NCBI RefSeq assembly: GCF_900109375.1 | Contig: NZ_FOAB01000006.1 | Coordinates: forward strand, 1-64,000 | Source of the DNA: Aquimarina amphilecti | GTDB taxonomy: Bacteria; Bacteroidota; Bacteroidia; Flavobacteriales; Flavobacteriaceae | Direction of reading: 5' to 3' | Length of the DNA stretch: 64,000 bases | Part shown: piece after piece, positions 1 through 64,000 of the stretch | Position numbering within the stretch: the stretch's first letter is position 1 | Layout: every line of letters starts with the position of its first letter | The notes under the pieces: model-generated | The model's input: the letters and a program-made list of their open reading frames with translations, nothing else | Database searches by the model: none | Told to the model about the DNA's origin: nothing | Program-made: the position numbers and the translations under genes

Positions 1-1125
1 TCCGTTTCCGCTATCCGTTACACCAGAACCTGAATAAGTTCCTCCAGCAGGACTTCCGCCAGTTAATCCAGTTTGTGTGCCTTGATCAATACATAAATCT
101 GATGGCGCACTAAAAGTTATATTAGGTAAGTCAAATACTTCTATGGAATCACTTGAACTATCGTTACAAGTGCCTGCACTTGTGTAAGTTATTGAATGTG
201 TTCCGACATCCGAAATAGTTGGGTTAAAGCTGTAGGTAAGTCCATTACCATCATCAGTTACACCAGGACCAGAATAAACCCCTCCAGTTGGAGTTCCGCC
301 TCCTAAATTAGTTTGTATTCCAGCATTAATACATAAATCTGCGGGTGCTGAATAACTTGCAACATCATTTGCAGTGACATTGACCGTAAGATTTGCACAC
401 GAACCGGGAACTACACATAAACCTCCTTCACCTCTTACAAAATAAGTGGTGCTTGGTGATGAAGGGGTAACTACAAAGGATGATGTGCTGGTAGTTCCGA
501 TTTCTGTACCTCCACAAGCTCCTGTGTATATGTGCCATTCTGTTGCGTCGTTTAAGTTTCCAGAAATAGAAAGTGTAGCAGTGTCACCTTCGCAAAGAGT
601 AGTTGGAGCATGTGTAACGGTAGGGATATCCGGATCAGTACAAGGAATCGCAGTAAGGTTTACTAAAAATAATAAATCACTGTTTGCCTGTGAGATTCCA
701 TTTTCATAACGTTGACCATCTGCATAATTAGGTGTTGGTTCATTATCATACGCTATTAGTCCACCTATATTGGAAATATCAAGCGTATACGTTTGTCCAG
801 AGATTAGAGTAATATTTAACGCTGAAAAATCAAATTCCGAATAATCAGTAGGAGTCGAAAAAGGACTAGTAGTCTGATTCGTTAGCGTTCCTAATACCGT
901 TCCACCATACCCTTCTCCATCATAAAGAGTTACATTTACTACATCACTAGTAAAAGTTAGAATACCAATAGAATTTAAAATGCCATTACAAGAAGCTATG
1001 AAACTCTGCCCAGATTGAAGAGAAGTTCCATTTATCAATTGGTCATCATCATTTTCAATAGAACATTGACTATTTCCAACATTTGCAATACAAAAGATTG
1101 CAATTACAAGTATAATTCTTTTCAC
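1..1125 (-). CDS. Secreted Ig/PKD-like repeat protein, N-terminal part (partial)
   Basis: The reading frame is open from 1125 to the window edge, so the 3' part is missing; 375 codons are visible. I chose the GTG at 1125-1123 because an in-frame stop lies five codons upstream and a signal peptide follows directly (MKRIILVIAIFCIANVGNSQ). Residues about 25-165 form a beta-rich domain. Residues about 167-235 resemble the Bacteroidetes Ig_7-like unit, with LCEGDTATLSISG and a conserved Trp. After that comes a repeated module of about 75 residues that begins PADLCIN or PSDLCID and contains GGxYSGxGVTD; the second copy is cut by the edge. Such proteins are usually very large cell-surface adhesins, often ending in a gliding-motility or T9SS tail. 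The tail cannot be seen here, so the export route is inference. Confidence 0.8.
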   Translation of the reverse strand, partial: MKRIILVIAIFCIANVGNSQCSIENDDDQLINGTSLQSGQSFIASCNGILNSIGILTFTSDVVNVTLYDGEGYGGTVLGTLTNQTTSPFSTPTDYSEFDFSALNITLISGQTYTLDISNIGGLIAYDNEPTPNYADGQRYENGISQANSDLLFLVNLTAIPCTDPDIPTVTHAPTTLCEGDTATLSISGNLNDATEWHIYTGACGGTEIGTTSTSSFVVTPSSPSTTYFVRGEGGLCVVPGSCANLTVNVTANDVASYSAPADLCINAGIQTNLGGGTPTGGVYSGPGVTDDGNGLTYSFNPTISDVGTHSITYTSAGTCNDSSSDSIEVFDLPNITFSAPSDLCIDQGTQTGLTGGSPAGGTYSGSGVTDSGNG

Positions 1126-1450
1126 TTTATAAGTATTTTAAATACACCTTTTCAGAGTTGTTAACACTGAATTTAAAAGTTATTAACAATGTAGATTGGG
1201 GGCTTATTTGTATAAGAGTGTCTACTGTTATGACTTTAAGTTTGTTATATGTTTATGGCGTAAAGATAGATAATTATTTTTTGTTAATAACTTTAACATT
1301 AAGAAGACCTGTCAAATAGCTGAAATTTCAAGATAGAAAATGATGTAAAACACAGATTTTTAGATGACTATTATTAATCGCGCAAAGTTTTATGAAGAGG
1401 ATTGTGCTTTGTGTTTATAAATAATCATAGAGATTTATTATTTTCGTCGG
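1126..1450. other. Intergenic region between divergent genes, no gene seen
   Basis: This AT-rich stretch of 325 bases separates two divergently transcribed genes and must hold both promoters. I see no tRNA, terminator or convincing small ORF in it. There are several short AT-rich inverted motifs based on GTTAAC and TTAACA, but nothing strong enough to name. Confidence 0.4.
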
Positions 1451-2173
1451 ATGCCATATTTTTTAATTATCGCTTTACAGGGCTTCTGCATATATCACGC
1501 TTTTAAAAATAACCGTGAGTACTATTGGTATTTTCTAATTGTGCTTTTACCAGTAATAGGATGCATTATTTATTTAGTTACGCAAGTCTTTAATAAAAGG
1601 GATTTAGATGTTGTTCAAAAGGAAATCGTAAGTGTAGTAAATCCAACTAAAAAAGTAAATGATCTTAAAAAACAAGTTGAATTCGCAGATACTTTTCAGA
1701 ATAGAGTATTCCTTGGAGATGCCTTATATGAAATTAAGGATTATAATTCTGGAATTGGAGAATATGAAATAGCTTTAAATGGTAAGTACAAGTCTGATTC
1801 GGGAGTTGTCAAAAAACTACTGGAAGGTTATTATCAAACAAGTCAATTTGATAAAGTCATTTTTTGTGCTGAGCAAATAAATGAAAAAATCGATTTTAAA
1901 GGTTCCCGAAGTCAGTTTTTATATGGTTTAGCATTAGGAAAACAAGGTAGGAATGAAGAAGCTAAAGAAAATTTAAAACCTATTGATCAGCGATATTCTA
2001 ATTATGAAGAACGTTATATTTTAGCTCAATTTCTTATTAATCAAGGTAAGATTATGGATGGTAAGGAAATTTTATCAGAAATAATATTAGAATCACAACA
2101 CATGTCTAAACCTAATCGACATAAGTATAGAAGAGTAGTGAACGATGTAAAGAAGTTAATTGAATCTGTTTAG
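1451..2173 (+). CDS. Membrane-anchored TPR-like protein
   Basis: The protein has 240 residues. Two hydrophobic helices at about residues 2-18 and 26-45 are separated by a short basic loop (NNREYYW), an arrangement like the small PLDc_N-type membrane hairpin. The rest is a soluble helical domain with TPR-like spacing (LGDALYEIKDYNSGIGEYEIAL, roughly residues 90-112, then LYGLALGKQGRNEEAKENL near residues 157-175). The likely role is a membrane-attached protein-interaction scaffold, but no specific partner can be read from the sequence. It stands alone, about 160 bases ahead of the acylation gene trio and probably outside that operon. The call rests on fold-like patterns, so the molecular function is unknown. 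Confidence 0.75.
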   Translation: MPYFLIIALQGFCIYHAFKNNREYYWYFLIVLLPVIGCIIYLVTQVFNKRDLDVVQKEIVSVVNPTKKVNDLKKQVEFADTFQNRVFLGDALYEIKDYNSGIGEYEIALNGKYKSDSGVVKKLLEGYYQTSQFDKVIFCAEQINEKIDFKGSRSQFLYGLALGKQGRNEEAKENLKPIDQRYSNYEERYILAQFLINQGKIMDGKEILSEIILESQHMSKPNRHKYRRVVNDVKKLIESV

Positions 2174-2298
2174 AATGATGATAAAATTAGTATTAATAAA
2201 CCTAGTAGTGTGTCCTCTAAAAATATATTACTTTAAGAAATTAAAGGGTATTTATATTTAAACGGTAGATAATCTCTTTGCGTTTCGTAAAAACTTTC

Positions 2299-2306
2299 TA
2301 TTTTTA
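2299..2306 (+). promoter_or_regulatory. Putative promoter of the acylation operon
   Basis: TATTTTTA is close to the Bacteroidetes -7 consensus TAnnTTTG, and a TTTG lies 18 bases upstream (2277-2280), matching the usual -33/-7 spacing. If real, transcription starts near 2313, so translation cannot begin at the upstream TTG at 2278. Confidence 0.4.
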
Positions 2307-2331
2307 CAAAAATCAAAAGTCCCCGATAGCC

Positions 2332-3849
2332 TTGAAAATCAAACCTATTCAAATATCCTTGTTTCTAATACTCGTGTTGGGAGGGTTATTTGGTCTTATG
2401 TTTTTGAGTGAAAAAGGTGGTGTTCAAAAAGCTCAGGTAGAAGAAGATGGTTTCTCTTATGAAGGGATTTCTCTAAAATATCCTACTTACAAAACTTTTC
2501 TAGCTTTAGAAAAAGACTCGTCGCTAACTAAAAAGCAGGATATCCTAAAAGTTACCGAAACGGTTGTCCCTGTAGCGGATGAATCGGATATGGAACCTGA
2601 GTCTTTATTAGCTAATAAAGAAAAAAAGGATAGTTTACAGAGACCGGATTTTTCAAAGATTGATAGTACTAGAATTGAAAGAATACGATATCCTTTAGAT
2701 AATCCAGATTTTGTAAAAGAACTACAATCTAAATTGTCCTCTAGATCTTGTAGAATATTACATTATGGTGATTCCCAAATAGAAGGAGATAGAATTACAG
2801 GCTATATTAGAAATAGATTACAAACTATGTATGGAGGCAGTGGACCTGGTTTTATACCGGTAAAACCCGTATATAATCAGATTGCAGCTATTGTAAAACC
2901 TAGTGAGAATTGGTTTAGATATGCTAGATTTGATCCAACGCAAGAGAGATTTAAACATAGAAGGTATGGAGCTTATATGTCAGTATCTCGTTTTACAGAA
3001 CATAAAAAAACACTCCCAGATAGTATAGCTTTAGATTCATTACCAATAGTAAAAGCATCAGTAGTTATTGGTAAATCAAAGAAAGCATATGCTAAATTTA
3101 GAAGATTTACTAATATCGGTTTACATTACGGGAATTGTAATTTCCCAATTAAGATTTCTGTATATAATGAAGGAAAACTGATTCAACAAGAGGACCTAAT
3201 TGCGGATGGTAAATATCATAAATATAAGATAAGAACCAATACAACCCCAAGTAATTTAAAAATTGAGCTTGAAGGTAAAGTAAGTGCGGATTTTTATGGG
3301 TTAACATTAGACGGAGGATCAAGAGTACAGATTGATAATGTAGCTATGCGCGGTTCTTCTGGAACGATTTTTTCTAGTACAAATGCTTCTGAATATGGTA
3401 AGATGGTTAGGGATTTAAAACCTAAAATCATCATTATGCAATATGGTGGAAATACTATGCCTTATTTAAAGGATTCAACGAAAGTCGATAATTATGCAAA
3501 ATCTATCGTTAATCAAATAAATTGGTTAAGACGCAGAACAAAAAATGCAAGTTTTATATTTATCGGCCCCACTGATATGTGTCTTCCTGTAAATGGGAAA
3601 ATGGAAACATACCCTTTACTACCTTATCTAAATGCTAAATTAATAGAAACTTGTTCTGATAATAATGTGGCTTATTGGAGTATGTATGATGCTATGGGAG
3701 GAAAAGGATCTATGCCTTTTTGGGTTGAAGAAAAATTAACAGCTAACGATTACATGCATTTTACCTGGAAAGGAACTAAAATTATTTCAGAATTGTTTTT
3801 TACTGCACTATACCTTGATCTCAAAAAAGAAATAGCCGATGAAACATAG
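2332..3849 (+). CDS. SGNH/GDSL-like hydrolase, O-acylation partner
   Basis: This is a membrane-anchored SGNH-type hydrolase or transferase. With the TTG at 2332 as start, the protein has 505 residues and begins MKIKPIQISLFLILVLGG, a good N-terminal membrane anchor. An in-frame TTG at 2278 gives a longer form whose first residues look like translated promoter sequence. Block I is LHYGDSQIEGDR with Ser about residue 148. The C-terminal block is NDYMHFTWKG with Asp about 473 and His about 476. Block III is degenerate (QYGGNTMP rather than GxND). The stop overlaps the next gene by 11 bases, and a third gene encodes an MBOAT acyltransferase. By analogy with AlgI/AlgX/AlgJ-type systems it may transfer or remove acyl groups on an exported glycan. 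The substrate is unknown. Confidence 0.75.
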   Translation: MKIKPIQISLFLILVLGGLFGLMFLSEKGGVQKAQVEEDGFSYEGISLKYPTYKTFLALEKDSSLTKKQDILKVTETVVPVADESDMEPESLLANKEKKDSLQRPDFSKIDSTRIERIRYPLDNPDFVKELQSKLSSRSCRILHYGDSQIEGDRITGYIRNRLQTMYGGSGPGFIPVKPVYNQIAAIVKPSENWFRYARFDPTQERFKHRRYGAYMSVSRFTEHKKTLPDSIALDSLPIVKASVVIGKSKKAYAKFRRFTNIGLHYGNCNFPIKISVYNEGKLIQQEDLIADGKYHKYKIRTNTTPSNLKIELEGKVSADFYGLTLDGGSRVQIDNVAMRGSSGTIFSSTNASEYGKMVRDLKPKIIIMQYGGNTMPYLKDSTKVDNYAKSIVNQINWLRRRTKNASFIFIGPTDMCLPVNGKMETYPLLPYLNAKLIETCSDNNVAYWSMYDAMGGKGSMPFWVEEKLTANDYMHFTWKGTKIISELFFTALYLDLKKEIADET

Positions 3850-5116
3850 TATACTTTATTTATATTTTTTTCTAGTAGGTGTTTCTGTTGTAGGTCAGGA
3901 CTATGTTTTGGATACTATTCAAGATAAATACACCTTCATTAATTGGAAAGCGAATCGGATTAAATTCGTGGAGAATTCTCCTTCTTTTACTAAGTTATTT
4001 CATAAATTGGACACTATAGCTCGAGGAAATGATGAAGATGTTCATATTTTTCATATCGGAGGATCCCATATACAGGCTGATATTTATTCTAATAGATTAA
4101 GAACGTATCTTCAACAGATGAGTCCTACTGCAAAAGGACAAAGAGGATTTATTTACCCATATAAAATTGCTAGTACAAATAATCCTAGTAACTATAGTGT
4201 AGAATATGATGGGAATTGGAAGGGATATCGTTGTTCTATAAGAAAAGACAGCGTTGCTTGGGGAATGGCTGGTGTTACTGCGGTTTTTAAAGATTCAATT
4301 TCTAATATTAAGATAAAAGCAAATCATAGAGGGTATGATGCGCAGCAATATAACTTTAATAGAATTAGAATTTTTTATGACAATTGGAGTGAAGATTATG
4401 AAATCTTTTTTAAAGAGTCTGGATTAATTGCTGATACCAAGGTAAACAAAGAGGCTCATTTTATTGAATTTGTACTTACGCGAACTTTAGAAGAATTGGA
4501 ATTTTGTGTTCAAAGAATTGGTAATCCCGAAACCCCTGAGTTTTTAATGATGGGGATGGAGTTAATGAATGATAATAGAGGTGTCGAATATACTACTATC
4601 GGCGTAAACGGCGCTAGTTTTAGTTATTATGATAGATGTAAATATTTTAATGATCAGTTGATGTTGTACAAGCCAGATCTATTTATTGTTTCGGTTGGTA
4701 CTAATGACGCTTATCATCCGGATTTCGACCCAGAAGAATATAGAGTGTATTATGAAAATCTTATTTTAAATATACAAAAAGCCAATCCAGATTGTGCAGT
4801 TTTGCTTACAGTTCCAAATGATTCTTATTATAAAAAGAAGTATCCAAACCCTAGGACTAGATTAATGCAAAAAATAATCTATGAGTTAGCGAAAAAACAT
4901 AAAATGGCAGTTTGGGATTTTTATGAAATAATGGGAGGTTATAACAGTTCTAAAGATTGGTATCAGAATAAGTTAATGCCCAGAGATAGAATACATTTTA
5001 CACAATTGGGATATAGAATTAAAGCAGATTTACTATTACAAGCATTGACAAATTCATGGGAAAAAGAATTACAGTTAGCGCCTAACTCTGTTTTGAATCA
5101 AATAATTAATGAATAG
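3839..5116 (+). CDS. Exported SGNH-hydrolase-like protein
   Basis: This 425-residue protein has a signal peptide ending near VSVVGQ (about residue 19). It carries SGNH features: HIGGSHIQAD (Ser about residue 76, the first block reading GGSH instead of GDSL), VSVGTNDAYHPD as block III, and DRIHFTQLGY with Asp about 383 and His about 386. The nucleophile, the GxND block and the DxxH pair are therefore all present. It overlaps the preceding SGNH gene by 11 bases and the following MBOAT gene by 8, so the three are probably translationally coupled. The likely site of action is the periplasm, on an exported polysaccharide; whether it works as an acetyltransferase or esterase cannot be told from sequence alone. 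Confidence 0.8.
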   Translation: MKHSILYLYFFLVGVSVVGQDYVLDTIQDKYTFINWKANRIKFVENSPSFTKLFHKLDTIARGNDEDVHIFHIGGSHIQADIYSNRLRTYLQQMSPTAKGQRGFIYPYKIASTNNPSNYSVEYDGNWKGYRCSIRKDSVAWGMAGVTAVFKDSISNIKIKANHRGYDAQQYNFNRIRIFYDNWSEDYEIFFKESGLIADTKVNKEAHFIEFVLTRTLEELEFCVQRIGNPETPEFLMMGMELMNDNRGVEYTTIGVNGASFSYYDRCKYFNDQLMLYKPDLFIVSVGTNDAYHPDFDPEEYRVYYENLILNIQKANPDCAVLLTVPNDSYYKKKYPNPRTRLMQKIIYELAKKHKMAVWDFYEIMGGYNSSKDWYQNKLMPRDRIHFTQLGYRIKADLLLQALTNSWEKELQLAPNSVLNQIINE

Positions 5117-6767
5117 ACTAAAAGATATTTTTTCTTTTTCAGAGGATTACCCTCTGATATTTACACAGGCAGATTTCTGGATTTTCTTTGCAGTTATCTA
5201 TTTTTTGTATGCAATATTATATAGTAAAAAGAATCTGCGTAGTGCATATCTGTTTGCGATAAGTTTATTGTTCTATTATAAGACAAGTGGATTGTTTATT
5301 GGAATTTTGCTTTTCAGTACAGTAAACGATTTCTTTTTAGGTAAAGCTATTTATAATAGTACATCCATATTGACAAAAAAGTTATTGGTAACAGTAAGTG
5401 TAATAATTAATCTAGGGACACTCTGTTATTTTAAATATGCCTATTTTTTTACAGAATCCTATAACAATCTTTTTAATACTGATTATCAGGTAATTAATTA
5501 TTTAGCTCAATTCGCTAATTCTTGGGCGAGTGTTGATTATTTTACAGTCGATGCGATCATTTTGCCGGTAGGAATTTCTTTTTATACTTTTCAAACTATT
5601 AGTTATAGTGTTGATATTTATAGAAAGCAGATAAAACCGCTAAAATCTATTATTGATTTTGGTTTTTTTGTAAGTTTCTTTCCTCAATTAGTTGCAGGTC
5701 CTATTGTCCGTGCAGCAGACTTTGTTCCGCAGATTAGAAAAGAGATTAGGGTTACAAAGGAAGATTTTGGGAGTGCAACTTTTATGATTCTTAAGGGATT
5801 GATAAAGAAGATGCTTTTTGCAGATTTTATTGCAATGAATTTTATGGATCGAGTATTTGACGTCCCAGAAATGTTTTCGGGATTTACAAACATTATGGCA
5901 ATGATTGGGTACTCATTACAGATTTATGGAGATTTTTCTGGATATACTGATATAGCTATTGGTTTAGCATTATTGATGGGATATAAATTACCCGTTAATT
6001 TTGATTCGCCCTATAAAGCCATACATTGTGGAGACTTTTGGAAACGATGGCATATATCTTTATCAAGTTGGTTAAAAGATTACCTATATATACCAATTGG
6101 AGGGAACCGAAATGGAAGTATATTTTCATACGTTTTTATTACTGTTTTTACCTTTTTAGGTGTATTTGCTTATGTAGATTTTGGGGTAGCAATTATTGCA
6201 ACAGCTGGGATAGGTCTATTGCTTATTGTTACATTGTTTTCCTCTAAGTTGGCTTGGCATTTTAATAGGAATGTCAATATTATGATTACGATGTTGATCG
6301 GAGGATTATGGCATGGAGCATCTTGGAAATTTGTGATCTGGGGTGGGTTAAATGGATTAGGAGTTGTTGCTTATAAATATTGGCGTAAAATAAGTCCTTA
6401 TGAAAATTCTAATAGTTGGTTAGCAATTACTTGGAAAATTGCATTTACTTTTATTTTTATCACATTTACCAGAATCTATTTTAGAGGTAATAGTATGGAT
6501 CATATTAACCGCTTTTATCAGGCTATTATGACTAATATGGATTGGACGAATGCTTTAGTAGTTCTTTGGGAGTATAGAATCGTATTTGTTGTCATGTTAT
6601 TTGGGTATATCACGCATTGGTTACCTTACAGGACTAAAGATTGGCTGTTAGATCAGTTTATTAAAAGTAATATCATTATCAAAGGGTTAATAGCCGTAAT
6701 TGTTGCTATTATATGTTATCAAACGTATGCTGCCGATTTTCAACCTTTCATTTATTTCCAATTTTAG
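5109..6767 (+). CDS. MBOAT family O-acyltransferase (AlgI/DltB-like)
   Basis: This is a polytopic membrane protein of 552 residues with about ten or more hydrophobic segments. It shows the MBOAT core: a QLVAGPIVRAADFVPQI segment, FWKRWHISLSSWLKDYLYIP, IGGNRNG, and the catalytic-histidine region LIGGLWHGASWKFVIWGG with His about residue 402. Family members such as AlgI, DltB and PatA move acetyl or other acyl groups from a cytoplasmic donor across the membrane to a periplasmic acceptor or partner protein. The two SGNH-like genes directly upstream would supply that partner. The target glycan is not shown by neighbours, since no polysaccharide synthesis genes are adjacent. Confidence 0.9.
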   Translation: MNRLKDIFSFSEDYPLIFTQADFWIFFAVIYFLYAILYSKKNLRSAYLFAISLLFYYKTSGLFIGILLFSTVNDFFLGKAIYNSTSILTKKLLVTVSVIINLGTLCYFKYAYFFTESYNNLFNTDYQVINYLAQFANSWASVDYFTVDAIILPVGISFYTFQTISYSVDIYRKQIKPLKSIIDFGFFVSFFPQLVAGPIVRAADFVPQIRKEIRVTKEDFGSATFMILKGLIKKMLFADFIAMNFMDRVFDVPEMFSGFTNIMAMIGYSLQIYGDFSGYTDIAIGLALLMGYKLPVNFDSPYKAIHCGDFWKRWHISLSSWLKDYLYIPIGGNRNGSIFSYVFITVFTFLGVFAYVDFGVAIIATAGIGLLLIVTLFSSKLAWHFNRNVNIMITMLIGGLWHGASWKFVIWGGLNGLGVVAYKYWRKISPYENSNSWLAITWKIAFTFIFITFTRIYFRGNSMDHINRFYQAIMTNMDWTNALVVLWEYRIVFVVMLFGYITHWLPYRTKDWLLDQFIKSNIIIKGLIAVIVAIICYQTYAADFQPFIYFQF

Positions 6768-6805
6768 AATGTAAATACATTTGTTCTTCCTTGGTAAATT
6801 CTTTT

Positions 6806-6813
6806 TAACTTTG
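6806..6813 (+). promoter_or_regulatory. -7 box upstream of the UDG-like gene
   Basis: TAACTTTG matches TAnnTTTG exactly and sits 24 bases before the TTG start at 6837, as expected for a Bacteroidetes promoter. The -33 element is not clear. Confidence 0.4.
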
Positions 6814-6836
6814 TAAATCATAAACCGCAATTAATA

Positions 6837-7490
6837 TTGTTTAATCATATACATCCATATGCACCTTTTTTTCCAGAAGGAGCAACAAAACTTATTGTAG
6901 GTACATTACCGCCTCCACGTTTTACTTCTGGAGAATTAAAAGTGGGTGATGTAAATTTCTGTTATGGAAGTATTAGTGGATTATTATGGCCTGTTTTAGA
7001 TCGTATTTTTAATTTAGAATTGGTTTTTGAAACCACACAAAAAGCAATAGATCAACGTAAAAATTTTTTAAGTTCTAGAGGAATTGGAGTATGTGATATA
7101 GTACATTGCTGTAAAAGAGATAAAATCGACGCTTCTGATCTTGGTATGCAGAATATACAACTACGAGATGTGGTGTCATATTTGTATAAGTACCCTAAGA
7201 TTGATACGCTTTTATTTACAGGTGGTAATAGTAAAAACGGACCAGAATATTTCTTTAGAAAACATCTTCGAGAACACCAATTACAGTTAGAATTAGTTTC
7301 AAATGAGATTCCAAGAATACATCGTTTTAAATTAGGAGAAAGAATTATAAAAACCGTTTCATTGATTGCTCCATCAGGAGCAGCAAATAGATCTATTGGA
7401 AGTTTGCAAACCTATAAAGATTTGAAAAACCAAAATCCAAAATTCAATACAATTGATTTTAGAGTCTTACAGTATCAGGATTATTTTTGA
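6837..7490 (+). CDS. Uracil-DNA glycosylase superfamily protein
   Basis: The protein has 217 residues and starts with TTG (MFNHIHPYAPFFP). The N-terminal motif KLIVGTLPPPRF followed by NFCYGSISGLLWPVL resembles motif 1 and the aromatic FYG/FW block of the UDG superfamily (MUG/HDG-like branch), where these residues build the base-binding pocket. The C-terminal segment SLIAPSGAANRSIG fits the second conserved loop, with SPSxAN-type residues. Family members excise uracil, hypoxanthine or mismatched bases from DNA, but some branches have no demonstrated activity and the substrate here cannot be assigned. The gene is monocistronic, with a -7 box upstream and a hairpin terminator just after the stop. 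Confidence 0.7.
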   Translation: MFNHIHPYAPFFPEGATKLIVGTLPPPRFTSGELKVGDVNFCYGSISGLLWPVLDRIFNLELVFETTQKAIDQRKNFLSSRGIGVCDIVHCCKRDKIDASDLGMQNIQLRDVVSYLYKYPKIDTLLFTGGNSKNGPEYFFRKHLREHQLQLELVSNEIPRIHRFKLGERIIKTVSLIAPSGAANRSIGSLQTYKDLKNQNPKFNTIDFRVLQYQDYF

Positions 7491-7502
7491 TGAGACAGAA
7501 AA

Positions 7503-7527
7503 ATCGACATCAATGAATGATGTCGAT
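7503..7527. terminator. Bidirectional rho-independent terminator
   Basis: A perfect 10-bp stem (ATCGACATCA / TGATGTCGAT) closes a 5-base loop. It has TCTTTT after it on the plus strand and a T run after it on the minus strand, so it can serve both convergent genes. Confidence 0.75.
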
Positions 7528-7560
7528 TCTTTTCAAAAGTAACTTTATTACAATACTATA

Positions 7561-8094
7561 TTATGCTTCTTGATAAGCTTGCGCTTGTGCATATAGAAAT
7601 TTCGCTTGCTTTTCTGGCGCCATTTGAATTTGTACTAATCTCCATGTAAGATTGTAAGTACTAATATTAAAATTGGCAGGAATAGAACCAAAAAAAGGAT
7701 CATTTGTGTCTAATGCAGTCGTTGCAAATGATGGTTGCCCTTTGGTGATCAGTTTAATTTCTGAAACACTTCCATCAATTGAGCCTGTAACAGAGCGATA
7801 ATATTGCCAAACTAAAGAGGTGTTACCAATACTGTTGGTAAGATCTCTAAAACCATCTGCTGGTGGTCCAGATACATTATATGGCACTGTTGAGCTGGTT
7901 CCGAATTTATAGGATAATGAATTTACAATTTCTTTACCACCCATGTTTACCGAAGAATAATCAAAATCTGTTTTAACGCTTTTGATTCCATTCATCACAT
8001 CCTTTACAGATGATTGAGCAGTTACATTAGGTACCTGTAGGTTTTCGAAATAACAGTAGAGCCCCACAACTCTAAAACTTACTTGTAATGACAT
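7561..8094 (-). CDS. Hypothetical protein, no recognised family
   Basis: The protein has 177 residues, no signal peptide and no membrane helix. It is beta-rich with many Ser, Thr and Val residues, and a Q/A-rich C-terminus (EKQAKFLYAQAQAYQEA). I recognise no catalytic motif. The start at 8094 is the first ATG after a long AT-rich gap and gives MSLQVSFRVVGLYCYF. The gene is probably monocistronic: it shares a bidirectional terminator with the UDG-like gene and is followed upstream by about 170 bases of non-coding sequence. The codon pattern and length support a real gene. Confidence 0.65.
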   Translation of the reverse strand: MSLQVSFRVVGLYCYFENLQVPNVTAQSSVKDVMNGIKSVKTDFDYSSVNMGGKEIVNSLSYKFGTSSTVPYNVSGPPADGFRDLTNSIGNTSLVWQYYRSVTGSIDGSVSEIKLITKGQPSFATTALDTNDPFFGSIPANFNISTYNLTWRLVQIQMAPEKQAKFLYAQAQAYQEA

Positions 8095-8268
8095 AGTTCT
8101 TTTTTTAAGTTAATACTTGTATTATACCAAATTACATTAAGAATTCAGGGAAAATACCCCGTATTAATACTGGTTAACAATTGTTTACTTATAAAAGATA
8201 GAAGGTTTATACAAATTGATTAAAACTATACAATCGTTAAGGTTTTCTTATGAATAAAAAAGATTTTA

Positions 8269-8862
8269 CTAAGATTTCCTTTTTCCGTTGTAGCGATAAT
8301 GCCCTATAATTTTATAATCAAACAAACAATCAGATAATACTTGTCCGCCACCGATATTATGTACTATTAAGTATCGTTGTTGATCTTCAGATTTTTTATC
8401 AACCACTAGTCCAATATGAGTTAATCCACCACCTAAACTCCAACACACAATATCTCCCGGAATGTAATCTTGTGCTTTATTCGAAATAGATTTTACTTTT
8501 CCAAATCGAGAAAAGAACTTCATTAAATTTGGAACTCTTCTATGGTCAATATTTTTATCTGTTTTTGATAACCCCCAATTTTTTGGGTATAGACCAAAGT
8601 TTGCGACCATATCCTCGTGTACTTCTTTTTGAAGATCAATTCCTAGTTTTCTATAAGCTCTTATTACTACATCTGTGCATACTCCTTTGTCATTAGGAAC
8701 ATCACCATTTGGATATTTCATGGAGAAATATGAAGGGTCATAGGTAACATCTTGCGTGGTTAATGTTATTGTAGCGTCGGATAATCTATCATAAAAATTT
8801 TCTTGGGCAATAATAGCATTAGAAAATATAGATACTAAAATGAGTAAGATTAGTCTATGCAT
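8269..8862 (-). CDS. DUF1287 family exported protein
   Basis: The protein has 197 residues with a signal peptide (MHRLILLILVSIFSNAIIAQ). The body matches my memory of the DUF1287 pattern: VCTDVVIRAYRKLGIDLQ near residues 61-78, then DHRRVPNLMKFF near 106-117 and GDIVCWSLGGGLTHIGLVVD near 138-157. The Cys in VCTD and the His in LTHIGLV are spaced like the catalytic Cys and His of the NlpC/P60-like fold, so a peptidase or amidase role in the envelope is possible but not shown. It is a single gene with an AT-rich upstream region and no linked partners. Confidence 0.75.
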   Translation of the reverse strand: MHRLILLILVSIFSNAIIAQENFYDRLSDATITLTTQDVTYDPSYFSMKYPNGDVPNDKGVCTDVVIRAYRKLGIDLQKEVHEDMVANFGLYPKNWGLSKTDKNIDHRRVPNLMKFFSRFGKVKSISNKAQDYIPGDIVCWSLGGGLTHIGLVVDKKSEDQQRYLIVHNIGGGQVLSDCLFDYKIIGHYRYNGKRKS

Positions 8863-9026
8863 TTTGTTTTGTTTTTAATTTATTAACGTTATTAATTTTT
8901 TATTATTAAGAAAATTCTTGCATTATAGTATATAAATTCTTTTTTTTGAACCTTAATTAGAATATAGTTTATTTTAATTACGCATATAATTTTTTATACC
9001 CCTAATCTTCATTTTTTACTCATTCT

Positions 9027-9034
9027 ACTTTCGC
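9027..9034 (+). promoter_or_regulatory. Putative -7 box (TACTTTCG)
   Basis: TACTTTCG resembles TAnnTTTG with one change and lies 37 bases before the ATG at 9071. It is a candidate promoter for the exported propeller-like protein. Confidence 0.3.
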
Positions 9035-9070
9035 GAAGGTGACTAACTAAAGTTACTACCATATTTCGTT

Positions 9071-10333
9071 ATGAGAATTTACTGTTTACTAGCCGCTTTT
9101 TGCTCTTTACTACAATATAGTTATGCGCAACAATTGGATGTTGATTTTTCTAGAGATGGATTACTAGTTTTTAAAGAATTAGGCGTTTTAACTTCTCATA
9201 TTATTGATTTTGATGTTCTAGAAGGTGGAGAAATCAATGTTTTATACGAATCTGATGCAAAAAGAAACCTGATGCGTCTTGCTAAAAACGGGGCAAAAGA
9301 TATTCGTTTTAATACAGAAATAAGCAATCTAAATAACGAATATACCATACCAGTAGCGATTAATTCTAAAGCAGATGGGAGTATCTTGGTTCTATCAAAT
9401 TTTTGGAATGGGTATAGTTGGATGATTTCTGTTAATGAGTTTTATGATGATGGAACTATTAATCATGGATTTGGTAGTAGCGGAGTATACAAAAAGAATA
9501 TTCTTGATAATTTAGATGATAATTACGGACAATATATTTATGCTTCATCAAAAGATGAGATAATAGTTGTCGCTAAAGTAAAAGATTTTAGAACAACAGA
9601 AAGTGAAGAAAAGATTGCTATTCTTAAGCTTTCTGATATTGGTGAAACATTATCCTCCGGTTTATATGATGATCATTACTTTACATTAAATTGCTCTGCA
9701 ATGGCAGATGATTATCTATTATTGGCGTATTCTGAATCTATAGATAATGGGCAAGAACAAGCTACGTACCTGGCTGGATTAGATAGTAGAAAAATGTCTT
9801 CTAATAAATTAAACTGTATACAGATTAATGAAGATTATCAATCATTTGATCGTATTGTGTTATCCGAAGAAGAGATGTATACTTCTCAATTGAAAAGTGA
9901 TTCTGAAGGTCTGTATCATATTCGTAAATATGATGTAGAAGGAAATCTGGATGCTTCTTTTTTTGATACTGGAGAAATGAGTTATAGTGCAGATATTTAT
10001 AACACTGATTTTGTGGTGAATGATAAGGGGGAAGTATTTGTTATTTCTGCTAGTTTAGATAATGAATTCGAAATATTGATCAAAAAGTTATTGAACAATG
10101 GTGATGTCGATACAGATTATGGTACTAATGGGGTGGCTTCAGTTTTTCTTAAATACCCAATTTTGGAATTAAATAAAATTCGATTGAATAAAAAAAGTGA
10201 GTTATATATTTCTGGTGAAATGCGTGTTGAAGGAGATTCTTATGGTTTTATGACAAAATTAAAACTAAATATGGAGCAACTAAAAAGAGAAAAATTAGAA
10301 AAATTCTTGGATAATTTATTTACTAAAGAATAG
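9071..10333 (+). CDS. Exported propeller-like protein (delta-60-type repeats)
   Basis: The protein has 420 residues. A signal peptide (MRIYCLLAAFCSLLQYSYAQ) is followed by irregular beta-rich repeats. Several repeats carry fragments typical of delta-60 repeats, such as INHGFGSSGVYKKN, LDASFFDTGE and VDTDYGTNGVASVF, each followed by a segment ending in a short beta strand. This suggests a secreted or periplasmic beta-propeller. There is no C-terminal T9SS tail: the protein ends in a Lys/Glu-rich helix (LKREKLEKFLDNLFTKE). No enzymatic motif is visible. It converges with the next small gene at a distance of four bases. Confidence 0.7.
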   Translation: MRIYCLLAAFCSLLQYSYAQQLDVDFSRDGLLVFKELGVLTSHIIDFDVLEGGEINVLYESDAKRNLMRLAKNGAKDIRFNTEISNLNNEYTIPVAINSKADGSILVLSNFWNGYSWMISVNEFYDDGTINHGFGSSGVYKKNILDNLDDNYGQYIYASSKDEIIVVAKVKDFRTTESEEKIAILKLSDIGETLSSGLYDDHYFTLNCSAMADDYLLLAYSESIDNGQEQATYLAGLDSRKMSSNKLNCIQINEDYQSFDRIVLSEEEMYTSQLKSDSEGLYHIRKYDVEGNLDASFFDTGEMSYSADIYNTDFVVNDKGEVFVISASLDNEFEILIKKLLNNGDVDTDYGTNGVASVFLKYPILELNKIRLNKKSELYISGEMRVEGDSYGFMTKLKLNMEQLKREKLEKFLDNLFTKE

Positions 10334-10337
10334 TAAA

Positions 10338-10619
10338 TTATTTAGATAATTCTTCTAACCTTTCCTTTTCTATTTTAGTGAGTTTATCAATACCTTGCTT
10401 GTTTATTTTATCTAATAAATCATTTAATTCTTTTTCTTTTTCTATTTTATTTGTGTTGTATCGATCGTCTATATCTAATAGCCCTTCTGGTTTTTCCTTA
10501 ATACTTTTTTTGAATTGCAAAAAATCAGGTTTTAACCACTTGATGAAAACAAAAATGACAATAACGGCAATTATTAAAGGAATAGAAATAAAGGTTATCA
10601 ATAAAATCGGAGATATCAT
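10338..10619 (-). CDS. Small membrane protein with rhomboid-tail-like motif
   Basis: The protein has 93 residues: one N-terminal membrane helix (LLITFISIPLIIAVIVIFVF), then a charged tail. The tail DDRYNTNKIEKEKELNDLLD followed by KINKQGIDKLTKIEKERLEEL closely resembles the DUF6576-type tail found at the C-terminus of many Bacteroidetes rhomboid proteases (DDKFN...ILDKISKKGYDSLTKxEK). Here it is attached to a single helix with no rhomboid catalytic domain. It is therefore probably a real small gene in which that tail occurs alone. Its function is unknown. An overlapping plus-strand frame at 10378-10653 is rejected because this motif lies on the minus strand. Confidence 0.65.
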   Translation of the reverse strand: MISPILLITFISIPLIIAVIVIFVFIKWLKPDFLQFKKSIKEKPEGLLDIDDRYNTNKIEKEKELNDLLDKINKQGIDKLTKIEKERLEELSK

Positions 10620-10679
10620 AAAAATTCTAATTAATTCAGAACGAATATTATAAATATTCTTTTTTTAAATTTATGAATA

Positions 10680-11441
10680 TTATCTAATCTTTTGAGTAAA
10701 ATCTTCAATACTTTCTACACCATTTTGAGTTAAGTGTTTGATAAAAGCAGATCCAATAATTGCACCTTTTGTAGTTTTAGTCGCTTGAGTAAAGGTTTCA
10801 TTATTACTAATACCAAATCCAACAATCTGTGGCGCCTTTAAATCCATATTAGCGATACGCTCAAAATATGCTTCTTGTGTATTTCCAAATCCAGATGTGG
10901 ATCCTGTAACACTTGCAGAACTTACCATATAAATAAATCCATTAGAAACACTATCAATAAAACGTATGCGTTCTTCTGAAGTTTGTGGAGTAATTAAAAA
11001 GACATTGATTAATCCGTATTTTTCAAAAGTTTCTTGATATTGTTCGTGGTATTCCGCAACTGGTAAATCTGGTATTATTAACCCATCAATTCCTATTTCC
11101 TGACATTTGGCACAAAAAGCTTCTATCCCATACTGCATCATTGGGTTAAAGTATCCCATAATAATTAATGGTATGCTTACGGATTTACGGATATCTTTAA
11201 GTTGTTCAAACAATAGTTTAGTCGTCATTCCATTTTTTAACGCTATTGTAGAGCTTTCTTGTATTGTTGGTCCATCTGCCAACGGATCGCTAAAAGGTAA
11301 TCCGATTTCTATCATATCAACACCGCTTTTCTCTAGATCCTGAATGATTTTTTTGGTATCATGTAATGAAGGATAGCCTGCGGTAAAATATATTGATAAT
11401 AGTTTTTTATTTTGCTCAAGAGCTGTATTAATTCTGTTCAT
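10680..11441 (-). CDS. trpA: Tryptophan synthase alpha subunit
   Basis: TrpA splits indole-3-glycerol phosphate to indole and glyceraldehyde 3-phosphate and passes indole to TrpB. At 253 residues it is about normal length for the family. The catalytic Glu lies in VDMIEIGLPFSDPLADGPTI and the catalytic Asp in GLIIPDLPVAEY. The phosphate loop region FGISNNETF and GAIIGSAFIKHL are also present. It is the last gene of the operon, 89 bases behind trpB; that gap holds a large imperfect inverted repeat. No strong terminator is obvious between it and the next gene. Confidence 0.97.
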   Translation of the reverse strand: MNRINTALEQNKKLLSIYFTAGYPSLHDTKKIIQDLEKSGVDMIEIGLPFSDPLADGPTIQESSTIALKNGMTTKLLFEQLKDIRKSVSIPLIIMGYFNPMMQYGIEAFCAKCQEIGIDGLIIPDLPVAEYHEQYQETFEKYGLINVFLITPQTSEERIRFIDSVSNGFIYMVSSASVTGSTSGFGNTQEAYFERIANMDLKAPQIVGFGISNNETFTQATKTTKGAIIGSAFIKHLTQNGVESIEDFTQKIR

Positions 11442-11455
11442 GTTTTTATTAGTAC

Positions 11456-11524
11456 AGTAGTTTTTAGTTAGTACTTAGTGTTAACAAAGAATAGGTCAAT
11501 ACTAAGTACCAACTACTTTCTACT
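11456..11524. repeat. Imperfect inverted repeat between trpB and trpA
   Basis: Two 27-base arms (11456-11482 and 11498-11524) are complementary over about 22 positions, with a 4-base interior mismatch and a 15-base loop. The core is GTACTTAGT / ACTAAGTAC. It lacks a T run, so it looks more like an intercistronic hairpin or a palindromic repeat element than a terminator. Confidence 0.6.
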
Positions 11525-11530
11525 AATTTA

Positions 11531-12712
11531 TTATAATTTGAAATAATCTATATAAGTATTAAGGTCTTTATCTCCACGTCCCGAAAGACTAATAACTACA
11601 ATGTCATCAGGTTTAAATTTTTTGTCATTAAATACTGCTAAAGCATGTGATGTTTCTATTGCAGGTATGATACCTTCTAATTGAGATAATTCTAATCCAG
11701 CAGTCATGGCATCATCATCTGTTACAGAGTAAAACTCACCTCTTCCTGTTTTGTACAAGTGAGAATGTAAAGGACCTACACCTGGATAATCTAATCCAGC
11801 CGAAATAGAATATGGTTCAGTGATTTGTCCATCGCTTGTCTGCATTAGTAGTGTTTTGCATCCGTGTATAATCCCTTCTTTACCTAATTGAGATGTTGCT
11901 GCGCTTTCTCCACTGTTAACGCCTTTACCGGCTGCTTCTACAGCAATGATTCCTACGCTTGGTTCGTCTAAGAAATGATAGTACGTTCCTGCTGCATTAC
12001 TTCCGCCTCCAATACAAGCTACAACGTAGTCGGGATTTTCTCTTCCCTCTTTCTCTTTTAATTGCCATTTGATTTCTTCAGATATAATGGATTGAAATCT
12101 AGTAACCATATCAGGATATGGATGTGGGCCAATAGCAGAACCGATGATATAATGAGTATCTACAGGATTATTGATCCAATCTCTAATAGCTTCATTAGTT
12201 GCGTCCTTTAATGTTTTACTTCCGGATTTAGCAGGCCTTACTTCTGCACCAAGCATTTTCATACGAGCTACATTAGGAGCTTGACGTTTAATATCAATTT
12301 CTCCCATATATACGATACACTCAATTCCCATTAATGCGCAAACCGTGGCAGTAGCTACACCGTGTTGTCCAGCACCTGTTTCTGCAATAATTCTATTTTT
12401 GCCTAATTTTTTTGCTACTAAAATTTGCCCAATGGTATTGTTTACTTTGTGTGCCCCAGTATGATTTAAGTCTTCACGCTTTAAGTATACTTTGGTTTTG
12501 TGTTTTTCAGAAAGACGTTTAGCATAATATAAAGGAGATGGTCGTCCTACATAATCCCTTAATAGTTGATCAAACTCTTCTTTAAAAGAAGGTTCATTCA
12601 TAATCTCTAAATACGTAGATCTTAACTCTTCTACATTAGGATATAACATTTCTGGAATGTATGCTCCTCCAAAATCGCCATAATATCCTTTTTCGTTTAC
12701 TTGATAGCTCAT
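11531..12712 (-). CDS. trpB: Tryptophan synthase beta subunit
   Basis: TrpB is the PLP enzyme that joins indole and serine to make tryptophan. I chose the ATG at 12712 ([16 protein letters not shown], 393 residues), which matches the usual start. A longer frame to 12769 adds 19 atypical residues and overlaps trpF. The PLP lysine is in [14 protein letters not shown], the phosphate-binding loop is [10 protein letters not shown], and the catalytic Glu is near [10 protein letters not shown]. The sequence fits TrpB1, the normal TrpA partner, rather than the longer TrpB2. It lies 50 bases after the trpF stop. Confidence 0.97.
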
Positions 12713-12762
12713 TTTTCTTATCTTTTTATTGATAGCATAGTAGTAAGACATAGATAACGCCT

Positions 12763-13437
12763 TTAACAATCTACGGTCAATAGTTTTTTAAATTTTTCTA
12801 AATCATTTATATTTTTTAATCCTGGTTCAATTTCAAATTTACTATTGATATCTATTCCATATATTGGTAAATCTGTTTCTAGGATTGTTTTTATTTTTTC
12901 AATTTCATTTAAGCCTATTCCTCCACTTAAAATAAATGGAGTAGTGGAGTTATAATTGTTTAAAACACCCCAGTCGAAAGTATATCCATTGCCTCCTTTT
13001 TCTTTTCCTTTTGTGTCAAAAAGAAAATAATCTACAATTCCTTCATAAGGTTTTAATATTTCAAAATCAAATTGGTCTTTGATAGAAAAAACCTTCCATA
13101 CTTCGAAGTTATAAGACTCAAAACCAACTTCGATTCCATTTTCGATAATTGGCAATGATAATTCCACTTCTTTTAGTGCTTTGCAGTATTCCGGACTTTC
13201 ATTACCATGAAGTTGTATGGCCTTTAAGCCATATTTTGCGATTTTTAAAACAACCTGATTTAAAGGCTCGTCTACAAAAACTCCTGTTTTTTTTATGGTT
13301 GCAGGTAACTTTGAAATTTCTCCATCGAAATTTCGAGGAGATTTTTCATAGAAAATGAACCCAAGATAATCTGGCTGCAATGCTGCAACAGCTTCTATGT
13401 TTTCTTGATATTTCATTCCGCATACTTTTAATTTCAT
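12763..13437 (-). CDS. trpF: Phosphoribosylanthranilate isomerase
   Basis: TrpF carries out the Amadori rearrangement of phosphoribosylanthranilate to CdRP. The protein has 224 residues. The N-terminal [16 protein letters not shown] contains the catalytic Cys of the KxCGxK/M motif, and the catalytic Asp is in [19 protein letters not shown]. The phosphate-binding segments are [12 protein letters not shown] and [16 protein letters not shown]. The start overlaps the trpC stop by four bases, which suggests translational coupling. In Bacteroidetes trpC and trpF are normally separate genes, as here. Confidence 0.96.
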
Positions 13438-14219
13438 CTCTGCAAGGCTTTTATAAATTCTACAGCACTAGGACCTGGGTTTTCTGTTTTCATAAAATTT
13501 TCACCAATTAAAAACCCTTTATAACCATATGGTTGTAGTTCTTTTATTGCTTCTATATTACTAATTCCACTTTCTGAAACTTTTACGAAATCATCAGGGA
13601 TATGTTGACTTAATTTCTTGCTAACATCAATACTAACATCAAAAGTTTTAAGATTACGATTATTCACTCCTAACATATCTAAAGAAGGCATTATTGATTT
13701 CTCTAGCTCTTCTAGGTTGTGTACTTCTAGTAATACATCAAGAGATAATTTTTTGGCAAATTCTGATAATGTTTTTATTTCGTCTCTAGATAATACAGCG
13801 GCGATTAATAATACTACATCGGCACCATATGCTTTGGCTTCTAATAGTTGGTATTCATCTATGATGAATTCTTTACGTAATAACGGCATCTTTACAGAAG
13901 CTCGAGCCAACAATAGATCATCTAAAGATCCACCAAAATATTTTCCATCCGTTAGAACTGACATTCCACAAACTCCTGCATTTTCATATCCTACGGCTAC
14001 ATCTTGGACGCTAACTTTTTGATTAATCACTGATTTAGAAGGAGACCTACGTTTGTGTTCTGCAATAATACCGGTTGTACTATTTCTTAATGCCTCTGCT
14101 AATGAGTTTCCTTCTCTGTCAAATAGTACAGAGTTTTCTAGTTGTCGAACAGGTATTATGCTTTTCCTTAATGCTACTTCTTTATATTTATCTGCTATAA
14201 TTCTATCTAGTATGTTCAT
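13434..14219 (-). CDS. trpC: Indole-3-glycerol phosphate synthase
   Basis: TrpC closes the indole ring from CdRP. The protein has 261 residues and a TIM-barrel pattern. The substrate-binding motif IIAEHKRRSPSKSVIN carries the catalytic Lys, PLLRKEFIIDEYQL carries a second conserved Lys, and the Glu/Asn pair is seen in LLEVHNLEEL and LGVNNRNLKTFDV. VSESGISN and GFLIGENFM form the phosphate site. It begins 17 bases after trpD and overlaps trpF by four bases. Confidence 0.97.
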   Translation of the reverse strand: MNILDRIIADKYKEVALRKSIIPVRQLENSVLFDREGNSLAEALRNSTTGIIAEHKRRSPSKSVINQKVSVQDVAVGYENAGVCGMSVLTDGKYFGGSLDDLLLARASVKMPLLRKEFIIDEYQLLEAKAYGADVVLLIAAVLSRDEIKTLSEFAKKLSLDVLLEVHNLEELEKSIMPSLDMLGVNNRNLKTFDVSIDVSKKLSQHIPDDFVKVSESGISNIEAIKELQPYGYKGFLIGENFMKTENPGPSAVEFIKALQR

Positions 14220-14236
14220 TCTTTAATAACTGTCAA

Positions 14237-15232
14237 CTAATTTTTACTCAATTCTTGTACTTTCTTTAATGCTTCTAATCCTTTACCTGATAGTAATGAT
14301 TCTTTTGCTTTTTCGAATCCTTGAATTGGGGATAAATTTTGAACTGTTGCAATTGCCATTCCTGCATTGGCAGAAACTACGTTGTTTTGAGCCTCAGTTC
14401 CTTTTCCACTTAGAATATTCATGAAAATAGCTGCGGATTCTTCTATGGAATCTCCACCTACGATTTCTTCCATTTTTAGAGTTTTTACTCCAAAATCTTC
14501 AGGTGTTAACATTCCTTCAGTCTTATTAGATATTGTTTTTGTGCTGCCTGTGAGGGATATCTCATCATACCCGTCTAGTGCATGAATTATAGTAAAATTT
14601 TTATCTGTATTTTGATATAAATACCCATACATTCTTGCTAATTCAAGATTGAATACACCTACGATTTGATTTTTTGGAAATGCTGGATTTACCATTGGTC
14701 CTAGCATATTAAAGAATGTCTTTACTCCTAACTCTCTTCGTATTGGAGCTACATTTTTCATAGCTGGATGAAATAAAGGTGCATGCAAAACACATATTCC
14801 TGCTTCATCAATACTGCGTTTTAGAAAATCTTTATCGTTACTAAATTTAATTCCTAAATGTTCCATAACGTTAGAACTACCACATTTAGAGGAAACCCCA
14901 TAATTTCCGTGTTTGGTTACTTTGATACCTGCACCTGCAGAAACAAAAGATGATAATGTAGAAATATTGAAAGTATCTTTTCCGTCTCCTCCAGTTCCAC
15001 AAAGATCGATAGGATTATATTCGCTTAGGTCTACAGCAATACATAGTTCTAATAAAGCGTCTCTAAAACCTTCTAGTTCTTCGACAGTAATACTACGCAT
15101 CATATATACAGTTAGAAAAGAAGCAATCTGACTTTGATTGTAGGATCCTTTAGAAATGTTGACTAAAACCTGCTTAGCTTCTTCCTTAGAAATAGTCTCG
15201 TGATTGATTAATCTATTGAGTAATTTTTTCAT
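14237..15232 (-). CDS. trpD: Anthranilate phosphoribosyltransferase
   Basis: TrpD transfers phosphoribosyl from PRPP to anthranilate. The protein has 331 residues, normal for the family. The PRPP-binding GTGGDGKDTFNIST motif is near residues 80-93, KHGNYGVSSKCGSSNVME follows, and the Mg2+-binding DE pair is in ALDGYDEISLTG. It is separate from trpG, unlike the fused enterobacterial form, and lies 10 bases after trpG in the operon. Confidence 0.97.
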   Translation of the reverse strand: MKKLLNRLINHETISKEEAKQVLVNISKGSYNQSQIASFLTVYMMRSITVEELEGFRDALLELCIAVDLSEYNPIDLCGTGGDGKDTFNISTLSSFVSAGAGIKVTKHGNYGVSSKCGSSNVMEHLGIKFSNDKDFLKRSIDEAGICVLHAPLFHPAMKNVAPIRRELGVKTFFNMLGPMVNPAFPKNQIVGVFNLELARMYGYLYQNTDKNFTIIHALDGYDEISLTGSTKTISNKTEGMLTPEDFGVKTLKMEEIVGGDSIEESAAIFMNILSGKGTEAQNNVVSANAGMAIATVQNLSPIQGFEKAKESLLSGKGLEALKKVQELSKN

Positions 15233-15241
15233 CGTAAGAGT

Positions 15242-15811
15242 TTAATTATTAATCCAGTTTTCTAACATTGTTTTTCCATCAGGAGTAAGTACAGATTCTG
15301 GATGAAACTGTACGCCTCTAACATCTAATTCTTTATGTCGTAGAGACATTATTTGCCCATTTTTATCAAAGGATGTTGCCTCTAGACAAGAAGGTAAATC
15401 TTTCTCTGATACGACCCATGAGTGATATCGTCCTACATCAAAAGTATCGTTGAGACCTTTAAAGAGAGGCTCATCTGATACGGTAAGTTTTACCTCAGTA
15501 GCAACACCGTGATATACTTCATCAAGGTTGATAATATTTCCACCAAAAACTTCTCCGATAGCTTGTTGACCAAGACATACGCCAAATATACTTTTGGTGT
15601 CTGCATATGTCTTAATGATTTCTTTTAAAAGCCCAGCTTCATCAGGAATACCTGGTCCTGGTGAAAGTAATATTTTATTAAAAGAAGCTACTTCTTCTAT
15701 ATTCAATTGATCATTTCGTTTTACAATTACTTCACACCCTAAGTCTTCTAGGTAATGAACCAGATTGTAAACAAATGAATCGTAGTTGTCAATTACTAAT
15801 ACTTTTTTCAT
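15242..15811 (-). CDS. trpG: Anthranilate synthase glutamine amidotransferase subunit
   Basis: TrpG releases ammonia from glutamine for TrpE. The protein has 189 residues and is a complete class I amidotransferase. The nucleophile Cys is in FGVCLGQQAIGE, the His-Glu pair is in GVQFHPESVLTPDG, and the oxyanion-strand LLSPGPGIPDEAG is present. It may also serve a PabB enzyme encoded elsewhere (inference). The gene follows trpE by 27 bases. Confidence 0.96.
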   Translation of the reverse strand: MKKVLVIDNYDSFVYNLVHYLEDLGCEVIVKRNDQLNIEEVASFNKILLSPGPGIPDEAGLLKEIIKTYADTKSIFGVCLGQQAIGEVFGGNIINLDEVYHGVATEVKLTVSDEPLFKGLNDTFDVGRYHSWVVSEKDLPSCLEATSFDKNGQIMSLRHKELDVRGVQFHPESVLTPDGKTMLENWINN

Positions 15812-15838
15812 ATTATTTAGTAGGAGTTTATTAGCTCC

Positions 15839-17236
15839 TTATATTTCTTCGGCTAGTTTTAACGCTTTAGTTAATGCTCCTAGTTTATTGTATACTTCTT
15901 GTAGCTCGTTTTCTTCGTTAGATTCATTGACTAATCCTGCTCCGGCTTGCCAATGTAATTGATGATTTTTACTTAAAAATGTTCTAATCATAATGGCATG
16001 ATTGAAATTTCCTGAGAAATCCATAAAGCCAATAGCTCCTCCATAAAAATCCCGATTTACAGTTTCATATTTTTCTATAAGTTGCATAGCCATGTGTTTT
16101 GGAGCTCCACTTAGTGTTCCTGCCGGAAATGTATCAGCAACTACTTGCATTGTTGTTGTGTCCTTGTGTTTTTTTCCAGTTACTTTACTTACTAAATGAA
16201 TTACATGTGAATAGAACTGGACTTCTCTATAAGTGTCTACAGTAACATCACTTCCGTTGCGACTTAAATCATTACGTGCTAGATCTACAAGCATTACATG
16301 TTCTGCGTTCTCTTTTTCGTCCACGGACAGTTTTTTTGCTAACTCCGCATCTTGTTCATCATTTCCAGTTCGTTTAAAAGTTCCGGCTATAGGATGGATT
16401 TCTGCAATATCATCTTTAACTACTAATTGAGCTTCTGGTGAGCTTCCGAATATTTTGAAATCACCATAATCGAAATAGAATAGGTAAGGAGATGGGTTTA
16501 TGCTTCTTAGTGCTCTATATACATTAAACTCATCACCTTTAAACTTTTGAGAAAAACGTTTTGATAGAACTAACTGAAAAACATCTCCCCGTTGACAGTG
16601 TTGTTTAGCTAATGCGACATGTTCTTTGTATTGTTCATCATCTAAATTAGAGGCCGTTTCATCCACAGTGGCGAAGCTATATGAAGCAAAGTTTTTTACA
16701 TTGAGAAGGGATTCTATTTCTGTAATATTACTTTCAGAATCATAGCAATGGGCAAAAATATAAGCCTCATTGTTAAAGTGGTTGATTGCAATAATATTTT
16801 GGTATACATTGTATTGCATGTCAGGTATATCTAAGCCACCTTCTTTTTTTGTAACGGTTATGTTTTCAAAATATCGTACAGAATCATAAGAAATATAGCC
16901 AAATAGTCCATTGTTTATAAACTTAAAATCACTTTTAGAGGTTTTAAATTTTTGACTAAACTGCTCTATAACAAGAGGGATATTAGTATCGTTAGTTATT
17001 GGAGTTTCTTTACTTGTTTTGTCTGGAAATGATTCGTAAATAGTTTCATTTTCAATTTTAATATTAGCTATAGGATTGCAACAGATATACGAAAAACTGT
17101 TTTCGTTCCCTCTATAATCACTGCTTTCTAATAATAGACTATTAGGAAATCTATCTCTAATTTTTAGATAGACACTAACCGGTGTAATAGTATCGGCAAG
17201 AATTTGTTTGAAATGTGTGGTTAATGTATAACTCAT
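15839..17236 (-). CDS. trpE: Anthranilate synthase component I
   Basis: TrpE converts chorismate to anthranilate using ammonia from TrpG. The protein has 465 residues. The chorismate-binding domain shows FQLVLSKRFSQKF, IHPIAGTFKRTGNDEQDAEL, the HVMLVDLARNDLSR motif, PAGTLSGAPKHMAMQ, and GFMDFSGNFNHAIMIRT near the end. The N-terminal LLESSD segment is the conserved feedback site for tryptophan (LLES), so end-product inhibition is likely. It is the first structural gene of the operon, preceded by the attenuator leader. Confidence 0.97.
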   Translation of the reverse strand: MSYTLTTHFKQILADTITPVSVYLKIRDRFPNSLLLESSDYRGNENSFSYICCNPIANIKIENETIYESFPDKTSKETPITNDTNIPLVIEQFSQKFKTSKSDFKFINNGLFGYISYDSVRYFENITVTKKEGGLDIPDMQYNVYQNIIAINHFNNEAYIFAHCYDSESNITEIESLLNVKNFASYSFATVDETASNLDDEQYKEHVALAKQHCQRGDVFQLVLSKRFSQKFKGDEFNVYRALRSINPSPYLFYFDYGDFKIFGSSPEAQLVVKDDIAEIHPIAGTFKRTGNDEQDAELAKKLSVDEKENAEHVMLVDLARNDLSRNGSDVTVDTYREVQFYSHVIHLVSKVTGKKHKDTTTMQVVADTFPAGTLSGAPKHMAMQLIEKYETVNRDFYGGAIGFMDFSGNFNHAIMIRTFLSKNHQLHWQAGAGLVNESNEENELQEVYNKLGALTKALKLAEEI

Positions 17237-17284
17237 GTTACATTTTTATATTTATAATTTATAAAACCCCTAATTTATTAGAAC

Positions 17285-17318
17285 AAAAAAAAGGCTTGTC
17301 GTGATTTGACAAGCCTTT
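17285..17318 (-). terminator. trp attenuator terminator
   Basis: On the minus strand an 11-bp perfect stem (AAAGGCTTGTC / GACAAGCCTTT) closes a 7-base loop and runs into a stretch of eight U residues. It lies between the leader peptide and trpE. The leader segment GTCGTGA (17359-17353) is perfectly complementary to TCACGAC (17304-17298), which covers the loop and the foot of the 3' arm. This provides an alternative pairing that should hinder the terminator. Confidence 0.88.
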
Positions 17319-17347
17319 GATATGTTTACTTAACTATATGACAGGAG

Positions 17348-17410
17348 CTATCTCACGACGTTTTCGTTATAAGATGACCACCACCACGTATTTGTTAAGA
17401 TTATATTCAT
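17348..17410 (-). CDS. trpL: trp operon leader peptide with three Trp codons
   Basis: This 20-codon ORF reads M-N-I-I-L-T-N-T-W-W-W-S-S-Y-N-E-N-V-V-R and then TAG. It lies between the promoter and the attenuator terminator of trpE. Three consecutive UGG codons are strong evidence for a ribosome-stalling leader: a stall there leaves the GTCGTGA segment about 20 bases downstream uncovered and able to disrupt the terminator. When charged tRNA-Trp is plentiful the ribosome reaches the stop codon and covers that segment, so the terminator forms. The mechanism is inferred from the classic trp attenuator; the layout is read directly from the sequence. Confidence 0.88.
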   Translation of the reverse strand: MNIILTNTWWWSSYNENVVR

Positions 17411-17427
17411 TTTAAAATTTCTTGAGT

Positions 17428-17458
17428 CAAATATATAAATTTATTATAATTCAAAAAA
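17428..17458 (-). promoter_or_regulatory. trp operon promoter
   Basis: On the minus strand TTTTTTG (17458-17452) is followed after 16 bases by TATATTTG (17435-17428), a good match to the Bacteroidetes -33/-7 promoter. It lies just after the yceI stop and about 18 bases before the leader ATG, so the transcript would start only about ten bases before trpL. Confidence 0.6.
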
Positions 17459-17465
17459 CAAAAAA

Positions 17466-18032
17466 TTACATTTTTAAATTTACGGCTAATTCAAATTCAT
17501 CGCTGATAGCTTTATCTCCTAGATTATCAAAGAAGCTTCCTGATCCATATTTGATATCATATTTAGTTCTATCAACATTCAATGTTGCGGAAGCAGTCGA
17601 TCCATTTACTGCAAGTTCAAAAGCAATAGGGTTCGTTTTACCCTTGATAGTAAGGTCTCCGGCAATTTTATAACCACCATCCATTTTTGTAGCTTTTTTA
17701 ATGATAAGTTTCGCGTTTTTAAAGTTCTGCACTCCAAAGAAATCATCAGAATTAAGATGTCCTTCTAGTTTTTCTTTCCCTTTTCCAGCTTCAAGATCTG
17801 TAACAGCAAGTGAACTCATGTCTACTATAAACTCTCCTCCGCTTAGATTTTTATTATCAAAGGTTAAGAATCCACTAGAAAAACTAAGCGTTCCTGTATG
17901 TTGACCTGTAACTTTTTTACCTGTCCAATTAATAGTACTTTCTGCAGTATTTATTTGTTTTTGTTGTGCATAAAAGGATGTAGTAGCAATTAAAGTTAAT
18001 GCTAGCAATAATGGTTTAAGTTTAGTTTTCAT
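17466..18032 (-). CDS. YceI family exported protein
   Basis: The protein has 188 residues with a signal peptide (ending TSFYAQQ). The YceI lipocalin-like pattern is clear: INTAESTINWTGKKVTGQHTG-type start near residues 27-47, then FDNKNLSGGEFIVDMSSL, EGHLNSDDFFGVQNFKNA and AGDLTIKGKTNPIAFEL. Family members bind isoprenoid-like or amphiphilic molecules in the periplasm and are often linked to stress or acid responses. The neighbouring minus-strand MarR gene, 41 bases upstream, probably forms a two-gene operon with it, suggesting control by that regulator. It reads toward the trp promoter without a strong terminator between. Confidence 0.92.
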   Translation of the reverse strand: MKTKLKPLLLALTLIATTSFYAQQKQINTAESTINWTGKKVTGQHTGTLSFSSGFLTFDNKNLSGGEFIVDMSSLAVTDLEAGKGKEKLEGHLNSDDFFGVQNFKNAKLIIKKATKMDGGYKIAGDLTIKGKTNPIAFELAVNGSTASATLNVDRTKYDIKYGSGSFFDNLGDKAISDEFELAVNLKM

Positions 18033-18073
18033 AATTTTTAAAATTTAATGATTATATAAATGTGTTTACTTAA

Positions 18074-18526
18074 TTAACTTCGAAGTTTATTCAATAGATT
18101 ATTTAGGGTATTTAATTCTTGATCCGAGAGATCTGATGTGATCTTTTTTTCGAAACTATGCATTACGGGGCTTACTTTATCCAAAAAGGTATTCCCTTCT
18201 TCTGTAATAGTAATTTCTACTTTTCTTCTATTAGTTTCACAGGTAACTCGCCTTACCAAGTCTTTTTTAATGAGTTTGTCTACTAATCTAGTAGTATTAC
18301 TCATTTTACTGACCATTCTTTCCTGTATAGTAGATAAGTTAGCGGGTTTTCCTTGTTGCCCTTTTAATATTCTTAATACATTAAATTGTTGAATAGAGAT
18401 ATCATAAACCTTTAATTCTGAACTTATCTGATCACTTATCCAGTTTTCGGTATACAATAAGTTGATAATCACTTTTCTGGAAAGTGGAAGTTCTTTTTTC
18501 GTTTGTATGATGTCTTCTATTTTCAT
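18074..18526 (-). CDS. MarR family transcriptional regulator
   Basis: The protein has 150 residues from the ATG at 18526 (MKIEDIIQTKKELPLSRKV). A TTG start four codons earlier would lie inside an operator-like palindrome and is rejected. The winged-helix DNA-binding region runs from VLRILKGQQGKPANLSTIQ through MVSKMSNTTRLVDKLIKKDLVRR to the wing CETNRRKVEITITEEG. Helices at both ends form the dimer interface. MarR proteins usually repress their own gene and neighbours and release DNA on binding a small aromatic ligand or on oxidation. The likely targets are itself and the yceI gene just downstream. Confidence 0.92.
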   Translation of the reverse strand: MKIEDIIQTKKELPLSRKVIINLLYTENWISDQISSELKVYDISIQQFNVLRILKGQQGKPANLSTIQERMVSKMSNTTRLVDKLIKKDLVRRVTCETNRRKVEITITEEGNTFLDKVSPVMHSFEKKITSDLSDQELNTLNNLLNKLRS

Positions 18527-18553
18527 TTGTATATACAATTATTGTATATACAA
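18527..18553. promoter_or_regulatory. Tandem palindromic operator for the MarR regulator
   Basis: Two copies of the perfect palindrome TTGTATATACAA (18527-18538 and 18542-18553) lie 15 bp centre to centre. The first directly abuts the marR ATG. This is the expected place and shape for an autoregulatory MarR operator that binds two dimers. Confidence 0.7.
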
Positions 18554-18744
18554 ATGTATGTTGTTTACTCTTTTAAAAATTATAATTAGTTACTAATTCT
18601 TTGTTAAAGTTCTGATGATTGCTATTCATTAATATTATTATTGCTCGATTAAAGGATTGAGAAAATCCTAAAATTCTCTTTATGAAATATTTAAACCTTG
18701 TTAATTTCCTTTTAGGAAATAATGTGTTTTAATACATTAGTATA

Positions 18745-19266
18745 ATGCAGAAACTGATCTTATATATAGGATTGACCTTTTTGGTTGTGAGTTGTAAAGG
18801 AGAACAGAGAGTTGCTTTCGAAGCTTCTAATGTTTTTTCTAGCAGAGGTGTGGAGATACCAGTATATGACTTTGAAAATTTTGAACATTTATTGAGTATT
18901 GATGATGGAAAAACTCGGGTGATTAATTTTTGGGCTACCTGGTGTAAACCTTGTGTTGCGGAATTGCCATATTTTGAATTAATTAATAGTAGATATCCAA
19001 ATAAAGAGGTTGAAGTAATATTAGTAAGTCTAGATCTTCCCAATCAAGTGGAATCTAAGCTAATCCCATTTGTGAGAAAGCAACGTATACAAAGTAAAAT
19101 AGTATTGTTAGATGATCCTGATGCTAATACTTGGATTCCAAAAGTAAATGAAAATTGGTCTGGTTCTATACCAGCTACCATTATATACAAAGGAAATACA
19201 TCTAATTTTTATGAGAGATCCTTTACATATGATGAATTAGAAAGAGAATTAAAAAAAATATTATAA
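18745..19266 (+). CDS. TlpA-like thioredoxin-fold lipoprotein
   Basis: The protein has 173 residues. The N-terminus MQKLILYIGLTFLVVSCKGE has a lipobox ending at Cys17, so the protein is probably lipid-anchored in the envelope. The thioredoxin fold shows VINFWATWCKPCVAELPYF with the redox-active CxxC, and later GSIPATIIYKG with the cis-Pro. TlpA/ResA-type proteins reduce or exchange disulfides in exported proteins, for example during cytochrome maturation. It is followed 44 bases later by a second thioredoxin-fold gene. Confidence 0.88.
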   Translation: MQKLILYIGLTFLVVSCKGEQRVAFEASNVFSSRGVEIPVYDFENFEHLLSIDDGKTRVINFWATWCKPCVAELPYFELINSRYPNKEVEVILVSLDLPNQVESKLIPFVRKQRIQSKIVLLDDPDANTWIPKVNENWSGSIPATIIYKGNTSNFYERSFTYDELERELKKIL

Positions 19267-19310
19267 ATAGCTCTTAATCTTATTTATTAAAACCTTAATT
19301 AGATAAACAG

Positions 19311-19937
19311 ATGAAAACTTTAAAAATTTTAGTAGCGGTTGTTCTAGTAATTGCAGTAAGTGCATTTGCAATTGATAAAGTTAATTTGTCCGATAGTGAT
19401 GCTGGATATATAATAGGAGATACCGCAACAGATTTTAGCCTTAAGAATATTGATGATACTACAGTTTCGTTAGCTGATTATAAAGATGCTAAAGGATTCA
19501 TTGTTATTTTTACTTGTAACCATTGTCCTTATTCTGTAGCTTATGAAGATAGAATTATAGAGTTAGATAAAGCGTTTAAAACTAAGGGCTATCCTGTTGT
19601 TGCTATTAATCCTAATAACCCTAAAGCGTATCCAACGGATAGTTTTGATAATATGAAGGTAAGAGCAAAAGAGAAAGGATTTACATTTCCTTATTTATTT
19701 GATGATGGTCAAAAAATATATCCTCAATATGGAGCTACAAAAACTCCACATGTTTATATTCTAGAAAAGACCGCAAATGGTAATATAGTCCGTTATATTG
19801 GAGCAATCGATAATAATTATAAAGATGCATCATCAGCTGATGAAAAATATGTTGAAGATGCTATTAATGCTTTATTGAAGGGAGAGAAAGTTCCTGTAGA
19901 AACTACTAAAGCTATAGGTTGTAGTATAAAAGCTTAA
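19311..19937 (+). CDS. Exported AhpC/TSA-like thioredoxin-fold protein
   Basis: The protein has 208 residues with an N-terminal signal sequence (MKTLKILVAVVLVIAVSAFA). The redoxin domain contains DYKDAKGFIVIFTCNHCPYSVAYE: the CxxC is CNHC, with a Cys at the peroxiredoxin-like position. AINPNNPKAYPTDSFDNM and TKTPHVYIL, with the cis-Pro, also fit. Related proteins are annotated as thioredoxin family or redoxin proteins of unclear substrate. A C-terminal Cys in AIGCSIKA could act as a resolving Cys. It probably forms an operon with the TlpA-like gene. Confidence 0.85.
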   Translation: MKTLKILVAVVLVIAVSAFAIDKVNLSDSDAGYIIGDTATDFSLKNIDDTTVSLADYKDAKGFIVIFTCNHCPYSVAYEDRIIELDKAFKTKGYPVVAINPNNPKAYPTDSFDNMKVRAKEKGFTFPYLFDDGQKIYPQYGATKTPHVYILEKTANGNIVRYIGAIDNNYKDASSADEKYVEDAINALLKGEKVPVETTKAIGCSIKA

Positions 19938-19998
19938 TTCATGATATTACTTTTGAAATAAATGGATGTACGATTTCGTACAATTCAGTTAGGACTCT

Positions 19999-20006
19999 TA
20001 TATTTG
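19999..20006 (+). promoter_or_regulatory. -7 box of the rhodanese pair
   Basis: TATATTTG matches TAnnTTTG exactly and lies 46 bases before the ATG at 20053. It suggests a promoter separate from that of the upstream redoxin gene. Confidence 0.45.
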
Positions 20007-20052
20007 TATGGAATTGCGGATTTAAAAGTTCAATTAAAAATCGAAATATAAA

Positions 20053-20367
20053 ATGGCCGAAGATATAACTCAAGATCAATGGGAAGATCTAATTGCTAAA
20101 GATACAAGTGCAGTAATTTTAGATGTTAGAACAGAAGAAGAGGTAGAAGATGGTTTTATCCCTAACATGTTAAATCTAGATATACGCCAAGGACAAGGTT
20201 TTTTGGATGAAGTAGAGAAGCTGGATAAAACCAAAAATTATTATGTATACTGTCGTTCTGGAGCTAGAAGTGCGCAAGCATGTACGTTGATGAATCAAAT
20301 GGGCTTCAAAACTACTTATAACCTAATTGGTGGTTTTATGAGTTGGGATGGCGAAGTTGCCGAATAA
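20053..20367 (+). CDS. Cytoplasmic rhodanese-like protein
   Basis: This 104-residue single rhodanese domain has no signal peptide. AVILDVRTEEEVEDGFI is the conserved N-terminal block. YYVYCRSGARSAQACTLM carries the catalytic Cys and a six-residue active loop (CRSGAR), which fits a sulfurtransferase of the GlpE/PspE type. GGFMSWDGEV is the C-terminal block. The probable role is persulfide transfer; donor and acceptor are unknown. It is followed 18 bases later by an exported rhodanese, so the pair may handle sulfane sulfur on both sides of the membrane (inference). Confidence 0.9.
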   Translation: MAEDITQDQWEDLIAKDTSAVILDVRTEEEVEDGFIPNMLNLDIRQGQGFLDEVEKLDKTKNYYVYCRSGARSAQACTLMNQMGFKTTYNLIGGFMSWDGEVAE

Positions 20368-20385
20368 TATTATTCAATAGTGTTT

Positions 20386-20787
20386 ATGAAGATTAAAACA
20401 ATATTAACCGTAGTTGTTCTTTCAGTTTTATTATTTAATTGTAAGAATACCAGTACAAGCGATACTGCTGTTGTAGAATTAATAACGGTAGAAGAAATGG
20501 ATTCTTTGCTGGAAATGGAAAAGGTACAGCTCGTAGACGTACGTACTGCAAAAGAATACGCAGAAGGACATATAGAAGGTGCGATTAATATCGATTTTAG
20601 TGATGAAAATTTTGAAACACTTATATCTGAAGTAGATAAAACAAAACCTGTGGCTGTGTATTGTGGAAGAGGAGGAAGAAGTGGTAAATGCTCTGCTTAT
20701 ATGAAGAAAGCAGGATTTACAAAAATCTATGATCTAGATGGCGGTATTACTGAATGGAAATATAAAGGGAAACAGATTACAAAGTAG
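20386..20787 (+). CDS. Rhodanese-like lipoprotein
   Basis: I chose the ATG at 20386 (MKIKTILTVVVLSVLLFNCKN), which gives a clean lipoprotein signal with Cys19; a GTG six bases upstream is possible. The rhodanese domain shows VQLVDVRTAKEYAEGHIEGA, then VAVYCGRGGRSGKCS with the catalytic Cys and a CGRGGR loop, and GGITEWKYKGK at the end. Total length is 133 residues. It is expected to be anchored in the periplasm or outer membrane and is the last gene before a very strong bidirectional terminator. Confidence 0.88.
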   Translation: MKIKTILTVVVLSVLLFNCKNTSTSDTAVVELITVEEMDSLLEMEKVQLVDVRTAKEYAEGHIEGAINIDFSDENFETLISEVDKTKPVAVYCGRGGRSGKCSAYMKKAGFTKIYDLDGGITEWKYKGKQITK

Positions 20788-20794
20788 TTGCCTT

Positions 20795-20855
20795 AAAAAA
20801 TATCAAAAAATAAAACCGACCAAATTTTGGTCGGTTTTATTTTTTGATATTTTTT
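20795..20855. terminator. Long bidirectional terminator
   Basis: A perfect 27-bp inverted repeat (20795-20821 and 20829-20855) closes a 7-base loop. The GC core AAAACCGACC / GGTCGGTTTT is flanked by A/T tracts on both sides. It separates the convergent rhodanese and amidase transcription units. Confidence 0.9.
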
Positions 20856-20861
20856 TAAAAC

Positions 20862-22673
20862 TTATTGTTTTAATATCCTACTATAGGATACATGATCTCC
20901 ATTTTTAATTTTTATAATATAATTACCATTTGTAATGCCTTCTAGAAGAGAACTAATATTCAGGTTTTGTAGGCTGTTTTCTTTAGATGTTTTACTAATT
21001 TTATTTAAGAATTTACCTGTAATATCCCAAATTGACACTTCTATACGTTCATTTGAGACAGAATTGTAGGTCATCGTTAATGAGTTGTTTATTATTGGGT
21101 TTGGATAAATGATAGGGATGCTATTGCTTAGTTTTGTATCATCAATAATATTAGGATTCTGGCGAGAAAGAGAGCTGATTGTAACATCTAGATTTCCAGG
21201 AGAAGACCAATTTCCTGCAGCGTCTCTTACTAAACTTTTTATTTTTCCGTTTTGTCTTCTTATATCTTTAGTAACAGAAGATCCAGCCGTGATTAATTGC
21301 GTTGGGTTTGCTCTAAACTTATAAACTTTAAGATCATCAAATTCCATATTGGTTTTGTTTGTTCTTAAAGAAATTGAACTTCCATTTTTGATAGGAGTTG
21401 TATCTGTCCATCGTAGTAAAGAAGTATTATTTTTAAAAATCTCTATGACCCCAAAAGCTGGGCTATAAGTGATTTTATAATTAGCCCATTGGTTATCGAG
21501 AGATACATTTTCTATTGCTCTAAAATTTAATTGATTGTTAACTGTTTCGTATATTCTAACTTTATCATCTTCTCCACTAAACCATATTAAATAAGAGTTT
21601 CCTCTTTGACTTTGAGTTACATCATCTGCCATAATATGAATGCCAAACTTTCTTGGCCCTGTAGTAGAAATAGTCTTAGCTGAGAATTCATATAAATATG
21701 GTAAACCAGAATTTTGAGATAAAAAAGTATTTAGTTTTGTGTTATCCGAAGAAATGTTAGATTGGCTTAGATGACCATTCTGAACACTCCAACTCCCTGC
21801 TCCAGTAGTATATCCGGAATATAAAATATTGAAGTTATCATTAAAAAAACCGTTTCCACGATTAGCATACCAATTATCGCCATATTTTTCTAAAGCTTGA
21901 TAAAACCTTCTAGTTACTCCTATATTATCGTTATCATTAAAGTTCGCTGTAAAATCTCCAGATTGTGAGTTTCCTCCAGTAATGCTTATGGTTGTAGTTG
22001 GTGCTTGTGTATCTCCTGTTGGAGGTGCGGTGCAGCTTCTGTTTAAATCATTCTGAAGAGCAACTAAATATGCATCTGCAAATCTATTTCTCCAAGTATC
22101 ACTTAAAAGTTTTGTCGCATCTCCCGTATCAACAAATCCTATTTCACTAAGTACACCTACTGCATTATTGCCTGTTAATACGCCAAGATGAAAAATAAAG
22201 GAAGCATCTTCCACAGATCTACGGTCTCGCCATTGCCCTTTTTCTACCATTCTGTCTTGAATTTGCCTCGAGAATCTACTATTTGATGATTGAGGAGAAT
22301 TACTCCGATTGCACCAAAATGTTTCGGTGCCTGTTCCGCCTCCTGCATTACAATGTATACTGATAAAGCGATCCGCTCTCCAGTTATTAGAAATAGTCCT
22401 TCGTTGGCTAAGAGTAAGCCATCCATTACGGGTACTTCGAGTTAATCGCACCGACCAACCGTTACAGTCATTTTCAATTAAGTTTTTGAGCTTTATACCA
22501 ACTGATAGTGCGGTAGCGTGTTCTGTATCCGTTCTCCCATCAGGATTACTACCATTACTAGCATATCCATGTCCTGGATCTATAACAACAACTTGTGCTA
22601 GTGATGTTTTAGGAAATAAAATGATACTTATAAAGACTAACTTTATGATTAGAATTATTAGTGTATTTTTCAT
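20862..22673 (-). CDS. Secreted N-acetylmuramoyl-L-alanine amidase with T9SS tail
   Basis: The protein has 603 residues and a signal peptide ending near TSLAQ. An Amidase_3 domain (about residues 28-215) carries the zinc ligands in VIDPGHGYAS, the Glu in TDTEHAT and the His in ISIHCNAGG, and the catalytic Glu in GVLSEIGFVD. It should cut the amide bond between MurNAc and the stem peptide. Residues about 225-500 form a module shared almost residue for residue with the M23 protein encoded by 23664-26093. The last 80 residues (IIYPNPIINNSL...) are a type A T9SS sorting domain. It starts five bases after the propeller gene, so the two are co-transcribed. The likely use is lysis of other bacteria or of wall debris. 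Confidence 0.93.
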   Translation of the reverse strand: MKNTLIILIIKLVFISIILFPKTSLAQVVVIDPGHGYASNGSNPDGRTDTEHATALSVGIKLKNLIENDCNGWSVRLTRSTRNGWLTLSQRRTISNNWRADRFISIHCNAGGGTGTETFWCNRSNSPQSSNSRFSRQIQDRMVEKGQWRDRRSVEDASFIFHLGVLTGNNAVGVLSEIGFVDTGDATKLLSDTWRNRFADAYLVALQNDLNRSCTAPPTGDTQAPTTTISITGGNSQSGDFTANFNDNDNIGVTRRFYQALEKYGDNWYANRGNGFFNDNFNILYSGYTTGAGSWSVQNGHLSQSNISSDNTKLNTFLSQNSGLPYLYEFSAKTISTTGPRKFGIHIMADDVTQSQRGNSYLIWFSGEDDKVRIYETVNNQLNFRAIENVSLDNQWANYKITYSPAFGVIEIFKNNTSLLRWTDTTPIKNGSSISLRTNKTNMEFDDLKVYKFRANPTQLITAGSSVTKDIRRQNGKIKSLVRDAAGNWSSPGNLDVTISSLSRQNPNIIDDTKLSNSIPIIYPNPIINNSLTMTYNSVSNERIEVSIWDITGKFLNKISKTSKENSLQNLNISSLLEGITNGNYIIKIKNGDHVSYSRILKQ

Positions 22674-22678
22674 GGGGA

Positions 22679-23554
22679 CTAGTTTTTAAAATTAAGATCA
22701 GCAATAAAAATTCTTCCGCTCTTTTCATCAGAAAAAGCAATTCTTTTTCCATCAGGAGATACGTCTCCCCAAGTTTCAATAATATCATTAGAATTTGTTA
22801 ATTGGGTCTTTGAAACAGTTTTAGCAGAGATATAGAACAAGTCCGATGCAGAGATAGTGTGTCCATCAATACTTTTGTCTTCAAAAGTAATGACACCATT
22901 ATTATTGGGTAACCATGAACTTGCTAATCCATATCCTAGGGATATACGTTCTTGTTTTTTGTAAATAGGGTATAGATATATGTTTGGCCCTTCGTGTACC
23001 ACTACTTGCTTTTGATCAGGAGAAACAATAGGATGGTAATATTGTCCTTCTTCTTTGGTTATTACCCAAGGTTTTCCATTGATACCTTCTTTTGCTTCTA
23101 GTTTAAGTGTTTGTAAATTGATATAAACTATGAGATTTTTATTAGACTTTTTCTGAAGTGATAGATCCGTGTTGTCAGGATGCACATTATTTAGAGTTTT
23201 CTCAGCTTTTGTTTTTAGGTTTATACTTTTTACTAGTATGTCAGAAAAGAGTCCGTCTTTAGGTTTTTCTCTAAAAATAATGCTTTTACTATCTGTGGAC
23301 CAGTTAGCGAGATATCCAATTCCTTGTCCGTTTTTAACTTTGGTAATCTTATTTTCGTGAATAAGATCTATTACAAATAATTCATCATTATGATGATCTG
23401 TAAACAAGATTTTCTGACCATCTGGTGACCATACAGGAGTGCTATATTCTCCTTCTTCAGTTATTGGTTTGCTGTTAGATATACTTTGTGATTGAATAGG
23501 TTGACTTAGCCAAGAGCAGAAAACTATGCAGGCTATTAATGTTTTAGGTTTCAT
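22679..23554 (-). CDS. Exported TolB/PD40-like beta-propeller protein
   Basis: The protein has 291 residues with a signal peptide (ending QPIQSQ). Repeats follow the PD40 pattern: EYSTPVWSPDGQKILFTDH near residues 37-55, later ANWSTDSKSIIFRE, YYHPIVSPDQKQVVVHEG, and GDVSPDGKRIAFSDE at the end, as expected for a beta-propeller of about six blades. It lacks an enzyme domain and a T9SS tail. Its stop is five bases from the amidase start. The adjacent M23 protein has a comparable propeller at its own N-terminus, so this protein probably works with the amidase, perhaps as a binding or inhibitory partner (inference). Confidence 0.85.
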   Translation of the reverse strand: MKPKTLIACIVFCSWLSQPIQSQSISNSKPITEEGEYSTPVWSPDGQKILFTDHHNDELFVIDLIHENKITKVKNGQGIGYLANWSTDSKSIIFREKPKDGLFSDILVKSINLKTKAEKTLNNVHPDNTDLSLQKKSNKNLIVYINLQTLKLEAKEGINGKPWVITKEEGQYYHPIVSPDQKQVVVHEGPNIYLYPIYKKQERISLGYGLASSWLPNNNGVITFEDKSIDGHTISASDLFYISAKTVSKTQLTNSNDIIETWGDVSPDGKRIAFSDEKSGRIFIADLNFKN

Positions 23555-23600
23555 ATGATGTTTGTGTTTTGAGTTTATGTTTTATGAGTTATATTATAAG

Positions 23601-23647
23601 AAAAAGGGCTCTGACAGGTCGTTAACCAAATAAGTAGAACCCTTTTT
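23601..23647 (-). terminator. Terminator after the M23 gene
   Basis: AAAAAGGGcTCT pairs with AGAaCCCTTTTT across a 23-base loop (one mismatch), followed on the minus strand by TTTTTC. It lies directly after the stop of the M23 gene and ahead of the propeller gene. Confidence 0.55.
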
Positions 23648-23663
23648 ACACACTTACAAAAAA

Positions 23664-26093
23664 CTATCGTTTAATAATTGAGATCGTCTGAGAACCTCGA
23701 TCATCATTTATTTTAATAAAATATGTGCCATCTTTTAATGAAGTAAAGTAGCTGCTAAGATTTAAGGATGTATTCCCTGCTTTTTCTGTATACTTTCTAA
23801 AAGATTTTAGAACACTACCCTTAATGTCAATTATTGATATAGAGGTATAGGACTTTTGTAGCGATTTATAGGTAAGGGTTAGGTTTGTACCATTTGTAGG
23901 GTTAGGGTATATCTTAACCTCAGTATCATTTTTTAGAAAAGTGTCATTTATAACCTCTTGATTTTGTCTTGTTATAGAACTTATAGTTACATCTAGATTT
24001 CCAGGAGAGGACCAATTTCCAGCAGCGTCTCTAACCAAGCTTTTTATCTTTCCATTTCTTCTTCTGATATCTTTAGTAATTTCTGTTCCAGCTAAAATTT
24101 CTGTAGTGTTATCAGCTCTAAACTTATAAACTTTTAGATCATCAAGTTCAATATTGGTTTTATTCGTCCTTAATGAAATAGAACTTCCATTTTTGATTGG
24201 AGATGTATCCGTCCATTTTAAAATAGAGGTGTTATTTCTAAACACTTCAATCACACCAAATCCAGGACTGTAAGTAATTTTGTAATTAGCCCATTTATCA
24301 TCTAATGTTACATCATCAATTGCTCTAAAGTTTAATTGATTATTTATAGTTTCATATATTCTTACTTTATTATCCTCGCCGCTAAACCATATTAGGTAAG
24401 AATTTCCTCGTTGACTTTGATCAGGAGAGTCAGCCATAATATGTATGCCAAATTTTTTAGGGCCACTAGTAGATATTATTTTTGCAGAGAATTCATATAG
24501 ATATGGTAGTCCAGAATTTTGTGATAAGAACGTGTTCAATTTGGTGTTATCCAAAGTAATGTTTGATTGACTAAGATGACCGTTATTGATAGCCCAATTT
24601 CCTGCTCCTTTGGTATAGCCAGAATAAAAAATATTAAAGTTGTCATTAAAAAAACCATTACCTCTGTTAGCATACCAGTTGTCGTTATATTTTTCTAGTA
24701 CTTGATAAAACCTTCGAGTTACACCAATATTATCAGTATCCAAATAATTAACAGTGAAATCAGAGGATTGGGTGTTTCCTCCAACTGCTGTTATAGAAGT
24801 TGTTGGTGCCTGAGTATCTGATTGAGAACCAAAGGTATTCTGTGAACGATAAATATAATTTTGTCTAGGTTGTCCTGCGTCAACAAAAGATCCAGAAGTA
24901 GGAGAGTTTCCTCCCGCGGCTCTCCACTCAAAATGAATATGGTCACCAGTAGATCCTCCTGTAGTTCCTTCTAAAGCAATTACTTGTCCTTTTTGTACAG
25001 ATTGTCCTTGATTTACCAATAGTGTTTTATTATGCGCATAATATGTACGAGTTCCATCACTATGTCGTATGATAACTAATCTTCCGTAACCGCTAGACAA
25101 ACTTCCGCTTATTCCAGAAAAGGAAACTGTTCCTGCTGCAGAAGCTCTTACATTATCATCTCCAGATAAAGAAGTAGCAAAATCGATGGCGTGATAGCCA
25201 TGATGTCCGCCAGGTGTAAAAAAACCACATTGGCCAACGGGACTATGAGAACCGGTGGGACCAGGAGTTCCGTGTCTGGATACACAATTTTCTTTGCCAA
25301 AATCCCAAGGTAAATAATAGGACAGGTTAGATTTATGATTAATACGATACTGTTTGTTTTTTTCTGAATCAATATTCCAACCAAGAACATCTATGTCTTT
25401 TCCTTTTGATTGAATTATAGTCCTAGTAGTTTTTTTTTCGATATTATATTCATAAATATGATCAGAGATATCATGTAAGTGATCAATTTTTTGTTTAGTA
25501 GATCCAGAAAATATAAAACGATCTCTTTGTGGTGATAGCAAAGGTGTTCTAGTGTATTGAAAAGAAATAGGAAGTTTTTCTATTTCGTTAGTTTGAATAT
25601 TATAAATAAAGATACCTTCATGTTCTTCGGCTGCATCTAGGTAAATAGCTTCCGCAAAAAATTTATTTGGATCTTTAGTCCAAGCAATTGGTTTTAAGAC
25701 TAGATCTTTTCTATTCTTATTTTTTTTATTTATTAATGTAGTCTGTTTTCCGTTTTTTAGGTTAATTTTTTGAAGCTTAAATGCGCCACCTATTTGTTCT
25801 CTTTCTAAGTAGATCCATACGTCAGGATTAAATGGGCTTTGTAAGCCTTGAAAAAAATCAAAGCTAGTAGTTAAACTTACTTCTTTAGTGATATCCTTTA
25901 GCTGTAGTACTACCAGATCGATTTCAGAAGTGATATGTAGAGATGCTTTGCTTTGACTTAATAGTGCGGTAGTTTTATTATGTGTATTTTGAGAATATAG
26001 TTGCTGGTTTTGTCCTATAATGAGTTCTTGAGCTTCTGATATTTGTACATAGAATAGTAGTAGTAATAAGGTTTTTATTGTAGTGTTTTTCAT
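23664..26093 (-). CDS. Secreted M23 peptidase with propeller, shared module and T9SS tail
   Basis: The protein has 809 residues in four parts. A signal peptide (ending ISEAQ) precedes a PD40-like propeller region (about residues 25-265; for example TPLLSPQRDRFIFSGS). A lysostaphin-type M23 domain follows (about 275-405) with metal-ligand motifs GYHAIDFA and GDHIHFEW and a YYAHN strand. Then comes the module shared with the amidase (DTQAPTTSI through the SPGNLDVTIS segment, about 425-715). It ends in a type A T9SS sorting domain (VKIYPNPTNGTNLTL). M23 enzymes cut peptide cross-bridges of peptidoglycan. Together with the amidase it forms a two-enzyme wall-lytic locus. A LuxR-type regulator gene lies 141 bases upstream on the same strand. 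Confidence 0.92.
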   Translation of the reverse strand: MKNTTIKTLLLLLFYVQISEAQELIIGQNQQLYSQNTHNKTTALLSQSKASLHITSEIDLVVLQLKDITKEVSLTTSFDFFQGLQSPFNPDVWIYLEREQIGGAFKLQKINLKNGKQTTLINKKNKNRKDLVLKPIAWTKDPNKFFAEAIYLDAAEEHEGIFIYNIQTNEIEKLPISFQYTRTPLLSPQRDRFIFSGSTKQKIDHLHDISDHIYEYNIEKKTTRTIIQSKGKDIDVLGWNIDSEKNKQYRINHKSNLSYYLPWDFGKENCVSRHGTPGPTGSHSPVGQCGFFTPGGHHGYHAIDFATSLSGDDNVRASAAGTVSFSGISGSLSSGYGRLVIIRHSDGTRTYYAHNKTLLVNQGQSVQKGQVIALEGTTGGSTGDHIHFEWRAAGGNSPTSGSFVDAGQPRQNYIYRSQNTFGSQSDTQAPTTSITAVGGNTQSSDFTVNYLDTDNIGVTRRFYQVLEKYNDNWYANRGNGFFNDNFNIFYSGYTKGAGNWAINNGHLSQSNITLDNTKLNTFLSQNSGLPYLYEFSAKIISTSGPKKFGIHIMADSPDQSQRGNSYLIWFSGEDNKVRIYETINNQLNFRAIDDVTLDDKWANYKITYSPGFGVIEVFRNNTSILKWTDTSPIKNGSSISLRTNKTNIELDDLKVYKFRADNTTEILAGTEITKDIRRRNGKIKSLVRDAAGNWSSPGNLDVTISSITRQNQEVINDTFLKNDTEVKIYPNPTNGTNLTLTYKSLQKSYTSISIIDIKGSVLKSFRKYTEKAGNTSLNLSSYFTSLKDGTYFIKINDDRGSQTISIIKR

Positions 26094-26234
26094 AATTATG
26101 AGTTGTGTGTGATTTGTTTATTTTGGGTATAAACAGTATCGTTAGTTTTCGGTAGGAAAATTAAAAACTCTATGAATGAAAAACATGGGTACAAGTACTC
26201 ATTTTTTGTGTATGATCACTGTCAGTATAGATAC

Positions 26235-26894
26235 TTAATGATATACATCTTTTAATTTCATTGTATATTTGAAAAGTGCGTTGCTACCAGCAATTTGTAG
26301 TTTTTTACAAATGTTTTGACGGTGATTTTTAATTGTTTTTTCACTTTTGAAAAGGTCAAGAGCTATTTCCCTATTTGTCTTTCCTAAGGCTACTTGATTT
26401 AATATTTTGATTTCTGTTTTAGATAATTGTTGATATGATTTATCCGAAACTTTAGGGATTGGATTTGATTTTTCTTTCCACCAAGATTCTCTGAAAATCT
26501 TGCTTATATATGGTTTGTTTTGGATAGCTCTACCTGCACATTTTGTGAGATTTTCTACCGTATCCGCTTTATAAAGGATCCACTTAACTTCCAGATCTTT
26601 TAATTCTTTTATTAACCATTTTTCTAAAGTAAATGCCATAATAACAATCTTAGTTCTAGAAGCGTGCAGTTTTGTGTATTTGGCTAATTCAATTCCAGAA
26701 TCATTAGAGTTTAAGGTTGCGTCAATTACTATAAAATCTGGTTGGCTATCAACGATGACTTTTCGTAAGTTTTCTAAATTGCTTATATCTTCATATAAAT
26801 TAAATTTCATGTCTTTTGGAGCTTCTAGCATGGCTTTTATTCCTAACCTTTTTAAGGGGTCATCATATGCCACAACAACACTATATTCTTTCAT
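26235..26894 (-). CDS. LuxR-type response regulator
   Basis: The protein has 219 residues. The receiver domain has the acidic pair at D11-D12, the phospho-acceptor at about D58 in FIVIDATL, and the conserved Lys in ILYKADT. The LuxR-type HTH (about residues 155-205) reads LSKTEIKILNQVALGKTNRE, then KSEKTIKNHRQNICKKLQI. No histidine kinase is encoded nearby, so the partner is elsewhere. Its place upstream of the lytic-enzyme genes on the same strand suggests that it controls them (inference). Confidence 0.9.
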   Translation of the reverse strand: MKEYSVVVAYDDPLKRLGIKAMLEAPKDMKFNLYEDISNLENLRKVIVDSQPDFIVIDATLNSNDSGIELAKYTKLHASRTKIVIMAFTLEKWLIKELKDLEVKWILYKADTVENLTKCAGRAIQNKPYISKIFRESWWKEKSNPIPKVSDKSYQQLSKTEIKILNQVALGKTNREIALDLFKSEKTIKNHRQNICKKLQIAGSNALFKYTMKLKDVYH

Positions 26895-27608
26895 GGTTTT
26901 AGGGATTTGTTATGAAGTATCAACAATAATCTTGGTTCGGTAGCTGAAATATATTGCTGAGAAAATTATGTATTATAGGTAGTAGTAGAAAAGCTACTTT
27001 GGTTGATGATCTTCTAATAAGTAAGTATAGTGTAGGTGAGTTACGAAGTAGTTCGTTATTTTCATTAGTTTGAGGGTTTGTGTTAGCCTTATAAAGTTAA
27101 TTGATATTTTACTTGATTTAGGAGAGATAGCTTTCTTTTCGATATAATGATATGTTTTTTAGCTAAAGACAAGAGTTGGTGTAACATACCTAATTAATGT
27201 AATGATAGTGTGTTAATTCAATCTCCAAAAGCGAATACCCTAGTAATTCTGTGGGTTTTAGTTAAGGAAATTTTTTATCATTGCAGCTTAGATTTGTAAG
27301 TTTTAACTTACCTGCTGTAGCAGTCTGTCTTTACTAAAAAATAAATGAATGTATCGTTTTTATTGTTTTTTACTTGTATTTTATTCATGGAAACATCTAT
27401 AATCAAACTTTATAGTGTAAAATAGTTCTATTTTGTTGTCGATGTTTCTTACAACTAACCTTTAATCCTTAGAGTATTATTCGTTGTGTCATTCGAAATA
27501 TTTTAAACAAAACATAAACTTTTCTAAAAAACCAGATTTTTAGATTTTTTATAAAATAGTTAACGGTTTAAATTGTTGAAAATCTGTATCTTAAAAAGAA
27601 AATAAGAT
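26895..27608. other. 714-base non-coding stretch
   Basis: This AT-rich region lies between divergently transcribed genes. I found no tRNA or credible ORF. Two small hairpins sit side by side near 27296-27332 (GTAAGTT / AACTTAC and CTGCT / AGCAG), and AGTAG / CTACT lies near 26980. None is followed by a clear T tract. It probably holds the two promoters; anything else is not recognisable. Confidence 0.4.
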
Positions 27609-27965
27609 ATGAGAAATAAACTACTTACACTACTGTTTTTAATTGCTTGTATCTCTGGTAATGCCAGTGATGATTATGTATTAAGCAATAGATTAGATAC
27701 TATTAATGATAAGACATTTTCTTTTAAACTCGAATCTACGACTGCCCAGCAGTCCATCACTATTATATCCGATGTAAGAGAGCCTATGTTAATCAAAGTG
27801 ATAGATGATTCTGGTTTTATTAGAATCCAGAAAAAACTTCATGTAGATAGAGAAGTTGATATTTCTGGTTTGTTAGAAGGGACGTATGTGATTAGAATTT
27901 ATGTAGGAAATCATACTGCTGTAAAAAGATTCTATAAAGGACAAGATGGTGTTGATATAAAGTAA
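27609..27965 (+). CDS. Small exported protein with T9SS-tail-like fold
   Basis: The protein has 118 residues with a signal peptide (MRNKLLTLLFLIACISGNAS). The mature part is one small beta domain: TFSFKLESTTAQQSITIIS, then PMLIKVIDDSGFIRIQKKL, DISGLLEGTYVIRIYVG and VKRFYKG. This order of strands (MLIKVIDDSG... and LLEGTYVIRI) is the pattern of type A T9SS sorting domains and DUF3244-like proteins, but here it makes up the whole protein and the usual YPNP start is missing. It may be a stand-alone secreted domain or a remnant of a larger protein. The role is unknown. Confidence 0.7.
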   Translation: MRNKLLTLLFLIACISGNASDDYVLSNRLDTINDKTFSFKLESTTAQQSITIISDVREPMLIKVIDDSGFIRIQKKLHVDREVDISGLLEGTYVIRIYVGNHTAVKRFYKGQDGVDIK

Positions 27966-28069
27966 AGCAGCGGCTTTCTCTTTAATAAATAATATTTTTC
28001 ATAACGTTTCGGTTAATGATGTAATATTTACAACCATATAACCGGATATTGATCTTGTATACCTCATCT

Positions 28070-28684
28070 TTAGTCCTCTGATGAGATTAGTTTTCCATTT
28101 TTATAGACTTCTTTAGTTACTTCTTCAATAGTAGTGTCCTTTATGATCCAAGTACCGTCTTTTTTATCCTTTTTATATTGTCCTTTAACCTGAATACCTG
28201 ACATATTATCTTCACTAGAATAAGAACCACATTTCAACCCATTTTTATAGTTGATATTTTCGTGTGTGTCATTTTCACTATGTTCCCAATAGCCATGTTT
28301 TTTACCTTTCTTATAAAACCCTTTTTTTGAAAAAGTATGGTTGTCGGATTCAAAATAGTAACCTTCCAAAACATTATCCTTGTAATTCGCTACAAAACTT
28401 AATTTTAGCCCTCCAAATAAATTACGATAAGTGATCCATTCTCCTGTTTTTTCACCCTTATCAAAGCGTTTTATTTCAATTGTAATGATGTCTCCTTTTT
28501 TACTTCTGGTGGTAATACTAAAATTACCATCCATCTTATTGGTATTTCCATTCTTAGTAAACTCCTCATATTCATAACCCGCTAGTTCCGTATACTCATA
28601 ACCTTTAAAGTTCTGAGAAAAGACCAGTAGGTTATTTAAAACAAAAACTACTAAGACAATATTTTTTATAAATCTATCCTCCAT
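28070..28684 (-). CDS. Exported MORN-repeat protein, candidate immunity protein
   Basis: The protein has 204 residues. The N-terminus (RFIKNIVLVVFVLNNLLVFSQ) is a signal peptide, so the product acts in the periplasm or outer membrane. The rest is MORN-like repeats: KGEKTGEWITYRNLFGG, DNVLEGYYFESD, KGKKHGYWEHSEND, NGLKCGSYSSED, and KDKKDGTWIIKD. Such YwqK-like proteins are often annotated as antitoxins. The gene overlaps the stop of the metallopeptidase gene by 11 bases, the tight coupling typical of effector-immunity pairs. Periplasmic placement would suit protection from an effector delivered there. The immunity role is inference. Confidence 0.8.
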   Translation of the reverse strand: MEDRFIKNIVLVVFVLNNLLVFSQNFKGYEYTELAGYEYEEFTKNGNTNKMDGNFSITTRSKKGDIITIEIKRFDKGEKTGEWITYRNLFGGLKLSFVANYKDNVLEGYYFESDNHTFSKKGFYKKGKKHGYWEHSENDTHENINYKNGLKCGSYSSEDNMSGIQVKGQYKKDKKDGTWIIKDTTIEEVTKEVYKNGKLISSED

Positions 28685-30104
28685 GATACTGTTTTACTTC
28701 ATTAGTCATAATATCCCATTGCCATTTCCAAAAACTAATTCCCTCTGAATTAGGATTATGAATAGTTTCTCCCCCTGGGACATCATAACCATTATAATCC
28801 ATTACATTTTCTGTTGTAGCTTTATTAAATGGGTGTTTAGGAATAAACGTTAATCTTGAAGCTTTTTCGCTTTCTAGCTCTTTGATATAATTGTTTTTTC
28901 TTTCCCTCACATCTTTTAATGTTTTAGTACTTCCTTTAACAGGCGTGCTATCTGGATAAGTTTTATATTTCTCAAGATAGGTTTTTTGCTTTAACAATGT
29001 TTTCTCAATCGTCTCCAATCGCTTTGTATTTTCTTCTTTAGTAGCCCAAGTATGATCCAATCCTAATGTATGTCCTAATTCGTGAGCAAATGAGTTAACA
29101 TTTTCACTTCCTACAGAGCCGGGAGTCATTAAAATATAATTTAATTCAGTTGGGTATAATTTTGCGTGTCCTTCTCTTCCATCCTTTTGCTGAAATGCAC
29201 TTAAAAAGAATATGACACCTCCGTATTCTCCATTATTTTGCACATATTCTTTGTATAACTCTCTATCAAAACCATTGTTATATCTAGGGATACCTTTAAC
29301 TCCATTTATTACCAATGTCTCAAGTACTCCTTTATTTTCATAAGATTCTACATCGATAATCATTTCTTCTAATCCACCATTTTCAGCCTTTATTAATGAT
29401 TGATTGAAATATTTAGTATTGAACTTCTGAATCGTACTCTTAACCCATCCATTCGGCATTTGACCAAATGTTCTTTTATTGTAAGTGTTACCAGGTTCAT
29501 TGCTCATAACTTTTATAAATTTAATCTTTACTGTGTTAACCTCATCATTTTTTACAACAATGATTTCACCTACAGGATTATCATTCTTATCCAATAGCTC
29601 AATACTTGTATCTTGACTTAATGGATTTTCACAAATAACTTTTACCTCAACTCTAGTAACTTTTGAAACATCTCCGTCATAACCTTTTGCTTTTTCTTTA
29701 TTAATAGCTTCTTGTTCTTTTTGCAAATCCTTAAGAGATATTTTATTTGGTTTAAATTTTATACCATCTTTAGCAGGGAGTTTAATAATATCGTCTTTAT
29801 GCGCTTTTCCTTCTAAAACATCTAGTTTAAAGTTTAGGATAACATTATCTTGATTTGGGAGCATACTCAAATAAGGAACAAAATATTCTGAACCATTAAT
29901 TTGAGCATCTTTATATTCTTTTTTTAGTTCCTCATAATTTTGCGATACTGTTTGATAATTATCTCGCATCCAATCAAAACCAAACTCACCTTTATAATCT
30001 CTTTTGCGTTCGAATTGAACCGAGAATAAAATATCCTCTACAACTTCAACACTTGCGGTTTTAGTAATCCCTGCGACTTGTAATTTAAAAGTATTTGTAC
30101 CCAT
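28674..30104 (-). CDS. Metzincin-type metallopeptidase, candidate T6SS effector
   Basis: The protein has 476 residues, no signal peptide and no transmembrane helix. The C-terminal half has the zinc site HELGHTLGLDH (about residues 341-351) and a Met-turn VMDYNG (about 435), which together define a metzincin-type peptidase. The N-terminal half (about 1-200) is a beta-rich and helical region with a FERKRDYKGEFGFDWMRDNY segment; I suspect it is a delivery or docking domain. It starts at the last base of the tssD stop (TAATG) and overlaps the MORN gene by 11 bases. With no export signal of its own and an adjacent Hcp-like tube protein, type VI delivery is the simplest reading. Confidence 0.85.
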   Translation of the reverse strand: MGTNTFKLQVAGITKTASVEVVEDILFSVQFERKRDYKGEFGFDWMRDNYQTVSQNYEELKKEYKDAQINGSEYFVPYLSMLPNQDNVILNFKLDVLEGKAHKDDIIKLPAKDGIKFKPNKISLKDLQKEQEAINKEKAKGYDGDVSKVTRVEVKVICENPLSQDTSIELLDKNDNPVGEIIVVKNDEVNTVKIKFIKVMSNEPGNTYNKRTFGQMPNGWVKSTIQKFNTKYFNQSLIKAENGGLEEMIIDVESYENKGVLETLVINGVKGIPRYNNGFDRELYKEYVQNNGEYGGVIFFLSAFQQKDGREGHAKLYPTELNYILMTPGSVGSENVNSFAHELGHTLGLDHTWATKEENTKRLETIEKTLLKQKTYLEKYKTYPDSTPVKGSTKTLKDVRERKNNYIKELESEKASRLTFIPKHPFNKATTENVMDYNGYDVPGGETIHNPNSEGISFWKWQWDIMTNEVKQYHGG

Positions 30105-30793
30105 TAGTTTTGCTGCTTAATTACTTCTAACTCTATTTTTTCAAGGTTACTGCCTATTTCATAGTCAGTTAAAGTATCGTTAACTAATATATCTCCATTA
30201 TATTTAAAATCTACCGTTTGGTTATCCAGGTTAATCGTCAATTTCTCACCGATTAAGTTTCTGGAATCAATATTTAATAGAATGTTTTCACCTACTATCG
30301 TTTCCTCAATTCTCTTATTGTTAGTATCTGTAATGTAATATTCTACAATTCTAGGTTCATTGTCAGATGTTTCACTATCAGCTACTGGAGCAGTATTAGG
30401 ATATGTAACCCTCCAATACTCTGAGAACTCCGCAGTACCTTCTTTCATTCCTGCTGAGGTAATATTTAGATTAATGGTCATTGGATTCTCACTATCACTA
30501 GTAAATTGCTCTACATAATTTACACAACAAGAATCAATAAAATTGAGGGTTCTTCCTTTACCATTTAAGGCTCTTGGTTCTAAACGGATTTTTAGTTGCT
30601 TAGACATAAAAGGATCCGTCATCCATTCTAGTAAATCAGCATCTTTTGTAGCTTCTATAATTAGTGATAAACCTAAAAATTGAGGTTTAGAAGACGGGTT
30701 TCCATTATAATCACTCTCTTGACTAAAAGTATAAGAAAAATCAAGAATGTTTATCTCTTTATCATCAAAGAGCAGTTTTGCAGTAAAACTCAT
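30104..30793 (-). CDS. tssD: Type VI secretion tube protein TssD (Hcp) with extension
   Basis: The protein has 229 residues. Residues 1 to about 130 match the Bacteroidetes TssD (subtype iii Hcp) pattern: MSFTAKLLFDDKEINILDFS, SQESDYNGNPSSKPQF, LLEWMTDPFMSKQ, INLNITSAGM and a terminal EYWRVTYP. Normal TssD proteins end about there. This one continues for about 95 residues as a second beta-rich domain (RIVEYYITDTNNKRIEETIV through the C-terminus). A fused C-terminal extension on a tube protein usually marks a cargo-specific carrier. The neighbouring peptidase gene is translationally coupled to it. No sheath, baseplate or ATPase genes are in the window. Confidence 0.85.
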   Translation of the reverse strand: MSFTAKLLFDDKEINILDFSYTFSQESDYNGNPSSKPQFLGLSLIIEATKDADLLEWMTDPFMSKQLKIRLEPRALNGKGRTLNFIDSCCVNYVEQFTSDSENPMTINLNITSAGMKEGTAEFSEYWRVTYPNTAPVADSETSDNEPRIVEYYITDTNNKRIEETIVGENILLNIDSRNLIGEKLTINLDNQTVDFKYNGDILVNDTLTDYEIGSNLEKIELEVIKQQN

Positions 30794-31234
30794 ATATGCC
30801 TATGTATAAAAAAGTACAAATATAAAAGTATATCTATGATGTATGTATACGGTAAAACCTTTTATTTATTGTTTTTAGGAATGAGAATTCTATATACTTG
30901 AAAACCATCAAAGAACCTTTTGATTACAATGTTTTCCAGCAGTTTACTACAGAGTAAAAGAAAGTATAAATTAAGATGTTTGAAAGGATTATAGAAAAAT
31001 GAGTTAAATGGAAAAAAATAAAATTATTAACAATAACTAATAGCTCTATTTTGTAAATCATGTGCTGATAAATTTGGAATGATTGCAGATACTCCTACAT
31101 TCTTATGCAATGGATCGTGAAAAGAATTTAAGTAAAGTGGAGTCGGAGACGATCGAGCTTTAAGAAATTATCCTGTGGATGATTTTAGCGAAGAGGCGGG
31201 CTTGCCGCGCTGGCCGAATCCCCCGAAAACAGAA
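30794..31234. other. Non-coding stretch next to the tmRNA gene
   Basis: It holds the tssD promoter candidate (next entry), then about 230 AT-rich bases with no gene. Next is one copy of a 13-bp repeat (31136-31148) and a conspicuously GC-rich segment near 31189-31230 (GAAGAGGCGGGCTTGCCGCG). This mosaic look fits old insertion or excision events. Confidence 0.4.
30817..30824 (-). promoter_or_regulatory. -7 box upstream of tssD
   Basis: On the minus strand TATATTTG matches the -7 consensus and lies 24 bases before the tssD ATG. The -33 element is unclear. Confidence 0.4.
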
Positions 31235-31271
31235 AATCCTGCCTAATGGCAGGATTGTAGTGGAGTCGGAG
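31136..31271. repeat. 13-bp direct repeat at the tmRNA 3' end
   Basis: AGTGGAGTCGGAG occurs at 31136-31148 and again at 31259-31271, where it forms the 3' end of the tmRNA (acceptor-stem strand). The copies are 123 bp apart. Duplicated tmRNA or tRNA 3' ends are the usual trace of site-specific integration, so these may be att half-sites left by a lost element. Confidence 0.5.
31235..31256 (-). terminator. tmRNA terminator
   Basis: On the minus strand a perfect 9-bp stem (AATCCTGCC / GGCAGGATT) with an ATTA loop is followed by TTCTGTTTT. It begins five bases after the tmRNA 3' end. Confidence 0.75.
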
Positions 31272-31655
31272 GGATTCGAACCCTCGTCCAAACAAGTAAT
31301 ACAATAGCTTTCTACACGCTTAGTCTTTGTTTAGATTTTCGTGGGATTGCCGGCCAAAAACCGCCAACGCACCCCTTATTCTCAATTGATTTCAAAACTA
31401 TATCAAGATCCTATAGTTTCTAGGTTTACTTTTACGATACTCAAAACCAAACGCCATAAACCAAGGCTTTTGAAGAGTATCCTGCTTGCTCACCTAGTGA
31501 GCCGAGGCATTATCCTACTATAATTCGGATTATGCAGCTAGGGCGTAGTTATTCTCGCCGTTTAAAAAAGGTGAAATATGATATTTACGAGCTATATCCC
31601 AGCGCTCGACGTGCTTACCACTCTATTAATCTCGCTGTCAAAACCAGTCGACCCC
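31261..31655 (-). ncRNA. ssrA: tmRNA
   Basis: tmRNA rescues stalled ribosomes and tags the unfinished protein. The 5' end GGGGTCG pairs with CGACTCC at the 3' end to make the acceptor stem, and the T-arm (GGGATTCGAATCCC-type, near 31266-31285) is clear. The tag ORF at 31559-31530 reads GGC GAG AAT AAC TAC GCC CTA GCT GCA TAA, that is GENNYALAA and stop. CCA is not encoded; the bases after the discriminator A are CTA. Pseudoknot segments are GC-rich blocks such as GCGGTTTTTGGCCGGC. The length of about 395 bases is typical. A 60-codon plus-strand frame inside it is not a gene. Confidence 0.97.
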
Positions 31656-31797
31656 GATATTCATTTAATTAGTAGTCATTTAAAGTTAATTTGACATAAA
31701 TTACCTTAGTTAGAATACTAAAATGGTTGGCAAAGATAATCATATTTGTCATATCTTAGCCGCGCTTTTAAACAAACAAAATATATACCAAAATTAT

Positions 31798-33006
31798 ATG
31801 ACTACATTCGGAATAATTAAAGAGCGTAAAAATCCGCCAGATCGTCGGGTAGTATTCTCTCCAAAGGGTCTTAATGACGTTATGTCTAGATTTCCTGAAG
31901 CATCTGTTAAGGTTGAAAGCTCTGATATTAGAATTTTTAATGATACTGCGTATAGAAATGTAGGTGTAGAAATAACCAATGACATATCTGATTGCGAGGT
32001 ATTATTAGGTGTAAAAGAAGTTCCGATTGAAGCATTAATTCCGAATAAAAAATACTTTTTCTTTTCACATACTATAAAAAAGCAACCTTATAATAGAAAA
32101 TTGCTAAAAGCGATTTTAGATAAGAACATAGAATTATATGATCATGAGGTTATCGTAAATCAAAAAGGGTGGAGACTGATAGGTTTTGGAAGATATGCAG
32201 GTATTGTAGGCGCTTATAGTGGTTTTAGAGCATTTGGACTAAAAAACGAAAGTTTTACGCTTCCTAAAGCAGAAACTTTACCAGATCAAAAAGCTCTAGA
32301 AGCTGAGTTGTCCAAAATTAACCTACCAAATATCAAAATTGTTCTTACCGGAAATGGTAAAGTTGGGAGTGGAGCTAAAGAGATTTTAGACGCAATGCGA
32401 ATCAAAGAAGTTTCTGTAGATGAATACCTAAATACGGAATTTGATGAAGCTGTATACACCCAGATTGATGTATTAGATTATAACAAACGAAAAGACGGTC
32501 AGCTATTAGATAAAAAGGATTTTTATGATAATCCAGAGGAGTATGATAGCGACTTTATGAGATTTGCCAAAGTAAGTGATGTGTATATGGCAGGTCATTT
32601 TTTTGGTGATGGCGCACCTTATATTTATACTAGAGAGGATGCAAAATCCGAAGATTTTAAAATTAGGGTTGTTGCCGATATTTCTTGTGATATCGATGGG
32701 CCTGTTGCTACAACGATAAGATCATCTACCATAGCAGATCCAATTTATGGATATCATCCTCATAAGGAAGAAGAAGTAGATTTTAAAGATCCAGAAGCTA
32801 TTGTGGTAATGGCAGTGGATAATTTACCTTGCGAGTTACCAAAAGATGCGAGTGAAGGTTTTGGAACGATGTTTATGGAGCACGTAATACCTGCTTTTTT
32901 TAATAATGATATTGATGGAGTATTAAAAAGAGCGAGAATGACCCAATCTGGTAAGCTTACTGATCGGTATAGTTACTTACAGGATTATGTTGATGGAAAA
33001 GAATAG
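31798..33006 (+). CDS. Saccharopine dehydrogenase / lysine-ketoglutarate reductase-like
   Basis: The protein has 402 residues from the ATG at 31798 (MTTFGIIKERKNPPDRRVVF). A longer frame from 31723 adds 25 atypical residues. The fold is that of the alanine dehydrogenase / transhydrogenase superfamily: an N-terminal segment with KERKNPPDRRV, the GFGRYAGIVGAYSGFRAFG block, and a Rossmann motif IVLTGNGKVGSGAKE near residues 180-195. VVADISCDIDGPV follows. The block around GRYAG is typical of lysine-ketoglutarate reductase or saccharopine dehydrogenase, enzymes of lysine degradation. Which reaction direction applies is not certain. It lies 26 bases before pyrF and may share its transcript. Confidence 0.8.
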   Translation: MTTFGIIKERKNPPDRRVVFSPKGLNDVMSRFPEASVKVESSDIRIFNDTAYRNVGVEITNDISDCEVLLGVKEVPIEALIPNKKYFFFSHTIKKQPYNRKLLKAILDKNIELYDHEVIVNQKGWRLIGFGRYAGIVGAYSGFRAFGLKNESFTLPKAETLPDQKALEAELSKINLPNIKIVLTGNGKVGSGAKEILDAMRIKEVSVDEYLNTEFDEAVYTQIDVLDYNKRKDGQLLDKKDFYDNPEEYDSDFMRFAKVSDVYMAGHFFGDGAPYIYTREDAKSEDFKIRVVADISCDIDGPVATTIRSSTIADPIYGYHPHKEEEVDFKDPEAIVVMAVDNLPCELPKDASEGFGTMFMEHVIPAFFNNDIDGVLKRARMTQSGKLTDRYSYLQDYVDGKE

Positions 33007-33032
33007 TTTATATAACGCAAATTATACGAAGA

Positions 33033-33854
33033 ATGACGACTAAGCAACTTGTTGATCAAATTTGGAAAAAGAAATCCTTTCTATGTGTAGGTCTAGATGT
33101 GGATCTAAACAAAGTACCAAAACATATACTAGAGACAGAAGATCCTATTTTCGAATTCAATAAAAAAATCATTGATGCTACACATCATTTAGCAGTTGCA
33201 TATAAGCCGAACATAGCGTTTTATGAGGCCTATGGCTTAAAAGGTTGGAAGTCTTTAGAAAAAACTATCCAATATTTAAACACGAATCATCCTGAGGTGT
33301 TTACAATAGCGGATGCTAAAAGAGGTGATATTGGTAATACAAGTTCTATGTACGCCAAAGCTTTTTTTGAAGATTTAGAGTTTGATTCTGTAACTGTAGC
33401 TCCTTATATGGGTAAGGATTCTATAGAACCTTTTTTGGCTTTTGAAGACAAGCATACAATTATGCTTGCATTGACTTCTAATCAGGGAGCTTTCGATTTT
33501 CAGACTAAAATGGTTGATGGGACAGAATTGTATAAGCAAGTATTAGATACTTCTAAAGATTGGAAAAACGCAGATAATTTGATGTATGTGGTAGGAGCTA
33601 CAAAAGCAGAATACCTGGCGGATATAAGAAGTATTATTCCAGATAGTTTTTTATTAGTTCCTGGTGTTGGTGCACAAGGTGGAAATCTACAAGATGTATG
33701 TAAATATGGTATCAATGATCAGATTGGTCTATTGATTAATTCATCAAGAGGGATTATATATGCTTCTGATGGATTAGATTTTGATATGGTTGCTGGTGAA
33801 AAAGCCAAAGAGCTTCAATTACAAATGGCAGAAATATTAGATGCTAAAAAATAA
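33033..33854 (+). CDS. pyrF: Orotidine 5'-phosphate decarboxylase
   Basis: PyrF makes UMP from OMP in pyrimidine synthesis. The protein has 273 residues, the length of the long-form (type 2) family. The catalytic D-K-x-x-D array is in FTIADAKRGDIGNTSSMYAKAF (about residues 90-111), FLCVGLDVDLNKVPKH is the N-terminal substrate loop, and LLVPGVGAQGGN with LINSSRGIIYA forms the phosphate site. A strong terminator follows the stop codon at once. Confidence 0.96.
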   Translation: MTTKQLVDQIWKKKSFLCVGLDVDLNKVPKHILETEDPIFEFNKKIIDATHHLAVAYKPNIAFYEAYGLKGWKSLEKTIQYLNTNHPEVFTIADAKRGDIGNTSSMYAKAFFEDLEFDSVTVAPYMGKDSIEPFLAFEDKHTIMLALTSNQGAFDFQTKMVDGTELYKQVLDTSKDWKNADNLMYVVGATKAEYLADIRSIIPDSFLLVPGVGAQGGNLQDVCKYGINDQIGLLINSSRGIIYASDGLDFDMVAGEKAKELQLQMAEILDAKK

Positions 33855-33890
33855 AAAAGGAGATTAAACTTCATGTTTAATCTCCTTTTT
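33854..33890 (+). terminator. Terminator after pyrF
   Basis: A perfect 16-bp stem (AAAAAGGAGATTAAAC / GTTTAATCTCCTTTTT) has a 5-base loop and a T run. The A tract on the other side lets it work for the minus-strand small gene as well. Confidence 0.88.
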
Positions 33891-33909
33891 TATAGTTTTT
33901 AAGTAAAAA

Positions 33910-34026
33910 CTAACGTCTATTGGCTTTAAATACTTGTTTTGCATATCCAACTAGTCCATATGTGATAAAAGTTACGAAAAATGCTAAACAAACATAAATG
34001 GTAATGTTAAGTAATATTGAATTCAT
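33910..34026 (-). CDS. Small single-span membrane protein (38 aa)
   Basis: The ATG at 34026 opens a frame of 38 codons: it begins MNSILLNITIYVCLAFFVTF, has one transmembrane helix (about residues 4-27), and ends in a basic tail (AKQVFKANRR). Hydrophobic core plus basic end is the usual look of a real small membrane protein, and the frame sits alone between a terminator and a promoter region. I do not recognise the family. Confidence 0.5.
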   Translation of the reverse strand: MNSILLNITIYVCLAFFVTFITYGLVGYAKQVFKANRR

Positions 34027-34167
34027 AGCCCCAAAATTTTTAAATTAATATTCTTTCTAAGAAAGTAAGTGTTTTATGTAAGAATTCCTAATTTTAAAAC
34101 CTTAATTATTAATTAGTTGCGACTTTTTTGTTAGAATTTTAATTTTTGATATATTCTTGATGAAAGT

Positions 34168-34950
34168 ATGATTTATAAAGATCAATTAGATAGAAAAATT
34201 GAGTTAGATTCTACTCCTGTTAGAGTTGTATCATTGGTGCCATCTCAAACAGAGCTTTTGGTTGATTTAGGTTTGTCTGATGTTATCGTTGGAGTTACCA
34301 AATTTTGTGTACATCCTAACACTATCCGAAAGGAAAAAACTATCGTTGGTGGAACTAAAAACATTCATTTACATAGAATCAAAGAATTAAAACCGGATAT
34401 TGTTTTATGTAATAAAGAAGAAAATACCAAAGAGATTGTCGAAACATTACAAGAGTATTATCCAGTACACGTTTCGGATATAGCTACTATAGAAGAGTCA
34501 TTAGAATTAATAAGCCAATATGGTGAGATTTTTAACAGAAGGGATAATGCAAAAAATCTCATAGATAAAATCAAAATAGAATTTAAAGGTTTTTCTGAAT
34601 TTACAAAGGATAAGCCAAAAAAGACGGTGGCTTATTTTATTTGGCGAAAACCTTGGATGGTGGCTGGAAAAGGAACATTTATTCATCATTTATTAGAAAT
34701 AAATAATTTTGTAAATGTGTTTGGTGATCAAGAACGTTATCCAACCATTTTAGATGAAGGTTTAATGAAATTATCTAATCTAGATCTAATCTTATTATCA
34801 TCAGAACCTTTTCCTTTTTCTGAGGAGCATCAGAAAGAAATGGACAAAGTAATATCTGGAACCAAGATAGTTTTAGTAGATGGAGAATATTTTTCTTGGT
34901 ATGGATCCCGACTTGCCAAAGCCTTTTCTTATTTTAGATCACTTCATTAA
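34168..34950 (+). CDS. BtuF/FecB-type binding protein without signal peptide
   Basis: The protein has 260 residues of the Peripla_BP_2 fold: VRVVSLVPSQTELLVDLGLSD near the start, GVTKFCVHPN, IKELKPDIVLCNKEENT, then the long interdomain helix and AYFIWRKPWMVAGKGTFIHH. These are family features of cobalamin (BtuF-like) and iron-chelate binding proteins. The first residues (MIYKDQLDRKIELDSTPV) are hydrophilic, so no signal peptide or lipobox is present, and no upstream in-frame extension encodes one. There is no ABC permease or ATPase gene nearby. It may act in the cytoplasm or use an unusual route; the ligand is not predictable. Confidence 0.8.
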   Translation: MIYKDQLDRKIELDSTPVRVVSLVPSQTELLVDLGLSDVIVGVTKFCVHPNTIRKEKTIVGGTKNIHLHRIKELKPDIVLCNKEENTKEIVETLQEYYPVHVSDIATIEESLELISQYGEIFNRRDNAKNLIDKIKIEFKGFSEFTKDKPKKTVAYFIWRKPWMVAGKGTFIHHLLEINNFVNVFGDQERYPTILDEGLMKLSNLDLILLSSEPFPFSEEHQKEMDKVISGTKIVLVDGEYFSWYGSRLAKAFSYFRSLH

Positions 34951-35037
34951 AACTTGTACATTGAACAATACATTAAATACTGTTAATCCTTCTTATGCTG
35001 TATAAGAAGTAGCTATATTTACACATTCAATCACTAT

Positions 35038-35823
35038 ATGCTTAATTATTCCATATATCGTCATCCAGATAATACCAATTGGGTAACCTTTGTTCATGGA
35101 GCAGGTGGGAGTTCTTCGATATGGTTTAAGCAAGTTAGAGAGTTTAGAAAGTATTATAATGTGCTATTATTAGACTTAAGAGGTCATGGTAAATCTAAAC
35201 CGGCAATTAAGGATGCTTTTAATTTTAAATACACTTTTGATTTTATAACAGATGATATTCTTGAAGTTATAGACCATGAACAGATAGGATCATCTCATTT
35301 TATAGGAATCTCGCTAGGTACCATTTTAATCAGAAATCTTGCTGAGAAATATCCAGATCGGGTGGATAGTATGATTATGGGAGGTGCAATAATGAAATTA
35401 AACTTTAGATCTCAGGTCCTTATGAAGTTAGGAGTTGTGTTTAAATCTGTAATTCCATATATGTTTTTGTATAAGTTTTTTGCATTTATTATAATGCCTA
35501 AAAAGAATCATAAGCAATCGAGATTATTATTTGCAAACGAAGCTAAAAAGTTATATCAAAAAGAGTTTATTCGTTGGTTTCGGCTGACTTCTGAAATAAA
35601 TCCTTTACTACGTTTTTTTAGAGATAAGGATATAAAAATACCTACACTTTATGTAATGGGAGAAGAAGATTATCTGTTTTTACCATCTATAGAAAAAATA
35701 GTGTCTTTACATGAGTTTTCTAATCTCTTTGTGGTTAAGAACTCTGGACATGTTGTAAACGTGGAGCAGCCAGAGGTTTTTAACGAAGAATCACTATCTT
35801 TTTTACATCGACTTACCGTATAA
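35038..35823 (+). CDS. Alpha/beta hydrolase
   Basis: This 261-residue protein has a canonical fold without export signal. The oxyanion loop is VTFVHGAGGSSSIW, the nucleophile elbow is GISLG with Ser about residue 92, and the catalytic His is in NSGHVVNVEQPE at about residue 238. An Asp in VMGEEDYLF is the third catalytic residue. DLRGHGKSKP is the typical strand-turn motif. Likely an esterase, lipase or C-C hydrolase acting in the cytoplasm; substrate unknown. Transcribed alone from a start about 90 bases after the preceding gene. Confidence 0.88.
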   Translation: MLNYSIYRHPDNTNWVTFVHGAGGSSSIWFKQVREFRKYYNVLLLDLRGHGKSKPAIKDAFNFKYTFDFITDDILEVIDHEQIGSSHFIGISLGTILIRNLAEKYPDRVDSMIMGGAIMKLNFRSQVLMKLGVVFKSVIPYMFLYKFFAFIIMPKKNHKQSRLLFANEAKKLYQKEFIRWFRLTSEINPLLRFFRDKDIKIPTLYVMGEEDYLFLPSIEKIVSLHEFSNLFVVKNSGHVVNVEQPEVFNEESLSFLHRLTV

Positions 35824-35840
35824 TACGATAAGATTTTATA

Positions 35841-36014
35841 CTAGGATTGATGCTTTAGTTTTTTAATTTCGATTAAGATTTTATTTGCTTCATCGTGTAT
35901 AAGATCACTCTTTTCTTTATTCTTAATCGCTAAATTATATGCGGTTTTCATTAACCTACAATATCGTTTTTGTAGTTTTTCAAGATTAGATTTGTCTCTT
36001 GGCCAATAGAACAT
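35841..36014 (-). CDS. Lacal_2735 family small protein (57 aa)
   Basis: The 57-residue frame begins MFYWPRDKSNLEKLQKRY and continues with CRLMKTAYNLAIKNKEKSDL and DEANKILIEIKKL. This matches the Lacal_2735-type pattern I know from Flavobacteriia (LEKLQKxYxKLMxEAxxLSxxNRxxSD...ExILxEIEKL). It is a soluble two-helix coil of unknown function. The 3' end is 17 bases from the convergent hydrolase gene. Confidence 0.75.
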   Translation of the reverse strand: MFYWPRDKSNLEKLQKRYCRLMKTAYNLAIKNKEKSDLIHDEANKILIEIKKLKHQS

Positions 36015-36102
36015 ATTCTTTCTCTTTTTCTTTTTTACAAAAGTATTAGCTAGAGTTTCAAATGATTCTTAAGGCTAAGTTAAGTTTATATAATACTATA
36101 CT

Positions 36103-36142
36103 AAAAAAGGACAGTGCAATTGTATTCACACTATCCTTTTTT
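36103..36142. terminator. Bidirectional terminator
   Basis: AAAAAAGGAcAGTG pairs with CACTaTCCTTTTTT (one mismatch) around a 12-base loop. It lies just beyond the susD stop on the minus strand. Confidence 0.7.
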
Positions 36143-36169
36143 TATGGCTAATCAAATAATTTACTATGT

Positions 36170-37531
36170 TTAATATCCGTCGTTTTGCTCCAAGTTAGGA
36201 TTTACATTTCTTTCTCTTTGCGGTATTGGTAGCACTAATCTATTGTCATCAAAAGGTAATGGTCCTACAGAAACTTCTAATCTTTTAAAATCGTGTAGTT
36301 TGTGTCCTTCAAAAGATAACTCACGTAATCTTTCTAAGATGATATCTACATAAGTTACATCTGTCAATGCAAGTGCATTGGATCTGGTACGTACTGTATT
36401 TATATCGCTTGTAGGATTTGCTCCAACCATTGTGCCTAGTACAAAGTTAGACTCAGCACGTATTAAGTGCATTTCTGGTAATCTAATAAATGGAATGTTT
36501 GAATTTCCAAATATCCATTTATAAGATGCTATTCCTGATCCTGTTTCTGAATCTACATAAAAGTAACCTGCTCTTAAGTCATTGAAGTCATCAAATATTC
36601 CAAAAAACGCATTTTCAATCGAAATATCTGGATTTCCTGGTCTCCCTCCAAACCTATCAGTAGCCCAAAATGTATTCATACTATTAGCTCCATCAGAATC
36701 TGTCACTTGCCAAGCAAAGATATCTTCTGTAGAGTTGTCATCATTGTTGTAAGCATCATCAAGAGCTTCTGTTAAAGCAAATTGTCCCGATTGTATTACT
36801 TCATTAGATAGATCTCTAGCTTCTTCATAATTTCCAATTTGTAAGTGTATTCTAGCTAATAAAGATTTAGCAACATTTACAGATGCAAAAACGCCATTGG
36901 TTTCTGGTAGTAATACAATTGCATCTTCTAGGTCATTGATAATAAAATCGTATACCTCTCCAATTGTATTTCTGGATGGATAAGTAATATCCTCATATTG
37001 GATTACTGGTGTTCTTATAATTGGTACACCCAGTTCGCCGTCATTTATTCTGTTGTTATTATGTTTAGAGAAAAAACGTAATAAATCAAAATAGGTTACT
37101 GCTCTTAAAAACTTAGCTTGACCTTCTACAGAATTTTTACTATCAAGATTTTCAAAAACATCGAGATTGTCGAGAACAATGTTAGCTTGATTGCTAATAT
37201 CATATCCATTTAGCCATAGATTGGCAACGAACGTATTATTAGTGTTTATCACTTTGGTGTTAAACTCCCCAGGATCAGAAAATGTACCATTCCATTTTAA
37301 TTCTTGATCATTTGCTAACAGTTCGGCAATTGTATATAATTGACCACCATAACTTGCAGCTTGTCCCGCTTGCGCATATGCTCCAATAAGAATGTTGGCT
37401 ACTTTTTCTGGGGTATCGAACGCATCATCAGTTGTTAATGATTGATCTGGATCTATGTCTAGTCTGTTTTCACAACTTACGTTTATTATCGTAAGAGTAA
37501 AGAATAGTATAATTTTTATATATGTTTTCAT
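36170..37531 (-). CDS. SusD/RagB family nutrient-binding lipoprotein
   Basis: The protein has 453 residues with a lipoprotein signal (MKTYIKIILFFTLTIINVSC, Cys20). SusD signatures are NEWRLDIDPDQSLTTDDAF-like text near residues 21-40, LRAVTYFDLLRFFSKHNN, ARIHLQIGNYEEARDLSNEV, the IRLPEMHLIRAESN block, and the C-terminal ELSFEGHKLHDFKRL plus LPIPQRERNVNPNLEQNDGY. It should cap the SusC-like transporter encoded upstream and bind its ligand at the cell surface. Since no glycoside hydrolase, sulfatase or regulator gene is next to the pair, the ligand (glycan, peptide or other) cannot be named. Confidence 0.95.
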   Translation of the reverse strand: MKTYIKIILFFTLTIINVSCENRLDIDPDQSLTTDDAFDTPEKVANILIGAYAQAGQAASYGGQLYTIAELLANDQELKWNGTFSDPGEFNTKVINTNNTFVANLWLNGYDISNQANIVLDNLDVFENLDSKNSVEGQAKFLRAVTYFDLLRFFSKHNNNRINDGELGVPIIRTPVIQYEDITYPSRNTIGEVYDFIINDLEDAIVLLPETNGVFASVNVAKSLLARIHLQIGNYEEARDLSNEVIQSGQFALTEALDDAYNNDDNSTEDIFAWQVTDSDGANSMNTFWATDRFGGRPGNPDISIENAFFGIFDDFNDLRAGYFYVDSETGSGIASYKWIFGNSNIPFIRLPEMHLIRAESNFVLGTMVGANPTSDINTVRTRSNALALTDVTYVDIILERLRELSFEGHKLHDFKRLEVSVGPLPFDDNRLVLPIPQRERNVNPNLEQNDGY

Positions 37532-37563
37532 ATTTTTTGACTTTTAGGTTTTGGTATCAAATT

Positions 37564-40500
37564 TTAAAATTCAATATTTATTCCTAGTGTATATGTTTTT
37601 GCTGGTGGAGCTGAGTAGAAGGAAGTACCAGTTCTTACCCCTGAATTTCCGTTAAAGTCAGCTGTAGATTCTGGATCGTATCCATCATAATCAGTAATTG
37701 TAAGTAAATTGATACCACTGAAATAGAATCTTACTTTTTCTAAGAAAAACCTTTTAGAAAAGATTGGATTAATTGTATATCCTAAAGTAATATTTCTAAG
37801 TCTAATAAAATCTGCTTCGTCCAGATATCGTGTAGAGTCAGCCTGTCCGTTCTCCTGATTTAGCCTCGCTTGAGGAACATCAGTAATATCGCCAGGATTT
37901 TGCCATCTATCTAATTGGTCAATGGTTTGGTTATCAAAGAATTTACCATTTCCAGAAGTGAACTTACCGGCTTGATCAAAAATAGAAGCTCCAAATTCTC
38001 CCTGAAAAGTGAATTGAAAATCGAAATCATTTACTTTTAGAGTGTTTGTAAATCCAATTTGATATTCAGGAAATGGATTCCCAGTTACTATTTTACTTGC
38101 TTTAGATACGTTGTTTGTAGTTGTTTTATCTAGTGAACCGTCTGTGTTTATTGTGTTAGTGTAGAATAAAGCATCTCCATTAGATGGATCAACACCTGCA
38201 TATTCATATAGATAAAAAGATGAAATAGTTTCACCTTTTCTTATAATATTTACACCATCTATGATATCACCACTTGGCAAGTCCGTAACCTCATTTTTAT
38301 TCTTAGTGAATAATGTGCTTACGTTCCAGGTTAATGAAGGCTTAGAAATAATTCGTGCATTAACACTTACTTCGAACCCTTTATTAACTATTTCTCCAAT
38401 GTTTCTAACAATAGAAGTAAAACCAGAAGTACCTGGTAATGGTTGATTGAATAATAGATCATTGGTAGTTTTGTTGTAATAATCAAACTCTCCAGTAATT
38501 GTATTATTAAATAACCCGAAATTTGCTCCTAAGTCATATTGAGTAGTCTTTTCCCAACGTAATTCATTATCTCCCAATTGGATTGGTGATACACCTAATC
38601 TTTCATTATAAGTAGTAACTCCATAAAGGTCTTTACTTGCAAAATCTCCAATTTCTGCATTTCCAGTAATACCCCAACTTCCCCTTAATTTTAAATTGCT
38701 TAAAAAATAAGAGTTATTTAAAAATCTTTCGTTGCTAACTATCCAAGCGGCAGAAGCGGCAGGGAACCATCCAAATTGAGAATCCTGACCAAACCTAGAA
38801 GAACCATCTCGACGAATACTTAGATTAAAAAGATATTTTTCGGCAATAGAAAAACGAGATCTAGCGAAATAAGATAAGAAGTTGTATTTAGTTTTGTTGG
38901 ATCCTCCATTTGTAATTAATACCGCATTGTCTAAAGTTTGTAGGTCATCTGAAGGAAATCCTTGTCCTATAGTAAATTGACTTTTACGATTAGTTTCTTC
39001 AAAACTTCCACCTAATGTTGCAGAAAAATCTACTGTATCACCTAGGGTACGTTTATAGGTTAGGTAATTTGTTAATATATACCTTTCTGTAATTGCATTA
39101 CTAACGGTTCCAACTCCTCCTGCAGAAGCAAACTCAGTTAAACTTCCAGAGAATCTTTCTGCATTCTGATTATTAGAGTCATAACCAATTTCAGATTTAA
39201 GTCTTAAGTAATCATTGATATAAAAATCACCGTATATATTAGCAGTTGTTCTCCATATATCTGTTACAAACCTTCCCGTTTGTTCTTGTCCTAAAAAATT
39301 TTGAAACAAAGTAGAGTTACCATCTACATTAGCTGTTCCGTCTTCTAGTAATGCAGGTGTCAGTGGAGACTGTCCTATAGATTGTAGTGGAGATATGAAG
39401 GCGTTATCATTAGATAATCTATCAATGGTAACTTTAGAGATGTTTATGTTTACTCCAACTTTAGATTTCTCAGTTATATCAGCATCTACTTTACCTCTTA
39501 GGGTATATCGATCTAATTCGTTTCCTAATATAATACCCTCTGTTTTATTGTAAGAGGTAGAAACAAAATATGTAATTTTCTCGCTTCCGCCAGAAGCTGA
39601 TAGATCTATATCTTGAGTAATACCTTCTACTAAAGCAAGATCTTGCCAATCTGTATCGACTTCATTGTTTCTCCAATCTCGACCTAAAGATAATTGATCA
39701 AATTGATTTTCAATTTCGCCTAAAGAAAGTCCACTGTTAAGAGCAGCTTCAGTATAGAAATCTACATATTGTTCTGCATCTAAATATTCTCTTTTATTCG
39801 TAGCAAAACTCCATCCTGATGCGGTGTTTAAGGTAACTTTGGTTTTTTCTGTTTTGCCTTTTTTTGTGGTAATAATAATAACACCATTCGTCCCTCTAGC
39901 ACCATATATAGCAGCTGCAGATGCATCTTTTAGGAAATCGATCGAATCTATGTCATTAGGGTTAAGTCCAATTAATGGGTTAATCGGAGAATTATTTATA
40001 GATTCATCATCATTAATAAGGGGTACGCCATCCAAAACATACAAAGGCTCTTGAGATGCACCAACGGTAGAGATACCTCTGATTCTAACTTTAATTCCAG
40101 ATTCTACTCTTCCAGAAAGTTGAGTTATTTGAACTCCAGTAACTTTACTAGTCATTAAGGATTGAACACTTGGAGTATTTATATCTGCAATTTCGCCGGC
40201 TCTAATACTAGAGACACTTGTTGTAATTTCCTTTTTAGAGGAACTACCATATCCGATTAGTACCACTTGGTCTAACCCCTCTACATTGTCTTTTAGTATA
40301 AGGTTGATTACTGATCCCGTAACCGTAACTTCTTGAGTTTCGAAACCTACATAGGAAAATATAAGTATATCACCGGTATTGGCTTCTATAGCATAATTTC
40401 CATCAAAATCAGTTTGAACTCCGTTATTGGTATTCTTTACCAGAATATTTGTTCCTGGAAGTGGGATTCCAGATGGATCTGTAACAGTTCCAGTTATTGT

Positions 40501-40575
40501 TTTCTCTTGGGCTTGGATAAGTCCAGAGCATATCAGCATAGCCATAGCTATGCTAAGTTTGATTAAGTTTTTCAT
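37564..40575 (-). CDS. SusC/RagA family TonB-dependent transporter
   Basis: The protein has 1003 residues from ATG 40575 (MKNLIKLSIAMAMLICSG, signal peptide); an earlier start at 40602 only adds nine residues. After the signal comes a CarboxypepD_reg-like domain (ITGTVTDPSGIPLPGTNILV, about residues 25-100), a plug with the SusC signature (VRIRGISTVGASQEPLYVLDG region and AAIYGARGTNGVIIITTKKG), and a large beta-barrel ending in Phe (TLGINIEF). It imports its substrate across the outer membrane using TonB energy together with SusD, whose gene starts 33 bases after the susC stop. Confidence 0.96.
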   Translation of the reverse strand: MKNLIKLSIAMAMLICSGLIQAQEKTITGTVTDPSGIPLPGTNILVKNTNNGVQTDFDGNYAIEANTGDILIFSYVGFETQEVTVTGSVINLILKDNVEGLDQVVLIGYGSSSKKEITTSVSSIRAGEIADINTPSVQSLMTSKVTGVQITQLSGRVESGIKVRIRGISTVGASQEPLYVLDGVPLINDDESINNSPINPLIGLNPNDIDSIDFLKDASAAAIYGARGTNGVIIITTKKGKTEKTKVTLNTASGWSFATNKREYLDAEQYVDFYTEAALNSGLSLGEIENQFDQLSLGRDWRNNEVDTDWQDLALVEGITQDIDLSASGGSEKITYFVSTSYNKTEGIILGNELDRYTLRGKVDADITEKSKVGVNINISKVTIDRLSNDNAFISPLQSIGQSPLTPALLEDGTANVDGNSTLFQNFLGQEQTGRFVTDIWRTTANIYGDFYINDYLRLKSEIGYDSNNQNAERFSGSLTEFASAGGVGTVSNAITERYILTNYLTYKRTLGDTVDFSATLGGSFEETNRKSQFTIGQGFPSDDLQTLDNAVLITNGGSNKTKYNFLSYFARSRFSIAEKYLFNLSIRRDGSSRFGQDSQFGWFPAASAAWIVSNERFLNNSYFLSNLKLRGSWGITGNAEIGDFASKDLYGVTTYNERLGVSPIQLGDNELRWEKTTQYDLGANFGLFNNTITGEFDYYNKTTNDLLFNQPLPGTSGFTSIVRNIGEIVNKGFEVSVNARIISKPSLTWNVSTLFTKNKNEVTDLPSGDIIDGVNIIRKGETISSFYLYEYAGVDPSNGDALFYTNTINTDGSLDKTTTNNVSKASKIVTGNPFPEYQIGFTNTLKVNDFDFQFTFQGEFGASIFDQAGKFTSGNGKFFDNQTIDQLDRWQNPGDITDVPQARLNQENGQADSTRYLDEADFIRLRNITLGYTINPIFSKRFFLEKVRFYFSGINLLTITDYDGYDPESTADFNGNSGVRTGTSFYSAPPAKTYTLGINIEF

Positions 40576-40855
40576 TGAGGGCGTTTTTAAAATCGGGCCC
40601 AAAATTACGCTAATCCCGTAATAAAAACACCCCTACAATGATGTGAACTAATGAAAATAGCTGTTTTTTTTTGAGAATATCTAATCTATAATAAGAGGGA
40701 AATTTTATTATTCTTAGTGAAAAGAAATATTGTTTGGTATTATGCTCGAAAAAAGCACAAAAAATTGATTTTTTGTAAAAAATTAAAAAATCGTTAAAAC
40801 CAACAGTAGATTAGATAAAGTGTACAGGTTGTAAGTCTATTCTTTCTGTACTTTG

Positions 40856-41575
40856 TTATTTTCTGTCTTGTAGGGCAAATACCTTACGTAATAAATCGGT
40901 AGTCCTAGAACTAAGTTTATTTCTGATTTCACCTTCTTCAACAGCAATCATAGTATATACTCCTTCTAAAGCCTCACTCGTAACATAATCGGTAAGGTCT
41001 GGGTTCACATTGCTGGTAAATGGAATCGTATTATATTTATTAATAATATTTGACCAAACTTGATCAGCACCTACTTTGGCTAAAGAATTTTTAATAACAG
41101 GATTGAATTTAGAGTACAATGCAGATTTAGTTGTACCTTTTAGATATTGAGTAGCAGCATCTTGATTACCTAATAATATTTGCTTAGCATCGTTAAATGT
41201 TATCTGTTTTACTGCGTTTACAAAAATTGGTGTTGCTTCTTGTACAGCATCTTCTGCAGCTCGATTAAGAACTTTTAGACCTTCATCTGCAAGATTATCA
41301 AGTCCAATATCTCTTAAGGTTTTATCTACTTTTTTTAATTCTTCAGGCAATACGATTTTCACCAATTCATTTCTGAAAAAACCATCTTTTTGGGTAAGTT
41401 TAGTTACTTGTTTATCGATTCCTTTGTCTAACGCTTCTCTTAAACCGTTTCCTATATCTATATTACTAAGTCCAATCGCTCCTGTAGTTTCTTGAGGGAG
41501 GCTTTCTATTACTTGTTGTAGTTCTGCACAACTTGAAAGTTGAAATATAACTAACAGTAAAAAAATTCTTTTCAT
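40856..41575 (-). CDS. DUF4197 family lipoprotein
   Basis: The protein has 239 residues and a lipoprotein signal (MKRIFLLLVIFQLSSCAEL, Cys16). The mature part is mostly helical and matches DUF4197: GLREALDKGIDKQVTKL near residues 45-61, DGFFRNELVKIVLPEELKKV, LNRAAEDAVQEATPIFVNAV, TSALYSKFNPVIKNSL, and GVYTMIAVEEGEIR near the C-terminus. The function of the family is not known to me. It is divergent from the metallo-beta-lactamase-fold gene, with 26 bases between the starts. Confidence 0.9.
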   Translation of the reverse strand: MKRIFLLLVIFQLSSCAELQQVIESLPQETTGAIGLSNIDIGNGLREALDKGIDKQVTKLTQKDGFFRNELVKIVLPEELKKVDKTLRDIGLDNLADEGLKVLNRAAEDAVQEATPIFVNAVKQITFNDAKQILLGNQDAATQYLKGTTKSALYSKFNPVIKNSLAKVGADQVWSNIINKYNTIPFTSNVNPDLTDYVTSEALEGVYTMIAVEEGEIRNKLSSRTTDLLRKVFALQDRK

Positions 41576-41601
41576 AATTTCTTATTAGATTTGAGATTAT
41601 A

Positions 41602-42567
41602 ATGATTTATATGAATTCAAAGTTAATTTTTTTCATACTATCTATTTCAATTCTTTCTTGCAAAAATAGTGAAGATTCGATGAAAGGAAGGTCTTTTGGG
41701 GTTAATGATCCAAAACAATATATAACTATTTTAGGAATTGCTCAAGATGGAGGGTACCCTCATATTAATAATACTAGTGAATTTATAGATGTAGCTGAAG
41801 GTAAGGTTACAAAAGAACTTGTAGTTTCTTTGGGGATAATTGATAAAGAGGAGGACAAAAAGTTTTTAATCGAAGCTACTCCAGATTTACCTGAACAATT
41901 GTCTATGTTGGATGCTAAACATCTAAATAAGAGCCCTATTATAGATGGAGTATTTTTAACTCATGCGCATATTGGTCATTATACAGGTCTCATGTATTTT
42001 GGTAGAGAGGCAATGGGATCTAAAAAGATTAATGTGTTTGCCATGCCTAAAATGAAATCTTTTTTAGAAAATAATGGGCCTTGGTCACAATTAGTGGATT
42101 TACAAAATATTGTTCTTCAACCATTAAAAAATGAAACTTCAGTTGCTTTAACAGAAAAAATTAAAATCACACCATTTCTTGTACCGCATCGAGATGAATT
42201 TTCTGAAACAGTCGGGTATAAGATAGATGGGAGTTCTAAGTCAGCATTATTTATTCCAGATATTAATAAATGGTCTGTATGGAAAAATAGTATTGTAGAT
42301 GAGGTGAAAAAAGTGGATTATGCATTTATAGATGCTACTTTTTTTAAAGAAGGAGAAATACCTAGGCCTATGGCTGAGGTTCCGCATCCTTTTATTCAGG
42401 AGAGTATTAATTTATTTAAAAATGAATCTAAAGAGGTTAAATCAAAAATTATATTTATTCATTTCAATCATTCAAATCCTCTAATCAATCCTAGTAACAA
42501 AGAAAGAATTCAATTAGAAGAAGAAGGGTACAGGTTCGCAAATACCAAGGATGTGTTTGAATTATGA
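41602..42567 (+). CDS. PqqB-like metallo-beta-lactamase-fold lipoprotein
   Basis: The protein has 321 residues; ATG 41602 or 41611 could be the start, both giving a lipobox (SISILSCKN). ITILGIAQDGGYPH is the typical PqqB-like N-terminal block. GVFLTHAHIGHYTGLMYFG carries the THAHxGH metal motif (Asp replaced by Ile-Gly as in this subfamily). IPFLVPHRDEF-like and DINKWSVW segments and FIHFNHSNPL give further ligands. Despite the PqqB resemblance, there are no pqq genes nearby, so I expect an envelope phosphodiesterase or hydrolase of unknown substrate. The 3' end overlaps the convergent purU by six bases. Confidence 0.85.
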   Translation: MIYMNSKLIFFILSISILSCKNSEDSMKGRSFGVNDPKQYITILGIAQDGGYPHINNTSEFIDVAEGKVTKELVVSLGIIDKEEDKKFLIEATPDLPEQLSMLDAKHLNKSPIIDGVFLTHAHIGHYTGLMYFGREAMGSKKINVFAMPKMKSFLENNGPWSQLVDLQNIVLQPLKNETSVALTEKIKITPFLVPHRDEFSETVGYKIDGSSKSALFIPDINKWSVWKNSIVDEVKKVDYAFIDATFFKEGEIPRPMAEVPHPFIQESINLFKNESKEVKSKIIFIHFNHSNPLINPSNKERIQLEEEGYRFANTKDVFEL

Positions 42568-43416
42568 AAAAACAACAGTTTTGTTGTTATAAACCAATAC
42601 TTTTCTTTCTATATGGTGCTTTATAGCCCTAGATAAGACTATCTTTTCTAAATCACGTCCTTTCAAAATAAAATCTTGCACGTTATGGATATGCGATACT
42701 CGGACCACTTCTTGTTCAATAATTGGTCCTTCATCCAAATCAGAAGTAACGTAATGGCTTGTGGCTCCAATAATTTTCACACCACGTTCATAAGCAGAAT
42801 GATAAGGTTTTGCTCCAGGAAAAGCTGGTAAAAAAGAATGATGAATATTGATGATTTTATTTGGAAATTGTTTTACAAATTTTTTAGATAAAATCTGCAT
42901 GTATCTGGCTAAAACAATAAAATCAACTTTTAGTTCCTTTAGTAATTCTAGTTGTTGTTCTTCTGCTTCTTTTTTATTGGATTTGCTGACAGGTATGTGC
43001 TTAAAAGAAATATTAAAATTATCCGCTATCGGTTTTAGATCTAAATGATTACTTATGATGATTGGAATTTTTACCTGAAGCTCACCAGAAGCGTGCCTTC
43101 CTAGAATATCGTATAAACAATGATCATACTTAGAAACAAAAAGTGCCATTTTAGGTTTTTTCTCGGCATTATACATTTCCCAGTGCATATTGTAATTATA
43201 GGCTACTTCTTTATTAAAAGCCTCTTTAAATAAAGCTAGCTTTTCTTCATCTTGATCAAATTCACATTCTAATCTCATAAAGAATTCGCCTAATTCCCTA
43301 TCAATATGTTGTTCAATATAGACTGTGTTTCCTTTTTTTGCTAAAATAAAATTTGTTACCGTAGCTATGATTCCCTTTTTATCCGGACAGTTAATGAGTA
43401 AGGTTGTTTTTTTCAT
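42562..43416 (-). CDS. purU: Formyltetrahydrofolate deformylase
   Basis: PurU hydrolyses 10-formyl-THF to THF and formate, supplying formate for PurT and balancing C1 pools. The protein has 284 residues: an N-terminal ACT domain (TTLLINCPDKKGIIATVTNF) and a formyltransferase-type catalytic domain with MALFVSKYDHCLYDILGR, FIVLARYMQILSKKFV, NIHHSFLPAFPGAKPYHSAY and TSHYVTSDLDEGPIIEQ. The Asn-His-Asp catalytic residues of the family are in NIHHSFLP and DLDEGP. It is a single gene with a terminator-free convergent overlap at its end. Confidence 0.95.
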   Translation of the reverse strand: MKKTTLLINCPDKKGIIATVTNFILAKKGNTVYIEQHIDRELGEFFMRLECEFDQDEEKLALFKEAFNKEVAYNYNMHWEMYNAEKKPKMALFVSKYDHCLYDILGRHASGELQVKIPIIISNHLDLKPIADNFNISFKHIPVSKSNKKEAEEQQLELLKELKVDFIVLARYMQILSKKFVKQFPNKIINIHHSFLPAFPGAKPYHSAYERGVKIIGATSHYVTSDLDEGPIIEQEVVRVSHIHNVQDFILKGRDLEKIVLSRAIKHHIERKVLVYNNKTVVFS

Positions 43417-43569
43417 GTATCAATAGATCAGTTTCTTTCCTTTCCAGATATAAACTTACTATTTAAGAAGGTAAAGAGTATAACAATTTCTTACAAAGAT
43501 GAAGGATGTGAATCGTTTTTAAATAATTGAAAGTAGATGCTTGTTTTTTCTGAATTATATATAAAAAAT

Positions 43570-43599
43570 AAAGGCTGATTTTAATAATAATCAGCCTTT
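43570..43599. terminator. Terminator for the zinc metalloprotease gene
   Basis: A perfect 11-bp stem (AAAGGCTGATT / AATCAGCCTTT) with an 8-base loop lies 24 bases beyond the minus-strand stop, with an A/T tract on each side. Confidence 0.75.
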
Positions 43600-43622
43600 T
43601 AGAATTTGTAGTTAGATCAGAA

Positions 43623-46235
43623 TTACTTAATGTCTTCGATTGTATTATTAATCAATGTTCTTAAATGATCTTTATGGGCCTTTGATAATTTGTTTCCGGT
43701 ACCATTAGATACCATAGATCTTATTCTTTTTAGATTGTATAGAGCCATTGATTTAGAAGCATAGGTGTATTTCGGTCCTTTAGCTCCGGAGTTTTTAGCT
43801 ACATTGATTAGTCTTTTAGTATATTCTAATTGTAAGTTTTGTCTAAAAGTATTTATAGAGCCTGCAACATCTGCCTGAAAAATAGCATTATTTAGATCTG
43901 TCATAAATTCTGATAATTTATATTCATTACCATATAATTCAGAATCGGTAATTCTTTGTAAAGTATTAGGGTGCAAAATATGATCTAGTACTCTTTTTTG
44001 AAACCCAAGTGTAAGATCATGAATTTTAGGATCTTCTGGACCTCCGAAGAAGTTGTACCCTCTTCGTTGCATAGCAATATAATTATAAAGATCATTTGGA
44101 GTCTTATATGCATCTGGTGCAAACACATACTTTTTTAAAGCATTCATTGCTCTTTTTTGATCTTCATAACTAACGGGTGTAAAAGGTTTGGCATTTGTGT
44201 CTTGTCCTACCATACTTCTATCTACATATACGCCACCAATGAATCTTGAAATAACATTTCCTGCTTGAGCATACTGACCGCTCAGGATGTAATAAGCTTG
44301 TCTCAGCTCTTGATAAGACTCTCCTTTTTTACTAAACTTCAGTTTGATTTCGCCCATCATATTATTCACTAATTCCATTCTGTTGATAGAATACTTTATT
44401 TGATCATTAGACATATCACCAATCATTACTCTTGGATCTATAGCCTTTCCTGGAGAGCGCATATCATCAGCATCATTTCCGAAAATCAGTTCAGGTTTAG
44501 TAGATTGACTAGCGATTTTTTCCAGCTCTTTATCCGAGCTTACTGGAGTGTATCCATATTGTATAGCCCATTTATCATAAGGTCCAACTGTCGTAGAAAA
44601 ATATTGTCCTTGATTTGATTTATCATTTGTGACATTAATTGCAGTATAATCCATAACTGATCCCGTAAGGCATTTGTCTTTAATAAATTCTGGATTATTT
44701 AATTCTTCTGGAGAGAATAACTGACTTGCTTTCATGTTATGATTTAACCCTAAAGTATGACCAACTTCATGCATAATTAGTTCCTTCATAGCCTCCATCT
44801 TCATACCTTTCATTTCATTATCATTTGCGCCATATGCGATAAGAGCTGCTTGCCCGAATAAAGAATTTTCTTGCATTAAATGGCCATATGAACAGTATAA
44901 GTGTTTGTCTTTAATAATTACCGGAAAATCATTTTCCTTGTTCTCATTATTAGCAGTAAGGTTAAATAATTTGTCATACATTACTCTATTCGTATGATAT
45001 ACATATTCTAACATAATGTCAGCTCCCAGAATCTCTCCTGTTCTTGGGTTTACAAAACTTGGACCATACCCACCAAAAGGAGGTCTCGGCGAAGATGTCC
45101 ATCTCAGTACATTATATCTAATATCTCCAGCATCCCATGTTGCATCATCAGGTTGTAATTTTACAACCATTGCATTTTTAAAACCTGCCTTTTCAAAAGC
45201 TTTGTTCCATTCTAAAACAGCTTCTTTAATGGTTTCTCTAAATTCTACTGGTGTAGAGTTTTCCATCCACCAAACAATTGGCTGTACTGGTTCGGAAATT
45301 GCTAAACTTGGATCTTTTTTAACTAAATTCCAACGATGTACTAAATCTCTATAAGGTGTTGGACTTGCAGAAGTCATATCAGTCACCTGAGTTAAGAAAT
45401 AACCAATTCTAGGATCATCAAATCTTGGCTTATAATCATTTTCTGGCATTGCAATAAGACTGTGCTCTACCTTAATTGTCACATTTCTACCATCCGTAAC
45501 GGCTCTAGAGCCTCCATTAAGTATGTTTGATTTAGAATATACATAATGACTGTTTACGTTCAGATTTTCTGGATAATTTTTGATCATCTTAATTTTAGTT
45601 TTCTCTTTACTAAGAGAACCTAGCTTAAAAGCAAAAGGTGATTGCCCAGGGAAATTCGGCATTTTTATTTGTTCAAAAGTCTCTTTAAGGAATAGATCAT
45701 CTGATTTTATTAGATACAATCCTTTTTCTTCGTCCAAAGCTTCGATTTTTAAACTTGCCATAATTCCTTCGCTAATATTGGCATTAGCGGATTTTGATAA
45801 AGCACTGTTTTCGTCAAAATAATAAGAAGCATTTTGAGTGATAAACTCAATTTTATTATAATGTTTTTCGATTTTAAAAACTTTATTATCCATGTATGAA
45901 CCTCTAAAAGCACCAGCTTCTAGTACTCCATCAGAAATTTGACTGAAATAAATAAATTCTTTGCCAATCTGGTCTTTTTTAATCACCATTTTGGTAGTTC
46001 CATCAATAGTATCTCTATAGATGGTAAACAATCCTTCTATTTTTTCACTTTTCTTGGTGAGCTCTTCAATCGATTTTTCTTTGGAATCTTTCTTAGCAGT
46101 ATCTACTTGCTCCGTTTTCCCTTTTTTTGATTTTTTCTTTTTCTTACGTTGTGCTTCCATGCTTTGGATCCCTAGTCCCAAAACAAATGCAAATGATAAG
46201 AGTAATAATTTGTTTTTTGATGATGTAATTTTCAT
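43623..46235 (-). CDS. Exported zinc metalloprotease (DUF5117/DUF5118/M10-like)
   Basis: The protein has 870 residues with a signal peptide (MKITSSKNKLLLLSFAFVLG...) followed by a Lys-rich stretch (QRKKKKKSKKGKTEQV). The N-terminal half matches the DUF5118/DUF5117 arrangement seen in large Bacteroidetes zinc proteases. The catalytic motif is HEVGHTLGLNH (about residues 499-509), with a Met-turn GSVMDYTA later. These proteins are exported and probably digest proteins or peptides outside the cytoplasm. I see no T9SS tail. The gene is monocistronic. Confidence 0.9.
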   Translation of the reverse strand: MKITSSKNKLLLLSFAFVLGLGIQSMEAQRKKKKKSKKGKTEQVDTAKKDSKEKSIEELTKKSEKIEGLFTIYRDTIDGTTKMVIKKDQIGKEFIYFSQISDGVLEAGAFRGSYMDNKVFKIEKHYNKIEFITQNASYYFDENSALSKSANANISEGIMASLKIEALDEEKGLYLIKSDDLFLKETFEQIKMPNFPGQSPFAFKLGSLSKEKTKIKMIKNYPENLNVNSHYVYSKSNILNGGSRAVTDGRNVTIKVEHSLIAMPENDYKPRFDDPRIGYFLTQVTDMTSASPTPYRDLVHRWNLVKKDPSLAISEPVQPIVWWMENSTPVEFRETIKEAVLEWNKAFEKAGFKNAMVVKLQPDDATWDAGDIRYNVLRWTSSPRPPFGGYGPSFVNPRTGEILGADIMLEYVYHTNRVMYDKLFNLTANNENKENDFPVIIKDKHLYCSYGHLMQENSLFGQAALIAYGANDNEMKGMKMEAMKELIMHEVGHTLGLNHNMKASQLFSPEELNNPEFIKDKCLTGSVMDYTAINVTNDKSNQGQYFSTTVGPYDKWAIQYGYTPVSSDKELEKIASQSTKPELIFGNDADDMRSPGKAIDPRVMIGDMSNDQIKYSINRMELVNNMMGEIKLKFSKKGESYQELRQAYYILSGQYAQAGNVISRFIGGVYVDRSMVGQDTNAKPFTPVSYEDQKRAMNALKKYVFAPDAYKTPNDLYNYIAMQRRGYNFFGGPEDPKIHDLTLGFQKRVLDHILHPNTLQRITDSELYGNEYKLSEFMTDLNNAIFQADVAGSINTFRQNLQLEYTKRLINVAKNSGAKGPKYTYASKSMALYNLKRIRSMVSNGTGNKLSKAHKDHLRTLINNTIEDIK

Positions 46236-46508
46236 TTTAAAATGTATTTGTTTTCAATAATTTTGGAAGATATAATTTTCCAGATATAGTTAGAAAATCT
46301 TTAACAATAGTGTTAACACTTTCTTAAGTTCTATATTGACCAATGGAATGTCCTTTTGTTACAGGAATTGAAAAATAATAAACGTAAATTTGAACTATAA
46401 ATAATAAAACGATAGTTAGAGTTATTGAAATTATATAATTCTAAAAAAATATCGGTTTTTGATGCGTATTTCGTAAATTAGCACCTATTAAAACACTTTT
46501 TATTGTCA

Positions 46509-49500
46509 ATGGAACAAATTGCACCCTATAAGCCCAAGAATAAAGTTAGAATTGTAACTGCAGCATCATTATTTGATGGTCATGACGCGGCGATAAATAT
46601 TATGCGTCGTATTATTCAGTCAACCGGAGTCGAAGTCATACATTTAGGACATGATAGAAGTGTTGAGGAAGTAGTGAATTGTGCAATTCAAGAAGATGCC
46701 AATGCTATTGCAATGACCTCTTATCAAGGAGGACATAATGAATACTTTAAGTATATGTATGATTTACTTAAAGAAAAAGGAGCTTCACACATTAAAATAT
46801 TTGGAGGTGGAGGTGGAGTAATCTTACCCGAGGAGATTAGTGAGTTAATGGAGTATGGAATTACTAGGATTTATTCTCCTGATGATGGAAGAGAACTAGG
46901 ATTGCAAGGAATGATTAATGATCTAGTGCAACAATCTGATTATCCTATTGGAGATAATTTAAATGGAGAAGGAGCGCATTTAGCAGATAAAGAAATTGGT
47001 GCGATTGCTCGTGTGATTTCTTCGGCAGAAAATTTTCCTGAAGTTGCAAAGGACACCTTAGATCAAATACACGAAAAAAATAAAACATCAAAAACACCTG
47101 TTCTGGGTATTACAGGAACTGGAGGAGCTGGAAAATCCTCTCTTGTAGATGAATTAGTTCGACGTTTCTTAATTGATTTTCCTAATAAAACAATTGGATT
47201 AATTTCTGTAGATCCATCTAAACGTAAAACTGGTGGAGCTTTATTAGGAGATCGTATTCGGATGAATGCAATAAATTCGCCTAGAGTATATATGCGTTCA
47301 TTAGCTACAAGACAATCTAATTTAGCATTATCCAAATATGTGGCAGAGGCTATCGAAGTTTTAAAAGCTGCAGAATTTGATCTTATCATCTTAGAGACTT
47401 CAGGGATTGGACAATCAGATACAGAAATTCTAGAGCATAGTGATACTTCATTATACGTTATGACTCCAGAGTTTGGAGCAGCTACTCAGTTGGAGAAAAT
47501 AGATATGCTAGATTTTGCGGATTTAGTTGCTATTAATAAATTTGATAAAAGAGGTTCTCTAGATGCTTTAAGAGATGTAAAAAAACAGTATATGCGTAAT
47601 CATCAATTGTGGGATATTCCTCAAGATGATTTACCAGTATACGGAACTATAGCTTCGCAGTTTAATGATCCAGGAATGAATACGCTTTATAAAGCGATTA
47701 TGGATAAGGTGGTGGAGAAAACAGGTGCAGATTTAAAATCAGATTTTCATATTTCTAAGGAAATGTCTGAAAAGATATTCGTAATTCCTCCAAGTAGAAC
47801 GAGATATTTATCTGAGATCTCTGAAAATAATAGGGCATATGATAAAACGGCTAGTACCCAGGTAGAAGTAGCTCAGAAATTATATGGAATCTATAAAACG
47901 ATATGCAGTGTAGCTAATCTAGATTTTTTAGGTTTATCTAAAAATGGTGTTGAGGAAGAACAACTTAGAAAAGTAAAGAATGATGAAAATGAAGATTTCT
48001 TAAAACTTTTATTAGCAGAATTTGACCGAGTGAAATTAAATCTAGATCCTCATAATTGGGAAACGATAACCGGTTGGGCGGCAAAAGTTCAGAAGTATAA
48101 AGATCCAATTTACTCTTTTAAGGTTCGAGACAAAGAAATAAAAATAGAGACGCATACAGAATCCTTATCTCATAGTCAGATTCCAAAAGTAGCTTTGCCT
48201 AAGTATCAAGCTTGGGGAGATATCTTAAAATGGTGTTTACAGGAGAATGTGCCTGGAGAGTTTCCTTTTGCTTCTGGTTTGTATCCTTTTAAGAGAACTG
48301 GAGAAGATCCTACGAGAATGTTTGCTGGAGAAGGTGGTCCAGAAAGAACTAATAGGCGTTTTCATTATGTAAGTTTAGGGATGCCAGCAAAACGTTTGTC
48401 TACGGCTTTTGATTCAGTAACACTTTATGGAAATGATCCAGATCATAGACCTGATATTTATGGTAAAATTGGTAACGCTGGAGTTTCTATTTGCTGCTTA
48501 GATGATGCTAAAAAACTATACTCTGGTTTTGATCTTACTCATGCAATGACATCTGTTAGTATGACTATTAATGGTCCTGCACCAATGTTATTGGGCTTTT
48601 TTATGAATGCCGCGATCGATCAAAACTGCGAGAAGTATATCAAAGAAAATAATCTAGAATCAGAGGTTGATGCCAAAATAAAGAAGATTTATAAAGATAA
48701 GGGAGTCGAACGTCCTTCTTATCAAGGAGATCTTCCAGAAGGAAATGATGGATTAGGATTAATGTTGCTTGGTGTAACGGGAGATCAAGTATTACCAGCA
48801 GATATATATGCAGAGATTAAAGCAACAACTCTGAATACAGTAAGAGGAACGGTGCAAGCAGATATTCTTAAAGAAGATCAAGCACAGAATACTTGTATCT
48901 TTTCTACAGAATTTGCATTGCGATTAATGGGAGATGTACAAGAGTATTTTATAGAAAAACAAGTGCGTAACTTTTATTCTGTTTCTATTTCAGGGTATCA
49001 TATTGCAGAAGCTGGAGCAAATCCAATAACCCAATTAGCACTCACCTTAGCTAATGGATTCACGTATGTAGAATATTACTTAAGTAGAGGGATGGATATA
49101 AATAAATTTGGACCAAATTTATCTTTCTTTTTCTCCAATGGTATTGATCCAGAATACGCTGTAATTGGTAGAGTAGCTCGTAAAATTTGGGCAAAAGCTT
49201 TAAAAGATAAGTACGGAGCTAACGCTAGAGCGCAGATGCTTAAGTATCATATACAAACTTCTGGACGTTCATTACATGCGCAGGAAATAGATTTTAATGA
49301 TATTCGTACAACGCTTCAAGCATTATATGCTATCTATGATAATTGTAATTCATTACATACCAATGCGTATGATGAAGCTATTACTACACCTACAGAAGAA
49401 TCTGTTAGAAGAGCAATGGCAATTCAATTGATAATCAATAAAGAATTGGGATTAGCTAAAAATGAGAATCCGATTCAAGGATCTTTTATTATTGAAGAGT

Positions 49501-49943
49501 TAACTGATTTAGTTGAAGAAGCAGTTCTTACGGAGTTTGATAGAATTACGGAACGTGGAGGAGTGTTAGGTGCTATGGAAACAATGTATCAACGTAGTAA
49601 AATACAAGAAGAAAGTTTATATTATGAAACATTAAAACATACGGGAGAGTTTCCTATTATCGGGGTAAATACTTTCTTAAGTTCTAAAGGATCTCCAACT
49701 GTGACTCCAGGAGAAGTAATTCGTGCAACAGAAGAAGAAAAGCAATATCAAATTACAATGTTAAATGAATTACAAAAAGGAAATTCTGATGAAACTTCTG
49801 AGTTACTAAAGGATTTACAAGAAAGAGCAATTACTAACCAAAATATTTTTGAAGCTTTGATGGAAGTTAGTAAGAAATGTTCTTTAGGACAGATTACGGC
49901 TTCACTATTTGAAGTTGGTGGACAATATCGTAGAAATATGTAA
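46509..49943 (+). CDS. icmF: Fused isobutyryl-CoA mutase IcmF
   Basis: IcmF interconverts isobutyryl-CoA and n-butyryl-CoA (and sometimes related pairs) using adenosylcobalamin. The protein has 1144 residues from ATG 46509. The order is: B12-binding domain (about 10-150; [13 protein letters not shown] with the His ligand), MeaB-like GTPase chaperone (P-loop [12 protein letters not shown] near 200, [16 protein letters not shown]), linker, and mutase barrel (about 560-1144). The substrate residues are Phe about 618 (RRFHYVS) and Gln about 793 (AQNTCIF) in place of the Tyr and Arg of methylmalonyl-CoA mutase, which is the IcmF signature. It may serve branched-chain amino acid breakdown. Confidence 0.93.
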
Positions 49944-49982
49944 TCGAAGATTTTTTAAATTTTAGTAATGTCGAAACTTATA

Positions 49983-50006
49983 AAATCCCGCTCTGATGCG
50001 GGATTT
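49983..50006 (+). terminator. Terminator after icmF
   Basis: A perfect 9-bp stem (AAATCCCGC / GCGGGATTT) with a 6-base loop and a T run follows icmF. A reading frame open from 49968 runs through it, which argues that the next gene really starts later, at 50052. Confidence 0.85.
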
Positions 50007-50051
50007 TTCTTTTCTGTTAGTTTTTCTATCTTTAGAGAAACACAACTCATC

Positions 50052-51383
50052 ATGAAAAGAATATTCATAATACTATCCCTTGTTTACTGTAGCGCTTTTG
50101 GACAACAAAAATTAGTGAAAGCGTTAGTCGGCGGAACATTAATTGATGGATTTGGAGCTACTCCCATAAAAAATAGTGTAATAATCATAGAGAATGATAA
50201 GATCAAAGCTATTGGTACGATAGAAACTTTAGAAGTGCCAACAAATGCACAGGTGATTTCTACAGAAGGAATGTCGGTATTGCCAGGGCTTTGGGATATG
50301 CATGTACATACGATGATTAATGGTCATGCAGATTATAAGTATTGGGATAAAACATATCCGCCATTATTAGAAAATGTAATCATGCCTTCTTCGGCAGAAC
50401 AATTGTTAATGGCAGGAGTTACCAGTGCTAGAGATCTTGGAGGTCCGCTTAAAGAAAGTATCTCTGTTAGAGATCGTATTAATGAAGGAGAAATCCCAGG
50501 AGCTACCTTGTATGTTTCTGGACCATTTATCCAAAAGAAACCATATCCGGGAACAGAAGCATTTCGTTGGGGGATTAATGGGGTAGAGGATGCTAAAAAG
50601 AAAATCAAAAAATTAGCAGATGCAGGTGTCGATTGTATAAAACTCATTGATCAAGATCAAATGACTGCCACAGAATTAAAAGCTGTAGTAGAAACAGCTC
50701 ATAAGTACAATTTAAAAGTAGTTGCTCACGGACATCGGCCACAGGAAATAAGAGCAGGACTTACCGCCAATGTAGATTGTTTTGAACATACTGGTTTGTC
50801 ATCGGCTCCGAGATATCCAGATGATGTAATGGAAGCGATCAAGGAACGAACGGCACAAATGAATCTTGGTCCTTTATTTTGGTGTCCTACAGTCGAAGGT
50901 CTGTATAATTATGAATATGTAAGGGATAACGGAGAGCATTTAGATAATGATTCTTGGCATAGAGGATTACATGATACCATAGTAACAGACATAAAAAACA
51001 GCTTTACTCATAAAGATCGTTTACCATATTTTCAGTTAACACCATTGCGAAAACCAACTTTAGAAACTAAAATTAAGCAGTTAATGGAGGCAGGAGTAGT
51101 GTTGATGATTGGAACTGATAGCGGGATTCCGATGAAATTCCATAGCCAATCTACTTGGAATGAATTAGATGTATGGGTAAATGAATTTGGGATAGATCCT
51201 ATGTATGCAATAAAAGCAGCCACGTATTGGCCATCAGTTTGGATGGGAGTTTCTGATAAAGTTGGAACTATTACAGAGGGTAAATTTGCTGATATTATAG
51301 CGGTAAAAGGAGATGTTTTAAGACATGTAAACTTGTTGCAAGATGTTGATATGGTAATTAAACATGGTAAAAGGTATAAATAA
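50052..51383 (+). CDS. Exported amidohydrolase family protein
   Basis: The protein has 443 residues from ATG 50052 with a signal peptide (MKRIFIILSLVYCSAFGQQ). The amidohydrolase barrel shows LPGLWDMHVHTMING with the HxH metal motif, CIKLIDQDQMTA with the Lys, VVAHGHRP and CFEHTGL with further His ligands, and VLMIGTDSGIP with the metal Asp. The C-terminal GKFADIIAVKGD strand closes the small beta domain. Relatives include imidazolonepropionase-like and peptidase-like amidohydrolases. The substrate is not clear. The longer frame from 49968 is rejected because it includes the icmF terminator. Confidence 0.9.
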   Translation: MKRIFIILSLVYCSAFGQQKLVKALVGGTLIDGFGATPIKNSVIIIENDKIKAIGTIETLEVPTNAQVISTEGMSVLPGLWDMHVHTMINGHADYKYWDKTYPPLLENVIMPSSAEQLLMAGVTSARDLGGPLKESISVRDRINEGEIPGATLYVSGPFIQKKPYPGTEAFRWGINGVEDAKKKIKKLADAGVDCIKLIDQDQMTATELKAVVETAHKYNLKVVAHGHRPQEIRAGLTANVDCFEHTGLSSAPRYPDDVMEAIKERTAQMNLGPLFWCPTVEGLYNYEYVRDNGEHLDNDSWHRGLHDTIVTDIKNSFTHKDRLPYFQLTPLRKPTLETKIKQLMEAGVVLMIGTDSGIPMKFHSQSTWNELDVWVNEFGIDPMYAIKAATYWPSVWMGVSDKVGTITEGKFADIIAVKGDVLRHVNLLQDVDMVIKHGKRYK

Positions 51384-51458
51384 GATTAATAATGAATATA
51401 GTAATCTATAGGTTGCGGCAAGATTTTTGATCATCGCTATAGCATCAAAAAACATCTT

Positions 51459-52658
51459 ATGAACTTTTACAAATATCGTGTAATACTCTTATGTACTCTT
51501 CTCGTTTATTCTTTTGGATCATCTCAGACGAAACAAATCATTATTGTTGATGAACTTACAAAGGAACCCATAGAAGGAGTTCATTTGTTATATGCTAGTT
51601 TAGAAGAAGGAAGTTATACGAATGCTGATGGTGCTGCAAATATTATCGTTAGAGAAGAGATATTAACTATCTCTCATCTTAATTACCAAGATGTAACTGT
51701 AACTCCTAAAGAAATAACACTCTTAAATACTATTTCTTTAAAACCTGATGATGTGCAGTTAGATGAGGTAATTGTTAATTCTTTTGATTTAAGAAAAGCA
51801 CTCCAATATGTATTGGATAATTACTATAACCTATACGTAGATTATCCAACAGAAAAAGAATGCTCTTTTAAGGAAACCCTATTGGTGGATGATAAAATAC
51901 ATCGTCTAATTCTTTCAGATCTTAAAATTTGGACAAAAGACGCAGGTTTCAATAATAGAAAACTAGAGAAAAACATAAAGCTTAAATTAGGTACTGTTAG
52001 TCAAAACAAGAACGTTCCTATGGATTTTGATATTAATGATAAAGGTGAATCTAATCCAGAATCAAGCGGACATATTGTAACTAAAAGTCTATTACTTAAT
52101 ACATATTTAGATGTTGCTATAGTTGGTTTTTTAAAATATTCGGGAATGATAGAGGAAACAGTAGAAGTATCTTCATCAGATGTTATTATAGTTTCTTTTA
52201 CAACTGATTGGAAGAATGTTAATGAAATAGCAAATAGAACAAAAGGTAGGTTTGTTTTTGATAAAAAAACAAAAGCAGTTATCGAGTTTGTTAAAGAGGT
52301 TGAATTGCGCAATGATATAAAGAAAAAGACTTCTACTTTTTCTAATAGAGAATATGAGTATGAAAGCAAAAGTCAAGTTATCTCGTATAATTTTACTAAG
52401 AAAATGGATAAAAAATATAGTCTAAGTAAATTTAGTATAGAAGGCAATGTGACTTTATCTTATGATAACAAAAACTATGATACTAAATTTAAAAACGATC
52501 TTTTTGTTTTAAAAGAATCCAAAAAAAGGAGGTTTGGAAATAATGGAATAGTAGATTTAGAACAACCGATTTACAAAATGTTACCGTCTAATGTGATTAA
52601 TTCCAATGCTATTGTATTAACAACAAAAGAAAGAGAGTTTTTAGAATCTAAAGATTGA
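51459..52658 (+). CDS. Exported protein with carboxypeptidase-regulatory-like domain
   Basis: The protein has 399 residues with a signal peptide (ending FGSSQ). Residues about 25-100 form the CarboxypepD_reg-like domain usually found at the N-terminus of TonB receptors: IIIVDELTKEPIEGVHLLYA, SLEEGSYTNADGAANI, LTISHLNYQDVTV. The rest (about 105-399) is a beta-rich domain unknown to me and there is no TonB barrel, so this is probably a soluble or outer-membrane-associated protein. An alternation of Asn/Lys-rich strands toward the end suggests a beta-sheet fold. It follows the amidohydrolase by 75 bases. Confidence 0.75.
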   Translation: MNFYKYRVILLCTLLVYSFGSSQTKQIIIVDELTKEPIEGVHLLYASLEEGSYTNADGAANIIVREEILTISHLNYQDVTVTPKEITLLNTISLKPDDVQLDEVIVNSFDLRKALQYVLDNYYNLYVDYPTEKECSFKETLLVDDKIHRLILSDLKIWTKDAGFNNRKLEKNIKLKLGTVSQNKNVPMDFDINDKGESNPESSGHIVTKSLLLNTYLDVAIVGFLKYSGMIEETVEVSSSDVIIVSFTTDWKNVNEIANRTKGRFVFDKKTKAVIEFVKEVELRNDIKKKTSTFSNREYEYESKSQVISYNFTKKMDKKYSLSKFSIEGNVTLSYDNKNYDTKFKNDLFVLKESKKRRFGNNGIVDLEQPIYKMLPSNVINSNAIVLTTKEREFLESKD

Positions 52659-52855
52659 TCTGACTGTGTTTTTTTAGTGGTTGTATTTTTATAAAACTGA
52701 TTAATAATAAAATATCAAACTTTATTAAAGGATAAAATTTTATTTTTCTATCTTCAGCTAACTATACAAACCAGTAAATTATTTACGTTGTTTTCAATCA
52801 ATTGGGAATGAAGTAGCCTACAAAAAGTAAGTAATTGGGTCAAAAGATATAAGTG

Positions 52856-54031
52856 ATGTTAAGATATATCATATTGTTAAGTATTTGTGTAAATACTTTT
52901 GCTCAAACCTATGAAACAGGAAAAATTATAGATTCTATTCTTGTCTCTGACAAAAATAAAGAGACATTTGCAATGTATCTTCCTAGTGCATTTGATGCCA
53001 ATGTAGCGTCGCCAATTGTATTTGTTTTTGATCCTGGAGCAGAGGGTAAAAGAGGAATACAGCAATTTGTGAAGGCTTCAGAAAGTTATGGATATATACT
53101 AGTGTGTTCTAACCATACTAAGAATGGACCGTACGATCGCAATTTTGATATTACCAATCGTTTGTTCGAATTTATGTTTGCTAATTTTAGAATTAAGCAA
53201 GATCAGATATATTTATCTGGTTTCTCTGGTGGATCTCGTTTAGCTTCTGCTATTGCAGTATTAACAAATCAAGTAGCGGGTGTTGTAGGCTGTGGAGCTG
53301 GATTTTCACAAGAATCTTCTCATATCCCAAGCACTCAAAACTTCGCATATGTAGGTGTATGCGGCGATAGAGATATGAATTATCAAGAAATGATTCGTGC
53401 AAAAGGATATTTACAAAAACTAAATTTTACAAACACATTAATAACGTATGATGGTAATCATAGTTGGACGCCTCCTGATCAAATTTTAAGAGCATTCGAT
53501 TGGCTAGAAATTCAGGCGCATCTTCGAGAGGTTAGGAAAAAGGAAGCTTCAGAAATTTACAAAAGCTATAAAAAAGTTTATAACACTGGACTTGAAGCGG
53601 AAAAAGAAAGTGATTTGATAATAGCAGTAGAAAATTATGAACGCGCTCTAACTACCTATAATTCGTTTTATAACTTGGATAGTATAGTAAACAAATTAAA
53701 GATAATTCATAAGAGCAAAGCATATAAAAATTTATTGAAATCGGTATCTAAGGCATTCGATAAAGAAGTTGCTTTAACAAAGAAGTTTACTACACGTCTT
53801 TTTGAAGATTATAAAAAACCTAATAAAATTGATCTTTCCTGGTGGGAGCAAGAGCTAGGTAAATTAGAAAAATTGGATAAAAAAGAAGATATACAAACTA
53901 AAAAAATGTTAGAAAGGTTAAGGTTTCAGATTTTTGCCGTTGCATATTCAATGAACAATCCTAATTTATATGAATCTAATGAGAAACAGAAAAAACTTGC
54001 TGATAAAATTAGGAAGCTGATTTATCCTTAA
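52856..54031 (+). CDS. Exported alpha/beta hydrolase with C-terminal helical domain
   Basis: The protein has 391 residues from ATG 52856 with a signal peptide (MLRYIILLSICVNTFAQ). The hydrolase part (about 18-215) has a FVFDPGAEGKRG oxyanion region, the nucleophile elbow SGFSGGSRLA with Ser about 124, VCGDRDMNY with an acidic residue, and the catalytic His about 202 in YDGNHSWTPPDQI. This resembles PHB-depolymerase or dienelactone-hydrolase-like esterases. Residues about 220-390 are helical and Lys-rich. It is paralogous to the product of 58943-60361, which has lost the catalytic residues. Confidence 0.85.
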   Translation: MLRYIILLSICVNTFAQTYETGKIIDSILVSDKNKETFAMYLPSAFDANVASPIVFVFDPGAEGKRGIQQFVKASESYGYILVCSNHTKNGPYDRNFDITNRLFEFMFANFRIKQDQIYLSGFSGGSRLASAIAVLTNQVAGVVGCGAGFSQESSHIPSTQNFAYVGVCGDRDMNYQEMIRAKGYLQKLNFTNTLITYDGNHSWTPPDQILRAFDWLEIQAHLREVRKKEASEIYKSYKKVYNTGLEAEKESDLIIAVENYERALTTYNSFYNLDSIVNKLKIIHKSKAYKNLLKSVSKAFDKEVALTKKFTTRLFEDYKKPNKIDLSWWEQELGKLEKLDKKEDIQTKKMLERLRFQIFAVAYSMNNPNLYESNEKQKKLADKIRKLIYP

Positions 54032-54040
54032 TAGGATTAG

Positions 54041-54424
54041 TTATAAGGACATCATCCAGTTACGTTGTAGCTTTTTAAACTTTTTAACTTCTTTGCGTAG
54101 TAACTTAACAAAATCTTTACCATTACTTTCGGAATGTTCTAATCGTTCACAATTGCGATAAAGTTTATTGGTCAAATTCTCTAATAAACAAGCATGTTTT
54201 AAACGATCATTTTGGAAAATTTGATTTTCCGCTTTAATAATTTCAGGAACTAAAGAATCTGAATCTTTTACGATATCTCCCGTAAAATAAATAAATGGGT
54301 TTTCGTTTCCGTTTTTTTCTAATGCAGAAAAATCATGAACTAGATATTTAGAAACACTCTTAGATAATATGAGTATTTCAAGAGCTTTTTTATAAAGTAT
54401 TTTATTTTTAGGGCTCGCATTCAT
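54041..54424 (-). CDS. Hypothetical helical protein (127 aa)
   Basis: The protein has 127 residues, no signal peptide or membrane helix, and appears all-helical: KNKILYKKALEILILSKSVS, DSLVPEIIKAENQIFQNDRL and a basic C-terminus (LRKEVKKFKKLQRNWMMSL). Such small helical proteins may bind nucleic acid or a partner, but I recognise no family. Its 3' end is nine bases from the convergent hydrolase gene. Confidence 0.6.
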   Translation of the reverse strand: MNASPKNKILYKKALEILILSKSVSKYLVHDFSALEKNGNENPFIYFTGDIVKDSDSLVPEIIKAENQIFQNDRLKHACLLENLTNKLYRNCERLEHSESNGKDFVKLLRKEVKKFKKLQRNWMMSL

Positions 54425-54535
54425 GGTTAAGTCAAAATTAAGGGTATTTATAAGGATATTGCTTTTTACTTTAAGGTATATTGCTTAATTTGCTTTAGAA
54501 AATAATGTAAATTCTGTTTTTTACTTAAAATCATA

Positions 54536-54979
54536 ATGGATATCACAAATTGGAAAATTCTTCAATTATTACAGGAAAATGCAAGACTATCTAATGCAGA
54601 AATAGGAAGAAGTGTTGGATTGAGTTCTCCTGCTGTTGCAGAACGAATAAAAAAAATGGAAGACTATGGTATAATAGAAGGTTATACAACCAAAGTATCT
54701 TATGCTAAAACAGGTTACCAATTAAAAGCTATTATAACTTTGAGAGCTTTTATGGGACGTTTAAAGCCGTTTTTATCAAAAATATCTGAATTTAAAGAGG
54801 TGCTTAATTGTTATCGAATTACGGGTAATGAAAATATAATTATGGAAGTAGTTCTTGAGGATCAAGTCCATCTTCAGGGTTTTATAGATCGATTGATCAC
54901 ATATGGCGAAGCAAAAACTCACATTATTTTATCTAATGTAGTCGAAAATAACCCAATTCTGAATCGAAAGAATGAATAG
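54536..54979 (+). CDS. Lrp/AsnC family transcriptional regulator
   Basis: The protein has 147 residues. The N-terminal HTH is WKILQLLQENARLSNAEIGRSVGLSSPAVAERIKKMEDYG (roughly residues 6-45, characteristic AsnC type), followed by IIEGYTTKVSY and the RAM ligand domain with VLNCYRITGNENIIMEVV. These regulators respond to amino acids. It precedes by 24 bases a membrane-bound HTH protein, and a sodium:alanine-type transporter gene follows that, so control of amino acid uptake is plausible. Confidence 0.93.
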   Translation: MDITNWKILQLLQENARLSNAEIGRSVGLSSPAVAERIKKMEDYGIIEGYTTKVSYAKTGYQLKAIITLRAFMGRLKPFLSKISEFKEVLNCYRITGNENIIMEVVLEDQVHLQGFIDRLITYGEAKTHIILSNVVENNPILNRKNE

Positions 54980-55003
54980 AATATATACTATCTTTAGAAT
55001 ATC

Positions 55004-56149
55004 ATGTACGTTACTTTAGAATATTATGTTACGGCAATAGTTTGCTTGATTACTGCTTTTGTAATTCATAGAATTTATTATAAAGAGAAAGTAAAGAACC
55101 AGACTTCTATATCAATTAGTGGTATTAAATGGTTTGGTTTTGCGATTTTTTTGTGGGGGTTTGGTGCTCTAATGAATATAATACTGGTTCAGTTAGTTGA
55201 TATTGAAAAGACTAATAAGATTGTTATTTACCTTGGAGTATTTATTTCTTTAACTAACTCATTAAGTATATTACTTTCTTTGCCATCTATAGAGCATCAG
55301 AGAGAGCGTAATATTATGGTCAGATTAGTGCAGCGTTTTTCTGAGAAAGAGTTTGTAACTCTTTTTAGTGGAGTCTTACTAATGATTGCCTTTGTCTTTA
55401 TCGTTGCTTCCTATAGTAATACAGAGATTAGTAATAATTTTATATGGCTTATAGATATTCCGATTTCACTAATCGTTGCATTTGCATTGTTAAACGAATT
55501 GAGCAAAGCTTTTGCAAATCGGGCCATGAAATTTATGGTAGTACCTTGTTTTTTATTGTTTGTACTTATAGTAATCGCAGTAACCCATAGAATCATTCCA
55601 CAGGATAAAATGTTAGGGTATATCGATCAAGAATTTTGGAGTTTACTTGGAGTAATTACTGGAGTATCATTTAAGTTTTTATTTATTCTATTGTTCTCTA
55701 TTTTGTTATATAGTTGGAAATTTCTTTCAGAAAAAGAATTGAAACAAACAGAATTAGAAATCCTTACAACCAAAAAGGAAGAACTATTAAATCAGAATCA
55801 AAAACTGGTAATAGCTAACGAGAGTCACTTAGATACAATAACTACATTACAAAGACGCTTGAAAGAAAATGAACTTAAAATTAGCTCATTAGAAGAATCT
55901 ACAAGAATTGCATTATCCGATAGACAAAAAGAAGTATTGGGAAATCTTGGTATTTGCGGAAGTAGTAAATCGTATACAGAAATTGCGGAGGCTATGAACA
56001 TAAGTTTGGATGGTTTCCAAACTCATATTTACCAGATTAAAAAAGTGCTTAAAATTAGTGGAGCAGATGGAAAAGAACAATTAATAACATTTGCCAAAAC
56101 TAATGAACTACTAAAATATGCTAGCATTCAGCATAAAAGTACTGATTAA
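55004..56149 (+). CDS. Seven-TM membrane protein with C-terminal HTH domain
   Basis: The protein has 381 residues. Seven hydrophobic helices can be counted in the first 245 residues (for example GFAIFLWGFGALMNIILV, FLLFVLIVIAVTH and FLFILLFSILLYSW). A coiled coil follows (about 246-300: EKELKQTELEILTTKKEELL and onward). The last 75 residues are a winged or LuxR-like HTH: LSDRQKEVLGNLGICGSSKS, then YTEIAEAMNISLDGFQTHIY and QIKKVLKISG. This is the layout of a one-component, membrane-tethered transcription factor. It is encoded just after an Lrp/AsnC gene and just ahead of an amino acid symporter. Its signal is unknown. Confidence 0.8.
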   Translation: MYVTLEYYVTAIVCLITAFVIHRIYYKEKVKNQTSISISGIKWFGFAIFLWGFGALMNIILVQLVDIEKTNKIVIYLGVFISLTNSLSILLSLPSIEHQRERNIMVRLVQRFSEKEFVTLFSGVLLMIAFVFIVASYSNTEISNNFIWLIDIPISLIVAFALLNELSKAFANRAMKFMVVPCFLLFVLIVIAVTHRIIPQDKMLGYIDQEFWSLLGVITGVSFKFLFILLFSILLYSWKFLSEKELKQTELEILTTKKEELLNQNQKLVIANESHLDTITTLQRRLKENELKISSLEESTRIALSDRQKEVLGNLGICGSSKSYTEIAEAMNISLDGFQTHIYQIKKVLKISGADGKEQLITFAKTNELLKYASIQHKSTD

Positions 56150-56250
56150 GTACATGCTTAAGCATTCTAAGTTTTTAATTTCATCACTGCGTAATCTTTT
56201 GTGATAATCTGTTTTGTGTAATCTTCGTCCGGAATCAAAATATTCGGAAA

Positions 56251-57849
56251 ATGAAGAAAATTATAGCAGTATGTATTTCTCTTTTATCATATGCATACAC
56301 TAATGCGCAAGAAAAATTAGAGAGCACTATTGATCAAAACATTAATGAAGGTTTTAAAAATGCCACAGATTGGTTTGTGGATGCAATTTTTGCTGAAATT
56401 CCAATTACTTCCCAAGTTGGAGTGCCATGGGTTCTGGTCGTTCTGTTGTTAGGAGCTTCTTATTTTACTATTTATTTTAAGGGCATTAATTTTAGAAATT
56501 TTTGGACTTCGATAAATATTGTTAGAGGCAAATATGATGATCTCGAATCCTCAGATACATTAGAAGTCTCGGAGTCCGTTCATACAAAAGATGGAGATCA
56601 ACCTGATACGATTAGGGTAGAAGGTGAAATAGGGGAGGTAAGTCATTTTCAAGCCTTAACTGCCGCTTTATCTGCCACGGTTGGTTTGGGTAATGTAGCA
56701 GGTGTTGCTATTGCATTATCTATTGGAGGAGCTGGAGCAACATTTTGGATGATCTTAGTTGGTTTTTTAGGAATGGCATCCAAATTTGTAGAATGTACAC
56801 TTGGGGTTGCATATAGAGAAGTTGATGAAAATGGTACTGTTTATGGCGGGCCAATGTATTATTTGAGTAAAGGTTTAAAAGAAAAGGGATTCACCAATCT
56901 CGGAAAGGTCTTAGCAGTAATTTTTGCAATTATGTGTGTAGGAGGGTCTTTTGGTGGTGGAAATATGTTTCAGGCTAATCAGGCTTTTAAGTTATTTGAA
57001 CATGTAACTGGTGCGGAGAATAGTTTTATTTACGGAAAAGGATGGTTATTTGGATTGGTGATGGCTATTCTAGTGGCTATTGTAATTATTGGGGGAATAA
57101 AGAAGATAGCTAAAGTAACTGATAAGATAGTACCATCTATGGTAGTTTTGTATGTAGTAGCTGTGGTCACGGTTATATCTATTAACTATAAAGTGATACC
57201 AGAAGCTATTTATGCTATTATAAATGGAGCTTTTAGTCGAGAAGGCATTACAGGTGGAATGGTAGGGGTTATGATTCAAGGATTTAGGAGAGCTGCTTTT
57301 TCTAATGAAGCGGGAATAGGATCAGCTTCTATTGCACATTCAGCAGTTAAAACAAAGTACGCAGCGAGCGAAGGTTTAGTAGCCTTATTAGAACCTTTTA
57401 TAGATACTGTAGTAATTTGTACCATGACAGCTATTGTTCTAATTATTACAGGTCAAATTCAAGTAGGAACAGAAATTTCTGATGAGCAAGGTGTTTTACT
57501 TACTGCTAACGCCTTAGAGAGCGGTATTTCGTGGTTTCCTTATGTTTTAAGTTTTGCTGTAACGTTATTTGCTTTTTCATCTATGATCTCATGGTCATAT
57601 TACGGTTATCAGGCTTGGTCATATCTATTCGGAAGAAGAAAATATGTAGAATATATATATAAGAGTATATTTTGTATTTGTGTAATTATTGGTTCGGCAG
57701 CGAGTTTAACAGCCGTAACTGATTTTTCGGATGCAATGATTTTTTCTATGCTTGTACCTAATATGATAGGACTATTTTTGATGGCACCAAGAGTAGCAAA
57801 AGAGTTGAAGAAATATAAAAAAGCTATTTCCGATAATAAATTGACTTAA
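56251..57849 (+). CDS. Alanine/glycine:cation symporter family transporter
   Basis: The protein has 532 residues with about eleven membrane helices. AGCS signatures are present: GNVAGVAIALSIGGAGATFW, GMASKFVECTLGVAYREVDE, GGSFGGGNMFQANQAF, and RRAAFSNEAGIGSASIAHSA. An N-terminal signal-like stretch (MKKIIAVCISLLSYAYTNAQ) and a long periplasmic segment precede the first core helix. It should import alanine or glycine with Na+ or H+. The two regulators upstream may control it (inference). The gene ends 58 bases before the first structured RNA copy. Confidence 0.93.
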   Translation: MKKIIAVCISLLSYAYTNAQEKLESTIDQNINEGFKNATDWFVDAIFAEIPITSQVGVPWVLVVLLLGASYFTIYFKGINFRNFWTSINIVRGKYDDLESSDTLEVSESVHTKDGDQPDTIRVEGEIGEVSHFQALTAALSATVGLGNVAGVAIALSIGGAGATFWMILVGFLGMASKFVECTLGVAYREVDENGTVYGGPMYYLSKGLKEKGFTNLGKVLAVIFAIMCVGGSFGGGNMFQANQAFKLFEHVTGAENSFIYGKGWLFGLVMAILVAIVIIGGIKKIAKVTDKIVPSMVVLYVVAVVTVISINYKVIPEAIYAIINGAFSREGITGGMVGVMIQGFRRAAFSNEAGIGSASIAHSAVKTKYAASEGLVALLEPFIDTVVICTMTAIVLIITGQIQVGTEISDEQGVLLTANALESGISWFPYVLSFAVTLFAFSSMISWSYYGYQAWSYLFGRRKYVEYIYKSIFCICVIIGSAASLTAVTDFSDAMIFSMLVPNMIGLFLMAPRVAKELKKYKKAISDNKLT

Positions 57850-57906
57850 GACCTATGGTTTAGGTATTTTGGCATAAGATTTGATATTATATAAGTGTAT
57901 AGAATT

Positions 57907-58002
57907 TATCAAAATCTTGTGTGAGGACATTGGTTCTGAGGAACTAAAGATAGTACGGGAAAAGGATAAGAAAAACGCTCGAGTAAAACTCTGAGCGTTT
58001 TT
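57907..58002 (+). ncRNA. Structured RNA family, copy 1
   Basis: The segment carries GTGTGAGGACATT (57919-57931), the hairpin GTTC-TGAG-GAAC (57933-57944) and CTAAAGATAGTACG (57944-57957). The outer segments TATC / GATA and TCTT / GGGA can pair as a basal stem. The rho-independent terminator AAAAACGCTC / GAGCGTTTTT (57971-57980 / 57993-58002) follows. Compared with copies 2 and 3, hairpin bases differ but pairing is kept. It lies 58 bases after the symporter stop and 42 before the mscS start, so it could be an independent RNA, a 3' UTR product or an attenuator. Confidence 0.7.
57971..58002 (+). terminator. Terminator of RNA copy 1 / symporter gene
   Basis: A perfect 10-bp stem (AAAAACGCTC / GAGCGTTTTT) with a 12-base loop is followed by TTT. 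Confidence 0.85.
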
Positions 58003-58043
58003 TTATTTTATTTTTCTATTTTAGAGATTATAAAAATCTAACC

Positions 58044-58862
58044 ATGGAAAAATTATACGAATATTTTGAAATAGCCATTGATAAAGTTGTTTTTTTTGCT
58101 CCAAGAATTATTGGAGCCGCTTTGGTATTTTGGATAGGGTTTAAAATTATCAAAAAAATACTACAACTTTTAGATAAGACATTAGAGAAAACAGGCATTT
58201 CAGATACGATGCGTCCTTTTCTGTTATCAATTATATCAGTAATTCTAAAAATAGCGGTCATTTTTGCAATCGTTACAATTCTAGGAGTAGATCTATCCGG
58301 TTTATTAGCTATTCTTGCTGCAGTTGGATTTGCTATAGGAATGTCTTTGCAAGGTAGTTTAGGTAATTTTGCTTCAGGGATTTTAATTATGTTCCTAAAG
58401 CCGTATGAAGCTGGAGATTGGATTCAGGTTGGTGATTCCTTTGGAAAAGTAGAGGAAATAGGTATTTTTAGTACTGTAGTGATAACTCCAGGAGATAAGG
58501 TTCTAATTATTCCTAATGCTAAAATAACCGATGATGTTGTTGCGAATTATTCCAAAAAAGGAGTTGTAAGATTAGAGATTGGTGTTACGATGCCTTATAA
58601 TGAAGATTTTTCAAAAGTCAAACGAGTAATTGAAAATGCAATAGCGCCAATCGATAAAATTCTGGATAACCCTAAAACAGAAATAGGGATCGAAAATTTC
58701 GATTCTCATAATATTTTAATAGCTGTTAGACCTTATGTAAAGCCTGATGATTTTTGGGAGGTAACTTTTATGACTCATCAAGAGATTAAAAAAGCTTTTA
58801 GTGAGCACGATATAAAAGTGGCATACTCAGAAGGTGTAGAATTGGGAAGCATTGGAGTATAA
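58044..58862 (+). CDS. MscS-type mechanosensitive channel
   Basis: The protein has 272 residues and the small, E. coli MscS-like architecture: three N-terminal helices, with the pore helix LAAVGFAIGMSLQGSLGNFASG (about residues 91-112) containing the Gly/Ala-rich packing face. The beta domain follows (AGDWIQVGDSFGKVEEIGIF, VLIIPNAKITDDVVANYSKKG) and then the C-terminal alpha/beta domain. It releases solutes after osmotic down-shock. It lies downstream of structured RNA copy 1 and its terminator; whether that RNA acts on it is not known. Confidence 0.95.
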   Translation: MEKLYEYFEIAIDKVVFFAPRIIGAALVFWIGFKIIKKILQLLDKTLEKTGISDTMRPFLLSIISVILKIAVIFAIVTILGVDLSGLLAILAAVGFAIGMSLQGSLGNFASGILIMFLKPYEAGDWIQVGDSFGKVEEIGIFSTVVITPGDKVLIIPNAKITDDVVANYSKKGVVRLEIGVTMPYNEDFSKVKRVIENAIAPIDKILDNPKTEIGIENFDSHNILIAVRPYVKPDDFWEVTFMTHQEIKKAFSEHDIKVAYSEGVELGSIGV

Positions 58863-58942
58863 TTTATAAACACATGTTTTATACAAAAATAGTGTAAGTG
58901 GCATTTTTTTTGTAGCTATTATTTTAGTTAAAATTTTCACCT

Positions 58943-60361
58943 ATGAAATTCATCTCTATCCGGAGCATACTATTTTTTGTATTTATATGCTCTATAACGT
59001 GTTCTTATTCGCAAAATACTTTAAGACTTAAAAAAGGTGAGGTTATAGATTCTCTTAAAGTGCCTTCGAGTAAAGGGATTTATAGTATCTATTTACCAAA
59101 ATCATTTGATCTAAATAGCGGGTGGCCAGTACTTTTTGGATTTGATAGTGCCAGGAATCAAAACGCTCTTACGAACACTTTTAAGAAATCTGCAGAAGAG
59201 TTTGGGTATATAGTAGTGGTTTCTGATTATGGAGAAAGCCTTAGTTCTGAGGATAAATCGAGTTATATATCACTTTTTATCAAACATATTGTTTCTCTTT
59301 TTCCAATTCAGAATAAAAGAATGTATGTTTTTGGGACAGGAAAAGATGCTCCGCTTAATACTTCTCTACCTTTATTATATGAGCAATTTGAAGGTGTAAT
59401 AGCGATAGGTAATAGTTATAATTATAGTCAAAAGTTGAATCGAAATAATTACTTCTCTTACGTTGGAATGGTTGGAAATAAGAATTTTAGATCTTTAGAT
59501 TTTGAGGATACCAATAAATATCTTAGAAAAAAAGGTGCAGTTTCAGAAGTTTATGTTTTCAATGGTAATGAAGAGCTCCCGCCTCCAAATATAATAGCAA
59601 AAGCTTTACCACATTTTACAATGGCTGCAATGGCAAAAGGAACTATTCCTAAGGATTCCATTTGGATAGAAAACAGATATCAAAAAGATCGAGAATTAGT
59701 TTCTTTATTGAAAGAAGAAAAAAAGTATCTACAGGCTTATGATGAGTTAACTAAAATGAGAAGTAGGTATCGATTATTTCTTAATGTGGATAATCTTAAA
59801 GAAGAGCAGAAGGAAATTAGAAAAGTTGATGACTACAAAAAAGAAAGAAGATTAAGATCAAAATACCAAAATCAGGAAATATTTTTAAGACAATCATTAT
59901 TTTTTTCTATGGAAGAAGACATAGAGCTTAATCAATATGGCAATCTTGGATGGTGGCAATATAAGATTGGTGAACTAGAAAAGATACATAAGAATAAGGA
60001 GATATATGCCAGTAATATGGTAATAAGAATAAAAGGTTTTCTGAAAAACGTTTTGTCGGATTATAAAAAAGAAGTTATTAATTATAAAAAGGAAGAAGAC
60101 AGAAAAATATTCTTAAATATATTAAGTACAATAGTTGATAAAAATGATTTTGAATCCTATCGTAATATTATTTCATTAAGCACAATAGATAATGATAACG
60201 AAACAGCGTTGTTTTATTTAGAAAAGATGCTTCAGCAAGGATATAAGGATATTGATAAGCTTTATGCTATCGAAGGAACTTTAGCATTGAGGGTTTCAAA
60301 AGAATATAATGGTATTATCAAACAATATTTGGGGACTTCAAAGTATTTCAATTTTGACTAA
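58943..60361 (+). CDS. Exported hydrolase-like protein lacking catalytic residues
   Basis: The protein has 472 residues with a signal peptide (ending SITCSYSQ). It is a clear paralogue of the product of 52856-54031: EVIDSLKVPSSKGIYSIYLPK matches IIDSILVSDKNKETFAMYLPS in position, and the EFGYIVVVSDYG, NYFSYVGMVGNKN and GWWQYKIGELEKI blocks also match. But the nucleophile elbow has become FGTGKDAP instead of SGFSGGS, and the His segment YDGNHSW has become FNGNEEL. So the usual Ser and His are absent. It is probably a pseudo-enzyme with a binding or regulatory role. The helical C-terminal part is longer than in the paralogue. Confidence 0.75.
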   Translation: MKFISIRSILFFVFICSITCSYSQNTLRLKKGEVIDSLKVPSSKGIYSIYLPKSFDLNSGWPVLFGFDSARNQNALTNTFKKSAEEFGYIVVVSDYGESLSSEDKSSYISLFIKHIVSLFPIQNKRMYVFGTGKDAPLNTSLPLLYEQFEGVIAIGNSYNYSQKLNRNNYFSYVGMVGNKNFRSLDFEDTNKYLRKKGAVSEVYVFNGNEELPPPNIIAKALPHFTMAAMAKGTIPKDSIWIENRYQKDRELVSLLKEEKKYLQAYDELTKMRSRYRLFLNVDNLKEEQKEIRKVDDYKKERRLRSKYQNQEIFLRQSLFFSMEEDIELNQYGNLGWWQYKIGELEKIHKNKEIYASNMVIRIKGFLKNVLSDYKKEVINYKKEEDRKIFLNILSTIVDKNDFESYRNIISLSTIDNDNETALFYLEKMLQQGYKDIDKLYAIEGTLALRVSKEYNGIIKQYLGTSKYFNFD

Positions 60362-60521
60362 AACATAAGTTATTACGCACTTTAACGATAGTAATAAACA
60401 CTTAATCGATATTTTGTTAATAACTTTTTTTTGAATTACGGTTTTGAAGTAAAAATTCATATATCTTTATAACACGTAAAATATGAACGGTGTGTATTGT
60501 AGAAATTAACATATCAAGAAA

Positions 60522-60557
60522 TATGACGATATGGATTTGAAATTTTAATTTGGAATA
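60522..60557 (+). promoter_or_regulatory. Promoter-like block upstream of RNA copy 2
   Basis: This 36-base block (TATGACGATATGGATTT... ending TGGAATA) is repeated at 60904-60939 with only two differences. It contains TTAATTTGG, which resembles the Bacteroidetes -7 box. Nine bases upstream both copies also share AATTAACAT. Transcription would start roughly at the RNA basal stem. Confidence 0.5.
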
Positions 60558-60563
60558 TGCATT

Positions 60564-60672
60564 GGGATAAATTAAGTGTGAGGACATTAGTCTAAAGACC
60601 CCGAATCTAAAAACTAAAGAGAGTACGTAATTTGCCCCGTATGAAAAAGCGATCTTGAAAAAGATCGCTTTT
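60564..60672 (+). ncRNA. Structured RNA family, copy 2
   Basis: The RNA begins with the 5' basal strand GGGATAAATTA (60564-60574), which pairs with TAATTTGCCCC (60628-60638) at 10 of 11 positions. Inside are GTGTGAGGACATTAG (60576-60590), a hairpin with GTC / GAC and a TAAA loop, and CTAAAGAGAGTACG (60614-60627). The terminator AAAAGCGATCTT / AAGATCGCTTTT with a GAAA loop ends it at 60672. No ORF overlaps it. It sits alone in a 718-base gap, so it is most simply a free small RNA of roughly 110 bases. Confidence 0.78.
60645..60672 (+). terminator. Terminator of RNA copy 2
   Basis: A perfect 12-bp stem with a GAAA tetraloop is followed by TCTTTTTT. Confidence 0.88.
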
Positions 60673-60903
60673 CTTTTTTAACAGATTTTTTTAAAAGGAT
60701 AAAGGGGGAGAATTACTGTGTAAAATAAAACTTTAATCAGTTTTTATTGATGACAAAACCTTTGATAAATACATTTTTTGTGTATTTCATCGATTTTTAT
60801 TGTTTTTTATCGTTAAAAATTTTGTGTTAACAATTTTTTTACAATATATTTACGTGTGCTTAAAAACATTTCGATGTATGGCCAGAATTAACATTTTAAA
60901 TTG

Positions 60904-60939
60904 TATGACGATATGGATTTAAAATTTTAGTTTGGAATA
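60904..60939 (+). promoter_or_regulatory. Promoter-like block upstream of RNA copy 3
   Basis: Identical to the block at 60522-60557 at 34 of 36 positions, with TTAGTTTGG in the -7-like position and the same AATTAACAT nine bases upstream. The conserved placement suggests a shared promoter and possibly shared control. Confidence 0.5.
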
Positions 60940-60943
60940 CATC

Positions 60944-61055
60944 AGGGCCTATTAGGTGTGAGGACATTAGTCTGAAAGACCCCAAATCTTGAAGCTAAAG
61001 AGAGTACGTAATTAGCCCTAAAATTGATGAAAGCGTTCCTTAGTAGGAGCGCTTT
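60944..61055 (+). ncRNA. Structured RNA family, copy 3
   Basis: The basal stem is AGGGC (60944-60948) with GCCCT (61015-61019), and ATTA (60951-60954) with TAAT (61009-61012). The core has GTGTGAGGACATTAG (60956-60970), the hairpin GTCT-GAA-AGAC (60970-60980) and CTAAAGAGAGTACG (60995-61008). The terminator AAAGCGTTCCT / AGGAGCGCTTT (61030-61040 / 61045-61055, one G-U pair) ends it. The next gene is on the opposite strand, so this copy cannot be a leader of a downstream gene. Confidence 0.78.
61030..61055 (+). terminator. Terminator of RNA copy 3
   Basis: An 11-bp stem with one G-U pair and a TAGT loop is followed by TATATTTTTT. It may also serve the convergent DJ-1/PfpI gene on the minus strand. 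Confidence 0.8.
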
Positions 61056-61079
61056 TATATTTTTTGTGATGATCTATAA

Positions 61080-61844
61080 CTATTTCGAGATTATTAAATG
61101 AGGAACATCATCTAGTTTCCAGTCAATTACAAGTCCGCCCGCTAGAGATTGTGCGATCTCTGCTCCATATAAATGCTCACACAGGTATAAAGCTGCCTCA
61201 AAACTTTTGGCACCACCAGCAGAAGTAATGTATTTTCCATCATGAACAAACAAGATTTCTTTTCTAATATCTAAATCAGGAAACATTTCTCTCATTTTAT
61301 CAATATCACTAGGGAAAGTTGTCGAAACTATATTATTTAACGCTCCTGCTTTCGCTAATACAAAAGCGCCATCACAATGAGAAGTCATATACAAGGCAGT
61401 TTGATTCACTTTTTTTACAAAATCTATCATTGCTGTATCTTCTAGATCTGTATCAAGATGATGTTCTGCGCTTGGTATTACAAGAATATCAATTTTAGGT
61501 AATACATCTTTTAAATAATTATAATCAGGGATTATTTTTACACCTTCAAAAGTAGTAATTGGGTCATCTGTATTAGCAACTGTAAAAACATTCATTTGCT
61601 TTATGTTTTCACGATATTGAGTGTGTTGAAAAATATCAAAAGGAGCTGTGAATTCGGTGTTGTAAGTACCATTCATCAATAAAAAAGCTACATTATAACG
61701 GTTTGGCACTAGTTTTGGAAATATTTTTTTCTTCTCTAATTTTGTTGCCTGTTCTTTCTCGTTTAGAATATTTTTTTCTTCTTTCTTTTCTTGACAACTA
61801 ATTATTATTGCAGATAGAAAAACTGTGTATAATATCTTTCTCAT
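61080..61844 (-). CDS. DJ-1/PfpI family lipoprotein
   Basis: The protein has 254 residues with a lipobox (MRKILYTVFLSAIIISCQ, Cys17) and a Lys/Glu-rich linker. The DJ-1/PfpI fold follows: VAFLLMNGTYNTEFTAPFDI near residues 49-68, IDILVIPSAEHH, and the nucleophile elbow MTSHCDGAFVLAKAG with Cys about 157. SAGGAKSFEAALYLCEHLYG is typical of the GATase1-like domains in AraC-type regulators, here without the HTH part. Lipid anchoring in the envelope is unusual for a DJ-1 protein. It starts 10 bases after the MFS gene ends, so the two form an operon. Confidence 0.88.
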   Translation of the reverse strand: MRKILYTVFLSAIIISCQEKKEEKNILNEKEQATKLEKKKIFPKLVPNRYNVAFLLMNGTYNTEFTAPFDIFQHTQYRENIKQMNVFTVANTDDPITTFEGVKIIPDYNYLKDVLPKIDILVIPSAEHHLDTDLEDTAMIDFVKKVNQTALYMTSHCDGAFVLAKAGALNNIVSTTFPSDIDKMREMFPDLDIRKEILFVHDGKYITSAGGAKSFEAALYLCEHLYGAEIAQSLAGGLVIDWKLDDVPHLIISK

Positions 61845-61854
61845 AATTTATTTC

Positions 61855-63084
61855 TTAAACAGATTTTAATTCTTTTGAAGTATTCTCTTTATTGACCTTT
61901 TGCTTTACAACAAACAATAAAAATATTCCAACCATGGAAATGATAGTCATTAATACCCAAGTGTTGTTATAACCATATTGATTTATAAATTGCATTCCTG
62001 AATTATGGCCAAATATATGAGCAAAGGAAAAAGACATACTGTATAGCCCCATATAGGCACCTTGTCTTCCTTTTTTTGATCGATCTAAAGCAAAAGCATT
62101 TCCGAATGGAAACGAAATCATTTCTCCAACAGTTGCGATGATCATACCAATAATTACAATCCCCGCCCAGGGAGTTATTATTAATAATATAAAACTAACT
62201 CCGGTTAAGAGAAAACCATTAATTACATTTCCAATTTTTGATAACGAAGTAGATTCTAAATAAGCTATCAATGGCATTTCAAATATAAAAATTAGCACTC
62301 CATTCATAGCCAGTATTAAACCTATATTTCTTTCGGATAAGAAATGGACCTCTTTATAATAAAGAGGAATAGTGGAAAAATATTGGACAAAAATAAATCC
62401 AAATAGAGTAAGTGCTATTAAAAACATTATATACACACTATCACTATAAGCCGGAGTTGGGTTATCTACGATAATTTCTTTGTCAATTATTCTTGCTTTT
62501 TTAGGGTGTAAAGTCTTAATCATGATAATTCCAGCAATAATGCACGTGATTCCATCAACCCAGAACAATCCAGAGTAACCGATTGTGGCAATCATAAGAC
62601 CTCCTAACGCAGGAGCCATAGAGAATCCTAAGTTTATTGCTAATCTAATAAAAGTTAAAGATCTGGTTTTGTTGGCAGGTTTGCTATAAGCACTTAGCGC
62701 AACAAAAAATGCAGGACGAGCGGCATCAGCAACTGCTATTAATACGAAAAAACTAATACAGATACTCCAGAAGCTAGTGAAATATTGAACAACAAAAAAT
62801 GAGAGTCCTGTTAATAGTAAAGAACTTAAGATTACCTTGTAGTAACCTATTGTATCGCTTAATTTTCCTCCTATCCAAGCACCTAATAGAGAACCAAGTC
62901 CATAACTTGTCATTACCCAACCAATCTGACCTAAAGAAAAACATAAATTATCAGACAGGTATAAAGATAAAAAAGGAATGACCATGGCACCCATTCTATT
63001 GATCAATGTAATAAGTGCTAACCACCAAACTTCTTTTGATAACCCAGAAAAAGTGTCAATATAATTACGTAAAAGTTTTTTCAC
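61855..63084 (-). CDS. MFS transporter
   Basis: The protein has 409 residues and about twelve transmembrane helices. The intracellular loop after helix 2 carries the MFS motif in GAWIGGKLSDTIGYYKV. ALSAYSKPANKTRSLTFIRLAINLGFS is the typical helix 4-5 region, and there is a central basic loop (HPKKARIIDKE). It resembles drug or metabolite efflux proteins of the DHA1 group. The substrate is not predictable. It is the first gene of a two-gene operon with the DJ-1/PfpI lipoprotein. Confidence 0.92.
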   Translation of the reverse strand: MKKLLRNYIDTFSGLSKEVWWLALITLINRMGAMVIPFLSLYLSDNLCFSLGQIGWVMTSYGLGSLLGAWIGGKLSDTIGYYKVILSSLLLTGLSFFVVQYFTSFWSICISFFVLIAVADAARPAFFVALSAYSKPANKTRSLTFIRLAINLGFSMAPALGGLMIATIGYSGLFWVDGITCIIAGIIMIKTLHPKKARIIDKEIIVDNPTPAYSDSVYIMFLIALTLFGFIFVQYFSTIPLYYKEVHFLSERNIGLILAMNGVLIFIFEMPLIAYLESTSLSKIGNVINGFLLTGVSFILLIITPWAGIVIIGMIIATVGEMISFPFGNAFALDRSKKGRQGAYMGLYSMSFSFAHIFGHNSGMQFINQYGYNNTWVLMTIISMVGIFLLFVVKQKVNKENTSKELKSV

Positions 63085-63163
63085 GGTAGCTATGGTTAGT
63101 TTTCTAAAAACCCATAAAAGTAACCTTTTGTCGAAAAACTAACTGCAATTTTAGAGAATATTA

Positions 63164-63193
63164 ACTTGTTTATTGCTAATGGTTTGTACTTTT
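63164..63193 (+). promoter_or_regulatory. Promoter of the DUF1684 gene
   Basis: TTG near 63164 is followed after about 20 bases by TACTTTTGC (63187-63195), a classic -7 element of Flavobacteria. Since it overlaps the upstream TTG and ATG candidates (63173, 63179), translation must begin later, at GTG 63212. Confidence 0.6.
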
Positions 63194-63211
63194 GCAAAAA
63201 ATAAGGGGACA

Positions 63212-63826
63212 GTGCATAAATTATCTTTTTTACTAATACTATTCTTTGGTCATGTAATGGCTCAAGATTCTACGACCATAAAAAAAATATTAACTTTTCA
63301 AGAAGAGCTAAATAAAGAATTTGCCTCTGAAGAAGAATCACCCTTAACACCTAAAGATTTTAAGACATTTAAAGAGCTTGATTTTTTTGATATTGATACT
63401 ACGTATAGTATTACTGCAAAGTTTATTCGAACTCCATATGAAACTCCTTTTATCATGAAAACTACAACGGATAGAGAACCCGTTTATGTGAAATATGGAG
63501 AAGCTCATTTTATGCTACAGGATAGAGAGTGGATATTGAATGTTTATCAAAACCAAGGACTAAAAACACAACCTGAGTATGAAGATTATCTTTTTCTTCC
63601 TTTTACGGATTTAACAAATGGAGAAACTAGTTACGGAGGAGGACGTTTTATAGATCTTAAGATTCCAGATGCTGATACAATTGTTATAGATTTTAATAAG
63701 GCATATAATCCTTATTGTGCATATAGTGCACGATATTCTTGCCCAATTCCTCCAGAAGAGAATCATTTAGAATTGGAAATACCAGTTGGTGTTAAAAAAT
63801 ATAATAAACACGAGGTAAACAAATAA
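63212..63826 (+). CDS. DUF1684 family exported protein
   Basis: The protein has 204 residues from GTG 63212 with a signal peptide (MHKLSFLLILFFGHVMAQ). Earlier in-frame starts (63173, 63179) lie within the promoter. DUF1684 features are the EELNKEFASEEESPLTPKDF segment, EPVYVKYGEAHFMLQDREW, LFLPFTDLTNGETSYGGGR, and AYNPYCAYSARYSCPIPPEENHLEL near the C-terminus. The family has no established function that I know. A strong terminator follows the stop codon. Confidence 0.88.
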   Translation: MHKLSFLLILFFGHVMAQDSTTIKKILTFQEELNKEFASEEESPLTPKDFKTFKELDFFDIDTTYSITAKFIRTPYETPFIMKTTTDREPVYVKYGEAHFMLQDREWILNVYQNQGLKTQPEYEDYLFLPFTDLTNGETSYGGGRFIDLKIPDADTIVIDFNKAYNPYCAYSARYSCPIPPEENHLELEIPVGVKKYNKHEVNK

Positions 63827-63828
63827 AT

Positions 63829-63860
63829 AAAAAGCGCTCTGAAAAATCAGAGCGCTTTTT
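63829..63860. terminator. Bidirectional terminator
   Basis: A perfect 14-bp stem (AAAAAGCGCTCTGA / TCAGAGCGCTTTTT) with an AAAA loop separates the DUF1684 gene from the convergent gene at the window edge. Confidence 0.92.
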
Positions 63861-63894
63861 GCATAAACAAACAAATATATTAAACTATAATATA

Positions 63895-64000
63895 TTAAAA
63901 CTTATAGATGGCTCCAAGCACAAAAGACGAAAGACTTTTTGTTGCTTCTCCATCATTGTCTGAGAAGAAATCCTCAGAAGTAGAATCTAATCTTAATTCA
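63895..64000 (-). CDS. Beta-barrel outer-membrane protein, C-terminal end (partial)
   Basis: Only the last 35 codons are in the window. They end in ...SLSSFVLGAIYKF and stop: an alternating strand with the terminal Phe that is typical of outer-membrane beta-barrels recognised by BamA. The preceding DSTSEDFFSDNDGEATKS loop with acidic residues is like the last loop of Bacteroidetes BBP2-type porins. The family is a guess because most of the gene is missing. Confidence 0.6.
   Translation of the reverse strand, partial: ELRLDSTSEDFFSDNDGEATKSLSSFVLGAIYKF

Follow-up and report, generated by a model that had tools for sequence, protein, structure and literature searches.

Three related segments lie on the forward strand of the window, the 64,000-nucleotide stretch of DNA from the marine bacterium Aquimarina amphilecti that we analysed, and are very likely genes for small folded RNAs that belong to one Flavobacteriaceae family. 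They come in two forms, short (copy 1) and long (copies 2 and 3). Copy 1 is predicted to give an RNA of ~110 nt (57893-58004), its start placed from the -12 element of a sigma54-like -24/-12 sequence, TGGCATAAGATTTG, that was matched by pattern upstream at 57870-57883. Its conserved core, with exact matches to both sequence blocks, spans 57919-57957 within the matches to our two models (R1, 57905-57971; R2, 57912-57963), and a terminator scan placed a terminator-like hairpin at 57969-58004. A gene for a mechanosensitive channel (MscS) lies 40 nt past this hairpin.

Copies 2 and 3 are arranged in tandem and would each give an RNA of ~200 nt. For copy 2 (predicted RNA 60475-60677; R1 match 60562-60641), a possible weak primary-sigma-like promoter was picked out by eye at 60442-60469, consisting of TTTTG and then TATCTTTA (60462-60469), and is followed by a 5' hairpin, H1, with a GACG loop (60488-60564), the core (60576-60627, exact pattern match) and a terminator-like hairpin (60645-60672). 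Copy 3 (predicted RNA 60857-61060; R1 match 60943-61022) has the same layout, with a primary-sigma-like promoter found by pattern match at 60820-60852 (TTTTG at 60820-60824 and TATATTTA at 60845-60852), H1 with its GACG loop at 60873-60943, the core at 60956-61008 and the terminator-like hairpin at 61027-61058. Because of this second conserved hairpin upstream, copies 2 and 3 would start ~70-90 nt before the positions given in the original prediction, which had drawn both copies too short at their 5' ends.

Distribution of the family and comparison with known RNAs

In the 5.31-Mb A. amphilecti genome, GTGTGAGGACATT paired with CTAAAGANAGTACG occurs exactly three times, while the reversed-pattern control gave no matches. 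Model R1 recovered the identical three loci and no others, which bears out the earlier description of a three-copy family with a terminator-like hairpin after each member. The models also matched 42 of 52 Aquimarina genomes and 20 of the 237 genera of the Flavobacteriaceae. The short form is the usual one outside Aquimarina and the long form is found mainly in Aquimarina.

At gathering score, no Rfam 15 family matched over the copies or in ten loci of relatives, and the only matches in the window, tmRNA and Bacteroid-trp, lie away from the copies. When E values up to 5 were admitted, seven sub-threshold chance matches appeared over the copies, with E between 0.53 and 3.6. This agrees with the earlier view that these are not a known riboswitch, for which a match to an Rfam family had been named as one observation that would speak against it. 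The suggestion that they might be Flavo-1 (RF01705), likewise a flavobacterial structured-RNA candidate, fails as far as it can be tested: at gathering score Flavo-1 matched neither the window nor the ten relatives' loci, and admitting E values up to 5 brought no Flavo-1 match to the stretch that contains the copies, with RF01705 assumed to be among the 4227 models scanned from its accession in PMC2864571.

We found no account of these RNAs in the open-licence literature, and the family appears to be new relative to Rfam 15, with Rfp18 and the GUCCY-hairpin known to us by description only. Rfp18 of Flavobacterium psychrophilum, according to PMC9723704, is likewise a structured, conserved sRNA of the Flavobacteriaceae and is widely conserved across the genus Flavobacterium. 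In contrast, none of the 97 pattern loci of the new family is titled Flavobacterium, a comparison made with Rfp18 as described in that text. The GUCCY-hairpin, listed in PMC2864571 as a 2010 candidate with no Rfam number and marked '?' as an RNA, is likewise from Bacteroidetes, and the complement of the new family's block contains GUCCU; this comparison, too, was made by description.

Comparative support for the RNA structure

The core is built from a basal stem, inner GUG/UAC pairs, an internal loop, a UUAG/CUAA stem and a variable apical loop. The internal loop, UGAGGACA / AGRNAG, is near-invariant while the flanking stems change: 9 of its 14 letters are invariant in all 63 diverse rows of our alignment, and the more distant, later R2 matches carry the loop variants GAGGAAA, GAGGAGA and GCGAGG. 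A by-eye comparison with loop E and the k-turn gave no fit. The conserved blocks had originally been read as single-stranded; this holds for their middle, which forms the internal loop, but not for their ends, which pair mutually through the outer GUG/UAC and the inner UUAG/CUAA.

Across the 63 rows, 86.3% of cells are paired in the proposed core compared to at most 47.6% in slid versions, and both sides have changed in 13 of 16 pairs (shuffled mean 9.9; the observed count was reached by 2 of 500 shuffles), so that covariation in a larger alignment, proposed earlier as a test, was indeed found. Because part of the rows came from a search whose model included the structure from the start, these pair counts are biased towards it. 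In a set of 27 sequences collected by sequence pattern alone, 82.6% of cells are paired compared to at most 48.8% in slid versions, with a covariation score of 0.238 versus 0.135 that was reached in 0 of 500 shuffles; the count of further pair types in this set was no higher than in shuffles (361 of 500). The basal-stem changes noted originally, AGGGC/GCCCT and GGGAT/GCCC, are present in the sequence, and other genera show GUA/UAC and GCA/UGC in place of the inner GUG/UAC pairs. The core alone folds little better than shuffled sequences (z -2.31, -0.62 and -1.61 for copies 1, 2 and 3), and the support for its structure is comparative, not thermodynamic.

H1 of the long form also covaries. Over 52 rows, 91.9% of its cells are paired versus at most 47.1% in slid versions, and two-sided changes occur in 15 of 30 pairs compared to a shuffled mean of 5.8; the fold z-scores are -3.05 in copy 2 and -5.49 in copy 3. 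The GACG motif is missing from 10 of 81 distinct long-copy upstream stretches, about six of which form no such hairpin. A DNA operator is a disfavoured reading of this palindrome, since G-U and compensated pairs are numerous in it and, in 42 of 52 copies, the promoter-like pair lies on its upstream side. For the small GTC(T)/(A)GAC hairpin of copies 2 and 3, the original proposal finds weak support: its pairing beats the controls (64.6% of cells versus 58.4% in shuffles, 0 of 500, and at most 51.9% slid), but its covariation does not, with a score equalled by 72 of 500 shuffles and two-sided changes no more frequent than in shuffles.

Predicted promoters, terminators and neighbouring genes

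Expression of the family seems to be driven from promoters of two different kinds. A sigma54-like -24/-12 element precedes 54 of 62 short copies (38/38 in Aquimarina and 16/24 elsewhere, so that the eight short copies lacking the strict pattern are all from other genera) and none of 80 long copies. Both sequence features that we asked of a candidate sigma54-dependent sRNA were found for copy 1, namely a -24/-12 element at canonical spacing and an rpoN gene in the genome. The -12 box of copy 1 reads TTGA; the sigma54 consensus at this position is TTGC. Long copies instead carry a primary-sigma-like promoter pair in 42 of the 52 examined, compared to 41 of 1040 shuffled stretches. Copy 2 is among the ten without it, and was counted as a miss because its spacing falls outside the tested pattern.

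A terminator-like hairpin follows 128 of 141 copies but only 67 of 2000 random stretches. Together with the covariation and the spread over about 20 genera, this supports the earlier view of a selected RNA that is neither coding nor a mobile repeat. The tandem arrangement of copies 2 and 3 is what one might expect of repeat DNA or a mobile element. However, there are only three copies, they covary with G-U pairs and end in terminators, and the family recurs across genera in differing gene contexts, all of which makes such an origin hardly credible.

A terminator placed directly after the core could also gate the next gene, with the small near-invariant internal loop, set aptamer-like between variable stems, binding a metabolite as in a cis-acting attenuator or orphan riboswitch. 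The MscS gene just beyond copy 1 would suit this arrangement. However, among long copies with a scored neighbour, 68 of 72 face a convergent ORF next to them, as do 20 of 22 scored copies from other genera, where two more copies overlap an ORF. The downstream genes are also not of one kind, and include MscS, a 473-aa protein and convergent oxygenase or DJ-1/PfpI genes. Short copies divide more evenly (24 of 50 scored are convergent and 26 of 50 precede a same-strand ORF, 24 of these 26 being from Aquimarina or like it), and for these 26 an attenuator role is conceivable. A consistent same-strand gene downstream, as a riboswitch or attenuator should have, was not seen for the family, a result that is less clear for the Aquimarina short copies, and overall we regard cis-acting control as unlikely.

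Discussion

We somewhat favour the view that the copies are genes of one stand-alone, trans-acting family of regulatory RNAs. Both forms would be transcribed and released at their own terminators. The internal loop would serve as a protein recognition site and not as an antisense site, a small ligand being less likely, and the variable apical loop, which is rich in C both in the long form and in a large number of genera other than Aquimarina, would contact target RNAs. The sigma54-driven form may raise the dose when the cell meets envelope or osmotic stress; conditions of this kind are reported for the F. psychrophilum sigma54 regulon, whose -24/-12 promoters are treated in PMC9723704.

The conserved blocks are long and purine-rich, and might themselves pair with mRNAs. 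However, 13-mers complementary to block 1 with at most one mismatch numbered 7 in the genome, three of them the copies themselves, compared to 10 for the reversed control, and those complementary to the long-form loop numbered 3, one being a copy, compared to 5. With no genome-wide excess for either, and with both strands of the internal loop conserved together, as fits a folded binding site better, antisense action by the blocks seems rather improbable.

Known sRNAs of other bacteria offer a partial parallel. GlmY of E. coli and Qrr of Vibrio are sigma54-dependent sRNAs that act with Hfq and/or RapZ, and like the new family they are short stand-alone genes with a -24/-12 promoter, a terminator and several related copies. 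Unlike these, the new family belongs to another phylum, and neither Hfq nor the RapZ C-domain was found in this genome; we know of no sequence shared between them. The searches for Hfq (PF17209; matched in 5 of 14 control genomes) and CsrA (PF02599; matched in 3 of 14) both came back empty for A. amphilecti, which speaks against an Hfq-dependent sRNA and against a CsrA sponge of the CsrB/RsmZ type.

GlmY and GlmZ form a decoy pair, and by analogy the sigma54-driven short form in Aquimarina might titrate the long form's partner, or might bind the long form itself by pairing a G-rich with a C-rich loop. The two are homologous RNAs with a common core and different promoter elements. GGG occurs in 18 of 30 distinct Aquimarina short-form loops (shuffled mean 3.2) and CCC in 49 of 60 long-form loops (shuffled mean 9.4), and across 33 loop sets the A/B complementarity of 10.8 exceeds the 9.0 of letter-shuffled loops (maximum 9.8). 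However, this complementarity is not genome-specific, since 4391 of 5000 permutations score no worse, and we rejected loop-loop pairing between the forms. GGG is missing from the short copy of the window itself, the RapZ C-domain is missing as noted, and most other genera lack a short/long pair because only 1 of 25 copies there counts as long. A decoy arrangement would thus be a long shot.

For a trans-acting family with a protein-binding internal loop, one could speculate that the loop is the site of a novel RNA-binding protein that acts as post-transcriptional regulator in marine Flavobacteriaceae, with the short form as its stress ligand and the long form as its basal one. We consider this specific version doubtful, and the lack of Hfq and CsrA behind it refers to the one genome tested.

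These RNAs add a well-supported family to a phylum in which few are known, and their covariance model is reusable. A single core under two kinds of promoter provides a built-in experimental handle, and the near-invariant loop, in a host that lacks Hfq and CsrA, could serve as bait for RNA-binding proteins of the Bacteroidota.

Covariation and fold of the RNA core

The pair of conserved blocks that forms the core of each copy occurs three times in the whole genome by pattern search, every time inside the window, as the original prediction of a three-copy family had it. The short-form copy 1 (about 57893–58004, + strand) has a sodium:alanine symporter gene on one side and an MscS-type channel gene on the other, and the long-form copies 2 (about 60475–60677, +) and 3 (about 60857–61060, +) stand in tandem downstream of a 472-aa ORF with no Pfam match, facing a DJ-1/PfpI gene. 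The window also holds a tmRNA gene (31258–31655, − strand; RF00023, 140.7 bits) and a Bacteroid-trp leader (17308–17430, − strand; RF01692, 64.6 bits).

Single-sequence folds of the three cores are unremarkable (z −2.31, −0.62 and −1.61 for copies 1, 2 and 3). We built a structure model, R1, from 27 distinct same-genus sequences collected by sequence pattern only (found in 21 of 56 genomes searched). In this alignment 82.6% of cells pair, versus 37–49% with pairing partners slid, and the covariation score of 0.238 (shuffled, 0.135) was reached by none of 500 shuffles. Both sides have changed in nine pairs (shuffled mean 7.1; 7 of 500 shuffles), and further pair types were not above shuffles. 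We also aligned 63 diverse copies with MAFFT, without use of structure; here 86.3% of cells pair (slid maximum 47.6%), with both-side changes in 13 of 16 pairs. Base-pair-preserving change, originally noticed among three copies, is also seen in both enlarged alignments. The RNA family is real and selected.

Across genera the inner pairs GUG/UAC are replaced by GUA/UAC and GCA/UGC, so part of the blocks, which had been called single-stranded, is helix; that description stands for the remainder, UGAGGACA facing AGRNAG, which is unpaired. In this internal loop 9 of 14 letters are identical across all 63 rows, although some of the nine vary in more distant matches found later. Stems that drift and compensate around a loop that hardly changes are the mark of a binding site, and the internal loop is a putative one. 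The RNA had not been recognised as a known riboswitch, and Rfam 15 likewise gave no match, nor did we find an earlier report in the open-licence literature searched. The family is new; its kind is ordinary, a predicted stand-alone structured sRNA.

Distribution

Within the genus, R1 (E up to 0.1) matched 42 of 52 genomes, typically with 2–4 copies each. Family counts are lower bounds, because searches of more than 40 genomes use strict filters: 12 of 397 genomes with R1, and with a second model, R2, 28 of 397 at E up to 0.01, spread over 20 of 237 genera and including two weak ones (E 0.003 and 0.009). In a phylum sample R2 matched 2 of 296 genomes, the source genome and one family genome already found. 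Scanning the genome collection (84,980 species) with the exact pattern yielded 97 stretches, of which R2 matches 94 at E up to 0.01; three weak ones (Pedobacter, a Porphyromonadaceae MAG and a Methanosarcina MAG) are probably chance, leaving 91. Record titles name Aquimarina, Maribacter, Zobellia, Eudoraea, Robiginitalea, Kordia, Cellulophaga and Euzebyella, besides Flavobacteriaceae without a genus name, one "Bacteroidia bacterium" MAG and one "Cytophaga sp. FL35". The last (locus L211) is almost identical upstream of the RNA to Euzebyella saccharophila (L194) and is perhaps a misnamed strain. At locus L112, a weak match without GGACATT (6669–6745, +) adjoins intact copies and looks like a decayed further copy.

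Short and long forms differ upstream

We divided the 142 copies that have 100 nt or more of upstream sequence by the length of their R2 match: 62 are short (less than 62 nt) and 80 are long. The sigma54-like pattern TGGYA[CTA]-N5-YTG, with the spacing of −24/−12 elements, lies upstream of 54 of the 62 short copies versus 0 of the 80 long copies. It precedes all 38 short copies of Aquimarina or Aquimarina-like origin and 16 of 24 from other genera. Because many copies share descent, the 54 do not count as independent events, but the distance of the element from the core varies (26–48 nt). The window has 13 occurrences on both strands, copy 1's counted, so roughly 1% of 130-nt stretches would have it by chance. 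The source genome contains rpoN.

Most long copies instead carry a 70–75-nt hairpin with a GACG loop immediately upstream of the core. Across 52 rows, a chosen set of long copies, 91.9% of its cells pair (slid maximum 47.1%), with both-side changes in 15 of 30 pairs versus a shuffled mean of 5.8; one pair appears as G-C, G-U, A-U, U-A and U-G across 65 rows with none broken. The GACG motif is missing from 10 of 81 distinct upstream stretches; a long hairpin still forms in four of these 10 but not in about six. Long copies at L201, L179, L214 and L208 have different upstream sequences in place of this hairpin. A promoter-like pair, TTG-N16-21-TAnnTTTR, precedes the hairpin in 42 of 52 cases versus 41 of 1040 shuffled stretches; it is present at copy 3, and copy 2 misses the pattern.

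Gene context, partners and targets

Of 141 distinct copies, 128 are followed by a terminator-like hairpin, compared with 67 of 2000 random stretches. For these 141 we scored the next mechanical ORF of at least 100 aa (16 had none in the locus and three overlapped one). Among long copies it is convergent in 68 and same-strand in 4; among short copies it is convergent in 24 and same-strand in 26, and 24 of these 26 are Aquimarina or Aquimarina-like. Other genera have a convergent neighbour in 20 of 22 scored copies. In five genomes, one of them annotated with Pfam, the RNA lies between a gene that clusters with an S1/P1 nuclease and a convergent gene that clusters with a 2OG-Fe(II) oxygenase. 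No single gene comes next in all loci, a point in favour of action in trans.

As partners we considered Hfq, CsrA and the RapZ C-domain; none of the three was found in the source genome by searches that were positive in control genomes. At 13 nt there is no support for block 1 or the long-form loop acting as antisense sequences. Among distinct Aquimarina apical loops, 18 of 30 short-form loops contain GGG (shuffled mean 3.2) and 49 of 60 long-form loops contain CCC (9.4); CCC is present in 23 of 37 loops of other genera (10.4). Measured against letter shuffles, short and long loops show more complementarity, but this is no greater for loops of one genome than for loops of different genomes, so the two forms as a sponge pair are unproven; the loop of copy 1 lacks GGG.

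In F. psychrophilum, sigma54 promoters are reported to serve protein-quality-control, envelope-stress and gliding genes, with some induction under high osmotic pressure (PMC9723704), and by analogy we infer that copy 1 would respond like these genes.
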